DNA from: Citrobacter freundii
GTDB lineage: Bacteria > Pseudomonadota > Gammaproteobacteria > Enterobacterales > Enterobacteriaceae
Reading direction: 5' to 3'
Assembly: GCF_029717145.1 (NCBI RefSeq)
Contig: NZ_CP099222.1
Location: forward strand, 2,480,001-2,544,000
DNA length: 64,000 bases
Part shown: positions 1 through 64,000 of the stretch, in pieces
Numbering within the stretch: position 1 is the stretch's first letter
Layout of the letters: each line of letters begins with the position of its first letter
Translations under genes and position numbers: made by a program
Notes under the pieces: generated by a model
Seen by the model: the letters and a program-made list of their open reading frames with translations, nothing else
Database searches by the model: none
What the model was told of the DNA's origin: nothing

Positions 1-22
1 GCGATTTTTCCAGCAGCATCAT
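1..22 (-). CDS. ynbB: YnbB, N-terminal fragment (CDP-diglyceride synthetase-like)
   Basis: Only the first seven codons lie in the window, reading MMLLEKS on the minus strand. The ATG overlaps the TGA of ynbA as ATGA, so the two genes are translationally coupled. The residues LEKS match the start of E. coli YnbB, a membrane protein of the phosphatidate cytidylyltransferase family, and ynbB follows ynbA in E. coli. The identification rests on that order and very few residues. Confidence 0.6.
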
Positions 23-624
23 TTCGCCCCCTCGTCACGTAATGCGCTCTTACAGCGGTTAACGATAGTCCACAGCAGCAATAGCGTGGCAATGCCCCAA
101 ATAACGTTATTCCACTGCGCCACCTGCGGCCACAGCGCCAGCACCAGCCCCCATGTACCGAACACCAGTGCCCTGTCGCTTTTGCCGAACGGTCCGGCAT
201 AGCTGCGCACGCCATTGATGGTTTGCGCCAGCACACCGCAGAATTCCGTCATCAGAGCACAAAACAGCATAACCAGTACCAGCAGCGCATTACTGCCGGA
301 AAGCAGCATAAACGGCAGATACAACGCGAGATCGGAGAGAATATCCCCGGTTTCATTGAGAATAGCGCCCAAGCGGGATTGTTGGTTACATTCACGCGCC
401 AGCATGCCGTCCAGCGCATTGAGCGCCATGCGTATAAATAAAACGATGGGTAAAAGAATGAAAAGTTTAGGTTCAGGGAAGATAAACAGCACAGCACCAG
501 TGATAAAAGAAAGCGCCATCGCGGCCAGTGTGACGTGATTGGCGGTGACGCTTTTTTTATCTAACCAGAACATGAGCGGGCGTAAAAGCGCCTGGAAAGC
601 AGGCTTTATCTGATAAAGCGTCAT
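19..624 (-). CDS. ynbA: YnbA, CDP-alcohol phosphatidyltransferase family membrane protein
   Basis: A 201-residue polytopic membrane protein of the CDP-alcohol phosphatidyltransferase family, whose members swap CMP for an alcohol to make phospholipids. The signature region lies at about residues 69-94 (NALDGMLAR, then GAILNETGD). Two of the four usual aspartates are asparagine (N69 and N90); E. coli YnbA as I recall it has the same changes, so catalysis is uncertain. GTG and ATG codons lie in frame at 630 and 627. I chose ATG 624 because AAGGAG (635-630) is correctly spaced only for it and the product then begins MTLYQIKP like E. coli YnbA. A TATAAT lies at 658-653. It is coupled to ynbB downstream. 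In E. coli the feaR/paa block separates ynbA from ydbL; here they are neighbours. Confidence 0.9.
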   Translation of the reverse strand: MTLYQIKPAFQALLRPLMFWLDKKSVTANHVTLAAMALSFITGAVLFIFPEPKLFILLPIVLFIRMALNALDGMLARECNQQSRLGAILNETGDILSDLALYLPFMLLSGSNALLVLVMLFCALMTEFCGVLAQTINGVRSYAGPFGKSDRALVFGTWGLVLALWPQVAQWNNVIWGIATLLLLWTIVNRCKSALRDEGAK

Positions 625-730
625 CATCACTCCTTGATAATTTATTGATGCAATTATAGTGGATTAATTAACCATTACCTGCCTGATACTTGCCATTATT
701 TCAAAATGAGATTTAATAAACATATGTTGA

Positions 731-1054
731 TTACTTTTTCAACCACTTCCCGTTAATGCCCTGGACGTACTCCCCCGGTTTAGCGCGCGCCACCAGTTTT
801 TGTCCGGCCATTTTTGCCACTTCATCAACAGGAATATTGTTACTCTCAGCCAGTTGCTGGTAGCTGGCGCTACGCGCCTTGTTTATCTCACTCACCAGCG
901 TCTGGGTCTCAGCATCGGTTTGCAATGCCACAAGGTAGCCATTGAGCGTTTCACCCACCCGCCCCTGGGTTCTGGCTTCATTCAGGGTCAGCGCAAACGC
1001 ATTGGCGCTCAGTAAACTCAGGAGCAACAGGGTCACTTTAAGCGTTTTTTTCAT
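731..1054 (-). CDS. ydbL: YdbL, DUF1318 periplasmic protein
   Basis: A 107-residue exported protein with a signal peptide (MKKTLKVTLLLLSLLSANAFA) followed by a short alpha-helical DUF1318 domain ending in GQKLVARAKPGEYVQGINGKW. It is the third gene of the ydbH-ynbE-ydbL operon. In E. coli YdbL is reported to act with the YdbH-YnbE bridge between inner and outer membrane, probably as a periplasmic chaperone or modulator. ATG 1054 was chosen over 1075 because GAGG lies just upstream and the signal peptide then starts normally. It begins 7 bases after the ynbE stop. Confidence 0.93.
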   Translation of the reverse strand: MKKTLKVTLLLLSLLSANAFALTLNEARTQGRVGETLNGYLVALQTDAETQTLVSEINKARSASYQQLAESNNIPVDEVAKMAGQKLVARAKPGEYVQGINGKWLKK

Positions 1055-1061
1055 CGTCACC

Positions 1062-1253
1062 TCAGAATAAATCACTGCGTGATTTCAACAGGCTCTCGAC
1101 GTCTTTATCGACTTTAATATGGATCTCATGCTCGATTTTGACGTTCATATTGATGGTGATGGGCTCTTTCGGCGCCGCGACTTCAATACGCGGGGTGCAA
1201 CCTACCAGCAAAGATGACGCCAGCAGTCCCAGCATGGCCGCAATAGTTTTCAT
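1062..1253 (-). CDS. ynbE: YnbE, small outer-membrane lipoprotein
   Basis: A 63-residue lipoprotein with a hydrophobic leader and the lipobox LLVGC; the mature part reads CTPRIEVAAPKEPITINMNV and carries an alternating beta-like pattern. In E. coli YnbE sits in the outer membrane and pairs its beta strand with the periplasmic C-terminus of YdbH, which is thought to form a lipid-transport bridge. Its ATG overlaps the ydbH TGA (ATGA at 1253-1250), which shows translational coupling, and AGGA precedes it. It is nearly identical to E. coli YnbE in the conserved core. Confidence 0.93.
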   Translation of the reverse strand: MKTIAAMLGLLASSLLVGCTPRIEVAAPKEPITINMNVKIEHEIHIKVDKDVESLLKSRSDLF

Positions 1254-3889
1254 TGTTGTTCCTCACATTCCTTGCCTTCCAGGCAATGGGTTTCTGGCAG
1301 CGCTGCATTTTGCTCAAGCCATGCCTGTAAATTGTCGCCAAAACGCAAACTGCGCCATAACGTAAAGACGTTTTCTTCATGGGTGTAATTCAAATTCACC
1401 GTCCCGACTTTGCCATCTACCCGGCTATTGCCGGTGACGGCTGCCTGCATGGTTAATACGCCAAGGTTATCAAGATTTATTTTCGTCCAGGAATGGGTGA
1501 TTTCCATATAACGCAGCCAGTTTATCGCCGCACCGGCCGCCATATTGTCTTTGACCACCGCATCCGCCGTGTCTTTATCGATGCGCAACGTCATCGGCCC
1601 AGGGTTGGTCAACCAACCGTCTTTGATAATCCATTTTTCATTGTTTAACCAGAGCGGCAATGCGCCGCTGACCGGCCCGGACATGGCAAACTGTTTGGGA
1701 TTAACCGCGCTAATCAACTCGCTGGACGAGATATTCTGCACCCGCACTAATGCCGGATCGTGTTGTGGCATACGCAGTTGCTGCATCACTACCTTGCCGC
1801 CCAGCAAATCGGCGCTAACATCGCTCAACAGTAAGGGATTATCTTCGCTCCAGGGATAGCCGCCTTGCAGATCCGCGGTGATATTTTTCACCGTGACCTG
1901 GTTCACCACCTCTGCAATACGCAATGAAATCGGCCCGCGCGTGCCCAGTTGCCATGATCCTTCGCTAAAACGAAACGGCAGCACAAAATCGACGCCATTA
2001 ATCTGGTTGTCGGGCATCCAGGCGCTACCGCCTTTTAATACGCCATGACCGCCTGCCTCAAAGCCTTGTTCTGCGGCGGCGGAGAAGGCAACCTGAGCAT
2101 ACAGTTCGCCTTCGCGCAGGTTCATCTTCCAGTCCGGTGGCACCAGCGGCTGAAATACAGTGAGCGACTGTTTTGGCCACCAGGCCTGACCACGCAAGCG
2201 GATCCCGTCCCAGCGACCGTTCAACTGGACCGGGCCAATGGCGCCAGCATGCAGTTGGCCTTTGAACTGGAATATCGTCGGGTCGCTCCCTTCTACGCTG
2301 AACTTCAGGGTTGAAGGCGGCAGAGTACTGCCACCGGAGAAGGTGGTTTTCCCGGCGTCCAACGACAGCGCCCCGCTAAACGTGGGCTGGGTCCGGTCTC
2401 GCACCCAGACGATCGGCTCATCCATCACCAGACGCGGATTTTCCACCAGCATGGTGCCGTATTGCAGATGGTCAAATCCGGTAGAAAGGTCAAACAGTTT
2501 GACGGTGTTGTCGTGCCATTCCCCCTTGCCTGCCACGTCCCAGCGAGCGTGCATCGGGGTAAAACTGCCCTCTCCCCAGTACCGCCACTGCCAGCGACCG
2601 GCGTCAGGCAGGAAATCATTAGCCAGACCATCAAGATGCAGCTCAAAACCGCCCATCTGGTTTTCATGGGCGCGTAAAATAGCCTGTAACCGCCCATCCA
2701 CCCCGCGTTGGGTCACCTTGACACCGGCCAACGGCCAGCGAATTTCGTCTATATCCAGCGAGTCGATAATCCGACCACGAGAACGTAACAGGGCGCCAGG
2801 TTCAAAAGCCAGCTGCGGATCGCTCAGACTGCCGCTGAGCGTCGCGGGTAACATCGCATAAAAGATCAAATCACCCTGCTTCGCCTCGCCGGTTAGCTGT
2901 AACGGCATGTCGCTGTTGTCCATGCCAAGCGTGCCGGGACCAAAGGTTAACACCGCGTTACCCTTGCCTGCATCACCCTGCGTCAGAATGTTCAAACGCC
3001 CGCTGACTACCGCGTTTTCCACACCGGCCTGCCAGTTTTCGACGTTTAAGCCTAAACGACCGCTTAACGGGAAGCCCTGATAGGGCCAGTTCCAGCGCCC
3101 GTCGCTCACCGTCAGCCGCTGGCGGGTGATTTCCCACGGCAGATCCAGCAACGGATCTGCATTGTCCCGCGCCATCACGATCAGCTGTCCGCTGTTTTCT
3201 CGCCATTCCAGCTCTGCATCCACAAGCGTTGGCTCCTGCGGCAGGCTTAGGGTGGCAACCGCGTGACCGCCAACCGGCAGTCCGTCGGGCACCAGCGGCA
3301 TCGTAAACTCCCCGACCAGCTTCACCGGTGGTTGCTCTTCAAAAGCCGCCACAGACAGTTCGTTGACCGTCAGATTTTGTCCGTGCAGACGTCCCTGAAA
3401 TTTAACCTTTTCGCCCTGATAACTGACTTGCTGGATGGCAGGCGTCAGCGAAAGTGACAGTTTGCCCTGCCACTCCTGCCACGGAGAAAGAATAAGTTTA
3501 TCGATGTTAATCCAGGTGTTGGGCAGCATGGATTGCCATTCTGCCAGCGTTTTCGGCGCGGCGGGCGATGGCTCCGTCTGCGGCAGTTTAGCCAGGCAAG
3601 CGGAATCCAGTTCAATACTGCCGACGTTCAGCAACCAGCGGCTGGGGTGGGATAAATCCGCCTCGGTGATACGCGCGAGTGGACAATCATCCACCAAATA
3701 ACGGAGTTCGGGAATATGCAGCCCATGTCGGGTAAGCCGTGGACTCTCGTCCAGCGCAATGCGCGTACCGACAGGCAACCAGATGCCCGCCAGTGTAGGA
3801 ACCCACAAGCCCAACGTCATCAATAACGTCAGCGGCACAAGGGTCAATAATAAGAGTAGAGCCAATACGGCTTTATATTTACCCTTCAT
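1250..3889 (-). CDS. ydbH: YdbH, AsmA-like intermembrane phospholipid transport protein
   Basis: An 879-residue protein, the same length as E. coli YdbH. It has one N-terminal membrane anchor (about residues 7-30, rich in Leu) and a very long periplasmic region of beta-strand repeats typical of the AsmA-like family (with TamB and YhdP). In E. coli these three are partly redundant in carrying phospholipid from the inner to the outer membrane. It is the first gene of the ydbH-ynbE-ydbL operon and overlaps ynbE by four bases. No strong ribosome site precedes ATG 3889. The upstream neighbour in E. coli is ldhA; here an insert with a beta-lactamase intervenes. Confidence 0.95.
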   Translation of the reverse strand: MKGKYKAVLALLLLLTLVPLTLLMTLGLWVPTLAGIWLPVGTRIALDESPRLTRHGLHIPELRYLVDDCPLARITEADLSHPSRWLLNVGSIELDSACLAKLPQTEPSPAAPKTLAEWQSMLPNTWINIDKLILSPWQEWQGKLSLSLTPAIQQVSYQGEKVKFQGRLHGQNLTVNELSVAAFEEQPPVKLVGEFTMPLVPDGLPVGGHAVATLSLPQEPTLVDAELEWRENSGQLIVMARDNADPLLDLPWEITRQRLTVSDGRWNWPYQGFPLSGRLGLNVENWQAGVENAVVSGRLNILTQGDAGKGNAVLTFGPGTLGMDNSDMPLQLTGEAKQGDLIFYAMLPATLSGSLSDPQLAFEPGALLRSRGRIIDSLDIDEIRWPLAGVKVTQRGVDGRLQAILRAHENQMGGFELHLDGLANDFLPDAGRWQWRYWGEGSFTPMHARWDVAGKGEWHDNTVKLFDLSTGFDHLQYGTMLVENPRLVMDEPIVWVRDRTQPTFSGALSLDAGKTTFSGGSTLPPSTLKFSVEGSDPTIFQFKGQLHAGAIGPVQLNGRWDGIRLRGQAWWPKQSLTVFQPLVPPDWKMNLREGELYAQVAFSAAAEQGFEAGGHGVLKGGSAWMPDNQINGVDFVLPFRFSEGSWQLGTRGPISLRIAEVVNQVTVKNITADLQGGYPWSEDNPLLLSDVSADLLGGKVVMQQLRMPQHDPALVRVQNISSSELISAVNPKQFAMSGPVSGALPLWLNNEKWIIKDGWLTNPGPMTLRIDKDTADAVVKDNMAAGAAINWLRYMEITHSWTKINLDNLGVLTMQAAVTGNSRVDGKVGTVNLNYTHEENVFTLWRSLRFGDNLQAWLEQNAALPETHCLEGKECEEQQ

Positions 3890-3942
3890 GGGTAGTTAAT
3901 ATCCTGATTTAGCGAAAATTTAAGCCGGTTTCGGCGTCTATT

Positions 3943-3969
3943 GTGGCATGTTTAGCTAAACATGCCCAC
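3943..3969. promoter_or_regulatory. Long palindrome between ydbH and the beta-lactamase
   Basis: CATGTTTAG (3947-3955) is followed at once by its reverse complement CTAAACATG (3956-3964), with GTGG on the left and CCCAC on the right extending the symmetry with one unpaired base. It lies 54 bases upstream of ydbH and about 100 bases upstream of the beta-lactamase start. It has no T-run, so it looks more like an operator or recombination feature than a terminator. Its right edge overlaps the left copy of the direct repeat at 3963. Confidence 0.45.
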
Positions 3970-3984
3970 CTTAAGAATAGATGC
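3963..3984 (+). repeat. Imperfect direct repeat, left copy (beta-lactamase insert)
   Basis: TGCCCACCTTAAGAATAGAT plus GC matches 5790-5811 at 20 of 22 positions in the same orientation. The two copies bracket a 1.8 kb segment that holds the beta-lactamase and a small unknown ORF and is not part of the E. coli ydbH-ldhA junction. This suggests duplication or recombination at the insertion edges. Confidence 0.55.
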
Positions 3985-4070
3985 CATTGAAATATATGTA
4001 ATATTTATAGCTTGTGAATAATTTAAATAAGTTATCTTTAATCAGAGAGATACCAAGGAAGAATATAACT

Positions 4071-4859
4071 ATGCCCCACTTTCGTCTGGCCCTTATCCCA
4101 TTACTTACCGCATTTTGTCTGCCCGCGTTTGCCCACCCGACAACGCTGAATAAAGTCAAAGAAGCAGAAAGCCAGCTCACCGCACGAGTCGGTTATGCCG
4201 AGCTGGATCTCACCAGCGGCGAGATTCTGGAAAGCTATCGCCTGCAAGAGCGTTTTCCGATGATGAGTACATTTAAGGTTTTACTCTGCGGCGCGGTGCT
4301 CGCACGCGTTGACGCAGGAAAAGAGCGGCTGGATCGTCGCATCCCGTTCAGCCGGCGTGATCTGGTCGAGTACTCGCCGGTTACAGAAAAACACCTGACC
4401 GATGGCATGACCGTCGGCGAATTATGCGATGCCGCCATCACCATGAGCGATAACACGGCGGCGAATCTACTGCTTACGGCCATCGGCGGTCCGCAAGGAT
4501 TAACCGCGTTTCTGCGCACAACCGGCGATCGGGTGACCCGACTCGACCGCTGGGAACCCGAATTGAACGAAGCGCTACCCGGCGATAAACGCGATACGAC
4601 GACACCTGAAAATATGGCGCAAACGTTGCGCCAACTGCTCACCGGAAAAATCTTGACGACGACATCACAGCAGCAACTCACCCACTGGATGGTGACGGAT
4701 AAAGTCGCGGGGCCACTGTTGCGCTCGGTACTTCCGGCAGGCTGGTTTATAGCCGATAAAACAGGTGCCGGGGCACGCGGTTCTCGCGGGATCGTCGCGG
4801 CGTTAGGGCCGGACGGTAAGCCTTCCCGTATCGTGGTGATTTACCTCACCGAAAGCTAG
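4071..4859 (+). CDS. bla: Class A beta-lactamase, TEM-like, truncated by an in-frame TAG
   Basis: A 262-codon reading frame encoding a class A serine penicillinase that by eye agrees with TEM-1 over most of its length. It has an export signal ([20 protein letters not shown], then A), the STFK catalytic motif at 66-69, SDN at 126-128, the omega-loop EPELN with the general base at E162, and KTG at 230-232. C73 and C119 match the TEM disulfide. TAG at 4857-4859 replaces the codon for TEM Gln269 (Ambler); without it the frame runs 24 more codons to TAA at 4929. The C-terminal helix is therefore lost, and the product is probably unstable or inactive. The leader AAGGAAGA aligns with the Tn3 leader, but the codon at the TEM start position is ATA (4065), so translation would begin at ATG 4071. 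No ampR-like regulator is adjacent. Confidence 0.88.
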
Positions 4860-4931
4860 GCAACAATGGAGGAGCGAAACAGACAGATTGCGGGGATTGG
4901 GGCGACGCTGATCCAACACTGGGATGAGTAA
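4860..4931 (+). pseudogene. Detached 3' end of the beta-lactamase gene
   Basis: These bases continue the beta-lactamase frame after the TAG and read ATMEERNRQIAGIGATLIQH then WDE and TAA. This corresponds to the C-terminal helix of TEM ([21 protein letters not shown]) with two extra residues. The codons are intact and conserved, which points to a recent single-base CAG-to-TAG change rather than old decay. Read-through by a suppressor tRNA would give a 286-residue protein. Confidence 0.85.
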
Positions 4932-5087
4932 AGTTGCCTCAAGACAACGGTACGTTGTTACGCGTGACAGCGGAAATATAAAAAATCAGGGAATTGAGTT
5001 GAGTCATCTGCAGTGCATCGCGCGGTTCCCCGTTGTTCTGTCTGCTCTTAAGACATCATATTAACGGGGACGCGGAAGCGTTCAGAC

Positions 5088-5300
5088 TCAGTGATGGCGC
5101 AGTTGTCCATCGCTATGTTTAGGTCCGATACGACCTGCTTCTATCAGAATTTCCTCTATGAGCTCTTCGAGGCACGCCTTGCCATGATGATCGCAGACAA
5201 GATGCACCTGCCGGGAAATTTCTTCAGGTTTCATACCATCACATAATGCAGCCTTCAGCATTAAGGTGGCCCAGCGTTTTGCTTCAGAGTGAGTTAACAT
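5088..5300 (-). CDS. Small protein of unknown function in the beta-lactamase insert
   Basis: A 70-residue acidic, helix-rich protein (MLTHSEAKRWATLMLKAALC, later EELIEEILIEAG) with three Cys and several His, and no membrane segment or signal peptide. I do not recognise the family. The start at 5300 has a good ribosome site (GGGAGGGG) a few bases upstream, and the amino-acid mix looks like a real protein. It converges with the beta-lactamase, whose original stop is at 4931. It could be passenger DNA that came in with the beta-lactamase. No function is proposed. Confidence 0.55.
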   Translation of the reverse strand: MLTHSEAKRWATLMLKAALCDGMKPEEISRQVHLVCDHHGKACLEELIEEILIEAGRIGPKHSDGQLRHH

Positions 5301-5914
5301 GACCCCTCCCGATATGTGATACCTGTATAAGCGTAGCTGCCTGAAGGTAATTCACCTGGCTTTTTATCCGCGTTACAGGCTTAACGAACATGGAGGAGAT
5401 CGACGTGTCGGATGCTGTTACGGCACGACAACACCACACAGTTTATTGGACTCGGCGGTGGGGGTACTTAGGCCCCGGCCATGTCACCCTCACACATGAT
5501 CAGCATGAATGGAGCACGGGCAACCAGCGACGGTAATCAAGCATATTGCGAAGCGGTAGAATCAGCAGCGTAAAAAGCCAAACTCCCAACCTTTACCAAT
5601 CCGGAACTATATCGAGAGTTTTAAAATCCGGTTTCAATATGAGTGGCTAACCACATTAAGACTATGAAAAGATGCGCCTCTCGCTCATCATTTCCGAATC
5701 TGCCCAACATACCCAAAGGTAGCAATGCTTAACGGCAGGACGCCCAAAGGAGTACATATACTAAGACGAGTGGTTTAAATCCAGCAATGTGCCCACATTA
5801 AGAAGAGATGCTCTAGAATTATTCATTATATCTATGACTATCAATTGTTTTTTGGATTTTGTAAAATAATTTGAATTGGATTAATGTGATTTCAGAATCA
5901 CTGGAGAAAGTCTT
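5301..5914. other. Gene-free stretch upstream of ldhA
   Basis: No convincing reading frame is present over about 610 bases. The stretch holds the right copy of the direct repeat (5790-5811) and a weaker third relative near 5651-5675 (CCACATTAAG followed by AAAAGATGC). The first part probably carries the promoter of the small ORF at 5088-5300 and the last 100 bases the ldhA promoter. It may be decayed inserted DNA; I cannot name a source. Confidence 0.5.
5790..5811 (+). repeat. Imperfect direct repeat, right copy (beta-lactamase insert)
   Basis: TGCCCACATTAAGAAGAGAT plus GC differs from 3963-3984 at two positions. It lies about 100 bases upstream of ldhA and marks the right edge of the DNA that is extra relative to the E. 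coli junction. Confidence 0.55.
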
Positions 5915-6904
5915 ATGAAACTCGCCATCTATAGTACAAAACAGTACGACAAGAAGTACCTGCAACAGGTTAACGAGGCTTTTGGTTTTGAACTTGAATT
6001 CTTTGACTTTCTGCTGACCGAGAAAACGGCCAAAACAGCCCATGGCTGCGAAGCCGTGTGCATCTTCGTCAACGACGATGGCAGCCGCCCGGTTCTGGAA
6101 GAACTGAAAAAGCACGGGGTGAAGTACATCGCCCTGCGCTGCGCCGGATTCAATAACGTCGATCTGGACGCCGCCAAAGAGCTAGGCTTGCAGGTTGTGC
6201 GCGTTCCGGCCTATTCGCCGGAAGCGGTCGCCGAGCATGCGATTGGTATGATGATGACGCTGAACCGTCGTATCCACCGCGCGTACCAACGCACTCGTGA
6301 CGCCAACTTTTCTCTGGAAGGCCTGACTGGTTTTACCATGTACGGTAAAACCGCCGGGGTGATCGGTACCGGTAAAATTGGTATTGCCGCGTTGCGGATC
6401 CTGAAAGGCTTTGGTATGCGTTTGCTGGCGTTTGATCCCTATCCAAGCGCTGCGGCTCTTGAATTAGGCGTTGAGTATGTCGATCTCAACACGCTGTTTG
6501 CGGAGTCAGACGTCATTTCCCTGCACTGTCCGTTAACGCCGGAAAACTATCATCTGCTCAATGAAGAAGCCTTCGCGCAGATGAAAAGCGGCGTAATGAT
6601 CGTTAACACCAGTCGCGGGGCCCTTATCGACTCACAGGCTGCCATTGATGCCCTGAAAAACCAGAAAATTGGTTCTTTGGGTATGGACGTGTATGAAAAT
6701 GAACGCGACCTGTTCTTTGAAGATAAGTCCAATGATGTTATCCAGGATGACGTATTCCGTCGCTTGTCTGCCTGTCATAACGTGTTGTTCACCGGGCACC
6801 AGGCATTTTTAACGGCCGAAGCGTTAACCAGCATTTCGGAAACAACCTTACAGAATTTGGCCCAGATTTCCAAAGGCGAAACCTGCCCGAACGCCCTCTT
6901 CTGA
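5915..6904 (+). CDS. ldhA: Fermentative D-lactate dehydrogenase LdhA
   Basis: A 329-residue cytosolic NADH-dependent dehydrogenase that reduces pyruvate to D-lactate in mixed-acid fermentation. It belongs to the D-2-hydroxyacid dehydrogenase family: the nucleotide-binding GxGxxG reads GVIGTGKIG at about 150-158, the catalytic Arg lies in NTSRGALID near 235, the Glu in DVYENERDL near 264 and the His in FTGHQAF near 296. Length and sequence match E. coli LdhA almost throughout. It starts MKLAIYSTKQYDKKY after a GGAGA ribosome site. It is a single gene followed by a strong terminator. Confidence 0.98.
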   Translation: MKLAIYSTKQYDKKYLQQVNEAFGFELEFFDFLLTEKTAKTAHGCEAVCIFVNDDGSRPVLEELKKHGVKYIALRCAGFNNVDLDAAKELGLQVVRVPAYSPEAVAEHAIGMMMTLNRRIHRAYQRTRDANFSLEGLTGFTMYGKTAGVIGTGKIGIAALRILKGFGMRLLAFDPYPSAAALELGVEYVDLNTLFAESDVISLHCPLTPENYHLLNEEAFAQMKSGVMIVNTSRGALIDSQAAIDALKNQKIGSLGMDVYENERDLFFEDKSNDVIQDDVFRRLSACHNVLFTGHQAFLTAEALTSISETTLQNLAQISKGETCPNALF

Positions 6905-6941
6905 AAATGCCGCTCCCCTGCATTCGGGGGAGCATTTTCAG
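6902..6941 (+). terminator. Intrinsic terminator after ldhA
   Basis: TGAAAATGC then GCTCCCC pairs with GGGGGAGC then ATTTTCA across a short TGCATTC loop. The A and T runs on both sides would let it act in either direction. Confidence 0.8.
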
Positions 6942-7016
6942 ATAACCTCTGATGATAAATCCGACAGTATCATTATTATATTGATTGTATTCCCGTCACT
7001 AACGTAGAGAAATTCA

Positions 7017-7436
7017 ATGAAGAAAATTGTCACGTTGATTGCGCTCAGCATGCTTATGGCTGGCTGTGTGAGCAATGGAAAAGTTTCCGTTAATCGCGAA
7101 CAGTTACAGCACCACCGTTTCGTTCTGGAGAGCGTGAACGGCAAACCGGTCACCGTTGCGAAAAATCAACCCGAATTGAGTTTTGGTGAAAATATGACGG
7201 TATCGGGAAAAATGTGCAATCAATTCACGGGCCAGGGCAAGCTGTCTGACGGCGAATTGAAGGTGAAAGACCTGGCGATGACCCGCATGATGTGCGCCGA
7301 CCCACAGCTGAACGCACTTGATGGCGTTATCAGCGACGTGTTTAAGCAAGGCGCACAGGTCGATTTGACGGCTAACCAGTTAACACTGGCGACGGCAGAG
7401 CAAACACTGACGTATAAACTGGCAGACTTAATGTAA
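7017..7436 (+). CDS. hslJ: HslJ, heat-inducible META-domain lipoprotein
   Basis: A 139-residue lipoprotein with signal peptide MKKIVTLIALSMLMAG and a lipobox Cys, followed by a META/HslJ domain (HHRFVLESVNGKPV, CNQFTGQGKLSDGELKVKDL, TRMMCADPQLNALD). In E. coli it is heat-induced, lies in the outer membrane and affects novobiocin sensitivity. The cysteines C67 and C90 are typical of the domain. It lies between ldhA and the convergent ydbJ as in E. coli. Confidence 0.95.
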   Translation: MKKIVTLIALSMLMAGCVSNGKVSVNREQLQHHRFVLESVNGKPVTVAKNQPELSFGENMTVSGKMCNQFTGQGKLSDGELKVKDLAMTRMMCADPQLNALDGVISDVFKQGAQVDLTANQLTLATAEQTLTYKLADLM

Positions 7437-7449
7437 TTAACGCGGAGAC

Positions 7450-7716
7450 TTAATAGTTCCCGCAACTCCCGGCGGCAAGCGACTGTTCACTGCAGCGTTT
7501 GCCGTTAGGTAAAGCACACATCCCGATGGCGGAACCATCCAGTTGACGTGCAATCGACAACGAACCGCCAATCATAGCGCAGTTTGCCTCACCAGAACCC
7601 GACATTGCAGCCTTCATGCCCGGCGCGACGTGAGCGGCCGTTGCCTGCTGAACAGGTTCACTGCTGCAAGCCGATAATAATAACGCGGCACACCCTACCC
7701 AAAACGCTGCGCGCAT
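7450..7716 (-). CDS. ydbJ: YdbJ, DUF333 lipoprotein
   Basis: An 88-residue lipoprotein with leader MRAAFWVGCAALLLSAC (lipobox LSAC) and a DUF333 domain (NCAMIGGSLSIARQLDGSAI, then MCALPNGKRCSEQSL). Function unknown. ATG 7716 was chosen over the upstream in-frame 7749 because GAGGGGAG lies directly before it and the signal peptide is then regular. It converges with hslJ; their stops are about 13 bases apart. Confidence 0.93.
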   Translation of the reverse strand: MRAAFWVGCAALLLSACSSEPVQQATAAHVAPGMKAAMSGSGEANCAMIGGSLSIARQLDGSAIGMCALPNGKRCSEQSLAAGSCGNY

Positions 7717-7878
7717 CTCACTCCCCTCTAAAAAATAATCCAACGACACAGCCCTAAATAATAGGCAGCAGAAACACTGTCGTCGAGAGGTAAAGTGCGC
7801 ATTTATGCGCCCTGTTTACATTTTCTGGCAATTTTTTGACGGCTCCTTTGATCAAACCATTCATTCTGTTTATTACAG

Positions 7879-7902
7879 GGACACAAATGCGAAAATGTGT
7901 CC
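7879..7902. promoter_or_regulatory. Operator-like inverted repeat upstream of ydbK
   Basis: GGACACA (7879-7885) and TGTGTCC (7896-7902) form a perfect 7-base inverted repeat with a 10-base AT-rich spacer, 89 bases before the ydbK start. The spacing suits a dimeric regulator on one DNA face. E. coli ydbK belongs to the SoxS response, but I do not see a convincing sox box here. Confidence 0.4.
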
Positions 7903-7990
7903 AGATGGCTTTTGCTAAAATAGAAAGATAACTACAGGACTCGTCGTCGTTTTGCGGGTCCCTCTTTTTGCGCAATGTAAGGGTGTCAGT

Positions 7991-10900
7991 ATGCAAACAA
8001 TTGACGGTAATGGTGCGGTTGCTTCGGTTGCATTTCGTACCAGCGAGGTTATCGCCATCTACCCGATTACGCCGAGTTCGACGATGGCGGAGCAGGCCGA
8101 TGCCTGGGCCGGGAACGGGCTAAAAAACGTCTGGGGCGATATACCTCGCGTTGTGGAGATGCAGTCGGAAGGCGGTGCCATTGCGACCGTACACGGCGCG
8201 TTACAAACCGGGGCGCTGTCTACATCTTTTACCTCATCGCAAGGTTTATTGCTGATGATCCCGACGCTGTACAAACTGGCCGGTCAACTGACGCCGTTTG
8301 TATTGCATGTTGCGGCACGTACGATTGCCACCCATGCGCTGTCGATTTTTGGCGACCATTCCGACGTGATGGCCGTTCGCCAGACCGGCTGTGCAATGCT
8401 GTGCGCCAGCAGCGTTCAGGAAGCGCAGGATTTTGCCCTGATTTCGCACATCGCCACGCTGAAAAGCCGCGTCCCGTTTATTCATTTCTTTGATGGTTTC
8501 CGCACCTCACATGAAATCAATAAAATCGTACCGCTGGCCGATGACACCATTCTTGGACTGATGCCGCAGGCGGAGATCGATGCCCATCGTTCTCGCGCGC
8601 TGAATCCGGAGCATCCGGTGATTCGCGGCACCTCGGCTAACCCGGATACCTATTTCCAGTCACGCGAAGCGACAAACCCGTGGTACAACGCGGTTTACGA
8701 GCATGTCGAACAGGCGATGAACGATTTCGCCACCGCAACGGGTCGCCAGTACCAGCCGTTTGAATACTATGGACATCCGCAGGCAGAGCGCGTCATCATT
8801 CTGATGGGCTCCGCCATCGGCACCTGCGAAGAAGTCGTGGATGAGTTGCTTACCCGTGGCGAAAAAGTCGGCGTACTGAAAGTCCGTCTGTTCCGTCCGT
8901 TCTCAGCCCGACATTTGTTGCAGGCCTTGCCGGAAACCGCACGCAGCATCGCCGTTCTGGATCGCACCAAAGAACCCGGGGCACAGGCTGAGCCGTTGTA
9001 TCTGGATGTCATGACCGCGCTGGCCGAAGCCTTTAACTGTGGCGAGCGTGAAACGCTACCGCGTGTAATTGGCGGGCGCTATGGCCTTTCCTCGAAAGAG
9101 TTTGGCCCGGACTGCGTGATGGCGGTGTTTAATGAGTTAAGCCACGCCAAACCAAAATCGCGCTTTACCGTCGGCATCTATGATGATGTCACCAATCTGT
9201 CACTCCCCCTGCCAGAAAACACCCTGCCCTCCACCGCAAAACTCGAAGCCCTGTTTTACGGATTAGGCAGCGACGGCAGCGTGTCAGCGACCAAAAACAA
9301 TATCAAGATTATTGGTAACTCGACGCCGTGGTATGCGCAGGGTTATTTCGTCTATGACTCGAAAAAAGCCGGCGGCCTGACGGTGTCCCATCTGCGCGTC
9401 AGTGAAAAACCGATCCGTTCGGCGTATCTGGTGTCGCAGGCGGATTTTGTTGGCTGCCATCAGCTGCAGTTTATCGATAAATATCAAATGGCAGAACGCC
9501 TGAAGCCAGGCGGTATCTTCCTGCTCAATACGCCGTACAGCGTGGATGAGGTGTGGTCACGTCTGCCGCAAGAAGTTCAGGCAGTTCTGAACCAGAAGAA
9601 GGCCCGTTTTTACGTGATTAACGCTGCCAAAATCGCCCGTGAATGCGGCCTGGCCGCACGTATTAACACCGTAATGCAAATGGCGTTTTTCCATCTGACA
9701 CAAATTTTACCCGGTGATAGCGCACTGGTGGAACTGCAGGGCGCAATTGCAAAAAGCTACAGCAACAAAGGTCAGGATCTGGTTGAACGTAACTGGCAGG
9801 CGCTGGCGCTGGCACGTGAGTCGGTCGCCGAAGTGGCTCTTCAGCCGGTTGATCCGCACAGCGCCAACCGACCGCCAGTGGTCTCCGATGCCGCGCCTGA
9901 TTTTGTGAAAACCGTGACGGCGGCAATGCTCGCGGGTCTGGGTGACGCACTGCCCGTCTCCGCACTGCCGCCAGACGGTACCTGGCCCATGGGCACCACG
10001 CGCTGGGAAAAACGCAATATCGCCGAAGAAATCCCTATCTGGAAAGAAGAACTGTGTACACAGTGCAACCACTGCGTTGCCGCCTGCCCGCACTCGGCAA
10101 TTCGTGCCAAAGTGGTTTCCCCGGAAGCAATGGCAGACGCCCCGGCTAGTTTGCATTCACTGGATGTGAAATCCCGCGATATGCGCGGTCAGAAATATGT
10201 TCTACAGGTCGCGCCTGAAGATTGCACCGGCTGTAATCTGTGCGTGGAAGTCTGCCCGGCGAAAGATCGCCAGAATCCAGAGATCAAGGCCATCAATATG
10301 ATGTCCCGCCTGGAGCATGTCGAAGAAGAAAAAGTGAACTATGATTTCTTCCTCAACCTGCCAGAGATCGACCGCAGCAAACTGGAACGCATTGATATTC
10401 GCACCTCACAGCTGATCACCCCGCTGTTTGAATATTCCGGTGCCTGCTCAGGCTGTGGCGAAACGCCGTATATCAAGCTGCTTACCCAGCTGTACGGTGA
10501 CCGCATGCTGATCGCCAACGCAACCGGGTGTTCATCGATTTATGGCGGAAACCTGCCCTCCACACCGTATACCACCGATGCAAACGGCCGTGGGCCAGCC
10601 TGGGCAAACTCTCTGTTTGAAGATAACGCCGAGTTTGGTCTGGGCTTCCGCCTGACGGTGGACCAACACCGCGTTCGCGTCATGCGCTTGCTGGAACAGT
10701 TTGCCGATAAGATCCCGGCTGAACTGAATGACGCCCTGCACGCAGAAGCCACGCCGGAAGTTCGTCGCGGGCAGGTCGCCGCACTGCGCCAACATCTGCA
10801 AGGCGTTGATGGCGCACAGCAACTGTTAACCGATGCCGATGCACTGGTTGAGAAATCAATCTGGCTGATTGGCGGTGACGGTTGGGCCTACGATATTGGC

Positions 10901-11515
10901 TTTGGCGGGTTGGACCATGTCCTGAGCCTGACCGAGAACGTTAACATCCTGGTACTGGATACCCAGTGTTATTCCAACACCGGCGGGCAAGCCTCGAAAG
11001 CGACACCGCTTGGCGCGGTCACCAAATTTGGCGAACACGGTAAGCGTAAAGCACGTAAAGATCTGGGCGTCAGTATGATGATGTACGGTCATGTTTACGT
11101 CGCACAGATCTCGCTGGGAGCGCAGTTAAACCAGACGGTGAAAGCGATTCAGGAAGCAGAATCTTACCCAGGTCCGTCGCTGATTATTGCCTACAGCCCG
11201 TGTGAAGAACACGGCTACGATCTCGCCCTGAGTCACGATCAGATGCGCCAGCTCACGGCCACCGGATTCTGGCCGCTGTATCGCTTTGATCCGCGTCGCG
11301 CTGACGAAGGTAAACTGCCGCTGGCACTGGACTCTCGCCCGCCGTCAGATGCGCTGGCTGAGACTTTGATGAACGAACAGCGCTTCCGCCGCCTGAATGC
11401 ACAGCAGCCGGAGGTGGCAGAGCAGTTGTGGAAGGATGCGACCGCAGATTTGCAAAAACGCTATGACTTCCTGGCGCAGTTGGCGGGAAAAGCCGAAAAA
11501 AGCAGTACCGATTAA
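7991..11515 (+). CDS. ydbK: YdbK, pyruvate:flavodoxin (ferredoxin) oxidoreductase
   Basis: A 1174-residue single-chain pyruvate:flavodoxin oxidoreductase (NifJ type). It oxidises pyruvate plus CoA to acetyl-CoA and CO2 and passes electrons to flavodoxin or ferredoxin. It uses thiamine diphosphate and three [4Fe-4S] clusters. Two ferredoxin-like clusters are visible (CTQCNHCVAACP near 688 and CTGCNLCVEVCP near 744), and CSGCGETPY near 819 binds the proximal cluster. The TPP site follows (GGDGWAYDIGFGGLDH, CYSNTGGQ). ATG 7991 gives the same length and start (MQTIDGNGAVA) as E. coli YdbK; the frame also opens at 7952 without a ribosome site. E. coli ydbK helps cells resist oxidative stress. Confidence 0.97.
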   Translation: MQTIDGNGAVASVAFRTSEVIAIYPITPSSTMAEQADAWAGNGLKNVWGDIPRVVEMQSEGGAIATVHGALQTGALSTSFTSSQGLLLMIPTLYKLAGQLTPFVLHVAARTIATHALSIFGDHSDVMAVRQTGCAMLCASSVQEAQDFALISHIATLKSRVPFIHFFDGFRTSHEINKIVPLADDTILGLMPQAEIDAHRSRALNPEHPVIRGTSANPDTYFQSREATNPWYNAVYEHVEQAMNDFATATGRQYQPFEYYGHPQAERVIILMGSAIGTCEEVVDELLTRGEKVGVLKVRLFRPFSARHLLQALPETARSIAVLDRTKEPGAQAEPLYLDVMTALAEAFNCGERETLPRVIGGRYGLSSKEFGPDCVMAVFNELSHAKPKSRFTVGIYDDVTNLSLPLPENTLPSTAKLEALFYGLGSDGSVSATKNNIKIIGNSTPWYAQGYFVYDSKKAGGLTVSHLRVSEKPIRSAYLVSQADFVGCHQLQFIDKYQMAERLKPGGIFLLNTPYSVDEVWSRLPQEVQAVLNQKKARFYVINAAKIARECGLAARINTVMQMAFFHLTQILPGDSALVELQGAIAKSYSNKGQDLVERNWQALALARESVAEVALQPVDPHSANRPPVVSDAAPDFVKTVTAAMLAGLGDALPVSALPPDGTWPMGTTRWEKRNIAEEIPIWKEELCTQCNHCVAACPHSAIRAKVVSPEAMADAPASLHSLDVKSRDMRGQKYVLQVAPEDCTGCNLCVEVCPAKDRQNPEIKAINMMSRLEHVEEEKVNYDFFLNLPEIDRSKLERIDIRTSQLITPLFEYSGACSGCGETPYIKLLTQLYGDRMLIANATGCSSIYGGNLPSTPYTTDANGRGPAWANSLFEDNAEFGLGFRLTVDQHRVRVMRLLEQFADKIPAELNDALHAEATPEVRRGQVAALRQHLQGVDGAQQLLTDADALVEKSIWLIGGDGWAYDIGFGGLDHVLSLTENVNILVLDTQCYSNTGGQASKATPLGAVTKFGEHGKRKARKDLGVSMMMYGHVYVAQISLGAQLNQTVKAIQEAESYPGPSLIIAYSPCEEHGYDLALSHDQMRQLTATGFWPLYRFDPRRADEGKLPLALDSRPPSDALAETLMNEQRFRRLNAQQPEVAEQLWKDATADLQKRYDFLAQLAGKAEKSSTD

Positions 11516-11543
11516 TACGTTCAGTTAAGTATTAATCTGGAAT

Positions 11544-11650
11544 AAAAAAAGCCCGAGCAGATGTTCGGGCTTGTCAATTTATTCGCTGGCTAATCAATTC
11601 TGGGACAACTCTCCAACGAAAAATAAAACGTGACAATAAAGGCATATAAC
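11544..11650 (-). ncRNA. micC: MicC small RNA
   Basis: An sRNA of about 107 nt read from 11650 down to the T-run at 11550-11544. The 5' end, GTTATATGCCTTTATTGTCA then CG, matches E. coli MicC, the part that pairs with the ompC ribosome-binding region to block translation with Hfq. The 3' end is a perfect GCCCGA/TCGGGC hairpin with seven U residues. The middle has diverged. A TATTCT with an upstream TATACA at 17-base spacing lies just before the 5' end. Its position between ydbK and ompN, transcribed away from ompN, is the same as in E. coli. Confidence 0.9.
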
Positions 11651-11877
11651 CCGCGCAGAATATCCCAACAAAATTAACTTGTATAATATTTATTTTATAT
11701 ATTTGATCATTAATTCATTCACCGAAATTATCATCATTTCCGTGGAATTATTTGTTTAAGATTTTACTTAAGGCGTAACAATTCATATTTATCTCTTTAC
11801 GGAACTTCTCCTTTAGCATGCTTTAACACCCTATATGGGTCGTCGCAGGTAAATATAAAAACTAAAGGATTATTTCA

Positions 11878-13032
11878 ATGAACAGAAAAGTACTGGCTCT
11901 CGTAATTCCTGCTCTGTTAGCTGCAGGCGCTGCACACGCTGCTGAAGTTTATAATAAAGACGGCAATAAATTAGATCTCTACGGTAAAGTAGACGGTCTG
12001 CACTATTTCTCTGATGACGCTGGCAGTGATGGCGATCAGACCTATATGCGTATGGGTTTCAAAGGCGAAACTCAGGTTAACGATATGATCACCGGCTATG
12101 GCCAGTGGGAATATCAGGTTCAGGCAAACGGTACAGAAGGTGATAAAGGCGATTCCTGGACCCGTCTGGCCTTCGCTGGTATTAAAGTTGGCGATTACGG
12201 CACATTCGACTACGGTCGTAACTACGGCGTGATGTACGACGTAGAAGCCTGGACCGATATGTTGCCAGAATTCGGCGGTGACTCTTACACCAAAGCCGAT
12301 AACTTCATGACCGGTCGAGCCAACGGCGTAGCAACCTACCGTAACGCCGATTTCTTCGGCCTAGTTGATGGTCTGAACGTGGCGTTGCAGTACCAGGGCG
12401 CGAACGAAAATCAGTCACCGGAGCAAGAAGGCACCAATAACGGTGGTGACGATCGTAATATGAAGAACTCCAACGGTGACGGCTTCGGTCTGTCTTCTAC
12501 CTACGATCTGGGTATGGGTGTCAGCTTCGGTGCGGCATATACCTCCTCTGACCGTACCAACGAGCAGGTTAATCACTCTACCGCTGGCGGCGACAAAGCT
12601 GATGCTTGGACTGCTGGCCTGAAATACGACGCCAACAACATCTACCTGGCAACCATGTACTCTGAAACCCGTAATATGACCCCTTATGGCGGCTCAGACG
12701 GTAGCAATAATACTATTGCCAACAAAACGCAGAACTTTGAAGTGACTGCGCAATACCAGTTCGACTTCGGTCTGCGTCCGGAAGTTTCTTTCCTGATGTC
12801 TAAAGGCCAGGATCTGTCCATGCCAGGAAATGCAGCAAGTCCAGCAGGCACCAGCGGTGACAAAGATCTGGTTAAATATGCTTCCGTAGGTGCGACTTAC
12901 TACTTCAATAAAAACTTCTCCACCTACGTTGATTACAAAATCAACCTGCTGGATGAAGACGACAGCTTCTACACCCAAAATGACATCTCTACCGATGACA
13001 CTGTAGCACTGGGTATGGTTTACCAGTTCTAA
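11878..13032 (+). CDS. ompN: OmpN, general porin of the OmpC/OmpF family
   Basis: A 384-residue outer-membrane porin precursor: signal peptide [20 protein letters not shown] then A, mature start [20 protein letters not shown], and a C-terminal Phe (GMVYQF) that is the barrel assembly signal. The eyelet segment PEFGGDSY is present. Sixteen-strand trimeric porins of this type pass small hydrophilic solutes. The position after ydbK and micC identifies it as OmpN (OmpS2-like) rather than OmpC. The start is preceded by AAAGGA. The leader is AT-rich and shares the intergenic region with divergent micC. In E. coli ompN is quiet and is a target of the sRNA RybB. Confidence 0.92.
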
Positions 13033-13038
13033 TCTGTC

Positions 13039-13060
13039 AGCCCGCTGAAAACAGCGGGCT
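13039..13060 (+). terminator. Hairpin terminator after ompN
   Basis: AGCCCGCTG pairs perfectly with CAGCGGGCT across AAAA, seven bases after the ompN stop. The following U-run is weak. Confidence 0.65.
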
Positions 13061-13181
13061 ACTCCCACCCACTGCGCCGTAATTGCGTTTTATCTAGATC
13101 AAAACATTATATCTGTTGCGTTAAAACACATCCTTGATAGATGATATATTGCCTTCACACTCGCCGCAGAGGATGCCTGCA

Positions 13182-13394
13182 ATGAATCATCACCCCGTTA
13201 AATCATCCCGTATTGCATCCGTCGGTTATGACGAATCATCCCGCACGTTAGAAATTCGTTTTCACCATACGGAAATCCTGCAATATCACGCGGTCCCGGC
13301 GCGTATCTTTCGAGATTTCCTGACAGTGGTCTCAAAAGGCCGGTTTTACGATGGCGTAATAAAAGGCAAGTTCCCTGAACTCAAAATAAAGTGA
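13182..13394 (+). CDS. KTSC-domain small protein
   Basis: A 70-residue protein made almost wholly of a KTSC domain (SSRIASVGYDESSRTLEIRF, then YHAVPARIFRDFLTVVSKGRFYDGVIKGKFP). Domains of this family resemble a region of lysyl-tRNA synthetases and often stand alone in small bacterial proteins of unknown role. ATG 13182 is preferred over 13134 and 13173 because AGAGGA lies 8 bases upstream of it. It lies between ompN and uspF. Function unknown. Confidence 0.8.
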   Translation: MNHHPVKSSRIASVGYDESSRTLEIRFHHTEILQYHAVPARIFRDFLTVVSKGRFYDGVIKGKFPELKIK

Positions 13395-13463
13395 TGCCAA
13401 AATGTGATCTCTGTCATTGTACATAAAGTGCCATTACGCGGTAAGCTTTAGGAGGATACTTAA

Positions 13464-13910
<447 letters not shown>

Positions 13911-13918
13911 GCTTTCTG

Positions 13919-13942
13919 GCCCGCACATCGCTGCGGGCTTTT
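13919..13942 (+). terminator. Intrinsic terminator after uspF
   Basis: GCCCGCA pairs with TGCGGGC across a TCGC-type loop and is followed by TTTT, eight bases after the uspF stop. Confidence 0.8.
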
Positions 13943-14108
13943 CATTTCTACCTCTTTTACCCCGCGATTCCTGACCTAAATGTGCTGACATTTTTCCCGC
14001 TTATCCGTACCATACACGCCACAGTTTTTATATCAGACTTCTTTTGCCGGACAATCCGGCGTGATGCATTCTCTTCTGATGCCACACTATGAATTGAGCC
14101 TCTATTAA

Positions 14109-15044
14109 ATGTCGCAAAATCAAGATATTAGCAAGAAAGATCAGTATAACCTGAACAAATTACAAAAGCGTCTGCGTCGTAACGTGGGCGAAGCGATTGC
14201 CGACTTCAACATGATTGAAGATGGCGATCGCATTATGGTGTGCCTTTCCGGTGGGAAAGACAGCTACACCATGCTGGAGATCCTGCGCAATTTGCAGAAA
14301 AGCGCGCCGATCAGTTTTTCTCTGGTTGCGGTTAACCTGGATCAGAAACAGCCCGGTTTCCCGGAACACATTCTGCCGGAGTATCTGGAACAACTGGGCG
14401 TCGAGTACAAAATTGTCGAAGAGAATACCTACGGGATCGTCAAAGACAAAATTCCGGAAGGGAAAACTACCTGCTCACTGTGCTCTCGCCTGCGCCGCGG
14501 CATTCTGTACCGCACGGCAACCGAACTCGGTGCCACGAAAATTGCGCTGGGACACCACCGCGACGATATCCTGCAAACGCTGTTTTTAAACATGTTTTAC
14601 GGCGGGAAAATGAAAGGTATGCCGCCGAAGCTGATGAGCGACGACGGAAAGCATATCGTCATTCGTCCGCTGGCCTATTGCCGTGAAAAAGACATTGAGC
14701 GTTTTGCAGAAGCCAAAGGCTACCCGATTATTCCGTGTAACCTGTGCGGTTCACAACCGAACCTGCAGCGTCAGGTGATTGCTGACATGCTGCGTGACTG
14801 GGATAAACGCTACCCGGGCCGTATTGAAACCATGTTCAGCGCAATGCAGAACGTGGTGCCTTCGCATCTTAGCGATATCAATCTGTTCGACTTTAAAGGT
14901 ATTAAGCACGGCTCAGCGGTCGTTGACGGCGGTGACTTAGCGTTCGATCGCGAAGAGATCCCGCTGCAACCTGCTGGCTGGCAGCCGGAAGAAGATGAAA
15001 ATCAGCTGGATGAGTTACGCCTGAACGTGGTTGAAGTGAAGTAA
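14109..15044 (+). CDS. ttcA: TtcA, tRNA 2-thiocytidine(32) synthetase
   Basis: A 311-residue ATP- and [4Fe-4S]-dependent enzyme that thiolates cytidine 32 of several tRNAs. The PP-loop SGGKDS lies at about 47-52. The CxxC pair CSLC (near 122) and a third Cys in CNLCG (near 213) bind the cluster. It matches E. coli TtcA almost completely. In E. coli K-12 the Rac prophage attachment site lies in ttcA; here the gene is not interrupted and no prophage follows. Confidence 0.97.
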
Positions 15045-15050
15045 TTTATC

Positions 15051-15137
15051 ATGCCGGATGGCGACGTAAACGTCCTATCCGGCCTACGACATGCATAAAC
15101 GCCTGTAGGCCGGATAAGTAGAGCACCATCAGGCACT
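15051..15137. repeat. REP/BIME element between ttcA and dbpA
   Basis: Two inverted REP-like units: TGCCGGATGGCGACGTAAAC through TATCCGGCCTACGA, then CCTGTAGGCCGGATAAGTAG. They sit between the convergent ttcA and dbpA 3' ends. REP units of this form protect 3' mRNA ends and bind gyrase or IHF in E. coli. Confidence 0.85.
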
Positions 15138-15148
15138 CCAACGGACAT

Positions 15149-16522
15149 TTATTTCAACAGGCGAACCCGACAGGTTTTGCCTTTAATCTTACCGTTTTGT
15201 AACTGCTTCCACGCTTTATGCGCCACGGACTGACGAACGGCCACGTAGACATGCATCGGATGCACGGCAATCTTGCCAATGTCGGCCCCATCCAGCCCCA
15301 TATCACCGGTCAATGCCCCCAGAACATCACCCGGACGCATTTTTGCCTTTTTGCCGCCATCAATGCACAGCGTCGCCATCTCGGCCTCAAGCGGGACAAT
15401 TGAACCGTTGCCAGGTGCAGGTAGCCAGTTCAGCTTAAGTTGCAGCATTTCAGAAAGAATATTGGCACGCTGGGCTTCTTCTGGCGCACAGAAGCTGATG
15501 GCCAGGCCGCTGTTACCCGCACGCGCAGTACGTCCAATACGGTGTACATGCACCTCCGGATCCCATGCCAGTTCGTAGTTCACCACAAGCTCAAGTGATT
15601 TAATATCAAGGCCACGTGCTGCAACATCGGTTGCCACCAGCACGCGCGCGCTACCGTTAGCGAAACGAATCAGCGTCTGATCGCGATCGCGCTGCTCCAG
15701 GTCGCCATGTAGTGACAGCGCACTTTGCCCCGCGGCATTCAACGCGTCGCACACGGCCTGGCAATCTTTTTTGGTGTTACAGAAGACAACGCACGATGCC
15801 GGCTGATGTTGACTGAGCAACTTTTGCAGCAACGAAATTTTGCCGTGTGTGGAGGTTTCAAAAAACTGTTGTTCAATCGCCGGTAGCGCATCTACCGTAT
15901 CGATTTCAATCGTTAACGGATTTTGCTGCACCCGGCCACTGATTGCGGCAATCGCTTCCGGCCAGGTCGCCGAAAACAGCAGCGTTTGGCGTGACGCAGG
16001 CGCAAAGCGGATCACCTCATCAATGGCATCGCTAAAGCCCATATCCAGCATGCGATCGGCTTCATCCATTACCAGTGTATTCAGGGCTTCCAGCGACACG
16101 GTACCTTTTTGCAGGTGGTCGAGCAATCTGCCCGGCGTGGCGACAATAATATGTGGCGCATGTTGCAAAGAATCACGCTGTACGCCAAAAGGTTGCCCAC
16201 CGCACAACGTTAATATCTTGGTATTCGGCAGGAAACGCGCTAATCGACGCAGTTCGCCCGCGACCTGGTCAGCCAGTTCACGTGTGGGGCATAAGACCAG
16301 CGACTGCGTCTGAAACAGCGCGGCATCAATGTGCTGTAACAGTCCAAGACCAAACGCGGCCGTTTTGCCACTGCCGGTTTTTGCCTGCACGCGAACATCT
16401 TTTCCTGCCAGGATCGCCGGTAGCGCAGCGGCCTGAACAGGCGTCATTTCAAGATAACCCAGCTCGTTAAGATTCTCGAGTTGAGCGGCAGGTAAAACAT
16501 TCAGAGTAGAAAAAGCGGTCAC
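15149..16522 (-). CDS. dbpA: DbpA, DEAD-box RNA helicase for 50S assembly
   Basis: A 457-residue DEAD-box helicase. The motifs run in order: Q motif TPVQAAALP near 27, Walker A AKTGSGKT near 47, PTRELA, DEAD as VMDEADRMLD near 150, SAT as LFSATWPEA near 182, and HRIGRTARAG near 330. The C-terminal RNA-binding domain (TLCIDGGKKAKMRPGDVLGA) gives specificity for hairpin 92 of 23S rRNA. It helps late maturation of the large subunit. Length and sequence match E. coli DbpA. Confidence 0.97.
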   Translation of the reverse strand: MTAFSTLNVLPAAQLENLNELGYLEMTPVQAAALPAILAGKDVRVQAKTGSGKTAAFGLGLLQHIDAALFQTQSLVLCPTRELADQVAGELRRLARFLPNTKILTLCGGQPFGVQRDSLQHAPHIIVATPGRLLDHLQKGTVSLEALNTLVMDEADRMLDMGFSDAIDEVIRFAPASRQTLLFSATWPEAIAAISGRVQQNPLTIEIDTVDALPAIEQQFFETSTHGKISLLQKLLSQHQPASCVVFCNTKKDCQAVCDALNAAGQSALSLHGDLEQRDRDQTLIRFANGSARVLVATDVAARGLDIKSLELVVNYELAWDPEVHVHRIGRTARAGNSGLAISFCAPEEAQRANILSEMLQLKLNWLPAPGNGSIVPLEAEMATLCIDGGKKAKMRPGDVLGALTGDMGLDGADIGKIAVHPMHVYVAVRQSVAHKAWKQLQNGKIKGKTCRVRLLK

Positions 16523-16550
16523 AATTTAATCTCGCGGTAAGAACTTACAA

Positions 16551-16733
16551 TTAGCAGGCGCGTATCCTCGCAGATCTGCGCCCGTGATGCGACAATTTAA
16601 TCGGTTCTTCATCCGGCGGTGGATCAGGCATCGGCTGCGGACGAGGTATCGGGTCAGGAATGGGTACCGGATCGGTCGGTACAGAGTCGGTGTTGAGTAT
16701 GGGCAACGGTAGCAATAGCGTGAGACGGGTCAT
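16551..16733 (-). CDS. Small proline-rich protein, unknown
   Basis: A 60-residue ORF starting MTRLTLLLPLPI and dominated by a P-x-P-D-P repeat (PVPIPDPIPRPQPMPDPPPD), with a basic tail ending RIRAC. GGAGGG lies 4 bases before ATG 16733, which favours that start over 16748. It lies between fnrS and dbpA and is transcribed in the same direction. I do not recognise a family. The repeat reflects a GC-rich, partly repetitive DNA tract, so chance coding is possible, but the ribosome site argues for translation. Confidence 0.5.
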   Translation of the reverse strand: MTRLTLLLPLPILNTDSVPTDPVPIPDPIPRPQPMPDPPPDEEPIKLSHHGRRSARIRAC

Positions 16734-16790
16734 ATTCCCTCCAGTCATTCAGGTTGACTCTTTTAGGGTAGACGCTCATTTCCTGCAGGC

Positions 16791-16912
16791 AAAAAAAAGC
16801 CGACTAATCTAAGTCGGCGTCGTACGAATCAATTGTGCTATGCAGTAATTCAAAAAAGGAAGTAAGACAATATGGAGCGCAACGCCCATCGCTTGACGTT
16901 GCATTCACCTGC
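16791..16912 (-). ncRNA. fnrS: FnrS small RNA
   Basis: A 122-nt Hfq-dependent sRNA read from 16912 (GCAGGTGAATGCAACGTCAA) to the U-run at 16798-16791. It matches E. coli FnrS almost base for base, including both seed regions and the terminator hairpin GCCGACT/AGTCGGC. FnrS is induced without oxygen by FNR (and ArcA) and represses mRNAs for aerobic enzymes such as sodB, maeA and gpmA. It lies between zntB and dbpA as in E. coli. Confidence 0.93.
16799..16818 (-). terminator. Terminator of fnrS
   Basis: GCCGACT and AGTCGGC form a 7-bp stem with a 6-base loop; the adjoining eight A residues (16791-16798) give a U-run on the minus strand. Confidence 0.85.
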
Positions 16913-16947
16913 GAGAGAGATATTGCCCCGAATAGGTAGAGAGTTTA

Positions 16948-16961
16948 TTGACCTCGCTCAA
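16948..16961 (-). promoter_or_regulatory. FNR box of the fnrS promoter
   Basis: On the minus strand TTGAG-CGAG-GTCAA fits the FNR consensus TTGAT-N4-ATCAA with one mismatch in each half. Its centre lies about 42 bases upstream of the FnrS 5' end, the class II activator position. A CAATAT lies at the expected -10 position. Confidence 0.8.
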
Positions 16962-17007
16962 AATATTAAACGTTTTCACCCATCAAAGGCGGTAAAAAAC
17001 GTTGTTG

Positions 17008-18021
<1,014 letters not shown>

Positions 18022-18096
18022 TTAGTCTAGCCTGCAGATTATGTTAAGCAATATCTTATTATCCCATTGTGCTGAAATGATTCAGAAAAGTTAAAT

Positions 18097-18124
18097 AAAA
18101 ATGAAAACGCCGACGACGTCGGCG
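18097..18124 (-). terminator. Intrinsic terminator after the chemoreceptor gene
   Basis: CGCCGAC pairs with GTCGGCG across a GAC loop; the A-rich stretch on the left gives a U-run on the minus strand, 16 bases past the stop of the chemoreceptor gene. Confidence 0.75.
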
Positions 18125-18139
18125 CGGGTGACGACAGGA

Positions 18140-19306
18140 TTAGAATGAATGACCGTATTTATCCCGTCGGCTGAACCCCGAAGGTGTTACGGTGCCGTGA
18201 GGTTGTGGGAAAAATTCTTTTTCCGGAGTGTTACTTAAATGAAATTTATGTGTTCGTGACTGCAGGTCGTTTACCTGATTTTTCAGAATGGCAGATGAAT
18301 CCGATAACTCATCGACCATGATGGCATTACTTTGAGTCACGTTTTCCAACTCTGCCAGGGCCTGGGTAATCTTAACGATACCCTTCTCCTGTTCCCGCGT
18401 GGTGGTTAATATCTCCCCCATCAATTGGTCCAATTGCCCGGCGCCGCCCACGATATCCTGCATATTTTTTTCGACTTCGCGGACAATAGCCGCCCCTTCG
18501 CGCACGTTATAATGAGTTTCATCAATCAGCCGTTTAATACTCTTTGCTGCTTCAGCACTACGATGGGCCAGCGTCCTCACTTCTCCCGCTACCACGGAAA
18601 ACCCCTTGCCGTGCTCACCTGCTCGTGCTGATTCCACAGCTGCGTTTAATGCCAGAATATTCGTCTGAAAAGCAATGCCATCGATCAGGGCGATGATTTC
18701 CGTCATCTGCTGCGCGCATTCGGTGATAGAGCGCATATTGGTCGCAACCTGTACCATTAATTCGCCCCCCTGACGGGCAGAGTGTGTAGCGATATTCGCC
18801 TGGGCACTGGCCAACTGCGTATTCTCAGCATTATTACGTGTACTGATGGCTATCTCATCCATATTGGCAGAGGTTTGCGTTAACGCCCCTGATTGCTGCT
18901 CCGTTTTAACCGACAGCGCTGCACTGCGGTCCGCAAGTTGTTCAGAGAGCATCATCGCCGTGCGTGAAGAAGTGCGGATTTCGCTGACTAACGCAGAAAT
19001 ATTACTCGATAAGCTATTGATACCCGGAATAAGTCGCCCGGCGCAATTATTTCCGAACTCAGGAATACTGATCGCCAAATTCCCTGACGTGACCTCTTCT
19101 ATGCTTTTTTTGACGGTATTGATTGGTTCAACGAGATATTTTGTCATGTACCACCACAGACATAATATCGAGATCAGACTCACTACATCAGTATAAATAA
19201 TAGTATCAACCTCTATGGATAATAATAACTCCATCACATTGAGAATAAAAAGTGTTAATATCACAAATGAAATAATAAACGTCCTGACGCTTATATCCTT
19301 CAACAT
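18140..19306 (-). CDS. Methyl-accepting chemotaxis protein without periplasmic sensor domain
   Basis: A 388-residue chemoreceptor. Two transmembrane helices (about 8-30 and 36-56) are separated by only a few residues, so there is almost no periplasmic domain. A HAMP-like linker (YLVEPINTVKKSIEEVTSGN) follows, then a full signalling domain with the hairpin tip DGIAFQTNILALNAAVESAR. It ends without the NWETF tail that tethers CheR and CheB in major receptors. It may sense a membrane or cytoplasmic state, or work through another protein. ATG 19306 was chosen; GTG and TTG codons lie in frame up to 19324. It is divergent from the MHYT-GGDEF-EAL gene. No E. coli K-12 counterpart lies at this place. 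Confidence 0.85.
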   Translation of the reverse strand: MLKDISVRTFIISFVILTLFILNVMELLLSIEVDTIIYTDVVSLISILCLWWYMTKYLVEPINTVKKSIEEVTSGNLAISIPEFGNNCAGRLIPGINSLSSNISALVSEIRTSSRTAMMLSEQLADRSAALSVKTEQQSGALTQTSANMDEIAISTRNNAENTQLASAQANIATHSARQGGELMVQVATNMRSITECAQQMTEIIALIDGIAFQTNILALNAAVESARAGEHGKGFSVVAGEVRTLAHRSAEAAKSIKRLIDETHYNVREGAAIVREVEKNMQDIVGGAGQLDQLMGEILTTTREQEKGIVKITQALAELENVTQSNAIMVDELSDSSAILKNQVNDLQSRTHKFHLSNTPEKEFFPQPHGTVTPSGFSRRDKYGHSF

Positions 19307-19723
19307 TTCAGCTCTGCTCACCAAGAAATAATATAGATACGGGTAGTAATTTTTATAGCAGTTGCGATACAGATTACCATTCGCTTACGCAGAAACCTTA
19401 ATTTTCAACTGGACCCTAACCCACTTTCACTTAAGGCGTATTATTACAGTTTAAATTTTCATTAATGCCACATTTTTCTCTGCCAAAGCGGGTCACCGCA
19501 CCAACGTTCAGATTATTGTGATGAGGAGCACACCACGAACACAAAATGCGCAAAAACATAAATATGGTGAATGTTTACATAAGCGAAAATAGAATATTTC
19601 CTATTTTGAGAGGTTCAAGCTAATACTCATGATGAAATATTAAGACTATTCCTGGTTTTATCGGGTTAACTTGACAAAATCTGCTAGATTTAACATCACG
19701 ACTTTTTATCTATAGGTAGTACG
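19307..19723. other. Divergent intergenic region, chemoreceptor / MHYT gene
   Basis: No gene was seen. The region is AT-rich and must carry both divergent promoters. TTGACA at 19671-19676 is a candidate -35 for the MHYT gene, though no good -10 follows. A 7-base inverted repeat AAAATAG / CTATTTT (19586-19607, 8-base spacer) is a possible operator. I found no clear flagellar sigma-28 promoter before the chemoreceptor. Confidence 0.45.
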
Positions 19724-21880
19724 ATGTTGCACGTGTCGTGGGACCCTGTACTGATTGGGATTTCCTTTGTAGTCGCTTTTATTGCCTCTTTTATTGCTCT
19801 CGACAGTGCGGGAAAAGTGGCAATCTCCAGTCGACGAGAATCGACCTTCTGGCGGTTATCCGGTGGTGCGACGCTGGGTCTGGGGATCTGGTCAATGCAT
19901 TTTATTGGTATGCTGGCCATGAAAATGAGCATGTCGATAAATTATCATTTCGTACTCACCGCGTGCTCTTTTCTCATTGCTCTTGTAAGTGCAACGTTTG
20001 CCATCAATATCGCCATATCGGGTCAGACGCTTTCAACAAAACGCCTGGTTGTCGCCACGAGTCTATTAAGCACTGGCGTAGTGGCAATGCACTACGTTGG
20101 CATGGCGGCCATTATTGAACATGTGGCAATTATCTGGGATCGCAGGCTTATTCTGCTTTCTGTGGTCATTGCCGTCGTGGCGTCGGGCGTGGGTTTATGG
20201 CTGGCGTTTCATTTACGCCAAAATACCCGGCGCGCGTTGATCAACCGCCTTATTGCCGCGCTCATTATGGCGCTGGCTATTGCGTCTATGCATTACACCG
20301 GGATGAGTGCTGCAACTTTCACTCACGTCACGCACACCGCGCACGAGGGGATCTCCACGCTGGAACTCTCCATTTGGGTCAGCGCCATAACGATGGTGAT
20401 CCTGGGGATAATGCTGGTGATTTCGATGGTGGACGCCCAACTACGGACATCACGACTGGCAGATAATTTGCATCAATTAAACTGTCAGCTCGAACATCAG
20501 GTCCACTTTGACCCGCTGACTGGGCTTGCCAACCGCACCCAGATCGATGCCTGCCTACAGTCCTGCATGCAGGACTCCAAACTGCATCAAAACCCGTTTT
20601 CGCTAGTCTTTATCGACCTCGATCGGTTCAAAGTGGTTAACGATACCTGGGGTCATCACATGGGTGATCAATTGCTGATCGCCAGCACTCAACGCATCTA
20701 TACCTGTCTCGATGAGACCATGACCCTCGCAAGACTGGGTGGGGATGAATTTATGCTGCTGGTTCCGAATAGCGGCAGAGAGGCTATCTCCGACCTGCTG
20801 ACCCGTATTGCCAATGTTTTCAAAGAGCCGTTTTCGTTATGTGGACATTCTCTTCGGGTGTCGTTAAGCGCAGGAAGCAGTATTTACCCTGAGCATGGTA
20901 CAACGCTGCATGAGTTAAAAGTGAAGGCCGATATAGCGATGTACCATGTCAAGCAGGCAGGCAGAAACGGTTGGGCAATATACACGCCAGAAATGGAGGC
21001 AATCGCAGATACGCCACCGACGTTTTTACAGGAACTGTCGCAGGCGATTGAGCGTAATCAATTCGAGCTATGGTATCAGCCTAAATATACCGCAGGCGAT
21101 CATACGCTGACCGGATTTGAAGCACTCCTTCGCTGGCACCACCCCGAGCGCGGCATGCTGCTGCCTGCTGAATTTCTTCCCGCGCTTGAGGAGACAGGTC
21201 TGATCATTCCAGTCGGTGACTGGGTTATTCATCAGGCCTGTTTTCAGTTACACCAATGGGCGTCGCAAGGTCATAGCCAGTGGACGCTCGCCGTTAATCT
21301 TTCATCCGCCCAGTTTGAACAGCATGATATCGTCGATATTGTCTGCAATGCTCTCGCGCAATATCAGCTATCACCGACACAATTAACGCTGGAACTGACT
21401 GAAAGTACAGCCCTTAAAAATTTAAAGCATAGCGTCGACGTTTTAAATGCATTTTCTGCACTCGGCATCACCATTTCTATTGATGATTTTGGCACCGGTT
21501 ATTCAAATATCCTGATGTTAAAGTCACTCCCGGCGCGGGAATTAAAAATTGACAGAATATTTGTCAAAGATATTAGTGAGAACAGCAAAAATACAAAAAT
21601 CGTGTCTACTATTATTGACATAGCCCACTCGATGAATATGTGCGTAGTGGCTGAGGGTATAGAGACACATGAGCAGGAAATACTCCTCACCCAAATGGGA
21701 TGCAGAGTTTTACAAGGTTTTCTGTTTGCTAAGCCCCTGCCCGCACATCAGATCCATGAATTGATGCACACAGAAAGCAGCGTAAAACCGATACTGGCCG
21801 CACAGGCATTGTCTCACCAGGAATCAATATCGTGTGAGACTGAAAAAGAAATATTAGTTGCCAGTCGGTCGGCAACATAG
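19724..21880 (+). CDS. MHYT-GGDEF-EAL cyclic-di-GMP enzyme
   Basis: A 718-residue membrane protein. The N-terminal MHYT sensor has seven helices and three copper-binding-type motifs: MHFIGM (58-63), MHYVGM (122-127) and MHYTGM (189-194). A GGDEF domain follows with an intact GGDEF at 339-343, so diguanylate cyclase activity is possible; I see no RxxD inhibitory site. The EAL domain has EALLRW at 466, the Glu in ELTES, DDFGTGYS, the Lys in LKIDRIF and a conserved VVAEGIE, so the phosphodiesterase is probably active. MHYT domains are thought to sense O2, CO or NO through metal. It is followed by dgcM 24 bases later, probably in one operon. AGG lies before the ATG. Confidence 0.9.
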   Translation: MLHVSWDPVLIGISFVVAFIASFIALDSAGKVAISSRRESTFWRLSGGATLGLGIWSMHFIGMLAMKMSMSINYHFVLTACSFLIALVSATFAINIAISGQTLSTKRLVVATSLLSTGVVAMHYVGMAAIIEHVAIIWDRRLILLSVVIAVVASGVGLWLAFHLRQNTRRALINRLIAALIMALAIASMHYTGMSAATFTHVTHTAHEGISTLELSIWVSAITMVILGIMLVISMVDAQLRTSRLADNLHQLNCQLEHQVHFDPLTGLANRTQIDACLQSCMQDSKLHQNPFSLVFIDLDRFKVVNDTWGHHMGDQLLIASTQRIYTCLDETMTLARLGGDEFMLLVPNSGREAISDLLTRIANVFKEPFSLCGHSLRVSLSAGSSIYPEHGTTLHELKVKADIAMYHVKQAGRNGWAIYTPEMEAIADTPPTFLQELSQAIERNQFELWYQPKYTAGDHTLTGFEALLRWHHPERGMLLPAEFLPALEETGLIIPVGDWVIHQACFQLHQWASQGHSQWTLAVNLSSAQFEQHDIVDIVCNALAQYQLSPTQLTLELTESTALKNLKHSVDVLNAFSALGITISIDDFGTGYSNILMLKSLPARELKIDRIFVKDISENSKNTKIVSTIIDIAHSMNMCVVAEGIETHEQEILLTQMGCRVLQGFLFAKPLPAHQIHELMHTESSVKPILAAQALSHQESISCETEKEILVASRSAT

Positions 21881-21904
21881 CCAATGAAGATAACGGGATT
21901 ATCG

Positions 21905-23137
21905 ATGAGCACAAACGAACTGCATTCACTGGATTTATTAACCATTCCGGTCTGGCTCGTTTCGCCCTATACCGAGGACCTGGTATTCGCCAATACCGTA
22001 GCGCGGGAAATCATGCAAGCTGCGGATTTCTCACGCCTCAGGAAGGGGGTGTTTTCGACCCATGCTCAGGCCGACTTAACCCAGTATCTCAGCGACCTGA
22101 AAAATCAGCATGACATTGTGGAAATCCTCACAGTTTGCCGGGACGGAGAGGAAATTGCCCAGGCCTGCCGTCTGTCGATCAGAGTTCTGGCTAATTGCGG
22201 TGACGTCATTCTTTTTGAAGGTATTGAAACCCCGGCGGCACAAGGGCTTAAAGCCAGTCGTTCCGCCAATTACCAACGTAAGAAACAGGGATTTTACGCG
22301 CGTTTTTTCCTGACAAACTCAGCGCCGATGCTGCTCATCGATCCGTCTCGCGATGGGCTGATTGTCGACGCCAACCTCAGTGCGCTGAATTTTTATGGTT
22401 ACAGCCATGACGTGATGTGCCAGAAACATACCTGGGAAATTAACATGCTGGGGCGTCACGTCTTACCGGTGATGCATAAAATTGCGCATCTGCCTGGCGG
22501 CCATAAGCCCTTACATTTTGTCCACAAACTGGCCGACGGCAGCACTCGTCACGTGCAAACCTACGCTGGCCCCATCGAGATTTACGGTAATAAACTGATG
22601 CTGTGCATTATTCACGATATTACCGAGCAAAAACGCCTTGAGCAGGAACTGGAACGGGCTGCACTGCGTGACGCCTTAACCGGATTATTCAATCGCAGGC
22701 ATTTTTATCACATCACTGAAGCTGAACAAACGCACGCTATGCCGCTGACGCAGGACTATAGCTTGTTACTGATCGACACCGATCGTTTTAAAAGCATTAA
22801 CGATCTCTTCGGTCATCTGAAGGGCGATGAGGTGCTTTGCGCGCTGGCCCGCACGCTGGAAGCCTGCGCGCGTAAAGACGATCTGGTCTTTCGTTGGGGA
22901 GGTGAAGAATTTTTGCTGCTCCTGCCACGTACATCTCTCGATGTTGCACTTAATCTGGCAGAAACCCTACGTGCGACGGTTGCCCGTGTCAGCCTCCCGG
23001 GCCTTCCCCGCTTTACCGTCAGCATCGGCGTGGCACGACACGAAGCGAATGAAAGCATTGATGAATTGTTCAAACGCGTGGACGACGCGTTATACAAAGC
23101 CAAGAACGAAGGCAGAAACCGGGTGCTGGCAGCCTGA
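21905..23137 (+). CDS. dgcM: DgcM, PAS-GGDEF diguanylate cyclase
   Basis: A 410-residue cytosolic diguanylate cyclase that makes c-di-GMP from two GTP. An N-terminal sensor part is followed by a PAS domain (about 125-245, PMLLIDPSRDGLIVDANLSA) and a GGDEF domain with the active form GGEEF (RWGGEEFLLLLPR). It aligns with E. coli DgcM (YdaM) through its whole length. In E. coli DgcM binds PdeR and the MerR-like MlrA and drives csgD transcription for curli. The frame also opens at 21884 (ATG), but ATG 21905 gives the E. coli-like start. The gene follows the MHYT protein closely. Confidence 0.94.
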   Translation: MSTNELHSLDLLTIPVWLVSPYTEDLVFANTVAREIMQAADFSRLRKGVFSTHAQADLTQYLSDLKNQHDIVEILTVCRDGEEIAQACRLSIRVLANCGDVILFEGIETPAAQGLKASRSANYQRKKQGFYARFFLTNSAPMLLIDPSRDGLIVDANLSALNFYGYSHDVMCQKHTWEINMLGRHVLPVMHKIAHLPGGHKPLHFVHKLADGSTRHVQTYAGPIEIYGNKLMLCIIHDITEQKRLEQELERAALRDALTGLFNRRHFYHITEAEQTHAMPLTQDYSLLLIDTDRFKSINDLFGHLKGDEVLCALARTLEACARKDDLVFRWGGEEFLLLLPRTSLDVALNLAETLRATVARVSLPGLPRFTVSIGVARHEANESIDELFKRVDDALYKAKNEGRNRVLAA

Positions 23138-23148
23138 GATCGCAGCCG

Positions 23149-23712
23149 TTAACGACTGCGTTTTGCATGGCGCTCCCAGTTTTCCTGTTTGGCCTGCGCC
23201 GTTTTGCGAAGTGCAACATAACATGCCCCGCTACCACCATGGTGCGGCAGTGCACTGCAGTACGCCTGCACGTCGTCAAACTCCGTCAACCAACGCGCCA
23301 CGTAGCTGCGCACGATATTGGCATGGGAATTATCGTCTCGTCCCTTGCCATGAATAATGAGGACGTTGCGCAGCCCCTCCTGTAGGGCCTGATGGATAAA
23401 ACTGAATAACATCTGACGACATGTTTCGACCGGCTGACGCAAAAGATTGAGACTCGCCTGCTGGGGATACTTTCCGCTCCGCAGCTTATCGGTAACGCCC
23501 TGCTGTAACCCCTCGCGATGAAATGCCAGCGGTTCGTTCAACGGTACGATCTCCAGAAAACCCGTCGAGAGAAAATTATCCAACTGCAGCGTATCAATAC
23601 GCGCTGGCGCACGAGGATTGCGCGAAGGCTGCCAGTGGATATCAGTACAGCCTTTCAGAGGTTCAACATCCCCCATAGCGTCCAGAAACAATGATGCGTC
23701 ATCAGGGTTCAT
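23149..23712 (-). CDS. smrA: SmrA, Smr-domain DNA endonuclease
   Basis: A 187-residue protein with a C-terminal Smr (small MutS-related) domain. LQLDNFLSTG starts the domain, the core is NVLIIHGKGR (HGxG) near 118, and the end is YCSALPHHGGSGACYVALR. E. coli SmrA (YdaL) has DNA endonuclease activity in vitro. GGAGG lies upstream of ATG 23712. It converges with dgcM with 11 bases between the stops. Confidence 0.93.
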   Translation of the reverse strand: MNPDDASLFLDAMGDVEPLKGCTDIHWQPSRNPRAPARIDTLQLDNFLSTGFLEIVPLNEPLAFHREGLQQGVTDKLRSGKYPQQASLNLLRQPVETCRQMLFSFIHQALQEGLRNVLIIHGKGRDDNSHANIVRSYVARWLTEFDDVQAYCSALPHHGGSGACYVALRKTAQAKQENWERHAKRSR

Positions 23713-23936
23713 GTTTCATCCTCCAGCATTTTGCGACGGTCATTATCATAACTGCGCACTATTATACCGACAACTATACCGACAACGGTTTACAGCTATT
23801 TCCAATAATCAGGCGATTCTACTCGGTGGTTTAAGTCGTGGATCTTAGGGGGTATAGCTGTGAATATCCTTGGCGTGATAAGGTGTAAGCCCGCCAGATG
23901 ACACGGGTATTGTCCCGCCGGTATTGAGAGAAACGG

Positions 23937-24452
23937 ATGCTTAATTTACTTGAAGACACCATTGCAACACCGCTAGGTCCACTGTGGGTGATTTGCGATG
24001 AACAATTTCGCCTGCGCGCCGTCGAATGGGATCAGCACAGCGATCGTATGGAACAGCTGCTGGATATTCATTATCGCGCTGAAGGCTACCAGCGCATTGC
24101 CGCAAAAAACCCCGGGGGGTTAAGCGATAAGTTGTCTGAATATTTCGCGGGGAATCTGGGCATTATTGACACACTGGAAACGGCCACCGCAGGTACCCCG
24201 TTTCAGCGGGAAGTCTGGCAAGCACTACGCGCGATCCCCTGTGGTCAGGTGATGCACTATGGGCAACTGGCCGAACAACTGGGGCGTCCCGGTGCCGCCA
24301 GGGCCGTGGGTGCGGCAAACGGTTCTAACCCAGTCAGCATCGTTGTTCCCTGCCATCGCGTGATTGGACGCAACGGTACCATGACCGGATATGCAGGTGG
24401 CGTGCAGCGAAAAGAGTGGTTATTGCGCCATGAAGGCTATTTGCTACTCTAG
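23937..24452 (+). CDS. ogt: Ogt, O6-alkylguanine-DNA alkyltransferase
   Basis: A 171-residue suicide repair protein that moves the alkyl group from O6-methylguanine or O4-methylthymine to its own cysteine. The active site is PCHRV (C139) after the helix-turn-helix ([13 protein letters not shown] with the arginine finger). Length equals E. coli Ogt. It lies just upstream of fnr, as in E. coli, but the abg genes that follow on its other side in E. coli are missing here. Confidence 0.96.
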
Positions 24453-24613
24453 AATCCAGGCAATTAATGCCTTATTCATCACACTTCTACATAAAGCAAC
24501 CGCAGATAAAGTGCGGTTAATCAAACAGATACAAACATTCAACTCGCTTATGCCTGAATTATTCTCTCTTAGGGGTAGGTCAGGCTTACGTGCTCACCAA
24601 AAAGATGTTAAAA

Positions 24614-24627
24614 TTGACAAATATCAA
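24614..24627. promoter_or_regulatory. FNR box in the fnr leader (autoregulation)
   Basis: TTGAC-AAAT-ATCAA fits the FNR consensus with one mismatch. It lies 20-33 bases before the fnr start codon. The corresponding site in E. coli overlaps the transcription start and lets FNR repress its own gene. Confidence 0.85.
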
Positions 24628-24646
24628 TTACGGCTTGAGCAGACCT

Positions 24647-25399
24647 ATGATCCCGGAAAAGCGAATTATACGGCGCATTCAGTCTGGCGGTTGTGCTATC
24701 CATTGCCAGGATTGCAGCATCAGCCAGCTTTGCATCCCGTTCACACTTAACGAGCACGAGCTTGACCAGCTCGATAATATCATTGAGCGCAAAAAGCCTA
24801 TCCAAAAGGGGCAGACGCTCTTTAAAGCAGGCGATGAACTTAAATCACTCTATGCTATCCGCTCCGGAACGATTAAAAGCTATACCATTACCGAACAAGG
24901 CGATGAGCAAATTACCGGTTTCCATCTGGCCGGCGATTTAGTCGGTTTTGACGCCATCGGTAGCGGTCATCATCCGAGCTTTGCACAGGCGCTGGAAACC
25001 TCAATGGTCTGTGAAATCCCATTCGAGACCCTGGACGATCTGTCCGGTAAGATGCCGAATCTGCGTCAGCAGATGATGCGTCTGATGAGCGGCGAGATCA
25101 AAGGCGATCAGGACATGATCCTGTTGCTGTCGAAGAAGAACGCAGAAGAACGTTTAGCGGCCTTCATCTACAATTTGTCCCGTCGTTTTGCCCAACGTGG
25201 ATTCTCGCCTCGCGAATTCCGCCTGACCATGACTCGCGGAGATATTGGTAACTATCTCGGCCTCACGGTAGAAACCATCAGTCGTCTGCTGGGTCGATTC
25301 CAGAAAAGCGGCATGCTGGCGGTGAAAGGCAAATATATCACTATCGAGAATAGCGACGCGCTGGCTGTTCTTGCTGGCCATTCGCGCAACGTAGCGTAA
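24647..25399 (+). CDS. fnr: FNR, oxygen-sensing global regulator
   Basis: A 250-residue CRP-family regulator. The [4Fe-4S] cluster is held by C20, C23 and C29 (the motif [10 protein letters not shown]) plus C122 (MVCEIPFE). Oxygen destroys the cluster and the dimer. A cyclic-nucleotide-like fold is followed by a helix-turn-helix with the recognition helix [11 protein letters not shown] near 208-218. ATG 24647 ([16 protein letters not shown]) gives the E. coli length; the frame is open farther upstream to 24590. The leader has an FNR box. It activates anaerobic genes and the fnrS sRNA at 16791-16912. Confidence 0.98.
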
Positions 25400-25437
25400 T
25401 CGTTATTACCCTTCTGTCACATCGCTAAATGTTCCCA

Positions 25438-25476
25438 ATTTAACGATCTGGCAGAAGGTTTTCTTCTGCTCTAATC
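25438..25476 (+). repeat. Imperfect direct repeat, left copy (aph insert), with hairpin
   Basis: This 39-base stretch after fnr matches 26495-26533 at about 30 positions, with an identical core GATCTGGCAG. It contains a perfect 7-bp hairpin, GCAGAAG/CTTCTGC (25451-25469), that could end fnr transcription although the U-run is poor. The two copies bracket the aph gene. Confidence 0.6.
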
Positions 25477-25574
25477 ATCATTCATCGACTCTTTTCCGCT
25501 TTGCCCGTCTGGTATCCGTTTCCGCTTACACCAAGTGCATCCGCTATGAGTCAGTCACAATACAAAGGAATGTT

Positions 25575-26390
25575 ATGAATTATATTCAAAGGGAAAAGCA
25601 GTGCTCAGCTCTGCAATTACATACAAGTCTGGACGCTGACCTGAAGGGCTATCAATGGGCGCGTGATCATGTCGGTCAATCTGGCGCAGCCATTTATCGA
25701 TTGTATAGTAAAGCTGGTGCGCCGGAATTGTACCTGAAGCAAGGTAGAGGGACCGTTGCCGATGATATTACAGATGAAATGATCCGACTTAATTGGCTGA
25801 AGGCTTATTTACCACTTCCGGCTATCAAGCATTTTACCCGCACAGGTGATGACGCGCTGCTACTCACAACAGCGATCCCCGGCAAAACTGCGTTCCAGAT
25901 TTTAGAAGAATACCCTGCTGCACAGAATAGTATTGTTGATGCACTTGCTGTATTCCTGCAGCGGTTACACCAGATCCCTGTAAGCCACTGTCCTTTTAAC
26001 AGCGATCATTTGTTTCGGCTCGCATTGGCGCAAACACGAATGAATAGCGGTCTGGTTGATGCTGATGATTTTGATGATGAGCGCAAGGGGTGGTCTGTTG
26101 AACACGTCTGGAATGAGATGCAGTCCCTTTTACCCTTCTCGCCCGACTCCGTGGTAACGCACGGAGACTTCTCACTGGATAACCTTATTATTAGCCAGGG
26201 TGAAGTGGTGGGTTGTATTGATGTTGGTCGCGTTGGTATCGCCGATCGATACCAGGATCTTGCCATTATCTGGAACTGTCTCGGTGATTTTTCACCGTCT
26301 TTACAGAATAGACTTTTTCATACATATGGCATCGCAACCCCTGATCTGAAAAAGTTGCAGTTTCATTTGATGCTCGATGAGTTTTTTTAA
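25575..26390 (+). CDS. Aminoglycoside 3'-phosphotransferase, APH(3')-I type, chromosomal
   Basis: A 271-residue kinase, the same length as APH(3')-Ia of Tn903 and by eye roughly 70% identical to it. It would transfer phosphate from ATP to the 3'-hydroxyl of kanamycin- and neomycin-type drugs. The ATP lysine lies in YLKQGRG (K55), the catalytic loop is HGDFSLDN (196-203), the metal site is IDVGRVG (215-221), and the C-terminus LMLDEFF is identical. All key residues are present, so activity is likely but untested. AAAGGA lies 5 bases before the ATG. From recall, the bases AATACAA..GG..TGTTATGA around the start resemble the Tn903 gene as well. It lies between fnr and uspE, which adjoin in E. coli, flanked by imperfect repeats. 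Base composition looks lower in GC than its neighbours. Confidence 0.93.
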   Translation: MNYIQREKQCSALQLHTSLDADLKGYQWARDHVGQSGAAIYRLYSKAGAPELYLKQGRGTVADDITDEMIRLNWLKAYLPLPAIKHFTRTGDDALLLTTAIPGKTAFQILEEYPAAQNSIVDALAVFLQRLHQIPVSHCPFNSDHLFRLALAQTRMNSGLVDADDFDDERKGWSVEHVWNEMQSLLPFSPDSVVTHGDFSLDNLIISQGEVVGCIDVGRVGIADRYQDLAIIWNCLGDFSPSLQNRLFHTYGIATPDLKKLQFHLMLDEFF

Positions 26391-26494
26391 ATTGACGAGA
26401 AATCTCAACCCGTTCTGGCATCAAAGGGTTACAACGGCTAAGAACAGTTGCTCTCATTTCGTGGGATACGGACAAAAAAACCGGGATTCTCCCG

Positions 26495-26533
26495 ATTTAT
26501 TGATCTGGCAGGAGGTTCTCCCCTGTTTCAATC
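26495..26533 (+). repeat. Imperfect direct repeat, right copy (aph insert)
   Basis: Matches 25438-25476 at about 30 of 39 positions in the same orientation. It lies 60 bases before the uspE start. The inner hairpin is weaker than in the left copy (CAGG/CCTG). Confidence 0.6.
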
Positions 26534-26593
26534 CACATTATTGGGTTACTCTTTTAATGACAAACTGCGGTGACAGTTGTAAGGAGACCCTGT

Positions 26594-27541
26594 ATGGCTA
26601 TGTATCAAAACATGCTGGTGGTCATCGATCCGAACCAGGACGATCAACCTGCATTACGGCGAGCTGTTTATTTGCATCAACGGATTGGTGGCAAAATTAA
26701 AGCCTTTTTGCCGATCTATGACTTTTCCTATGAGATGACTACCCTGTTGTCGCCCGATGAGCGGACGGCAATGCGTCAAGGCGTTATCAGTCAGCGAACG
26801 GCATGGATACGCGAGCAAGCGAAATACTATATTGATGCAGGTATTCCTCTTGATATTAAAGTGGTCTGGCACAACCGTCCCTTCGAAGCCATCATCCAGG
26901 AAGTCATCAGTGCTAAGCATGACCTGGTTCTTAAAATGGCGCACCAGCACGACCGCCTGGAGGCGGTGATTTTCACCCCAACCGACTGGCATTTATTACG
27001 TAAATGCCCAAGTCCGGTGTGGATGGTCAAAGACCAACCATGGCCGGAAGGCGGGAAGGCGCTGGTTGCCGTCAACCTGGCCAGCGAAGAAGCGTATCAC
27101 AACGCGCTTAACGAAAAGCTGGTCAAAGAAACGCTGATGCTCGCAGATCAGGTTAACCATACCGAAGTACATTTGGTGGGGGCTTACCCTGTTACCCCAA
27201 TCAACATCGCCATTGAACTGCCTGAGTTTGACCCTAGCGTTTATAACGACGCGATTCGCGGACAGCACCTGCTGGCCATGAAGGCATTGCGTCAGAAATT
27301 CAGCATCGATGAGAAAGTCACGCACGTTGAAAAAGGGTTGCCTGAAGAGGTCATTCCTGATTTAGCAGAGCATTTACAGGCGGGTATCGTAGTACTGGGT
27401 ACCGTCGGGCGCACCGGCATTTCTGCCGCATTCCTTGGCAATACGGCGGAACAGGTCATCGACCATCTACGCTGCGATCTGCTGGTCATTAAGCCCGATC
27501 AGTATCAGACGCCGGTTGAACTGGACGACGAAGACGATTGA
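26594..27541 (+). CDS. uspE: Universal stress protein UspE
   Basis: A 315-residue protein of two tandem Usp domains (about 1-150 and 155-305); the second ends with the nucleotide-binding run [20 protein letters not shown]. It matches E. coli UspE, which promotes cell aggregation and stress survival. AAGGAG at 26581-26586 sits 7 bases before ATG 26594. In E. coli uspE directly follows fnr; here the aph gene intervenes. Confidence 0.96.
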
Positions 27542-27554
27542 TCACGCAGCAACC

Positions 27555-27579
27555 TGCCGGATGACGATGTCATCCGGCA
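27555..27579. repeat. REP unit between uspE and ynaJ
   Basis: TGCCGGATGAC and GTCATCCGGCA form a perfect 11-bp inverted repeat with a three-base loop, the typical REP palindrome, between convergent genes. Confidence 0.85.
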
Positions 27580-27589
27580 TCATAAGCGC

Positions 27590-27850
27590 TTAGTGCTTAT
27601 CCTCTCCGCCAAGGAAATAGATCCCAAGCGGGATTGCCAGCAGAATAGTAAACACCATACTGTAGACGCCAATCATTGCCGATTGGATGGCATACATGGA
27701 AGCCGTCCAGTCAGACAGCGGGATATTGTACTGCTCAATCACCCCACCGATAGTGGCACGCGTCACCACCGATGCGGCGATGATAAACACCCCAAGCAGA
27801 CACAACAGAAATTTTCTTCCCTTAGCTGTCTTCAGCTTAGCCATGATCAT
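27590..27850 (-). CDS. ynaJ: YnaJ, DUF2534 membrane protein
   Basis: An 86-residue inner-membrane protein with two predicted helices (about 14-33 and 54-79). It matches E. coli YnaJ (MIMAKLKTAKG start). Function unknown. ATG 27850 is preferred over farther upstream codons because it gives the E. coli-like N-terminus. It converges with uspE and is divergent from ynaI. Confidence 0.92.
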   Translation of the reverse strand: MIMAKLKTAKGRKFLLCLLGVFIIAASVVTRATIGGVIEQYNIPLSDWTASMYAIQSAMIGVYSMVFTILLAIPLGIYFLGGEDKH

Positions 27851-28024
27851 AGTCTCGTCCTTTTCTTGTGCAGATGAAAATATTGTCACTTTGCAATAAC
27901 AATACCATGACATCAACTCACTGTCTGCTACATAAACTGCCTACGGGGTTGACACCCGCGTTATTCAACTGAAAATAGCGCTAATTGTATTATTTCTATC
28001 TCCTCATGATGAATGATATGACAG

Positions 28025-28055
28025 CCTGTTACAGGTAAAATACCTGAGGATCAGG
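28025..28055. promoter_or_regulatory. Interlocked palindromes upstream of ynaI
   Basis: Three overlapping inverted repeats share arms: CCTGT-T-ACAGG (28025-28035), CAGGTA-AAA-TACCTG (28032-28046) and CCTGA-GGA-TCAGG (28043-28055). They lie 45-75 bases before ynaI. They could be a cluster of operators or alternative RNA hairpins. Confidence 0.4.
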
Positions 28056-28099
28056 ATGTCAGATGATATTTTGCTAACACGGAGTAGCCAGGGAGAATC

Positions 28100-29131
28100 A
28101 TGATCGCTAAATTGTTTATGAATAATGCCTTTAATCTGACGGTCATTCTCAGTTGCTGTGCAGCATTAGTGCTGATGAGCGTCTGGTTTCATCGTAGTGA
28201 AAAACACTGCAAAGGATTTATATTCCACGCGGCGCAGTTTTTCGTCTATGCCATTATTATCGGTACGTTTGGCAGCATCGCCAATAACGTTATCGACAGC
28301 TATAAACTGACATTTGTCTCGCCCAGCGTGGTCGATTTTCTTTGTACCTCGTTGATTGCATTGATTTTAACCACAAAGCTCTTTCTGGTGATTAACCAGT
28401 TTGAAAAAACGCAGATCAACAAAGGCCGGGACATTACCAGTGCGCGGATCCTGTCGCGTATTATTAAGATTACGATCGTCGTCGCCATCGTTTTACTGTA
28501 TGGCGAGCATTTTGGTATGAGCCTGTCTGGCCTGTTAACCTTCGGCGGTATCGGTGGTATTGCTGTCGGTATGGCGGGGAAAGATATTCTGAGCAATTTC
28601 TTCTCAGGTATCATGCTGTATTTTGACAGACCGTTCAGCATCGGTGACTGGATCCGCTCCCCGGACAGAAACATCGAAGGTACGGTGACCGAAATTGGCT
28701 GGCGGATGACCAAAATAAACACCTTCGATCATCGTCCCCTGTATGTGCCCAATTCGATTTTCTCATCAATTAGCGTAGAAAACCCGGGCAGGATGAGCAA
28801 TCGACGGATAAAAACGGTGATCGGGTTGCGGTATGAGGATGCCGATAAAATAAGCACGATTGTCGATGCGATCAGACAAATGCTGCAAAATCACCCTGGA
28901 ATTGACCAGAAGCAGACCCTACTGGTCTACTTTAATGAGTTTGCCGATTCGTCGCTGAATATTATGGTTTACTGCTTCACCAAGACAACCGTGTGGCAGG
29001 AGTGGCTTGCCGTACAGCAAGATGTTTATTTGAAAATTATCACCCTGGTCCAGGAAAACGGCGCTGACTTTGCTTTCCCCAGCCAGACGCTGTATATGGA
29101 CAATCCTCAGCCTCAGGCTTCTGCTCATTAA
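28100..29131 (+). CDS. ynaI: YnaI, MscS-family mechanosensitive channel
   Basis: A 343-residue inner-membrane channel protein of the MscS family with five predicted membrane helices, longer than the three of MscS. The pore helix and its end are seen in [21 protein letters not shown] (about 146-166), followed by the conserved [20 protein letters not shown]. coli YnaI (MscMK) has small conductance and protects against hypo-osmotic shock. Length equals the E. coli protein. GGGAGAATC precedes the ATG. Confidence 0.95.
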
Positions 29132-29141
29132 AAGGCATAAG

Positions 29142-29161
29142 GCGCGGAACCCCGCGTCTTA
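29142..29161 (+). terminator. Hairpin after ynaI
   Basis: GGCGCGG pairs with CCGCGTC (one G-T pair), 11 bases after the ynaI stop. A short T-rich stretch follows; strength is uncertain. Confidence 0.5.
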
Positions 29162-29276
29162 TTAGTCTATCAATCAGGGAAGTTGGTTGTATTCTTCGTC
29201 GGCCACGGGTTCCAGGCATTCGTTCGAGGCGCCTGGAGCCGGGATTTCCACCGCGATATGCGCAAACCAACTCGCG

Positions 29277-29660
29277 TTATGCAACAATCTCAATTAAATT
29301 GCCGTCGGGATCGTGAATGACCGCTTCGTAATAGCCATCTCCAGTGGTACGCGGACCGGAGACGAGGATCCCCTGCTGTTTGGCGCGCATTGATATTGAG
29401 TCGACGTTCTCTACCCCACCAACAGAGATCGCCAGATGTACCCACCCGGTGGTGTTATTGTCGGGCACCACCTGGCTCAGGCTGGGTTTAGTCATTAACT
29501 CAATCGCAATACTCTCGCCAATTTTGACAAAATAGGATTCAAACCCGGGATTAGTTTTACTGGCGTATTTTTCGTTAATCTCACCGCCAAAAAAGGTGAC
29601 CCAGAAACGGGCCTGCCGCTCGAGATCCTGTGTCCACAGCGCCATATGTGCAATCTTCAT
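29277..29660 (-). CDS. VOC (glyoxalase/dioxygenase) family protein
   Basis: A 127-residue protein with the paired beta-alpha-beta-beta-beta units of the vicinal oxygen chelate fold: MKIAHMALWTQDLERQARFW at the start, GWVHLAISV in the middle and YYEAVIHDPDGNLIEIV at the end. H6, H79 or so, and the last Glu would hold a metal. Relatives include glyoxalase I, dioxygenases and fosfomycin or bleomycin resistance proteins; substrate unknown. ATG 29660 was chosen over GTG 29663. It is divergent from a DeoR-type regulator that may control it. It is not in the E. coli K-12 locus. Confidence 0.82.
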   Translation of the reverse strand: MKIAHMALWTQDLERQARFWVTFFGGEINEKYASKTNPGFESYFVKIGESIAIELMTKPSLSQVVPDNNTTGWVHLAISVGGVENVDSISMRAKQQGILVSGPRTTGDGYYEAVIHDPDGNLIEIVA

Positions 29661-29764
29661 CACCTGCCTCTCTCAAACACGCCCATTAAGGGACATTGAC
29701 AATACCAGTCATAATGCACGATCATGATTATTATTGCTCGATGTTTATTTTACCAGGAGTTTTT

Positions 29765-30535
29765 ATGCTCGATTATGCTGCATTCCCGGAACAACGTCAG
29801 TCGCTGATTTATCAAATCCTGCAGGAAAACGGTAGGGTTGTCTGTTCCGAGCTTGCCGGTCGACTCGGCGTGTCAGAACACACAATTCGTCGGGATTTGC
29901 ATGAGCTAAGTAAAGAAGGTGTCTGCAAAAAAGTGTACGGTGGCGCCGTCATTTCTTTGCCGGAATCTGAAGATATGTCGGTGAGGAAAACGAAAAATAC
30001 GGCGAAAAAGAGTAGCCTCGCGCAACGCTGTGCCCGACTGGTCAAATCCGGCAGCTGTATCTTTATTGATAGCGGAACCACCAATCTGGCGATGGCTGAA
30101 GCGTTACCCGCCGAGCTTGCTTTGACCGTTGTGACTAATTCTCCGGAAATAGCCACCGCTCTGCTCAAGAAACCGTTGTACGATGTCATAATCCTCGGTG
30201 GCCCGATACAGCGCTCATCCGGTGGAAGTGTAGGCACCACCGCGATAACCCAGGTGCAGGGCATTTTGTTTGACCAGGGATTTATTGGCGGCTGCGCAAT
30301 GGCACCGGAATCCGGTTTAACCGGGTTTGACTATGCCGACTGTGAGTTCAAGAGAGCGGTGATTAAGCAGTGCAATGAAACCATTGTCGCGCTGACGGCA
30401 GATAAGATCCCCGCAGTGGCCCGATATGTGGTCGCTCAGAGCAGCGAAATCGATGTGATAGTGGTAGAGGAAAACATAAGCAAACAGTATGGCACCGCTT
30501 TTCAGGCGCACGACATCCGGATTTATACCGTGTAA
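29765..30535 (+). CDS. DeoR-family transcriptional regulator
   Basis: A 256-residue regulator. The N-terminal winged helix-turn-helix reads RQSLIYQILQENGRVVCSEL then AGRLGVSEHTIRRDLHELSK and KVYGGAV. The C-terminal sugar-phosphate isomerase-like domain has FIDSGTTNLAMAEAL and the conserved TNSPEIATAL and GFIGGCA. Members sense phosphosugars or related metabolites. ATG 29765 has AGGAG 5 bases upstream; the frame opens earlier at 29696 without one. It is divergent from the VOC gene with a 104-base shared region. The effector is unknown. Confidence 0.9.
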   Translation: MLDYAAFPEQRQSLIYQILQENGRVVCSELAGRLGVSEHTIRRDLHELSKEGVCKKVYGGAVISLPESEDMSVRKTKNTAKKSSLAQRCARLVKSGSCIFIDSGTTNLAMAEALPAELALTVVTNSPEIATALLKKPLYDVIILGGPIQRSSGGSVGTTAITQVQGILFDQGFIGGCAMAPESGLTGFDYADCEFKRAVIKQCNETIVALTADKIPAVARYVVAQSSEIDVIVVEENISKQYGTAFQAHDIRIYTV

Positions 30536-30551
30536 CGCTCTCTCTGTGACG

Positions 30552-30833
30552 TCAACGAGTCACAGAGGCAAATAGCACAGTGCTAAATTTTGCCCCTGCC
30601 GTTAACGCGGTGATGGCTGACAGGTAATCCAGACGAATGTTTTGCGGACTTTCCTGCCTTTCAACCACCAAATACTCCTCTTTACCTGCCGTTGTTCGTG
30701 TCGTCACGGCTCTGGCATCAAAGACTGTGCCGTCGGTGAGCACAATACGCAGCATATAGCGGTATAAGCAGGCGATCTCCAGATAATCATGAAGGTCGCA
30801 ATCAACAGGGTGATACTTTTCTGTGGAATACAT
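30552..30833 (-). CDS. Rof (YaeO)-like Rho-binding antiterminator
   Basis: A 93-residue protein with the Rho-binding antiterminator fold: YHPVDCDLHDYLEIACLYRY, then VLTDGTVFDARAVTTRTTAG and EYLVVE. E. coli Rof binds Rho and blocks transcription termination; it keeps the motif INCDDYDNLELAC, which aligns with VDCDLHDYLEIAC here. This looks like a second Rof paralogue, since rof itself lies near rnhB in E. coli. ATG 30833 was chosen over 30881 because the conserved domain then starts at once and AGGGG lies upstream. The C-terminal tail is longer than in Rof. Confidence 0.8.
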   Translation of the reverse strand: MYSTEKYHPVDCDLHDYLEIACLYRYMLRIVLTDGTVFDARAVTTRTTAGKEEYLVVERQESPQNIRLDYLSAITALTAGAKFSTVLFASVTR

Positions 30834-30898
30834 AACGGCCCCTGACCATTCGATCGGATGTTCGGGAAATTGCCCGCGCAACGCCCCGAACGCTTGTG

Positions 30899-31129
30899 TT
30901 ATTTCAAGGCTTCGATAGGTGCGCCGAAGTTGATATGCAGCACATTGCCATCGATGACCAACGCCGGAACAGACTTCACGCCAGTCAACTCAGCCTCTGC
31001 CACCCGAGCAGGCTGTTCTCCCAGGTGAATGACATCAACCTCCACATCAGGGGACAGATGTTGTAGCAGCGTTTGTTCTGCGGATACGCACACCGGGCAA
31101 CCAGCATGATAAAACCGGGCTTTGCTCAT
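30899..31129 (-). CDS. Small thioredoxin-like protein (CPVC motif)
   Basis: A 76-residue minimal thioredoxin or glutaredoxin fold. The redox motif is C11-P-V-C14 (FYHAGCPVC), and the cis-Pro loop is SVPALVIDG near 54. It is cytosolic, without signal peptide. AGGAGAG lies before ATG 31129. It is divergent from a Cys-rich MarR regulator, and a palindromic operator lies in between, so the pair probably forms a self-controlled redox unit. Confidence 0.85.
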   Translation of the reverse strand: MSKARFYHAGCPVCVSAEQTLLQHLSPDVEVDVIHLGEQPARVAEAELTGVKSVPALVIDGNVLHINFGAPIEALK

Positions 31130-31148
31130 AATATCTCTCCTGTGAATT

Positions 31149-31169
31149 ATAGTATCGATTCGATACTAT
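31149..31169. promoter_or_regulatory. Perfect MarR-type operator O1
   Basis: ATAGTATCGA and TCGATACTAT flank one central T, a perfect 10+10 palindrome, 20 bases before the thioredoxin-like gene and 76 before the marR-type gene. Size and symmetry fit a MarR dimer site. Confidence 0.85.
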
Positions 31170-31203
31170 AATTTATACTACGATAGATTTAGACTTTGTC
31201 AAT

Positions 31204-31224
31204 ATAGTTTTTAGTCGATACTAT
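31204..31224. promoter_or_regulatory. Second MarR-type operator O2
   Basis: The right half TCGATACTAT is identical to O1; the left half starts ATAGT and is then degenerate. The length is again 21 bases. It lies just upstream of the ribosome site of the marR-type gene, where binding would block its own transcription. Confidence 0.75.
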
Positions 31225-31244
31225 ATGCCGAGGAGGATTTTGTT

Positions 31245-31805
31245 ATGCACGATATGTCACTTTTCGACGTTATGGACAGGCTTTCTAGCCTGATGCGGAT
31301 GTGGTTTCGCCAGCATCCATTACTGTCGGAGCTGCAACCAGTACAGCTCAGCGCGTTAATGTATCTGGCGCGCTGCAACCGCTATTCCAATACGCCGCTC
31401 GGCGTGACGGATTACCTCGGTCTCACCAAAGGTACGGTATCCCAGTCGCTTAAGCTTCTGGAAACCAAAGGGTTGATCGTGCGCAAGCAGGATGATCGCG
31501 ATAAACGCAGCGTTCATCTGCAGTTAACTGAGTCAGCCAACATCTTACTGGATGCGCTGCTTCCCCCCACATTTTTAGTGGCAGGCGAATCGGCAATGGG
31601 TGAACGCGCGACGCAGCTAAAAGAACTGTTGTTCGAACTACTAAGAGAAATTCAGCGGACCCACAATGTGCCAGGCTTTGGTCTGTGCCATAGCTGTCGG
31701 TTTCACCAAAAAATAAAGGGTCAGGGATTTTGTAATCTGACGAAAGAGGTGTTGAGTGAAGATGATTCAATGCTGATTTGCCGGGAGCACCAGCCCCCGG
31801 AATAA
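31245..31805 (+). CDS. MarR-family regulator with Cys-rich tail
   Basis: A 186-residue regulator. The winged helix-turn-helix is at about 35-105 (NTPLGVTDYLGLTKGTVSQS, then KLLETKGLIVRKQDDRDKRS). The C-terminal tail carries four cysteines (CHSC, then FCNL and ICREH), suggesting a metal or Fe-S site or a redox switch. AGGAGG lies 8 bases before ATG 31245. It is divergent from a mini-thioredoxin with two shared operators, so it probably represses both. The signal may be an oxidant or metal (inference). Confidence 0.88.
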   Translation: MHDMSLFDVMDRLSSLMRMWFRQHPLLSELQPVQLSALMYLARCNRYSNTPLGVTDYLGLTKGTVSQSLKLLETKGLIVRKQDDRDKRSVHLQLTESANILLDALLPPTFLVAGESAMGERATQLKELLFELLREIQRTHNVPGFGLCHSCRFHQKIKGQGFCNLTKEVLSEDDSMLICREHQPPE

Positions 31806-31847
31806 CAGGAAAAGGCTGGCACGAAAATTCCCCAGCCGATACCAGAT

Positions 31848-33461
31848 TTAATGCTTCTCAATATACATGCTGCGGCTGTATGCCACATCTTCAGGGTTGG
31901 TAATCGGATACCCCTTCAGCCATGGCTTAATTAAACGACCATTGGTGTACTGATAAATCGGAGCAATTGGCGCCTGCTCCATCAGTATTTTTTCTGCCGC
32001 ATTATAGTCCGCATTACGGGCTTTTTCGGTGCTTTCCATCGTGGCCTGGGTCAACACTTTATCGTACGCGGGATTATTAAACCGCGAAATATTGCCTGTG
32101 TGAGTCGAGGTTAATAACGACAGGAAGGTAGACGGCTCATTGTAATCCCCCACCCAGGAAGCGCGGATAACATCGAAATTACCGGTATTACGACTGTCGA
32201 TGTAGGTTTTCCACTCCTGGTTTTGCAACCTCACATCAACGCCCAAGTTTTTTTTCCACATTGACGCGACGGCGATGGCAATCTTCTGATGGTTTTCTGA
32301 CGTATTATACAACAGCGTCAGATTTAGCGGTTTTTGTGGTCCATAGCCTGCCGCACGCAGCAGCGTCTTCGCCTGCGCGTTCAGCTCTTCCTGACTCATT
32401 TGCTCAAACGGTGAAGGTTCAGGCGTAAATCCCGCCGTGACATCCGGGGTAAAATGCCAGGCTGGTTTTTCGCCGGTTCCGAGGACTTTTTCCGCCATCA
32501 GACGACGATCGATAGTCATGCTGAGCGCCAGACGCACGCGTGAATCAGCCGTCGGGCCTTTCTGGGTGTTAAACGCATAATAATAGGTGCCGAGCTGCGG
32601 CGGGGTATAAACCTGTCCCGGAATATCCTTCAGTAGTTTCTGATACATGTTTTTCGGGAAGGATTCCGTAATATCAATATCGCCAGCCAGATAACGTTTT
32701 GTTGCCGCAGATTCCTGGTTAATCGGCAGGAAGGTGACTTTTTGCAGCACGGTATTGGCGTTATCCCAATAATGCGTATTCGGTACCACCACCAATTTTT
32801 CGTTAACCACGCGGTCTTTTAATACATACGCGCCGTTACCGATTAAATGACCCGGTCTCGTCCACTCTTTACCGCTTTCAACATTGGCTTTCTGTACCGG
32901 ATAAAACGCAAAGTTAGCCGTTAAATTTGCAAACCACGGCAGCGGTTTATCCAGCTGAATTCTTAAGGTGCGGGCATCTACCGCGCTAACGCCCAGCGTA
33001 TCGGGAGTGGCTTTACCATCGATAATCGACTGCGCATTATTGATCCCGGCTAGCGCCGCAAACCAGGCAAACGGAGACAGTGTTTTCGGATCAACCAGAC
33101 GCTGCCAGCTGTAAACAAAATCTTGTGCCGTTACCGGCGTACCATCGGCCCATTTGGCATTATCACGCAGCGTAAACGTCCAGACACGGTTATCGTTACT
33201 CTTCCACTGGGTGGCAACGCCAGGCACAATTTCGCCCTTTTCGTTTTGGTTAACCAGCCCTTCAAATAAATCACGAATGACCTGAATTTCTGGTAACCCC
33301 ACAGCCTTGGCCGGATCGAGCGAGGCCGGTTCATCTTTGATATGACGCACCAGTTCTTGTTTCTCTGCCAGTACCGTACCGCTGGGTACATCCGCAGCCC
33401 AGGACAAGGAAATGCTGCTAACCAACAGCGCACAACAGGTTACTGGAACAGAATGCCGCAT
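31848..33461 (-). CDS. mppA: MppA, murein tripeptide-binding protein
   Basis: A 537-residue periplasmic solute-binding protein of the OppA family, the same length as E. coli MppA. Signal peptide MRHSVPVTCCALLVSSISLS then WA. It binds L-Ala-gamma-D-Glu-meso-DAP and hands it to the Opp membrane complex for cell-wall recycling. The family signature ending LPINQESAATKRYLAGDIDI is clear. In this window it is next to mpaA and ycjG, which cut and epimerise the same peptide; the ycjY/pgrR genes found between mppA and mpaA in E. coli are absent. Confidence 0.96.
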   Translation of the reverse strand: MRHSVPVTCCALLVSSISLSWAADVPSGTVLAEKQELVRHIKDEPASLDPAKAVGLPEIQVIRDLFEGLVNQNEKGEIVPGVATQWKSNDNRVWTFTLRDNAKWADGTPVTAQDFVYSWQRLVDPKTLSPFAWFAALAGINNAQSIIDGKATPDTLGVSAVDARTLRIQLDKPLPWFANLTANFAFYPVQKANVESGKEWTRPGHLIGNGAYVLKDRVVNEKLVVVPNTHYWDNANTVLQKVTFLPINQESAATKRYLAGDIDITESFPKNMYQKLLKDIPGQVYTPPQLGTYYYAFNTQKGPTADSRVRLALSMTIDRRLMAEKVLGTGEKPAWHFTPDVTAGFTPEPSPFEQMSQEELNAQAKTLLRAAGYGPQKPLNLTLLYNTSENHQKIAIAVASMWKKNLGVDVRLQNQEWKTYIDSRNTGNFDVIRASWVGDYNEPSTFLSLLTSTHTGNISRFNNPAYDKVLTQATMESTEKARNADYNAAEKILMEQAPIAPIYQYTNGRLIKPWLKGYPITNPEDVAYSRSMYIEKH

Positions 33462-33645
33462 AAGATACCCTCAAATCTGGCCATTAAGTGAATGTGTAAT
33501 TATTTGTATCGCCAGCAGGAAATGCAATTAACTTCGGACAAGAAAGTGATATTACACCTGAAAAGATAAGTGTGTGAAAACGATTTGATTATCCATACAT
33601 TTTGCACAACACTGCGAATAACAATTTATGCATTCAGAGATGACT

Positions 33646-34374
33646 ATGACCGTTACCCGTCCCCGTGCCGAGCGCGGCGCATTTCCGCCAGGAACCGAAT
33701 ATTACGGACGTTCACTCTTAGGTGCCCCGTTAATTTGGTTTCCCGCGCCGGCAGCCGATCGTGATAGTGGACTCATTCTGGCGGGTACCCACGGTGACGA
33801 AAACGCATCAATTGTCACGCTATCCTGCGCCTTGCGTACGCTTACCCCTTCCCTGCGCCGTCACCACGTGGTACTGGCGGTAAACCCTGACGGGTGTCAG
33901 CTCGGCCTGCGCGCCAATGCTAACGGGGTTGATCTCAATCGTAATTTCCCGGCAGCAAACTGGAAAGCAGGTGAAACTGTCTATCGCTGGAATAGCAGTG
34001 CAGAACAACGCGATGTCGTGCTGTTGACGGGGGACCATCCGGGTTCCGAACCGGAAACCCAGGCGCTGTGTCAGTTGATTCACCGCATTCATCCCGCCTG
34101 GGTGGTCTCATTTCACGACCCGCTGGCATGCATTGAGGATCCGAGGCACAGCGAACTGGGCGAGTGGCTGGCACGAGGGTTCGAACTCCCCCTCGTCACC
34201 AGCGTGGGTTATGAAACACCGGGGTCTTTCGGCAGTTGGTGTGCCGATCTGAACTTGCACTGCATTACCGCAGAGTTCCCGCCCATCTCTTCAGATGAAG
34301 CCAGCGAAAAATACCTGCTGGCGATGTCCAATTTGCTGCGCTGGCACCCTAAAGATGGAGTTGCCCGGTCGTAA
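33646..34374 (+). CDS. mpaA: MpaA, murein peptide amidase A
   Basis: A 242-residue cytoplasmic M14-type zinc carboxypeptidase that splits gamma-D-Glu-DAP bonds in recycled murein tripeptide. Zinc ligands appear in GTHGDEN (H and E near 51-54) and in the His of VSFHDP; the catalytic Glu lies in TAEFPP. ATG 33646 gives the E. coli start (MTVTRPRAERGAFPPGTE) and length; ATGs at 33628 and 33640 are in frame. It converges with ycjG and the two 3' ends overlap by 26 bases. Confidence 0.95.
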   Translation: MTVTRPRAERGAFPPGTEYYGRSLLGAPLIWFPAPAADRDSGLILAGTHGDENASIVTLSCALRTLTPSLRRHHVVLAVNPDGCQLGLRANANGVDLNRNFPAANWKAGETVYRWNSSAEQRDVVLLTGDHPGSEPETQALCQLIHRIHPAWVVSFHDPLACIEDPRHSELGEWLARGFELPLVTSVGYETPGSFGSWCADLNLHCITAEFPPISSDEASEKYLLAMSNLLRWHPKDGVARS

Positions 34375-35314
34375 AATGCAGGGCGGGCTGCACATCGTTC
34401 GCAAGCCAGGTCGGGCCGTCGAGATCGGCAAAGCAGACCTGCGGCGTAAGCGGCAAAGCGGCATTGATCGCGCGCGATGTGCACAGCATGCATCCCAGCA
34501 TCAATGCAAAACCCTGTTCTCGGGCTTCGGTCGCCAGCGCCAGTGCTTCCGTCAGGCCACCGGTTTTATCCAGCTTAATGTTCACCATCTCATAGCGTCC
34601 GTGTAGCGCTTTCAGGCTACTGCGGGTATGGCAGCTTTCATCCGCGCAGATGGGCAGCGGATGCACAAAATTCTCCAGCGCGGCATCATCCTGAGCAGGC
34701 AGCGGCTGTTCCAGCATGGCAACACCTAAGTCAGCCAGCAGCTGACAGCGTGCAGCCAGACCTTCGGCACGCCAGGACTCATTGGCATCAACAATCAACG
34801 TCGCATCAGGAACAGCCGAACGAATAGCGACCATACGTTCGCTGATTAAGCGCGCATCCAGTTTGACTTTCAGCAGCGTCGCCCCGTTCTCCCACAGTGC
34901 GGCAGCGCTTGCCGCCATCTGTTCCGGCGGGCCGATCACCACCGTCTGAGCCGTCGTTACCGTTGCATCGAGTTCGACACCGACCTGCTCCACCAGGGTT
35001 TGCTGCTGTTGCCGGGCACTTAAATCCCAAAGCGCGCAGTCGACAGCATTACGTGCGGCACCGGCAGGCAGTAGCTTTTGTAAATCTTCGCGCGTCAGTC
35101 CGTTTTCCAGATGTGGGGCGATACCCATAATTTGCGCCAGTACCGAGGCATCGCTCTCGCCATAGCGAGGATAAGGCGTACACTCGCCAATCCCCTTCAC
35201 GCCGTTTTCTTCCAGTTCGACCACCACCACGTGCGCTTCGGTCCTGCTGCCACGGGCAATTACAAACGGGGTGTGTAACGGCCAGGCTTCCTCATATACC
35301 TTCACTGTTCTCAT
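34349..35314 (-). CDS. ycjG: YcjG (AEE), L-Ala-D/L-Glu epimerase
   Basis: A 321-residue enolase-superfamily enzyme that converts L-Ala-D-Glu to L-Ala-L-Glu in murein peptide recycling. The first base is K of LLKVKLD (near 150), metal ligands are DANESW, EQPLP and ADESC, and the second Lys lies in MVNIKLDKTGG. Length equals the E. coli enzyme. It overlaps mpaA tail to tail and is divergent from tpx. Confidence 0.95.
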   Translation of the reverse strand: MRTVKVYEEAWPLHTPFVIARGSRTEAHVVVVELEENGVKGIGECTPYPRYGESDASVLAQIMGIAPHLENGLTREDLQKLLPAGAARNAVDCALWDLSARQQQQTLVEQVGVELDATVTTAQTVVIGPPEQMAASAAALWENGATLLKVKLDARLISERMVAIRSAVPDATLIVDANESWRAEGLAARCQLLADLGVAMLEQPLPAQDDAALENFVHPLPICADESCHTRSSLKALHGRYEMVNIKLDKTGGLTEALALATEAREQGFALMLGCMLCTSRAINAALPLTPQVCFADLDGPTWLANDVQPALHFTTGQLHL

Positions 35315-35428
35315 TTGTTTTCCTTATGCAGTCCCGGAAGTGGATATCCGCAAATAGCGTTTGCCGTGTTAACTGTTGATGGCATAAACTAACCTCGACG
35401 TTAACTATATGTAAACAGGAAGATAACC

Positions 35429-35935
35429 ATGTCACAAACCGTTCATTTCCAGGGCAACCCGGTTGCCGTTGCCGGCTCCATTCCTCAGGCAGGTAGCAAA
35501 GCGCAGGCTTTTACCCTTGTGGCTAAAGACCTGTCTGACGTTACGCTGGGCCAGTTTGCCGGCAAGCGCAAAGTGCTGAATATTTTCCCAAGCATCGATA
35601 CCGGCGTCTGTGCGGCATCGGTACGTAAGTTTAACCAACTGGCGACAGAAATCGACAATACTGTCGTACTGTGTATTTCAGCCGACCTGCCATTCGCCCA
35701 TTCTCGCTTTTGTGGCGCGGAAGGTCTGAGCAACGTGATCACTCTGTCCACCCTGCGTAACGCGGAATTCCTGAAAAACTACGGCGTTGAAATCGCCGAA
35801 GGCCCACTGAAGGGCCTGGCCGCGCGTGCCGTGGTGGTTATCGACGAGAATGACAACGTCATTTTCAGCCAGCTGGTGAATGAAATCACCAACGAGCCAG
35901 ACTATGCTGCCGCTCTGGACGTACTGAAAGCCTAA
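35429..35935 (+). CDS. tpx: Tpx, thiol peroxidase
   Basis: A 168-residue atypical 2-Cys peroxiredoxin of the periplasm or cytoplasm that reduces lipid and alkyl peroxides with thioredoxin. The peroxidatic Cys is C61 in [13 protein letters not shown] and the resolving Cys is C95 in SRFCGAEG. Length equals E. coli Tpx. AGGAAGATAACC precedes the ATG. A strong terminator follows and is shared with convergent tyrR. Confidence 0.97.
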
Positions 35936-35948
35936 GTCGCCCTAAAGC

Positions 35949-35974
35949 AAAAAGCCTCCATTCGGAGGCTTTTT
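35949..35974. terminator. Bidirectional terminator between tpx and tyrR
   Basis: AAAAAGCCTCC and GGAGGCTTTTT form a perfect 11-bp stem around ATTC; both strands end in a T-run. Confidence 0.92.
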
Positions 35975-35984
35975 CATCTACGTA

Positions 35985-37529
35985 TTACTCTTCGCTTTTT
36001 TTCTGCTGACTCAGACCGTATTCACGTAACTTATTGGCGATTGCCGTATGCGAAACACCAAGTCGTTTGGCCAGTTTGCGCGTACTGGGATAATTCATAT
36101 ACAGCTGCGTCAGGACAGAGCGCTCGAAGCGGCTGGTAATTTCATCCAGCGACCCTTCCATCACCTCTTCCCCCACAGCTACCGTCGCCGCATCATAATC
36201 CGGTAATAAGATATCCTGTGGCCGCAGTTCGTACCCTTCAAGCTGGGTTAATGCCCGGTAGATAGCATTTTTCAACTGGCGCACGTTACCCGGCCAACCG
36301 TAGCGGGTTAACACCGTACTGAGATCGGCGGACAGTTTCGGGCGCGGCACGCCCTGTTCGTCGGCAAACCGCGCCACAAACAGCTCGGTGAGCGGCATAA
36401 TGTCTTGCGGACAATCGCGCAACGGCGGCAGGTTGAGCGTCAGTACATTCAGACGATAATAGAGATCTTCGCGGAACAAACCTTTCTGTACCAGCTCCAC
36501 CAGATTTTTTTGCGTGGCGCAAATCACACGGACATCAACGTGAACCTCATGATCTTCGCCGACGCGGCGGAAGGTCCCGTCATTAAGAAAACGCAGCAAT
36601 TTGGTCTGCATGCTCGGCGACATTTCGCCAATTTCATCCAACAGTACTGAACCACCGTTAGCCTGCTCAAAGAAACCTTTTTTACCTTCCCCCGCATGAC
36701 CAAACAGCTCGCTTTCTACCGCATCTTCAGGGATCGACGCACAATTCAGCGCCAGATAAGGTTTCGCCGCACGCGGGCTTGCCAGATGGCAGGCATGGGC
36801 AAACAGATCTTTCCCCGTCCCGGTATTGCCGGTAATCAGCAGCGGTGCGCTCAGCATGGCCAGTTTACGCGCCTGTTCTACCACGTGCTTCATTTTGGCA
36901 CTGACGGCAATAATCTGGCTAAAGGCGCTCAGGTCCTGGGTGGTCATGTTTTGCAACTGACGCCCCATGCGGATGGTGGAACGCAGCATCACCACCGCGC
37001 CGGTTAACATCTGTTCCTGATTTTCGCCCTGCAAATGGACAGGGGTTATTTCCATCAGGAAATTCTGTCCATTAATGACGACATGCTCGCTGTGGGAATC
37101 CTGCGGATTGCTCTCCAGCCAGCGCTGGAAGTTAAAGCCATTGATGAGTTGCGCCGCCGTGTGGTTGCGCATACGATCCTGAGTGTGGGCAAAAAGCTGG
37201 CAGCTCGCCGGGTTCGCCATCTCCACTTTGCTTTTCATGTCCAGTGAAAGGACCGGTTCAGGCAGCGCCTCAAGCAGCGCGCTCAGCGCCAGGTGTTCGC
37301 GTTCAGAAGGCATCCAGGGCACGGTGCGCACATCCGTAACACCGGCAATACGGCGGATTTCAGCCATCAGGCTGCTGAAGTTGGTGAACTCCAATTCCGC
37401 AAAATTAAGGTAGATTCGCCCGATGGGGTCGATCTCGATACCGCGTAAGTCAATGCCTCGAAGCACCAGTAAATCGAGTAATTCGCGGGTCAGACCAAGT
37501 CGGTCTTCACAAAACACTTCCAGACGCAT
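35985..37529 (-). CDS. tyrR: TyrR, aromatic amino-acid regulator
   Basis: A 514-residue regulator of aromatic amino-acid synthesis and transport. An ACT domain at about 1-75 is followed by a PAS domain (80-190), an AAA+ domain with Walker A TGNTGTGKD near 232 and VLLDEIGEMS, and a C-terminal helix-turn-helix (TRKLAKRLGVSHTAIANKLR). It binds tyrosine, phenylalanine and ATP and hexamerises. ATG 37529 (MRLEVFCEDRLG) matches E. coli; GTG 37541 is in frame. A TYR box lies 71-88 bases upstream, consistent with self-repression. Confidence 0.97.
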   Translation of the reverse strand: MRLEVFCEDRLGLTRELLDLLVLRGIDLRGIEIDPIGRIYLNFAELEFTNFSSLMAEIRRIAGVTDVRTVPWMPSEREHLALSALLEALPEPVLSLDMKSKVEMANPASCQLFAHTQDRMRNHTAAQLINGFNFQRWLESNPQDSHSEHVVINGQNFLMEITPVHLQGENQEQMLTGAVVMLRSTIRMGRQLQNMTTQDLSAFSQIIAVSAKMKHVVEQARKLAMLSAPLLITGNTGTGKDLFAHACHLASPRAAKPYLALNCASIPEDAVESELFGHAGEGKKGFFEQANGGSVLLDEIGEMSPSMQTKLLRFLNDGTFRRVGEDHEVHVDVRVICATQKNLVELVQKGLFREDLYYRLNVLTLNLPPLRDCPQDIMPLTELFVARFADEQGVPRPKLSADLSTVLTRYGWPGNVRQLKNAIYRALTQLEGYELRPQDILLPDYDAATVAVGEEVMEGSLDEITSRFERSVLTQLYMNYPSTRKLAKRLGVSHTAIANKLREYGLSQQKKSEE

Positions 37530-37599
37530 GGGAACCTTCACCTAAACAAGGGATCATGTGATAGATGATAAGCCAGTATTTCGTTAGCAGGAAGGACTC

Positions 37600-37617
37600 T
37601 GTCAACAAATATTGACA
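37600..37617. promoter_or_regulatory. TYR box (TyrR site) upstream of tyrR
   Basis: TGTCAA-N6-TTGACA is a perfect palindrome with the spacing of the TyrR consensus TGTAAA-N6-TTTACA. Its place upstream of tyrR fits known autorepression in E. coli. Confidence 0.8.
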
Positions 37618-37675
37618 GCACGCTGGAAAATTAGGCGCCGGGGCGTAAAGTTATACGATCGGCGCCCATTTTTAC

Positions 37676-38737
37676 TCAGCTTTCACGCGCAGGTTTATTC
37701 TTTTGTACGGTCTCTTTGACCTGAGTGATCAGCTGGCGACGGAAATCACCGAGACGCGGTTTATCATCGTCAATCCACGGCAGCGGACGACACAGTTCCA
37801 TCGCTTTAATCCCCAGACGCGCCGTTAACAACCCGGCGCCAATGCCCTGGGCAGCACGCGTGGATAAACGTGCCGCCAGATCCTGCGACATCCAGTCCAT
37901 ACCGACTTCGCGAACCAGTTCACTGGCCCCGGCAAAGGCAATATTCAGCAGCACCAGGCGGAACAGGCGCAAGCGGCTGTAATAGCCCAGTTCGATGCCG
38001 TATAGCGTCGCAATACGGTTAATCAATCGCAGATTTCGCCAGGCGATAAATGCCATGTCCACCAGCGCCAGCGGGCTGACCGCGATCATCAACGTAGATT
38101 CTGCCGCTGAGCGGCTGATTTCACGTCGCGCCTGCGCATCCAGCACAGGCTGCACCAGATGAGCATACAGACTCACCACTTCACGATCGTTTTGCGTTTC
38201 GTGTATAGAGGCATACCAGCGCTGTAGCGCCGGATGAGACTGGTCGATACCCGCCTGCTGTGCCAGCTTTTCACAAAACGCGCGCCCTTTGCCGGCGCCA
38301 TGGCTATGCAACAAATCCCGCGCTTCATCACGCTCGTGCGCGCGCTGGCGTAAACGCCACAGCCGACGCCACTCCGTTGCCACCGAACCGACACCGGCGC
38401 CAACGATCAGCGCCCCGGCGACACACCCGCCCAGCGCAACCCAGTCCTGCGTTTGCCAGGCATTCATCGTCCACTGCACACCCTGTGCGACCACGCTGAC
38501 GCCAAACAATGCCAGTCCGCTCATCACCATTTTGCGCCACAGGCTACGCTTAGGACGTAAAGCAGCATCAATGACCGCTTCAGCTTGTCCTTCATCTGCC
38601 AGCGGCTCGTCAAGTTGAGCCGGAGAAAAAGTCTGCGCTTGCGTATCGTCGAACATCTGCTGCGCTTTAAAGGCCGGACGTTGATCAACGTCCAGCGGTC
38701 CTGAGAAATCGATACGCGGTTTTAACGGCTCGCTCAT
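37676..38737 (-). CDS. ycjF: YcjF, UPF0283 inner-membrane protein
   Basis: A 353-residue membrane protein with an acidic N-terminal cytoplasmic part and two or more helices near 70-125 ([20 protein letters not shown], then [17 protein letters not shown]). It matches E. coli YcjF. Its ATG overlaps the ycjX stop (positions 38737-38734), so the pair is co-translated. In E. coli ycjXF are part of the stress-induced psp/sigma-32 regulon; function unknown. Confidence 0.94.
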
Positions 38738-40131
38738 CGCAATTTATCTCCTATTAAAAACTCCAGCGCGGCATCAAGACGAATGTGCGGTAAGGGCTTA
38801 TCCACATCCATGACCTGCGGACGAAACGCTTCAAACTGAAAGCCCTGACTGTCCCAAAACGCCTGACCCGGTAAGCGTGCTGGCACCTCTCCCGGATAGA
38901 CGGTTAGCGGCGCGCCGTCGCTCAGGCGGTTCCCCCGCAGTGCCGGGATCTTCTCGCCTTTCACATCGATCAATCCGCTGGTAGTGGCCTGTACCGACGC
39001 CAGCCCCAGACAATCCATGCTGATGCCTTCAAAGGCGGCATTTTGCCAGGCATCCTGGATCAGTTGCTGCAGTAGCGACACCATGTTGGCATGCTGATCG
39101 ACCGTCACGTGGTCGGCTTTGGTAGCGGCAAACAGTAACTTGTCGATCACCGGTGAGAACAACCGCCGGAACAATGTACGCTGACCATAATGGAAGCTTT
39201 GCATCAATTGCGTGAGCGCCAGACGCATATCGTTAAACGCCTGTGGTCCGCTATTGAGCGGTTGCAGGCAGTCAACCAGCACAATCTGACGGTCAAAGCG
39301 CAGGAAGTGATTCTTATAAAACCCCTTCACCACTTTCTCGCAGTAGTAATTGAATCGATCGCGCAGCATGCCAGCGTTGGTGTGTTTATCAGCCTGCGCC
39401 AGTTTCGATTCGCCATACGCGTCAACATCCGGCCACGGGAAAAACTGCAGCGCGGGTGCGCCCGCCATATCGCCCGGCAGAACAAAGCGCCCCGGCTGAA
39501 TAAAATGCAGGCCCTGCTGCTTACACTGATGCAAATAATCCGTCCAGGCGGCGGCAATCTCCGCCAGACGATTTTCATCGGCGGGCGCTAAGGGATCTAA
39601 CCCCTGACTTAACTGCCGCCATTTTGCCGACCATTCTGCCCGCTGGCCCTGCAATAATCCGGTCATTTGCCGCGACCAGCTCAGGTAATCCTGTGCCAGC
39701 ATCGGCAAATCAAGCAGCCATTCGCCCGGATAATCGACGATCTCCAGATATAACGTGGAGGTGTCTTTAAAGTGGCGCAGCAATGAGTCATTGGACTTAT
39801 AACGCAGCGCCAGACGAATCTCACTCACGCCGCGCGTCGGTGTCGGCCAGGTCGGCGGAGCACCGTACAGCTGGGCCAGCCCTTCATCATAGGTAAAGCG
39901 CGGAATGCCAAAGTCGCGTTGTGGAACCCGTTTAACGCCGAGCAGACGCTCTTCGCGCACCGCGCTGAGCAGCGGCAGACGAGCGCCGGCATGAATATTG
40001 AGTAATTGGTTCACCATCGCGGTGATAAACGCGGTCTTACCACTGCGGCTAAGCCCGGTGACAGCCAGACGCAGATGCCTGTCCACGCCGCGATTCACCA
40101 GCGAATTGAGTTCATTTTTGAGTCGCTTCAT
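38734..40131 (-). CDS. ycjX: YcjX, DUF463 P-loop protein
   Basis: A 465-residue cytosolic protein with a GTPase-like P-loop near 25-34 ([11 protein letters not shown]) and a switch-like motif [15 protein letters not shown]. It matches E. coli YcjX for its full length. Work on a Shewanella relative found a GTP-binding fold. It is co-expressed with ycjF and lies downstream of pspE. ATG 40131 was chosen ([20 protein letters not shown]); ATG 40137 is also in frame. Confidence 0.94.
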
Positions 40132-40272
40132 CGCCATCCCGTTATGCTGAAGGAACCGTAGAAAATATAACAAACTGGAAGTAAAAATAGGGGGTAATTC
40201 TTATTTATCAACTACCTGAGGTCTAGCAGGCGACAAAAAATATGCCGCCCGAAATAGATGTACATTGCGCGA

Positions 40273-40590
40273 TTATTTGTTTTCTACTTTCGGAAGATCA
40301 ATGCTTTTGATCCCCCCTTCATTTGTTACCTGCGTGTATCCCATCTCGGTAAGCATATCTTTCGCCTGTCCCGATTGCCGCCCGGAGTTGCAGTACAGTT
40401 TCACGGTGTCGGTCTTATCCGGAACCTCGGACGCGATGTGCGCTTTGAGATCTTTTAAGGGAATGTTGACGGCTCCCTGAACATGCTCCTGCTGGTATTG
40501 CTCAGGTACGCGGACATCAATCCAATGTTCCGCGGCAAAAACCGGCATACCGATGAGCAACGCTAGCGCGAATACCCCTTTTCTCAACAT
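40273..40590 (-). CDS. pspE: PspE, periplasmic rhodanese
   Basis: A 105-residue protein with signal peptide MLRKGVFALALLIGMPVFA and a single rhodanese domain (EHWIDVRVPEQYQQEHVQGA). The active-site Cys is in LYCNSGRQS (near 70). It transfers sulfane sulfur from thiosulfate to cyanide or thiols in vitro. It is the last gene of the psp operon and in E. coli also has its own promoter; a 76-base gap separates it from pspD here. Confidence 0.95.
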   Translation of the reverse strand: MLRKGVFALALLIGMPVFAAEHWIDVRVPEQYQQEHVQGAVNIPLKDLKAHIASEVPDKTDTVKLYCNSGRQSGQAKDMLTEMGYTQVTNEGGIKSIDLPKVENK

Positions 40591-40666
40591 AGTATCGTCC
40601 TGTTAAATGACCTAATTTCATCTAACACTATATAACTGATCTTAAGAAAATATTGCGAGCGCACTA

Positions 40667-40888
40667 TCACTGACCATAACGGCGGGATATTTTTTTGGCG
40701 ACCTTGTTCAACAAAGGTTCAAGCATCAAAACCAGCAACATTTTTAGCGGGCGACGGGCGACGGATTTTACCGCCCACCCGGCGACGCCCGCCGGGCCGT
40801 AGCGAAGTGCCGTAAACAGAACCAGCTTACCTGCTAATTTAACGCCAGGCTTTACCCTCTGCCCGGCACGTTGCCAGCGATTGTTCAT
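40667..40888 (-). CDS. pspD: PspD, phage-shock membrane protein
   Basis: A 73-residue basic inner-membrane protein with a central hydrophobic stretch ([20 protein letters not shown]). It matches E. coli PspD in length and sequence. Its role in the phage-shock response is minor and not clear. ATG 40888 has AGGA upstream; the GTG at 40900 is in frame and overlaps the pspC stop but is less likely. Confidence 0.92.
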
Positions 40889-40896
40889 CTCATTCC

Positions 40897-41256
40897 TCAC
40901 AGTTGACGGAAGCGGCTACGCAATGTGAAGGTATCTGACGTCACATAACGCTCCATATCCCGCAAACGATTTTCACTGGCCGCCAGTTCGCGGTCGACGG
41001 CATCCAGCAGTTCTCCACTGGACGGCTGCTGTTCACCGGTTGCTACGTTGTCCGGCATCGGGTCCAGCACAAAAGTCAGTACGATATAGGCCACCAGGGT
41101 GAAAAAGGCCAGACCGAAGAAAATCGACAGTACTACCAGAATCCGTACCAGCTTCACCGGCACGTCGAGATACTGCGCGATGCCTGCGCAGACCCCCTTC
41201 ACCATGCCCTGCTGCGGAATACGCCACAACTTTTTGTTCAGGTTAACGCCTCCCAT
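40897..41256 (-). CDS. pspC: PspC, phage-shock sensor membrane protein
   Basis: A 119-residue inner-membrane protein with a PspC domain ([20 protein letters not shown]), a helix at about 36-62 and a C-terminal cytoplasmic or periplasmic helix. Together with PspB it senses membrane stress and pulls PspA off PspF. Its start codon overlaps the pspB stop by one base. Confidence 0.96.
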
Positions 41257-41480
41257 TAGCGATCCCTCCAGTTAGGATGTTCAGCATCCAGAATGTCTTC
41301 CAGCGTCTGAATACGCTCACGCATGCGCTGCGCTTCAGCGTTCAGCTCCACTAAACGCTGCTGTTCGTTCTGCGACAATTCGCCACGACTGGAACGGTTG
41401 CTGTAATGCAGCCATAACCAAATCGGTAAAACAAACAGCACAAAGATGGTTAACGGGATGGCCAGAAATAGCGCGCTCAT
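41256..41480 (-). CDS. pspB: PspB, phage-shock membrane protein
   Basis: A 74-residue protein with one N-terminal helix (ALFLAIPLTIFVLFVLPIWL) and a cytoplasmic leucine-zipper-like helix (EQQRLVELNAEAQRMRERIQ). It works with PspC to relay membrane damage to PspA. It lies 54 bases after pspA and overlaps pspC by one base. Confidence 0.96.
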   Translation of the reverse strand: MSALFLAIPLTIFVLFVLPIWLWLHYSNRSSRGELSQNEQQRLVELNAEAQRMRERIQTLEDILDAEHPNWRDR

Positions 41481-41534
41481 GAGTACTCCTTACAGGTGAT
41501 GAGCGGCGGCGCGTTCGGGCGCCGCCAGATATTA

Positions 41535-42254
<720 letters not shown>

Positions 42255-42259
42255 TTAAT

Positions 42260-42275
42260 GCAGATTGCGTGCCAA
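42260..42275 (-). promoter_or_regulatory. Sigma-54 promoter of pspA
   Basis: On the minus strand TTGGCACGCAATCTGC fits the -24/-12 consensus TGGCAC-N5-TTGC: GG (42273-42272) and GC (42261-42260) are ten bases apart. It lies about 60 bases before the pspA start. Confidence 0.88.
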
Positions 42276-42318
42276 CTTTATAACTATTTGATTATAAAAA
42301 TAATAGTTAATTTTACCT

Positions 42319-42356
42319 GATAGCGAAATTAGGGTACATTGGTGAATAACACTAAC
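42319..42356. promoter_or_regulatory. PspF upstream activating sites
   Basis: TTGGTG-AATAA-CACTAA (42339-42355) is an inverted repeat, and TAGCGAAATTAGGGTA (42321-42336) is a second related element, at the distance of UAS I and II in E. coli. The AT-rich DNA between here and the sigma-54 promoter suits IHF bending. The sites also overlap the pspF promoter, allowing self-repression. Confidence 0.65.
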
Positions 42357-42373
42357 AAATAGTGAATTTCATC

Positions 42374-43348
42374 ATGACCGGATACAAAGACAACCTCCTC
42401 GGCGAAGCCAACAGTTTCATCGAGGTGCTTGAGCAAGTTTCTCAGCTGGCGCCGCTGGATAAACCGGTACTGGTGATCGGTGAGCGCGGCACGGGCAAAG
42501 AGCTGATCGCTAACCGCCTGCATTACCTCTCTTCGCGCTGGCAAGGGCCGTTTATTTCGCTGAACTGTGCGGCGCTCAATGAAAACTTACTCGATTCAGA
42601 ACTGTTCGGTCACGAAGCCGGCGCCTTTACCGGCGCACAAAAACGTCATCCCGGACGCTTTGAACGCGCTGATGGCGGGACGCTGTTTCTTGATGAACTG
42701 GCCACCGCCCCAATGCTGGTACAGGAAAAACTGCTACGGGTGATTGAATACGGGGAACTCGAACGTGTTGGCGGCAGCCAACCGCTGCAGGTTAACGTGC
42801 GCCTGGTCTGCGCCACCAACGCCGATTTACCGCGGATGGTTAATGAAGGGACGTTTCGCGCGGACCTGCTCGACAGGCTGGCCTTCGATGTGGTGCAACT
42901 TCCCCCGTTGCGGGAGCGTCAAAGCGACATCATGCTAATGGCCGAGCACTTTGCCATTCAAATGTGCCGGGAAATTGGCTTACCACTGTTTCCAGGCTTT
43001 AGCGCACAGGCCAGGGATACTCTGCTGCACTACCGTTGGCCGGGCAATATTCGTGAGCTGAAAAACGTCGTCGAGCGCTCTGTTTACCGCCACGGCACCA
43101 GCGAATTTCCACTGGATGAAGTCGTGATTGACCCTTTCAAACGTCACACCGTACAACCTTCGGAGCAGGAAACTCACTCCGCGCCGGTGGCACTGCCGCT
43201 GGATCTACGTGAATTCCAGCAGCAACAAGAAAAAGCATTTCTGCAAACCAGCTTGCAGCAGGCAAAGTTTAATCAGAAAAAGGCGGCAGAATTACTCGGG
43301 CTGACCTACCACCAGCTGCGGGCATTGCTCAAAAAACATCAGATTTAG
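42374..43348 (+). CDS. pspF: PspF, sigma-54 activator of the psp genes
   Basis: A 324-residue enhancer-binding protein without a receiver domain. The AAA+ domain has Walker A GERGTGKE near 36, the sigma-54-contacting loop GAFTGA near 83, and Walker B TLFLDEL. The C-terminal helix-turn-helix is QKKAAELLGLTYHQLRALLK. PspA binding keeps it inactive. ATG 42374 (MTGYKDNLLGEANSF) was chosen over GTG 42362. It is divergent from pspA. In E. coli the puu genes follow; here sapA follows directly. Confidence 0.96.
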   Translation: MTGYKDNLLGEANSFIEVLEQVSQLAPLDKPVLVIGERGTGKELIANRLHYLSSRWQGPFISLNCAALNENLLDSELFGHEAGAFTGAQKRHPGRFERADGGTLFLDELATAPMLVQEKLLRVIEYGELERVGGSQPLQVNVRLVCATNADLPRMVNEGTFRADLLDRLAFDVVQLPPLRERQSDIMLMAEHFAIQMCREIGLPLFPGFSAQARDTLLHYRWPGNIRELKNVVERSVYRHGTSEFPLDEVVIDPFKRHTVQPSEQETHSAPVALPLDLREFQQQQEKAFLQTSLQQAKFNQKKAAELLGLTYHQLRALLKKHQI

Positions 43349-43460
43349 CGGTTCCTTGACCTGAATCGCACACATTTACGCCAGTTACCTGCAGACATTT
43401 TTACCTGACGGGCCGTTGTGCGATACACTTTGCAGATCGACTCTAAAAACCTTAAAAATT

Positions 43461-45104
43461 ATGCGCCTGGTTTTATCATCTCTGATTGTGATGGCTGGAC
43501 TTCTGAGTGGTCAGGCTGCTGCCGCGCCTGAGCAGACCACGCACGCTGATATTCGTGACAGCGGCTTTGTCTATTGCGTCAGCGGACAGGTCAATACGTT
43601 CAACCCACAGAAAGCGAGCAGTGGACTGATCGTCGACACGCTTGCCGCCCAACTTTATGACCGTCTGCTTGATGTGGATCCTTACACCTATCGCCTGGTG
43701 CCAGAACTGGCCGAAAGCTGGGAGGTGCTGGATAACGGCGCAACGTACCGCTTCCACCTGCGTCGTGACGTGCCATTTCAAAAAACCACTTGGTTCACCC
43801 CTACTCGTAAACTGAATGCAGACGATGTGGTGTTTACCTTCGAGCGAATCTTTGACCGCCAGCATCCGTGGCACAATGTTAACGGCAGCAACTTCCCCTA
43901 CTTTGATAGCCTCCAGTTCGCCGATAATGTGCAAAGCGTGCGCAAGCTGGACAGCCATACCGTTGAATTTCGCCTGACTCAACCAGATGCGTCTTTCCTG
44001 TGGCATCTGGCCACGCATTACGCGTCGGTTATGTCAGCGGAATACGCGGGGCAGTTGGCAAAACAGGATCGCAAGGAATTACTGGACCGACAGCCTGTCG
44101 GTACCGGTCCGTATCAGCTTTCGGAAAATCGTGGCGGGCAATATATTCGCCTGCAGCGTCACGACGCGTTCTGGCGCGGGAAACCCTTAATGCCGCAGGT
44201 CGTCGTTGATCTCGGTTCTGGTGGAACCGGGCGCTTATCGAAACTGCTCACCGGTGAATGCGACGTGCTGGCCTGGCCTGCTGCCAGTCAGCTCAGCATC
44301 TTACGTGATGACCCACGTTTGCGCCTGACGCTGCGCCCTGGGATGAACATTGCTTACCTGGCTTTCAATACCAATAAACCCCCGTTGAACAATCCGGCCG
44401 TGCGTCATGCACTGGCGCTGGCAATCAACAACCAGCGGCTGATGCAGTCGATCTATTACGGTACAGCAGAAACCGCCGCATCTATTTTGCCGCGCGCCTC
44501 GTGGGCGTATGACAACGAAGCTAAAATTACAGAATACAATCCGGCAAAATCTCGCGAGCAGTTAAAAGCGCTGGGGCTGGAGAACCTGACGTTACAGCTT
44601 TGGGTACCAACCAGCTCCCAGGCCTGGAACCCCAGCCCGCTGAAAACCGCCGAGCTTATTCAAGCGGACATGGCGCAGGTTGGCGTGAAAGTGAAGATTA
44701 TTCCGGTGGAAGGTCGTTTTCAGGAGGCGAGATTAATGGATATGAACCATGATCTGACGTTGTCCGGTTGGGCGACAGACAGTAACGATCCTGACAGTTT
44801 TTTCCGTCCGCTGCTTAGCTGTGCCGCCATCAACTCGCAGACCAACTTTGCCCATTGGTGTGATCCGGAGTTTGACAGCGTTCTGCGCAAAGCGCTGTCG
44901 TCGCAGCAGCTCTCGTCGCGCATTGATGCCTATGACGAAGCGCAAACGATCCTGGCACGAGAGCTACCCATCCTGCCGCTGGCCTCTTCACTGCGTTTGC
45001 AGGCCTATCGCTATGACATCAAAGGCCTGGTACTCAGCCCATTCGGTAATGCCTCCTTTGCCGGCGTATCCAGGGAAAAGAAAGATGAGGTGAAAAAACC
45101 ATGA
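43461..45104 (+). CDS. sapA: SapA, periplasmic peptide-binding protein
   Basis: A 547-residue solute-binding protein of the SBP_bac_5 family, the same length as E. coli SapA. Signal peptide [20 protein letters not shown] then AA; the mature part begins with [18 protein letters not shown]. In Salmonella and Haemophilus SapA binds antimicrobial peptides or haem; in E. coli sapBCDF has been linked to putrescine export. ATG 43461 was chosen over 43416 because it starts the signal peptide. Its stop overlaps the sapB start (ATGA). Confidence 0.95.
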
Positions 45105-46066
45105 TTATCTTTACCCTGCGTCGCTTTCTATTGCTCCTGGTCACCCTGTTCTTCCTGACGTTTATCGGGTTCAGCCTGAGTTATTTTACCCCCCATGCTC
45201 CTCTGCAGGGTGCGTCGCTGTGGAATGCGTGGGTATTCTGGTTCAATGGCCTCATCCACTGGGATTTCGGTGTATCCAGCATTAACGGACAACTGATCTC
45301 GGAACAGTTGAAAGAAGTGTTCCCTGCCACAATGGAATTGTGCGTTCTCGCCTTCGGTTTTGCGCTAATGGTCGGTATCCCGATTGGCATGCTGGCGGGG
45401 ATCACACGCAATAAATGGCCGGATCGATGCATTAGTGCCTTTGCCCTGATGGGTTTTTCCATCCCGGTTTTTTGGTTAGCACTGTTGCTGACGCTGTTCT
45501 TCTCGTTAACGCTCGGGTGGCTGCCCGTGTCTGGCCGTTTTGATCTGCTTTATGAAGTCAAACCTGTTACCGGTCTTGCCATCGTCGACGCGTGGCTTTC
45601 CGACTCGCCGTGGCGCGATGAAATGCTGGTCAGCGCAATACGCCACATGGTGCTGCCGGTGTTAACGCTCTCCGTTGCGCCAACGACCGAAGTCATTCGC
45701 CTGATGCGTATCAGTACCATCGAGGTATTCGATCAAAATTACGTAAAAGCGGCGGCTACTCGCGGCCTGTCACGGCTGACCATTTTGCGTCGCCACGTAC
45801 TGCATAATGCCCTGCCGCCGGTGATCCCGCGGCTTGGTCTCCAGTTTTCCACCATGCTGACGCTGGCGATGATCACCGAAATGGTCTTTAGCTGGCCAGG
45901 CCTTGGCCGCTGGCTGATCAACGCCATTCGCCAGCAGGATTACGCCGCAATTTCAGCCGGCGTGATGGTGATTGGCTCACTGGTCATTATCGTAAACGTG
46001 ATCTCTGATATTTTGGGTGCCATGGCTAACCCTCTGAAACATAAGGAATGGTATGCCTTACGATAG
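45101..46066 (+). CDS. sapB: SapB, ABC transporter permease
   Basis: A 321-residue inner-membrane permease of the DppB/OppB type with about six helices. The conserved cytoplasmic EAA-like loop reads [20 protein letters not shown] (near 213-232). It overlaps sapA by 4 bases and sapC by 14. Confidence 0.95.
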
Positions 46067-46943
46067 CGTATACAGCGAAAAGCGCCCGCCTGGCACGCTG
46101 CGTACCGCGTGGCGCAATTTTTATGGCGATGCGTCTGCAATGGTCGGTCTGTATGGCTGTGCGGGACTGGCCATACTGTGTGTTTTCGGTGGCTGGTTTG
46201 CGCCTTATGGTATCGATCAGCAATTCCTGGGTTATCAACTGCTCCCGCCTTCCTGGTCGCGTTATGGCGAGGTGTCATTCTTCCTTGGGACCGACGATCT
46301 GGGACGTGACGTATTAAGCCGCCTGCTGAGCGGTGCAGCTCCCACTGTCGGCGGCGCATTTGTTGTCACGCTCGCCGCCACGATATGTGGTCTGGTATTG
46401 GGGGTTTTAGCCGGGGCAACCCACGGTTTACGCTCGGCAGTGTTGAACCATATTCTCGATACCCTGCTCTCGATCCCGTCGCTGCTGCTGGCGATCATTG
46501 TGGTGGCGTTTGCTGGCCCCCATCTGACGCACGCGATGTTTGCCGTCTGGCTGGCGCTGTTGCCACGCATGGTGCGCTCTGTCTATAGCATGGTGCATGA
46601 CGAGCTGGAAAAAGAGTATGTCATTGCTGCCCGACTGGATGGTGCCTCCACGCTCAACATTCTGTGGTTTGCGATTTTGCCCAATATTACCGCTGGGCTT
46701 ATCACTGAAATCACCCGCGCTTTGTCGATGGCGATTCTGGATATTGCCGCACTGGGCTTTCTCGACCTCGGCGCACAGCTTCCGTCGCCGGAATGGGGAG
46801 CCATGCTGGGCGACGCGTTGGAGTTAATTTACGTTGCCCCATGGACCGTGATGTTGCCCGGGGCGGCGATCATGATTAGCGTGCTGCTGGTAAACCTGTT
46901 AGGTGACGGTGTACGCCGCGCAATTATCGCGGGGGTGGAATAA
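46053..46943 (+). CDS. sapC: SapC, ABC transporter permease
   Basis: A 296-residue inner-membrane permease of the DppC/OppC type. It has the N-terminal OppC-type segment, the motif [20 protein letters not shown] and the EAA loop ([19 protein letters not shown]). It overlaps sapB and shares one base with the sapD start, a compact operon. Confidence 0.95.
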
Positions 46944-47935
46944 TGCCATTACTGGATATTCGTAACCTGACCATTGAGTTCAGAACCGGCGACGACTGGG
47001 TAAAGGCCGTTGACCGCGTCAGTATGACACTCAATGAAGGCGAGATCCGTGGACTGGTCGGTGAATCGGGCTCCGGTAAAAGTTTAATCGCCAAGGCTAT
47101 TTGCGGCGTGGCAAAAGACAACTGGCGCGTGACCGCTGACCGCATGCGCTTTGATGATATCGATCTGCTACGACTGTCTGCCCGCGAGCGGCGTAAACTG
47201 GTCGGTCATAATGTGTCCATGATCTTTCAGGAACCGCAGTCCTGTCTCGATCCGTCTGAACGCGTCGGACGGCAGCTGATGCAAAATATTCCCGCCTGGA
47301 CCTATAAAGGGCGCTGGTGGCAACGCATTGGCTGGCGCAAACGCCGCGCGATTGAACTGCTGCACCGCGTCGGGATAAAAGACCATAAAGATGCGATGCG
47401 CAGCTTCCCGTATGAGTTGACGGACGGCGAGTGCCAGAAAGTCATGATTGCCATCGCCCTGGCGAATCAGCCACGTTTGCTGATTGCCGATGAGCCGACC
47501 AATGCGATGGAGCCCACCACTCAGGCGCAAATTTTCCGTCTGCTGACCCGGCTCAATCAAAACAGCAACACCACCATTTTGCTGATCAGCCATGACCTGC
47601 AAATGCTCAGCCAGTGGGCGGATAAAATCAACGTCATGTACTGCGGACAAACGGTGGAAACCGCGCCAAGTAAAGATTTGGTGACGATTCCGCACCATCC
47701 TTATACACAGGCGTTGATCCGTGCCATTCCAGATTTTGGTAGCCCAATGCCGCATAAAAGCCGCCTGAATACGATGCCTGGTGCGATCCCATTATTGGAA
47801 CAGTTACCAATGGGGTGCCGTTTGGGGCCGCGCTGCCCTTACGCTCAACGTGAGTGCATTGAAACCCCACGACTGACCGGAGCAAAGAATCATCTCTATG
47901 CCTGTCATTTCCCGCTGAACATGGAGAGAGAGTGA
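46943..47935 (+). CDS. sapD: SapD, ABC transporter ATPase
   Basis: A 330-residue ATPase of the Opp/Dpp type: Walker A GESGSGKS near 38, a signature region changed to LTDGECQKV in place of LSGGQ, Walker [13 protein letters not shown] and the switch ISHDLQ. The C-terminal oligopeptide-type Cys motif ([16 protein letters not shown], later YACHFP) may hold an Fe-S cluster. In E. coli SapD (TrkE) is also needed for Trk potassium uptake. Confidence 0.95.
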
Positions 47936-47936
47936 G

Positions 47937-48743
47937 ATGGTAGAAACACTGCTCGAAGTACGTAACCTGAGCAAAACCTTTCGCTACCGGACGGGCTTGT
48001 TTCGTCGCCAGACCGTAGAAGCCGTCAAGCCACTGAGCTTTACACTGCGTGAGCGCCAGACACTTGCCGTCATTGGCGAAAACGGCTCCGGTAAATCGAC
48101 GCTGGCGAAAATGCTGGCCGGAATGGTTGAGCCGACCAGCGGTGAGCTGCTGATTGACGATCATCCGCTAAAATACGGTGATTATTCTTTTCGCAGCCAG
48201 CGCATTCGTATGATTTTCCAGGACCCGTCAACATCGTTGAACCCACGTCAACGTATCTCGCAGATCCTCGATTTTCCGCTACGTCTGAATACCGATCTTG
48301 AGCCGGAGCAACGCCGCAAGCAGATCGTCGAAACCATGCGCATGGTCGGTCTGTTGCCCGATCACGTTAGCTACTACCCGCATATGTTGGCACCAGGACA
48401 AAAACAGCGCTTGGGGTTAGCTCGCGCCCTGATTTTACGTCCCAAAGTGATTATCGCGGACGAAGCGCTGGCCTCTCTGGATATGTCGATGCGCTCGCAG
48501 CTGATTAACCTGATGCTGGAGTTACAGGAGAAGCAGGGGATTTCTTATATCTATGTGACGCAGCATATTGGGATGATGAAGCACATCAGCGATCAGGTGT
48601 TGGTGATGCACCAGGGCGAGGTCGTCGAGCGCGGCAGTACGGCGGATGTGCTGGCCTCTCCGCTGCATGAACTGACCCGCCGCTTGATTTCCGGGCATTT
48701 CGGTGAGGCACTGACCGCCGATGCCTGGCGCAAAGATCGCTAA
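47937..48743 (+). CDS. sapF: SapF, ABC transporter ATPase
   Basis: A 268-residue second ATPase of the Sap transporter: Walker A GENGSGKS near 45, a signature region LAPGQKQRLGLARAL, Walker B VIIADEALASLD, and a switch residue changed to VTQHIG. It begins one base after the sapD stop. A strong terminator follows. Confidence 0.95.
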   Translation: MVETLLEVRNLSKTFRYRTGLFRRQTVEAVKPLSFTLRERQTLAVIGENGSGKSTLAKMLAGMVEPTSGELLIDDHPLKYGDYSFRSQRIRMIFQDPSTSLNPRQRISQILDFPLRLNTDLEPEQRRKQIVETMRMVGLLPDHVSYYPHMLAPGQKQRLGLARALILRPKVIIADEALASLDMSMRSQLINLMLELQEKQGISYIYVTQHIGMMKHISDQVLVMHQGEVVERGSTADVLASPLHELTRRLISGHFGEALTADAWRKDR

Positions 48744-48754
48744 CTGTTATTGAC

Positions 48755-48781
48755 GCCCTCCTCTGATGGAGGGCTTTTTAT
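48755..48781 (+). terminator. Intrinsic terminator after sapF
   Basis: GCCCTCC pairs with GGAGGGC across TCTGAT and is followed by TTTTTAT. Confidence 0.9.
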
Positions 48782-48785
48782 ATCG

Positions 48786-49475
48786 TCAGTGAACAATATC
48801 TGCAGGTAGCAATGCTTCAATGTCGCTAAATGCAACCGGCGGGGAAATATCACCCTGCACGGCCCAGATACCCGCATGGCTTAGCTCATCAATAAGCCGC
48901 GCATCCTCCAGCCCCTCGACGACCACTCGGTCACAATATTCCCTGATGTTCTTAATCAGAACCGGGAACATCGGCTTTTCGACCTGCGACAAAAAGAAGC
49001 CGCGATCCATTTTCACTACATCAAAATTACCGCTGACCAGCGGGTTTGCCCCCACGCTACCAGAGCCAAGATTGCTCAACCACAAGGCATTAGGCCCGTC
49101 ACGCAGAGAATTAATCAGCAGGTTATTCAGGCAAGCAGTATTCGACAGGAAACGTTCTGAGAGTTGAAGTGCAATAAACGGCATAGCGTGTAAGGCCGAG
49201 GTTATGGCAGGGTCGCCTATCGCGAGAAGCGCCATTTCATCAATCAGATTAAGTGTACAAAAAAGGTTATTGCTCTCAAACCAGGCGCGCTTTCGGGTGA
49301 TTAACGCGATTTGTTCAAGCATGAAATGGCGTTTTTGTGCACTATTCCACGCGGCAATGATGAAATCTGAATGTAACGGGTGAACCGTCTCTGAGGTAAA
49401 CCGGGCGATCATCTCAACACCCAGCAACTTTTCCGTTGTGTCTCTCATCGGTTCCGCGATGAAATGATAGCGCAT
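48786..49475 (-). CDS. Degenerate EAL-domain protein (YdiV-like)
   Basis: A 229-residue protein made of one EAL fold. The catalytic residues are mostly gone: EAL is replaced by EMI (LLGVEMIARF), and DDFG is replaced by LSNLGSG, though a Lys (VVKMDRGFF) and VVEGLED remain. It is therefore unlikely to cut c-di-GMP. Stand-alone degenerate EAL proteins such as YdiV (RflP) act by binding partners, for example FlhD. ATG 49475 has GGAGTGG upstream. It converges with sapF. A 10+10 palindrome lies about 65-90 bases upstream. It is not in the E. coli K-12 locus. Confidence 0.85.
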   Translation of the reverse strand: MRYHFIAEPMRDTTEKLLGVEMIARFTSETVHPLHSDFIIAAWNSAQKRHFMLEQIALITRKRAWFESNNLFCTLNLIDEMALLAIGDPAITSALHAMPFIALQLSERFLSNTACLNNLLINSLRDGPNALWLSNLGSGSVGANPLVSGNFDVVKMDRGFFLSQVEKPMFPVLIKNIREYCDRVVVEGLEDARLIDELSHAGIWAVQGDISPPVAFSDIEALLPADIVH

Positions 49476-49538
49476 AAGACCACTCCAATTGATCATAACA
49501 TACTGATAATGCGCTTTTAATTATAATCAATCAATAAT

Positions 49539-49566
49539 ATCGATCAATGATTCATTATTGATCGAT
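49539..49566. promoter_or_regulatory. Perfect palindrome upstream of the EAL gene
   Basis: ATCGATCAAT and ATTGATCGAT form a perfect 10+10 inverted repeat with the 8-base spacer GATTCATT. It lies 64-91 bases before the start of the degenerate EAL gene, a good operator position. Confidence 0.6.
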
Positions 49567-49892
49567 AAAAACAATATATGATAACAGGATGAATATAGCC
49601 GATTTTTTAGTTTTAAGAATCTTCTGACATTGATATGTTCATCAACATCGACTAGCGCTAAATCATACCATTTTACACCGTTGAGTCCTCGTGTTTTCTG
49701 CCCTCGCCCCTGCTCCGGTCTGGTTGGAGGAGGCAGAACCTGGGGGGAGTGATATACTCCTCACGTGCAACGAATAGTGACAGGCCACTGATACTGACAA
49801 CGATGCCACGGTTCCCGAAATCCCTTTTACTGTCGTTAACCGTATGGTGACTCGCAGAGAAAGATCGTGACACAAGGGGCAGAGAGTGGGAT

Positions 49893-49898
49893 ATAATT
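49893..49898 (+). promoter_or_regulatory. Candidate fabI -10 element
   Basis: TATAAT lies 87 bases before the fabI ATG. GTGACA at 49868-49873 is the best -35 candidate but the 19-base spacing is long. Confidence 0.5.
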
Positions 49899-49984
49899 TC
49901 AGACCAATTTCGAGTGACCTTGAAATTGCAATCATAACGCATTGATTGCTAAAAAAATAAGTAATGACTATAAGGATTAAAGCT

Positions 49985-50773
49985 ATGGGTTTTCTTTCCG
50001 GTAAGCGCATTCTGGTGACCGGTCTTGCCAGTAAATTGTCCATCGCCTACGGTATCGCTCAAGCGATGCACCGCGAGGGAGCTGAACTGGCGTTCACCTA
50101 CCAGAACGACAAACTGAAAGGCCGCGTGGAAGAATTTGCAGCTCAACTGGGTTCCAACATCGTCCTGCAGTGCGATGTGGCTGAAGACGCCAGCATCGAC
50201 ACCATGTTCGCTGAACTGGGCAAAACCTGGGAAAAATTCGACGGTTTCGTACACTCCATCGGTTTCGCACCGGCAGACCAGCTGGATGGCGACTATGTGA
50301 ATGCGGTAACCCGCGAAGGCTTTAAAATCGCTCATGACATCAGCGCCTACAGCTTTGTGGCGATGGCAAAAGCCTGCCGCACGATGCTGAATCCAGGCTC
50401 TGCACTGCTGACGCTGTCCTACCTGGGCGCAGAGCGCGCTATCCCGAACTACAACGTAATGGGTCTGGCGAAAGCGTCTCTGGAAGCAAACGTCCGCTAT
50501 ATGGCTAACGCGATGGGTCCAGAAGGTGTGCGTGTCAACGCAATCTCCGCAGGTCCAATCCGTACTCTGGCGGCTTCTGGCATCAAAGATTTCCGTAAAA
50601 TGCTGGCCCATTGCGAAGCGGTTACCCCGATTCGTCGTACCGTGACCATTGAAGATGTGGGCAACTCAGCAGCATTCCTGTGTTCTGACCTGTCTGCCGG
50701 CATCTCTGGCGAAGTCGTTCACGTTGATGGTGGCTTCAGCATCGCGGCAATGAACGAGCTGGAACTGAAATAA
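49985..50773 (+). CDS. fabI: FabI, NADH-dependent enoyl-ACP reductase
   Basis: A 262-residue short-chain dehydrogenase that makes the last reduction step of each fatty-acid elongation cycle; target of triclosan and isoniazid-like drugs. The nucleotide loop is [12 protein letters not shown] near 12-23. The catalytic pair is Y156 and K163, in [13 protein letters not shown]. The start [13 protein letters not shown] follows AAGGATTAAAGCT. It matches E. coli FabI almost throughout. Confidence 0.98.
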
Positions 50774-50791
50774 TCTTTCAGACCTCCTCTG

Positions 50792-50821
50792 TGGGCGGCG
50801 CGATGTCGCCCATGATTTTTT
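50792..50821 (+). terminator. Terminator after fabI
   Basis: TGGGCG pairs with CGCCCA; TGA and a six-T run follow. Confidence 0.7.
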
Positions 50822-50990
50822 CCCCCTCCCGTCAGCTACTCCCTGTCATATATACTTTTCTGATATTTATTATCACGTAACAATCTTTCATCCCCTCATC
50901 AGCTTACGCCAGGATATTGCAGCGCAAACGATCCGGCGGACGAACATAACGACGTATCCGGGTCGCCACTTTTTTGACCAAGGAACGCCC

Positions 50991-52148
50991 ATGGAACAAC
51001 GCCGAATTGAAGGCAAAAGCCACTGGTATCATGAAACGCAGTCCAGCACCTATCCGCAAGATGTTCTCCCGCTGGTGCCAGAAGCAGCAGACGTCGAAGA
51101 CAGTTTTTTGCTGGACCTGGCGATACCGGAAGTCGCGCTGTTACCCTTTCAGTCCTGGTTAGAACCTGCCCGTGAACTTGCTCACCTTCTCTTCCCTGCG
51201 GATGTTGCCCTAAATCCGTTACATACGTTCAGCGCCTATGAACGAATGAGTACCGCCTTAACTGTCGCTCAGGTTTACGGCATCCAACGATTGTGTAACC
51301 ACTACGCAGCGCGTTTGACCCCGCTACCAGGCCCGGACTCCTCCCGTGAGAGTAATCACCGGCTGGCACAAATTACCCAGTATGCTCGCCAACTTGCCAG
51401 TTCTCCCGCCGTGATTGGCGCACGCGATCGCCAGCATCTTGATGATGTTGGATTAACAACCTGCGATATCATCTTGATTAATCAGGTCATCGGCTTTGTC
51501 GGTTTTCAGGCCCGTGTCGTGGCGGTCCTTCAGGCTTATTTTGGCCATCCTTTGCGTCGCATACCGGGCCTTGATGTTCAGCAATACGCGCAGGCCGCTA
51601 TTTTTAACAACGCCGATGCACAATGGCATATGGCCGCATTCCCAATAGACGTCATCCCGCCTCGCGAGGCTTCACCAGGCAGCGTTGACCAAAACGGGCG
51701 CATCCCGGATTTACAAACGCTCGCGCCGCTGCTGGCACATTCACCGACGATACTGGCTTTACTCAGATCATTGCTGACCAGTACGCTATGTACAGATACA
51801 CCGTCGAGGGCGTTTTCTCTCGCCACACTGCTGACATCACGCATTAACGGCAGCGTGGCATGCTTTAATGAACAGGCCCTCACAGCTCATCAACTGGCGG
51901 ACTTCATCACGATACTGCGTCTGGATGAACGCGAATTGCAGCGCTGGGAACAACGACATCCGGTTGAGCGCGCTACCCTGCAAGCGGTACAATGGCTAAC
52001 CCGGGCGCCCGACCGTTTTAGCGCCGCACTGTTAACCCCGTTATTTGAACAGGGTACCTCATCGGAACAGGCTATTAACTTACTGGCCTGGAGTGGATTG
52101 TGCGGATGGTTGAATCGCTTGAAAATCGCGCTGGGCGAGACTCACTAA
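50991..52148 (+). CDS. yciW: YciW, AhpD-like peroxidase-related protein
   Basis: A 385-residue protein that matches E. coli YciW (start MEQRRIEGKSHWYHETQSS). It contains an AhpD/CMD-type helical region, but the usual redox CxxC is not visible. In E. coli yciW is in the cysteine (CysB) regulon and affects cysteine or methionine metabolism; the activity is unknown. AAGGAACG lies upstream of the ATG. Confidence 0.92.
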   Translation: MEQRRIEGKSHWYHETQSSTYPQDVLPLVPEAADVEDSFLLDLAIPEVALLPFQSWLEPARELAHLLFPADVALNPLHTFSAYERMSTALTVAQVYGIQRLCNHYAARLTPLPGPDSSRESNHRLAQITQYARQLASSPAVIGARDRQHLDDVGLTTCDIILINQVIGFVGFQARVVAVLQAYFGHPLRRIPGLDVQQYAQAAIFNNADAQWHMAAFPIDVIPPREASPGSVDQNGRIPDLQTLAPLLAHSPTILALLRSLLTSTLCTDTPSRAFSLATLLTSRINGSVACFNEQALTAHQLADFITILRLDERELQRWEQRHPVERATLQAVQWLTRAPDRFSAALLTPLFEQGTSSEQAINLLAWSGLCGWLNRLKIALGETH

Positions 52149-52237
52149 CCACTCCGCTCATTGAAAGAGCGCTTGCTGCGACTGGCAGTTTCGCGTAAAA
52201 CTGTCAGCCGCTCTTTTGGCCACGAAAATAGACAATT

Positions 52238-54172
52238 ATGCTTCAGGACAACCCGCTGCTAGCGCAGCTTAAACAGCAACTACATTCCCAGACGCCGCGT
52301 GCTGAAGGGGTGGTAAAAGCCACGGAAAAAGGCTTTGGCTTCCTGGAAGTCGATGCACAAAAAAGCTATTTCATTCCACCGCCGCAGATGAAAAAAGTGA
52401 TGCATGGTGACCGCATTGTCGCGGTGATCCATAGCGAAAAAGATCGCGAATCTGCCGAGCCGGAAGAACTGGTTGAACCGTTCCTGACGCGTTTCGTGGG
52501 TAAAGTTCAGGGTAAGAACGATCGTCTGTCCATTGTGCCAGATCATCCGTTACTGAAAGACGCTATCCCCTGCCGCGCTGCTCGCGGTGTGGATCATGAA
52601 TTTAAGGAAGGTGACTGGGCCGTCGCAGAAATGCGTCGCCATCCGCTGAAAGGCGATCGCACCTTCTACGCTGAATTAACCCAGTTCATCACCTTTGCTG
52701 ACGATCATTTCGTCCCCTGGTGGGTCACGCTGGCGCGCCACAATCTTGAAAAAGAAGCACCGAATGGCGTAGCCACCGAAATGCTGGATGAAGGTCTGGA
52801 ACGTCAGGATCTTACCGCACTGAACTTCGTCACCATTGACAGTGCCAGCACCGAAGATATGGACGATGCGCTGTACGCCGAGGAACTGGCTGATGGCAAA
52901 CTGCAATTAACCGTCGCCATTGCCGATCCTACCGCCTGGATTGCCGAAGGCAGCAAGCTGGATAACACTGCTAAAATTCGCGCGTTCACCAACTATCTCC
53001 CGGGCTTCAATATCCCGATGTTACCGCGTGAACTGTCAGACGACCTGTGCTCGCTGCGGGCTAACGAAGTCCGTCCGGTGCTCGCTTGCCGCATGACCAT
53101 TGCGGCTGACGGCACTATTGAAGACGACATCACCTTCTTCACGGCGACCATCGAATCCAAAGCGAAACTGGCCTATGACAACGTGTCTGACTGGCTGGAA
53201 GGGAATAATGGCTGGCAGCCTGAAAACGATGAGATTGCCGAGCAGATCCGTCTGCTGCAGCGTATCTGCATGAGCCGTGGCGAATGGCGTCATAACCACG
53301 CCCTGGTGTTTAAAGATCGCCCGGATTACCGCTTTGTACTGGGTGAAAAAGGTGAAGTGCTGGATATCGTGGCGGAACCGCGTCGCATTGCTAATCGTAT
53401 CGTGGAAGAGTCGATGATTGCGGCAAACATCTGCGCCGCGCGCGTTCTTCGCGACAAACTAGGCTTCGGGATTTATAACGTACACATGGGGTTCGATCCG
53501 GCGAATGCTGAAGCGTTGGCCGCCCTGCTGAAAACCCATGGTATGCACGTGGATGCCGAAGAGGTGTTGACGCTGGAAGGCTTCTGCAAACTGCGTCGTG
53601 AACTGGATGCTCAACCTTCTGGTTTCCTCGATAGCCGTATTCGCCGTTTCCAGTCCTACGCTGAAATCAGCGTCGAGCCAGGTCCGCACTTTGGGCTGGG
53701 CCTGGAGGCATACGCCACCTGGACCTCACCTATCCGTAAGTATGGCGATATGATCAACCATCGCCTGTTAAAAGCGGTAATTAAAGGCGAAACCATCGCT
53801 CGACCACAGGACGACATCACGATACAGATGACGGAACGCCGTCGCCTGAACCGGATGGCCGAACGTGACGTCGGTGACTGGTTATACGCCCGCTTCCTGA
53901 GTGACAAAGCCGGGACTGACACCCGTTTTGCGGCTGAAATCATCGATGTCAGCCGCGGTGGTATGCGGGTGCGCTTAGTCGACAATGGCGCCGTCGCGTT
54001 TATCCCGGCACCGTTCCTGCACGCGGTCCGTGATGAACTGGTGTGCAGCCAGGAAAACGGCACGGTACAGATCAAAGGTGACGTGGTTTACAAGGTCACT
54101 GACGTGATCGACGTGACCATCGCAGAAGTGCGAATGGAAACCCGCAGCGTTATCGCACGTCCAGCCGCATAG
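52238..54172 (+). CDS. rnb: RNase II
   Basis: A 644-residue 3'-5' exoribonuclease that degrades single-stranded RNA and stalls at structures. Two cold-shock domains (about 20-170) are followed by the RNB catalytic domain with the acidic cluster [12 protein letters not shown] (near 201-212) and a C-terminal S1 domain ([20 protein letters not shown]). Length equals E. coli RNase II. A terminator follows. Confidence 0.98.
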
Positions 54173-54185
54173 CACCACTAAACTC

Positions 54186-54224
54186 AACGGCCTTTCTCTT
54201 TTTGTGAAAGGTCGTTTTCTTTTC
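54186..54224 (+). terminator. Terminator after rnb
   Basis: AACGGCCTTTC pairs with GAAAGGTCGTT (one G-T pair) and runs into TTCTTTT. Confidence 0.85.
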
Positions 54225-54434
54225 CTCCTGATACGCCGCCACGCACTACACTTCCTTCATCCAGTCCAATTTATTTTTTACTCTTTTCAGGTCTGCTGAC
54301 TTTGCTTTTTTCTGAATCTGGATTACACATAAATATATAAATAAAACAATATGTTCAGCCATAATCACCCTGTATGAATCATGGCTACCCTTACTTTTGA
54401 GGCTCTATGCGCTTTAAACGGGATAGTACACATC

Positions 54435-56426
54435 ATGAAAGACGTTCGGGAATTGGTAACGTTGTATAGCTTCGTGGGTTCTCACAACCCCTACTGGCGT
54501 TTGTCAGAGGAGTGTAACATCCTGCATTTCTCTATTGACGAAACGGCCGCAGCAGAACAAACCATCAAATTATCACCGGAACAAGCCGATCGCATTCGGG
54601 AAATGACAGTGATTACATCCAGTCTGCTGATGACCCTTCCCATCGATACGGATGACATTCCCGTGCACCTTGTCGGGCGAAAAATTAATAAACGTGAATG
54701 GGCAGGTAGCGCATCAGCCTGGGACGACACCCCTTCTGTGGCACGCGATCTGGCACAAGGATTATCCTTTGCCGAACAGGTCGTATCGGAAGCCAATTCA
54801 GTTATCGTGATACTTGACCGACAGGGTAACATTCAACGTTTTAATCGGTTATGCGAAGAATACACCGGGCTAAGAGAACGTGAAGTGATCGGGCAAAGCG
54901 TCTTCACGCTGTTTATGAGCCGTCGTGAAGCTGCGGCATCAAGACGCAATATTGACGTTTTTTTTCGTGAAGGCAACTCGTATGAAGTCGAGCGCTGGGT
55001 TAACACCTGTAAGGGTCAGCGCCTGTTCCTGTTTCGTAATAAATTTGTGCATAACGGCAGCGGTAAGAACGAAATATTTCTGATCTGTTCCGGGACCGAT
55101 ATTACCGAAGAGCGGCGCGCCCAGGAGCGACTTCGCGTGTTGGCGAACACCGACTCCATCACCGGGTTACCCAACCGTAACGCCATTCATGAGTTGATTA
55201 GCGAAGCGATTGATAACGCGGGCGACACGCAGGTCGGCATTATTTATCTCGACCTCGATAACTTCAAAAAGGTCAACGATGCCTACGGGCATATGTTTGG
55301 CGACCAGCTTTTACAGAGTGTCTCGCTGGCCATCCTAAGTTGCCTCGAAGATAACCAGTTACTGGCGCGCTTCGGTGGTGATGAGTTTATCGTCCTCGCG
55401 ACGGGAACCTCCCAGGGGGCGCTGGAGGCCACGGCCTCGCGCATTCTGACCCGTCTGCGGCTACCGTTCCGCATTGGCCTGATTGAAGTGTATACCGGCT
55501 GTTCTATCGGCATTTCCCTGGCACCCCAGCATGGTAATGACAGCGAAAACGTCATTCGCAACGCGGATACCGCCATGTATACCGCCAAAGAAGGCGGACG
55601 TGGGCAGTTTTGCGTGTTCTCCCCTGAAATGAATCAGCGGGTGTTCGAGTATCTGTGGCTGGATACCAACCTGCGTAAGGCGCTGGAAAACGATCAGTTG
55701 CTGATCCACTACCAGCCCAAAATAACCTGGCGGGGTGAAGTCCGCAGCCTGGAGGCGCTGGTCCGCTGGCAGTCGCCGGAGCGTGGGTTAATTCCGCCGC
55801 TGGAATTTATCTCTTACGCCGAAGAATCAGGGCTTATCGTCCCGCTGGGGCGCTGGGTGATTCTGGACGTTGTGCGCCAGGTGGCGAAGTGGCGCGATAA
55901 GGGAATCAATCTGCGCGTGGCGGTAAACGTCTCGGCGCGTCAACTGGCCGATCAAACACTGTTCACCGATCTGAAGCAGGTTCTCCACGATCTGAATTTT
56001 GAGTATTGCCCCATTGACGTCGAGTTAACAGAAAGCAGTTTAATTGAGAATGAACAGCTAGCACTGTCCGTTATTCAGCAGTTTAGTCAGCTTGGCGCCC
56101 AGATCCATTTGGATGATTTTGGCACAGGATACTCTTCACTTTCCCAGCTTGCCCGCTTCCCGCTCGATGCGATTAAACTGGACCAGACCTTCGTCAGGGA
56201 TATCCACAAACAATCAATTTCACAGTCGCTGGTACGCGCCATTGTTGCGGTGGCGCAAGCGCTAAATCTACAGGTGATTGCTGAAGGCGTGGAAAGTGCG
56301 AAAGAGGATGCCTTTCTGACCAAGAATGGTGTCAATGAGCGTCAGGGATTTTTGTTCGCTAAGCCAATGCCAGCTGCCGCGTTTGAACGTTGGTATAAGC
56401 GACATCTGAATAAAAAAATGCGCTAA
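54435..56426 (+). CDS. pdeR: PdeR, PAS-GGDEF-EAL trigger phosphodiesterase
   Basis: A 663-residue protein: a PAS domain (about 110-225), a GGDEF domain with GGDEF at 314-318, and an EAL domain with EAL at 440-442, ELTES, DDFGTGYSS and VIAEGVES. All catalytic residues are kept. In E. coli PdeR (YciR) holds DgcM and MlrA inactive until c-di-GMP rises, then releases them to drive csgD; dgcM is also in this window. ATG 54435 (MKDVRELVTLY) matches E. coli PdeR; the frame opens at 54381. No strong ribosome site is visible. Confidence 0.95.
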   Translation: MKDVRELVTLYSFVGSHNPYWRLSEECNILHFSIDETAAAEQTIKLSPEQADRIREMTVITSSLLMTLPIDTDDIPVHLVGRKINKREWAGSASAWDDTPSVARDLAQGLSFAEQVVSEANSVIVILDRQGNIQRFNRLCEEYTGLREREVIGQSVFTLFMSRREAAASRRNIDVFFREGNSYEVERWVNTCKGQRLFLFRNKFVHNGSGKNEIFLICSGTDITEERRAQERLRVLANTDSITGLPNRNAIHELISEAIDNAGDTQVGIIYLDLDNFKKVNDAYGHMFGDQLLQSVSLAILSCLEDNQLLARFGGDEFIVLATGTSQGALEATASRILTRLRLPFRIGLIEVYTGCSIGISLAPQHGNDSENVIRNADTAMYTAKEGGRGQFCVFSPEMNQRVFEYLWLDTNLRKALENDQLLIHYQPKITWRGEVRSLEALVRWQSPERGLIPPLEFISYAEESGLIVPLGRWVILDVVRQVAKWRDKGINLRVAVNVSARQLADQTLFTDLKQVLHDLNFEYCPIDVELTESSLIENEQLALSVIQQFSQLGAQIHLDDFGTGYSSLSQLARFPLDAIKLDQTFVRDIHKQSISQSLVRAIVAVAQALNLQVIAEGVESAKEDAFLTKNGVNERQGFLFAKPMPAAAFERWYKRHLNKKMR

Positions 56427-56609
56427 CCATGCAGGAATACTCGTCGAGAAATAGCGAAGAATGTACATTCCGTGACTATCGTATCTGTCTGTAATCACGG
56501 AATATATAATATTCTCCGATCATGTCGGTTAATACTATTTTTCCCTTCTCTTTTGTGATGATTTTCTGCATCATGAAATTCTAAATTTTTTGACACCAGG
56601 ATGATGACC

Positions 56610-56792
56610 ATGTCTGATATCGACGCAAAACGACTGGCCGAACGCATTGATACCGTACTGGATATCCTTGTTGCAGGTGACTCTCATTCAGCCATCCACA
56701 ATCTCGAAATCCTCAAGGCTGAACTGTTAAGCACGGTCAACGAAGAAACAGCGCCAGTGTCAAAAAAACACAAAGCCCCGTGGGAGATCTGA
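56610..56792 (+). CDS. yciZ: YciZ, UPF0509 small protein
   Basis: A 60-residue helical protein with the conserved core [20 protein letters not shown] and LEILKAELL and the tail APWEI, matching E. coli YciZ. Function unknown. AGGA lies 8 bases before ATG 56610; ATGs at 56601 and 56604 are too close to it. Confidence 0.9.
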
Positions 56793-56888
56793 CGGCTTTG
56801 TACTTGTTATGTGGTTGCTGATATCAGACTGCTGATAACGTAACCTCCGTTTAATGTCCGATACGATACCGCTATAAAAATTAATACT

Positions 56889-57641
56889 ATGAATTCCCGA
56901 CAACAATCTATTTTGCAGATGGTGACCGATAAAGGCCAGATGAGCGTATCTGAGCTTGCCAAAATCACCGGTGTCTCTGAAGTGACGATTCGACAGGATC
57001 TGAACACGCTGGAAAAACAGAGTTATTTACGCCGTGCGCATGGTTTCGCAGTGTCACTGAATAGCGACGATGTTGAAACGCGTATGATGACCAACTTCAC
57101 CCTGAAACGTGAACTGGCTGAGTTTGCCGCCTCACTGGTCAATCCTGGTGAATCCGTATTTATTGAAAACGGTAGCAGTAATGCACTGCTGGCCAGAACG
57201 CTGGCGGAACAAAAAGACGTCACTATCATTACGGTCAGCAGCTATATCGCTCACCTGCTGAAAGAAACACCCTGCGAAGTAATCCTCCTCGGCGGGATCT
57301 ATCAGAAAAAAAGCGAAAGCATGGTTGGACCATTAACGCGTCAGTTTATCCAGCAGGTTCACTTTAGTAAGGCTTTTATTGGAATCGATGGCTGGCAGCC
57401 TGAAACCGGCTTCACCGGCCGTGACATGATGCGTTCAGACGTGGTCAATGCAGTGCTGGAAAAAGGCGCAGAGGTGATTGTGCTCACCGACAGCTCGAAG
57501 TTTGACGCCATTCATCCGTACACACTCGGTCCGTTGGAGCGATTCAATCGTGTCGTCACTGATGCAAAACTCAGCGCCAGCGTGCAAATGCAACTAGAGC
57601 ATTCAGGATTAATCGTTAACATCATCGATACCCGCGCATAA
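56889..57641 (+). CDS. yciT: YciT, DeoR-family regulator
   Basis: A 250-residue DeoR-type regulator. The helix-turn-helix is [20 protein letters not shown], and the sensor domain has [15 protein letters not shown] and [19 protein letters not shown]. It matches E. coli YciT, which has been linked to osmotic response; the effector is not known. It lies between yciZ and osmB. A 12-bp hairpin follows. Confidence 0.94.
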
Positions 57642-57650
57642 TACATCACC

Positions 57651-57680
57651 AGATGATTTGCCTGTCGGCAAATCATCTTC
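57651..57680 (+). terminator. Hairpin after yciT
   Basis: AGATGATTTGCC and GGCAAATCATCT form a perfect 12-bp stem with a TGTC loop; the U-run is poor (CTTCTC). Confidence 0.6.
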
Positions 57681-57908
57681 TCTCTGAGACTTATCCGACC
57701 GTCCAATTAAGACTTTTTACCTGTTGTTAACAGGGTAATGTCGTAAAATTAATGTTAGCGATATAACAGGAACACACTCTCATCAACAGATGATTGATGG
57801 TCATGCCCTGCGCTAAACGGTTTCACGGAAATACCTTTAATGACCTTAATTTCACGCTATCATTAAAGAGACTGGATTCCGTGAATCAATCATTCAGGAG
57901 AAAGTATT

Positions 57909-58127
57909 ATGTTAGTAACGAGCAAAAAAATGACCGCTGCCATTCTGGCGATTACTCTGGCTATGTCTTTGAGTGCCTGCTCTAACTGGTCTAAACAAGA
58001 CCGCAACACCGCCATTGGTGCGGGTGCAGGTGCCATTGGTGGTGCAGTCCTGACGGACGGCAGTACGCTGGGTACGCTGGGTGGTGCTGCAGTAGGTGGT
58101 ATTATCGGCCACCAAGTGGGTAAATAA
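57909..58127 (+). CDS. osmB: OsmB, osmotically inducible lipoprotein
   Basis: A 72-residue lipoprotein with lipobox LSAC (MSLSACSNW) and a Gly-rich glycine-zipper (AIGAGAGAIGGAVLTDGS, then GGAAVGGIIGHQVGK). It matches E. coli OsmB, induced by high osmolarity, stationary phase (sigma-S) and the Rcs system. The 267-base upstream gap holds its promoters; a CTATCATT at 57857-57864 could be a sigma-S type -10. AGGAGAAAG precedes the ATG. A strong terminator follows. Confidence 0.95.
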   Translation: MLVTSKKMTAAILAITLAMSLSACSNWSKQDRNTAIGAGAGAIGGAVLTDGSTLGTLGGAAVGGIIGHQVGK

Positions 58128-58199
58128 TCTACGGTTGACCGGCTCGATATAATAATACGTTTACTTTTTCGCGACCGTACTATTTACATTACTAATAAT

Positions 58200-58229
58200 A
58201 AAGCCACGAATATTTTCGTGGCTTTTTTT
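58200..58229. terminator. Terminator between osmB and yciH
   Basis: AAAGCCACGAA pairs with TTCGTGGCTTT and a long T-run follows on the plus strand; it also serves yciH on the other strand. Confidence 0.9.
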
Positions 58230-58230
58230 A

Positions 58231-58557
58231 TTAGCCGCCAGCCAGTTTAACTTTCAAGCCTTTGGCTTCCAGCAAGGATTTAATCAGGTCGCGTTTATCG
58301 CCTTGTATTTCAATGACGCCCTCTTTCACGGCCCCACCACAGCCACATTTTTTCTTTAACTCGGCTGCTAATTTGGTTAGCTCTAAGTCGTCCAGATCAA
58401 TACCGGTAATCAGGCAAACGCCCTTTCCTTTTCGACCGCTGGTCTGGCGTTGAATTCGCACAATACCATCGCCTTTTGGACGTTCTGTCACCGCTTTAGG
58501 TTCGTCAATTCGTCCAGACTCAGTCGAGTAGACCAGACGAGAGTTAGCGTCGCTCAT
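58231..58557 (-). CDS. yciH: YciH, SUI1/eIF1-like translation factor
   Basis: A 108-residue protein of the SUI1 family (IRRQTSG-type basic loop RIQRQTSGRKGKGVCLITGI, then KKCGCGGAVKEGVIEIQGD). It resembles eukaryotic eIF1; in E. coli it can test initiation complexes and acts under stress. Its ATG begins directly after the pyrF stop with no gap, so the two are co-translated. Confidence 0.95.
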   Translation of the reverse strand: MSDANSRLVYSTESGRIDEPKAVTERPKGDGIVRIQRQTSGRKGKGVCLITGIDLDDLELTKLAAELKKKCGCGGAVKEGVIEIQGDKRDLIKSLLEAKGLKVKLAGG

Positions 58558-59295
58558 TTACGCTCCTCGTTTCAGTGAGGTGTTGATCGCCTTCAGCGTC
58601 TGGGCCGGATCCGCCGACTGCGTGACCGGACGACCAATCACCATATAATCCACACCCGCTGACAGTGCCTGCTGTGGCGTCATAATGCGGCGCTGATCGC
58701 CCGCTTCACTGCCTTCAGGACGAATACCAGGCGTTACCAGCTTAAACGCCTGACCAAACTCTTGTTTGAATCGTACCGCTTCCTGTGCAGAACAGACAAC
58801 GCCGTCCAGCCCGCAGTTTTGCGTTAACCGTGCCAGTCTTTCTGCATGCTCCGCAGGTGACAACGTCACTCCCAGATCGGCAAGGTCGCTGGCTTCCATG
58901 CTGGTCAGCACCGTCACGGCAATTAACAACGGCGCATCGTTACCAAATGGTACCAAGGCTTCACGAGCCGCCGTCATCATCCGTGCCCCACCCGAGGCAT
59001 GAACGTTAACCATCCACACGCCAAGGTCTGCCGCAGCCGCTACGGCATGTGCCGTGGTATTGGGGATGTCATGGAATTTCAGGTCCAGAAATACGTCAAA
59101 TCCACGCTGTTGCAAGTCGCGCACCAATTGAGGCCCAAAAAGCGTGAACATCTCTTTGCCCACTTTCAAACGGCAATCACGGGGATCAATTCTGTCGACA
59201 AATGCCAATGCTTTATCGCGATTATTGTAGTCCAGAGCGACAACGACAGGAGAATCAGTAACAGCACGGGGAGAAGATGAAGCAGTAAACGTCAT
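58558..59295 (-). CDS. pyrF: PyrF, orotidine 5'-phosphate decarboxylase
   Basis: A 245-residue TIM-barrel enzyme that makes UMP from OMP in pyrimidine synthesis. The catalytic motif [10 protein letters not shown] (K73 and D71, D76 on the partner) and the phosphate-binding TPGIRP, and GRPVTQ near the end, are intact. ATG 59295 with AGGAAGG upstream gives the E. coli length; the frame opens at 59331. Confidence 0.97.
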
Positions 59296-59481
59296 AACCA
59301 GACCTTCCTGAAGATGGGCACCTTTCGGCACAAAATGGGTAAACGGCGTGCATTCTACCTGTGGTCATAGGAAATTAACAGATTCGATTACATCGCTGCC
59401 TGGCGATGTGGCACGGAGGCTAAATGTGCAGGATGTTATTAAACAATAAGGATGTTGTAACTAAAGTCGGTATTTTTTTAA

Positions 59482-60651
59482 TTACAAACCGTCAAGACCG
59501 CGAATTGGCTTAATGGTTGACCATGAACGGCACGATGGGCAATGCCAGTACAGCGTGTAGGCGGTAAATCCGCATTTCTGGCAGCGGTAGCGCGGCTTAC
59601 TGCGAACCTGTTCGCCGACCATATCCCGTAACACCATCAGACTCTCTTTAGCACGCCCTTCCTCGGCCTCATTGAGGTGATAGTCCATTAGTTTGTGGAA
59701 GACGCGCATCGTCGGATGACGCTGCAACTGACGGGTGATATAAACCTGCGCGGTATCGCTGCCCTCACGCGCTTCGAGGATATCCGCCAACATCAGCTCA
59801 GCGGCGGCACCGGTATTCTCCTCTACGGCGCGGCGTAAGAACTCCGCCCATTCATCGTTCTTACCAAGTTGCTGGTAGCAACTCTGTAGCATGTCCAGCG
59901 TTTCGCTGACCAGCTCTTTGTCCTGGGAAATTACGCGCTGCAGGCTTTCGACCGCCTTAGCATAGTCCCCTTTCATCATGTACACGCGTCCCATCATGAT
60001 GGAAACCCGCGCACTGTTTTTGTCGGCGGCAGCCCCTTTTTTTAACAACGTCATGGCGCGGTCCATGTCGTCGCTGCCCAGTTGCTGAAGGGCCAGTTCG
60101 CAGTAGAAGTGTGCGATCTCAATTCGCTGCTTATCTTTACCGAGCTTCACCAGGCGTTCCGCAACGTCAATGGCTTTTTGCCACTCACTGGTTGCCTGAT
60201 AGATCTGCAACAGCTGTTGCAACGCACCCACGCGGAAATCGGTTTCATCGGTAAGCTGATTGAACATGTCTTCAGCGCGGTCATACAGACCTGCGGCCAT
60301 GTAATCGCGACCGAGTTGTTGAACCGCCAGCAAACGCTGTTCGTAGGTCAATGACGCACTTTCCATCAACGTTTGATGGATGCGGATAGCGCGATCGACT
60401 TCACCGCGCGAGCGGAACAGGTTTCCGAGGGTGAGATGAGCCTCAACGGTGCCGGTATCCTCTTTCAACATATCGAGGAACAGATCCACCGCTTTATCTT
60501 GTTGGTTGCTCAGAAGGAAGTTAACCCCGGCGACATAGTCACGCGACAGACGGTTAGCTTCGTCCTGTTTTGTTTGTTGCGCACTTCTGCGACCCATATA
60601 CCACCCATAGGCAGCGGCTACAGGTAACAGCAGAAACAACAACTCCAGCAT
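59482..60651 (-). CDS. lapB: LapB (YciM), LPS assembly regulator
   Basis: A 389-residue inner-membrane protein: one N-terminal helix (LLFLLLPVAAAYGWYMG), about nine TPR repeats and a C-terminal rubredoxin-type zinc domain (CQKCGFTAYTLYWHCPSC). LapB brings FtsH to LpxC for degradation and so limits LPS synthesis. It lies just after lapA and matches the E. coli length. Confidence 0.97.
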   Translation of the reverse strand: MLELLFLLLPVAAAYGWYMGRRSAQQTKQDEANRLSRDYVAGVNFLLSNQQDKAVDLFLDMLKEDTGTVEAHLTLGNLFRSRGEVDRAIRIHQTLMESASLTYEQRLLAVQQLGRDYMAAGLYDRAEDMFNQLTDETDFRVGALQQLLQIYQATSEWQKAIDVAERLVKLGKDKQRIEIAHFYCELALQQLGSDDMDRAMTLLKKGAAADKNSARVSIMMGRVYMMKGDYAKAVESLQRVISQDKELVSETLDMLQSCYQQLGKNDEWAEFLRRAVEENTGAAAELMLADILEAREGSDTAQVYITRQLQRHPTMRVFHKLMDYHLNEAEEGRAKESLMVLRDMVGEQVRSKPRYRCQKCGFTAYTLYWHCPSCRSWSTIKPIRGLDGL

Positions 60652-60657
60652 AAATAA

Positions 60658-60966
60658 TTATTCCTTCACAACCGACGAATCGGCAGAAACCGCAACGTCG
60701 GTCGCAGGCGCAAGCTGGTTTTCCAGTCGTTTGATTTTACGTTCGGCACGCACAAGAGACACGCGAACCCTCAGCCAGAAAAGGCCGCAAATTAACCAAC
60801 CAATCGCAAATCCTGCAGCAAACAACACGGCAAGCAGCGTAGAAATACGATATTCACCTTGGGCCAGCAGGTAGTTAAACGTTACCTGTTGATCGTTTTG
60901 CGCACCTAATGTCACCGAAATAACAAAAATCGCCAACACCAGTAAGAAAATGAGTAAATATTTCAC
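60658..60966 (-). CDS. lapA: LapA (YciS), inner-membrane partner of LapB
   Basis: A 102-residue protein with two helices (about 1-20 and 38-66) and a C-terminal coiled coil (VRAERKIKRLENQL), DUF1049. It forms an operon with lapB, starting 6 bases apart, and in E. coli is heat-shock (sigma-32) induced. Its exact role in LPS assembly is open. Confidence 0.95.
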   Translation of the reverse strand: MKYLLIFLLVLAIFVISVTLGAQNDQQVTFNYLLAQGEYRISTLLAVLFAAGFAIGWLICGLFWLRVRVSLVRAERKIKRLENQLAPATDVAVSADSSVVKE

Positions 60967-61115
60967 ATTACTTCCCGTTATGTGGTTTGAGCGAATAAAT
61001 CGTGTACAACTTACCGCGTTGAGCCCTTTAAATTACCATTTTCACGACGAGTGCGAAATGGAAAAGCGCTTTAGTCTTTATGATTTAAGGGCAAAACACG
61101 AAAAATCAATCACGG

Positions 61116-61880
61116 TCAGCTTTCTTGTTCACGCTGCGCGATTTCTTGTTGCTCCTGAACCGGCGGTGTTAATGGCCCACAGACCCGTTGTGCAAGCCAT
61201 GTCGCCAACGTAACCAGCAGCCATGATATCAACGTCGCCACGACTAAATCTCGCGGCCAGTGCATGCCCAGTAACAAACGACTGCCCATTACACCCGTCG
61301 CCCAGACCAGCAAGAAAACAATCGTTAGCGTACGTCTACGCGGCCATAATAGCCCCACGGCCAGTAACGCCCAACTGGCGGCAAACATCGTATGACCAGA
61401 GGGAAATGCGAAACCCGTCTCTTTTTGCCAGTGTTTACGTAAAAAGGTCGGGATATCCTGCTGTCCTGATAATTGCTCTTTGACTAAGTGTCCGCGCTCT
61501 TTACGCTTTAAAGTGTAGAACTCATCAACAGGGACATGGTGCGTTTTTTCCAGCCAAACCACAAAAGGTCGTGGCTCCTGCACCCTTTCTTTTACCCATG
61601 ACTTGACCCCCTGGCCGATCAAAATTGCCGCGGCAAGGATGGCGAACAGCATCATCGCGGCTTTCAGACGAAATCTCAGACACCACAAAAACCACACACA
61701 CAGGGACACATGAGTAATGATTCCCCAGGGTTGCGTCACCGTTTCCGTTATCCAGTATAAGGATTTTAACCACCAGACATTGTTCCCTGGCTGCCAACTC
61801 CAGCCAGACACCCACATGGACACTGGCATAATCAACAACAGAACAGCACCTACGGCGGTTCGCTTTGCGATAGAAAGCAT
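61116..61880 (-). CDS. pgpB: PgpB, phosphatidylglycerophosphate/undecaprenyl-PP phosphatase
   Basis: A 254-residue PAP2-family inner-membrane enzyme with six helices. The three signature motifs are KERVQEPRPF (C1), PSGHTMFA (C2, near 160) and SRLLLGMHWPRDLV (C3, near 200). It removes phosphate from phosphatidylglycerophosphate and undecaprenyl pyrophosphate. AAAGGAGATGCA precedes the ATG. It is divergent from ribA. Confidence 0.96.
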   Translation of the reverse strand: MLSIAKRTAVGAVLLLIMPVSMWVSGWSWQPGNNVWWLKSLYWITETVTQPWGIITHVSLCVWFLWCLRFRLKAAMMLFAILAAAILIGQGVKSWVKERVQEPRPFVVWLEKTHHVPVDEFYTLKRKERGHLVKEQLSGQQDIPTFLRKHWQKETGFAFPSGHTMFAASWALLAVGLLWPRRRTLTIVFLLVWATGVMGSRLLLGMHWPRDLVVATLISWLLVTLATWLAQRVCGPLTPPVQEQQEIAQREQES

Positions 61881-62077
61881 TGCATCTCCTTTCGTCGATA
61901 AGTCTCACAATCATAACTGAAAAAATTGCGCGCCGGGAAAATTGACAATTTTGTGCCATTGCAAATACGAATGCGCTGTCGCCATTAGGCGAACGCCGTC
62001 GCCTTATGGCAAAATAGTGCCATACAGAAGCCAATAGGCGACGGCACGGCGAGTGCCAGCGTAATCTGGAGAAATAC

Positions 62078-62668
62078 ATGCAGCTTAAACGTGTGGCAGA
62101 AGCCAAACTGCCAACCCCCTGGGGTGATTTCCTGATGGTGGGATTTGAAGAACTGGCAACCGGGCACGATCATGTCGCGCTGGTATTTGGCGATATTTCG
62201 GGTCAAACACCGGTCCTGGCACGCGTCCATTCCGAATGTCTGACTGGCGATGCGCTTTTCAGCCTGCGTTGCGATTGCGGTTTCCAACTGGAAGCCGCGC
62301 TCACGCACATTGCTGAAGAGGGACGCGGTATCCTGCTTTACCATCGTCAGGAAGGTCGCAACATCGGCCTGCTGAATAAGATCCGCGCCTATGCGTTGCA
62401 AGATCAAGGCTACGATACCGTTGAAGCCAACCACCAGTTAGGTTTTGCTGCCGATGAGCGCGACTTCACCCTGTGCGCAGATATGTTTAAGCTGCTGGGC
62501 GTAGATGCAGTACGACTGCTGACCAATAATCCGAAGAAAGTTGAGATTCTGACCGAAGCTGGGATCAATATTGTCGAACGCGTGCCGCTGATCGTGGGCC
62601 GGAACCCGAAAAATGCGCATTATCTGGATACCAAAGCCGCCAAAATGGGCCATTTATTGAGCGAATAA
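62078..62668 (+). CDS. ribA: RibA, GTP cyclohydrolase II
   Basis: A 196-residue zinc enzyme for the first step of riboflavin synthesis. Zn ligands are C54, C65 and C67 ([17 protein letters not shown]), and the catalytic region is [20 protein letters not shown]. Length equals the E. coli protein. In E. coli ribA is in the SoxRS response. Confidence 0.97.
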
Positions 62669-62699
62669 TCGCCCGGTAATTGCACATGCACCTGCCCCA

Positions 62700-62730
62700 T
62701 GAAAAGCCTGCTTACGCAGGCTTTTTCACT
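62700..62730. terminator. Bidirectional terminator between ribA and acnA
   Basis: GAAAAGCCTGC pairs with GCAGGCTTTTTC around TTAC; T-runs on both strands serve both convergent genes. Confidence 0.9.
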
Positions 62731-62732
62731 TT

Positions 62733-64000
62733 TTACTTCAGCATATTACGAATCACATAGTGCAAAATACCGTCGTTCTGGTAGTAGGTTAACTCCGTCG
62801 CAGTATCGATACGACAGCGGCACATAATCACCTCTTTGCTGCCATCTGCGCGCATCATATTCACCGCAATTGTGGCGCCCGGTTGAATTGTTTGTAAATC
62901 CGTAATATCAATCACTTCCTCACCGGTGAGTCCCAACGTTTTACGCGTCACCCCTTGCGGGAACTCCAGCGGCAGGATCCCCATACCAATCAGGTTGGAA
63001 CGGTGAATTCGCTCAAACGATTCTGCGATGACCACGCGAATACCCAGTAAACGTGGACCTTTCGCTGCCCAGTCGCGACTGGAGCCTGATCCGTATTCCT
63101 TACCGGCAATCACCGCCAGCGGCACGCTCTCCTGCTGATAACGCATGGCCGCATCGTAAATGGCTACCACTTCCGTCCCCGGTAAATGGCGAGTCATCCC
63201 GCCTTCAATTCCCGGCACCATTTCATTGCGGATACGAATGTTGGCAAAAGTACCTCGCATCATCACTTCATGATTTCCACGTCGTGAACCATAGGAGTTA
63301 AAATCCCGGCGCTCAACGCCGTGGCTCTGCAAATAGCGTCCTGCCGGGCTGTCCGCCTTAATGCTGCCAGCGGGGGAAATATGATCTGTGGTCACCGAGT
63401 CACCCAGCATCGCCAATATACGCGCCCCATGAATATCGTTTACCGGAGCCGGCGTAGCCTGCATGCCCTCGAAGAACGGTGACAGGCGAATATAGGTCGA
63501 GTCAGACTGCCAGCCGTAGGTGTCGACACGATCAACATTGATCGATTTCCATTCCGGCGTACCTTCAAACACTTCCGCATACTCTTTGTGGAACATCTCC
63601 GTGGATACCTGCTCGACGGCGCGGGCAATTTCCCGTGCAGAAGGCCAGATATCTTTCAGATATACGGGGTCACCTTTTTTATCGTGTCCGAGCGGATCTT
63701 TGGTCAGGTTAATGTTCATATTGCCCGCCAGCGCGTAAGCGACCACCAGCGGCGGAGAGGCCAGCCAGTTCGTTTTCACTAACGGATGAATGCGTCCTTC
63801 AAAGTTACGGTTACCGGAAAGTACCGCCCCCACCGTCAGGTCACCTTTTTTAATCGCCGTTTCAATAGGATCGGGTAACGGCCCAGAGTTACCAATACAG
63901 GTGGTACAACCATAGCCAACCAGATTGAACCCCAGTTCATCAAGGTACGGGGTCAGCCGGGCCTGCGCCAGATAGTCAGACACCACTTTTGATCCCGGTG
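62733..64000 (-). CDS. acnA: Aconitase A, C-terminal part (runs off the window)
   Basis: The last 421 residues of aconitate hydratase, from PGSKVVSDY to the stop. The cluster cysteines are in YGCTTCIGNSGPL (residues equal to C501 and C504 of E. coli AcnA), and the swivelling domain 4 holds GKEYGSGSSRDWAAKG and SFERIHRSNLIGMGILP. AcnA interconverts citrate and isocitrate and is the stress and stationary-phase enzyme. The frame is open to the window edge, so the gene continues upstream. Confidence 0.96.
   Translation of the reverse strand, partial: PGSKVVSDYLAQARLTPYLDELGFNLVGYGCTTCIGNSGPLPDPIETAIKKGDLTVGAVLSGNRNFEGRIHPLVKTNWLASPPLVVAYALAGNMNINLTKDPLGHDKKGDPVYLKDIWPSAREIARAVEQVSTEMFHKEYAEVFEGTPEWKSINVDRVDTYGWQSDSTYIRLSPFFEGMQATPAPVNDIHGARILAMLGDSVTTDHISPAGSIKADSPAGRYLQSHGVERRDFNSYGSRRGNHEVMMRGTFANIRIRNEMVPGIEGGMTRHLPGTEVVAIYDAAMRYQQESVPLAVIAGKEYGSGSSRDWAAKGPRLLGIRVVIAESFERIHRSNLIGMGILPLEFPQGVTRKTLGLTGEEVIDITDLQTIQPGATIAVNMMRADGSKEVIMCRCRIDTATELTYYQNDGILHYVIRNMLK

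Follow-up and report, generated by a model that had tools for sequence, protein, structure and literature searches.

In the window, the 64,000-nucleotide stretch of DNA analysed here, the aminoglycoside resistance gene aph(3')-Ie most likely lies in a phage-type insertion scar at a variable chromosomal slot between fnr and uspE, and a sister copy of the slot gene is already present on hospital plasmids; both observations are new. We favor an account, to which we give a probability of roughly 0.77, in which an integrated element brought the gene to this site, the rest of the element was lost, the gene was long inherited in place, and a sister copy passed to conjugative plasmids.

The window gene is probably the described aph(3')-Ie of Citrobacter gillenii

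The 271-aa ORF that the first-pass annotation had placed between fnr and uspE stands as drawn (Table 1). Its product is a full-length homolog of APH(3')-Ia, the Tn903 enzyme (PDB 4feu/4ej7), with 74.9% identity over the whole length (75% to the crystal structure 4feu) where roughly 70% had been guessed. The catalytic motifs and the LMLDEFF C-terminus, read earlier as intact, are so in the alignment to 4feu, in which HGDFSLDN and GCIDVGRVGIADRYQDLA are identical. The protein scores 466 bits against the NCBIfam model of the APH(3')-I family (NF033059, cut-off 400) and 486.9 bits against the APH(3')-Ia model (NF051474, cut-off 625); because it lies above the first cut-off and below the second, we class it as type I but not Ia. 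The 4.74-Mb genome carries the gene once, on its main contig.

The proteins of the window region are 99-100% identical to those of Citrobacter gillenii strain UMG736, so the host fits that species. In 2024, aph(3')-Ie was named, cloned and assayed from C. gillenii DW61 (PMC11320999), and the published primers find their counterparts here: the forward cloning primer matches 25457-25485, with one base differing at a position searched as Y, the reverse cloning primer matches 26431-26455, and the gene-specific part of the expression primer equals the first 36 bases of the gene. On these primer matches and the shared species, we equate the window gene with APH(3')-Ie (PP596862), which has the same length, is likewise chromosomal and also stands at 74.9% identity to APH(3')-Ia. 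We accordingly regard it as the natural kanamycin-resistance gene already described from C. gillenii, and not as a new one.

Cloned aph(3')-Ie raises the kanamycin MIC of E. coli DH5alpha from 8 to 512, and kinetics have been published for four substrates (PMC11320999). As others have shown for APH(3')-Ie, the window enzyme would inactivate kanamycin, neomycin, paromomycin and ribostamycin by phosphorylating their 3'-hydroxyl with ATP as the donor. APH(3')-Ie shares its motifs with APH(3')-Ia and overlaps with it in substrates, but its kanamycin turnover is published as about 100-fold lower. The authors of PMC11320999 saw the gene in 27 Citrobacter records that share a single context, and they reported no mobile element. 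The main text of that paper mentions no duplicated core, integrase remnant, variable slot or plasmid ortholog.

Because the published clone, which starts at 25457, gives kanamycin resistance, we infer a promoter in the leader of the gene; expression of that clone may be vector-driven. No sigma-70 consensus promoter was seen in the insert, and Rfam gave no match within 24500-27600.

Table 1. Positions of the features discussed, in the window unless a plasmid record is named
Feature	Position	Strand	Evidence or remark
Second slot of the same kind, ydbH-ldhA	3963..5811	.	direct repeats 3963-3984 and 5790-5811
blaGIL, class A beta-lactamase gene, TEM-like	4014-4859		between ydbH and ldhA
Integrase-like C-terminal tail, AMLNGRTPKGVHILRRVV*	near 5746-5786		directly before right repeat
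fnr, upstream core gene; 3' flank is the attachment site	24590..25399	+	ORF; same neighbor in every aph slot
Left att core copy (attL-like), diverged	25429..25477	+	empty-site profile 25430-25468, E 1.7e-6
Leader within insert, with ribosome-binding motif; promoter inferred	25478..25574	+	primer match 25457-25485; published MICs
aph(3')-Ie, aminoglycoside 3'-phosphotransferase, 271 aa	25575..26390	+	ORF; NCBIfam NF033059; 4feu homology; published as APH(3')-Ie
Insert DNA from aph to right core; putative degenerate phage integrase end and att arm	26391..26485	+	homologous to L009 stretch
Right att core copy (attR-like)	26486..26532	+	empty-site profile 26486-26532, E 1.6e-16
uspE, downstream core gene	26594..27541	+	ORF; neighbor comparison
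IS1 copies bracketing the Citrobacter piece, NZ_AP025860.1	189476-190243; 232634-233401		same orientation

aph(3')-Ie lies between two copies of a prophage attachment core

In a sister genome (G011), a prophage occupies the same slot, and fnr and uspE lie about 58 kb apart. Its integrase, a 428-aa protein with Arm-DNA-bind_2 and Phage_integrase domains, adjoins uspE, and a phage repressor, an O-like replication protein and a methyltransferase are encoded nearby. A 47-bp core, ATTTTCCCGATTTATTGATCTGGCAGGAGGTTCTCCCCTGTTTCAAT, is identical at both ends of this prophage and occurs once in empty sites. Using a profile of the empty-site cores, we found that the core is present in duplicate around the window aph, as opposed to the single copy of empty sites. 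The two copies form a direct repeat of 50 nt, the left copy 76% identical to the right at a spacing of 1057. The earlier statement that no IS903 or other transposon end is visible held in that no IS or transposase gene appears among the ORFs listed for the neighboring 12 kb, but the diverged direct repeats correspond to the prophage ends of the sister genome.

The stretch that separates aph from the right core points to the same kind of element. An integrase-arm profile that was built without any aph slot detected two of them, L009 (E 3e-12) and L092, the plasmid ortholog described below (E 5e-11). The window's own stretch gave E 8 and E 1.8, not significant alone, and is homologous to its L009 counterpart (E 2.3e-5), so that the window remnant is linked to the integrase through L009 only. 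Read in frame, the slots end in ERPKGAQILRKIV*F*RD (L126, the slot that holds an aspartase), RTKGPHMLIKIV*I*RD (L009) and RLRKIV*IERD (L092), which we read as the same predicted integrase C-terminus, including the stop. Since the aph slots retain both core copies, and L009 and L092 clearly retain the 3' end of the integrase as well, we take aph(3')-Ie to sit, most likely, within what is left of an integrase-type element.

At 49% identity to IntR of Rac-SA53, the slot integrase falls near Rac-type prophages with IntR-like integrases; its identity to prophage integrases in IMG/VR is 73%. Among these IMG/VR relatives, those with a readable flank adjoin a different, PhoP-like gene, whereas the slot integrase uses the 3' flank of fnr; none of those with a readable flank lies beside uspE. 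A search of viral contigs returned neither an exact att core or arm nor an APH(3')-I gene. We also noted, on the fnr side of the G011 prophage, a KAP-family P-loop NTPase of 1098 aa (L132, 6718-10011), which is possibly a defence or accessory gene.

Recurrent insertion at the fnr-uspE gap in Citrobacter

Across Citrobacter, the fnr-uspE gap is filled recurrently and with differing cargo, a property newly found here; we found no literature on a prophage at this site in the genus. We checked 17 of 17 Citrobacter uspE loci, about one genome per species. The gap is empty, measuring 151-154 bp, in E. coli and in 6 of the 17 Citrobacter genomes, and is occupied or rearranged in 11. Three genomes carry aph in it, and three carry azlCD with a GntR-type regulator or its remnant. 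The further cargos are unrelated and comprise autotransporters, an acyltransferase/AMP-ligase/SDR operon, an aspartase/PTS operon and the prophage; in one genome the slot shows an inversion-like rearrangement. Except for aph and the prophage, the cargo names were read from the sequences alone. In the L122 locus (G006), fnr and uspE lie about 173 kb apart in opposite orientation, an apparent large rearrangement, and the integrase arm still adjoins uspE.

A second slot of the same kind holds blaGIL

The gap between ydbH and ldhA measures about 0.2 kb in E. coli and is variable in Citrobacter, at 0.5-1.4 kb or more. In the window it is bounded by direct repeats, their pattern taken from the copies themselves, and contains a beta-lactamase gene and an integrase-like tail (Table 1). 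C. gillenii is known to encode GIL, a beta-lactamase, on its chromosome (Naas 2007, as cited in PMC13300207); here an in-frame stop ends the gene about 24 codons early and probably truncates the protein of this strain. In Citrobacter sp. wls619 (L039), an aph at 73% identity lies between ydbH and ldhA. Because aph occupies both Citrobacter slots, each in other species, and blaGIL occupies the second one here, phage-type integrase slots might be the route by which aph(3')-I genes, and perhaps further resistance genes of which blaGIL would be one, settled in enterobacterial chromosomes, a generalization that we put forward as doubtful.

Proposed delivery of aph by the integrated element

In the history that we favor, a phage-type tyrosine recombinase would have inserted an element just 3' of fnr, duplicating the 47-bp core and leaving the end of its integrase gene beside the right core copy, as comparison of the slots indicates. 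This element would most likely have delivered aph. The integrase and the remainder of the element would then have been lost and aph long inherited in place, and one lineage's copy would later have moved with the surrounding 43 kb to conjugative plasmids, by a route that we reconstruct from the plasmid DNA described below.

Alternatively, aph may have entered an older prophage scar through homologous recombination in fnr and uspE, or through illegitimate recombination, and the integrase would never have carried it. Such an entry would fit with our finding no intact element that holds both the slot integrase and aph, with left insert ends that are unlike the left end of the G011 prophage, and with the many unrelated cargos of the slot. 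It accounts less well for an aph family that occupies two integrase-type slots in Citrobacter, fnr-uspE and ydbH-ldhA (L039), and for inserts in three lineages that hold, from the core to the integrase tail, little besides aph. We consider entry into an old scar possible, if on the whole unlikely, and continue with delivery by the element as the preferred reading.

The window gene appears to be a cousin of the Tn903 gene

The kanamycin-resistance gene of Tn903 is widely used, and we found no settled origin for it in the literature. The first-pass annotation had suggested that the window gene is a relative of the Tn903 ancestor. The enterobacterial APH(3')-I genes come out as a single clade (100/98) in a protein tree, in agreement with that suggestion, and the mobile gene falls among several chromosomal members of this small clade. 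Within the clade, the three Citrobacter slot lineages group together (88/86), but Tn903-type Ia groups, with modest support (85/90), with the gene of G251, a chromosomal APH(3')-I of another Enterobacteriaceae genus. As Ia groups with G251 and the slot genes form their own clade, the window gene would be a cousin of the Tn903 gene and not its parent. In the tree no chromosomal gene lies closer to Tn903-type Ia than that of G251 (L096, 6496-7311), which is possibly a better lead to the Ia ancestor; a search for direct repeats around the G251 gene returned nothing but short chance-like pairs.

A likeness to the Tn903 leader had also been proposed. The quoted leader, AATACAAAGGAATGTTATGA, is indeed present upstream of the window aph, but the likeness covers no more than about 15 bp around the ribosome-binding site; when the window leader was shuffled 500 times, 158 of the shuffled versions aligned to the Tn903 leader with at least the observed score. 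We rejected leader homology past the ribosome-binding site, as the window does not rise above its shuffles. The same short leader motif precedes other enterobacterial aph copies.

It is very unlikely that C. gillenii or its close kin was the source of mobile aph(3')-Ia, as direct sister of the Tn903 ancestor. The common clade, the ribosome-binding motif found in both and a similar G+C of about 44-47% are compatible with such a source, but the identity of the window protein to APH(3')-Ia is only 75%, G251 (75-76%) and L009 (76%) are equally close or closer, Ia itself groups with G251, and flanking homology is lacking. What the slot does provide is the chromosomal address of one aph group, an address that behaves as an integrase attachment slot; it is a place to look for the missing Tn903 ancestor, and we infer that the slot mechanism bears on Tn903 ancestry.

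Beyond the Enterobacteriaceae, many chromosomal-looking APH(3')-I homologs with 54-66% identity (L040-L087) occur in Sphingomonas, Massilia and relatives, which suggests that APH(3')-I is an old environmental family.

aph(3')-Ie as a probable long-resident chromosomal gene

The earlier proposal of a long-resident chromosomal gene is supported by comparison with other genomes. The order fnr-aph-uspE is shared with a second C. gillenii genome, where aph is 99% identical in the same slot, and with Citrobacter sp. Res13, whose slot aph is 84% identical to the window protein; in the plasmid-captured piece of Citrobacter DNA the figure is 73%. Two C. gillenii genomes were compared, and wider presence in the species is taken from the published survey (PMC11320999). 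Identical copies on plasmids had been named beforehand as evidence against residence, and among the best 5000 matching records of 72,556 plasmids searched, no copy exceeded 76% identity.

The synonymous divergence of aph resembles that of its neighbors smrA, ogt, fnr, uspE, DUF2534 and mscS. Between the window and L009, dS is 0.59 for aph vs 0.35-0.64 for the neighbors; between the window and L092, it is 1.28 vs 0.56-1.84. These values are as expected of inheritance alongside the neighbors, and a dN/dS of about 0.14 points to purifying selection. Homologous recombination in the flanking genes fnr and uspE could give the same appearance of vertical residence. Collectively, the comparisons support a resident chromosomal APH(3')-I gene, as opposed to a recent mobile copy. 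We dropped the idea that each aph allele was acquired separately and recently, because aph dS matches that of the neighbors. That the window aph is itself a recently gained mobile gene is hardly credible and, in our grading, already contradicted: its G+C of 46.6% lies under the chromosomal average of about 52.5% in C. gillenii DW61 (PMC11320999), but no transposase gene adjoins it, its dS resembles that of its neighbors, the second C. gillenii genome has the same slot, and the plasmid search gave no close copy among the best records.

A sister copy of the slot gene is on conjugative plasmids

Orthologs of the slot gene are carried by 56 plasmid records, 55 from Enterobacter and 1 from C. freundii, all typed as conjugative. 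They are at least 99% identical to one another and 73% identical to the window protein. In the record that we analyzed in detail, the IncHI2A plasmid NZ_AP025860.1 (L094/L095), about 43 kb of Citrobacter chromosome (189476-233401) is enclosed by two IS1 copies in the same orientation (Table 1); no target-site duplication was seen at this piece. Its gene order runs EAL-domain gene, ogt, fnr, aph, uspE, tpx, tyrR, psp genes, qnrB6. The flank of the piece is 99.2% identical to Citrobacter G007, in which the slot is empty and qnrB is 99% identical; at this level of flank identity, then, the slot is occupied on the plasmid and empty in G007.

The qnrB of the Citrobacter freundii complex is a chromosomal source of a mobile resistance gene with a confirmed origin. 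Unlike qnrB, aph(3')-Ie itself was not found mobilized; only the ortholog next to qnrB6 was. Plasmids of the IncHI2 type with qnrB6 have been described in Japanese Enterobacter, and the gene list of one such paper does not include this aph. The plasmid ortholog (WP_087878563), a predicted APH(3')-I enzyme, already accompanies qnrB6 in hospital Enterobacter, on conjugative plasmids whose records either name no more than its family or leave it unannotated.
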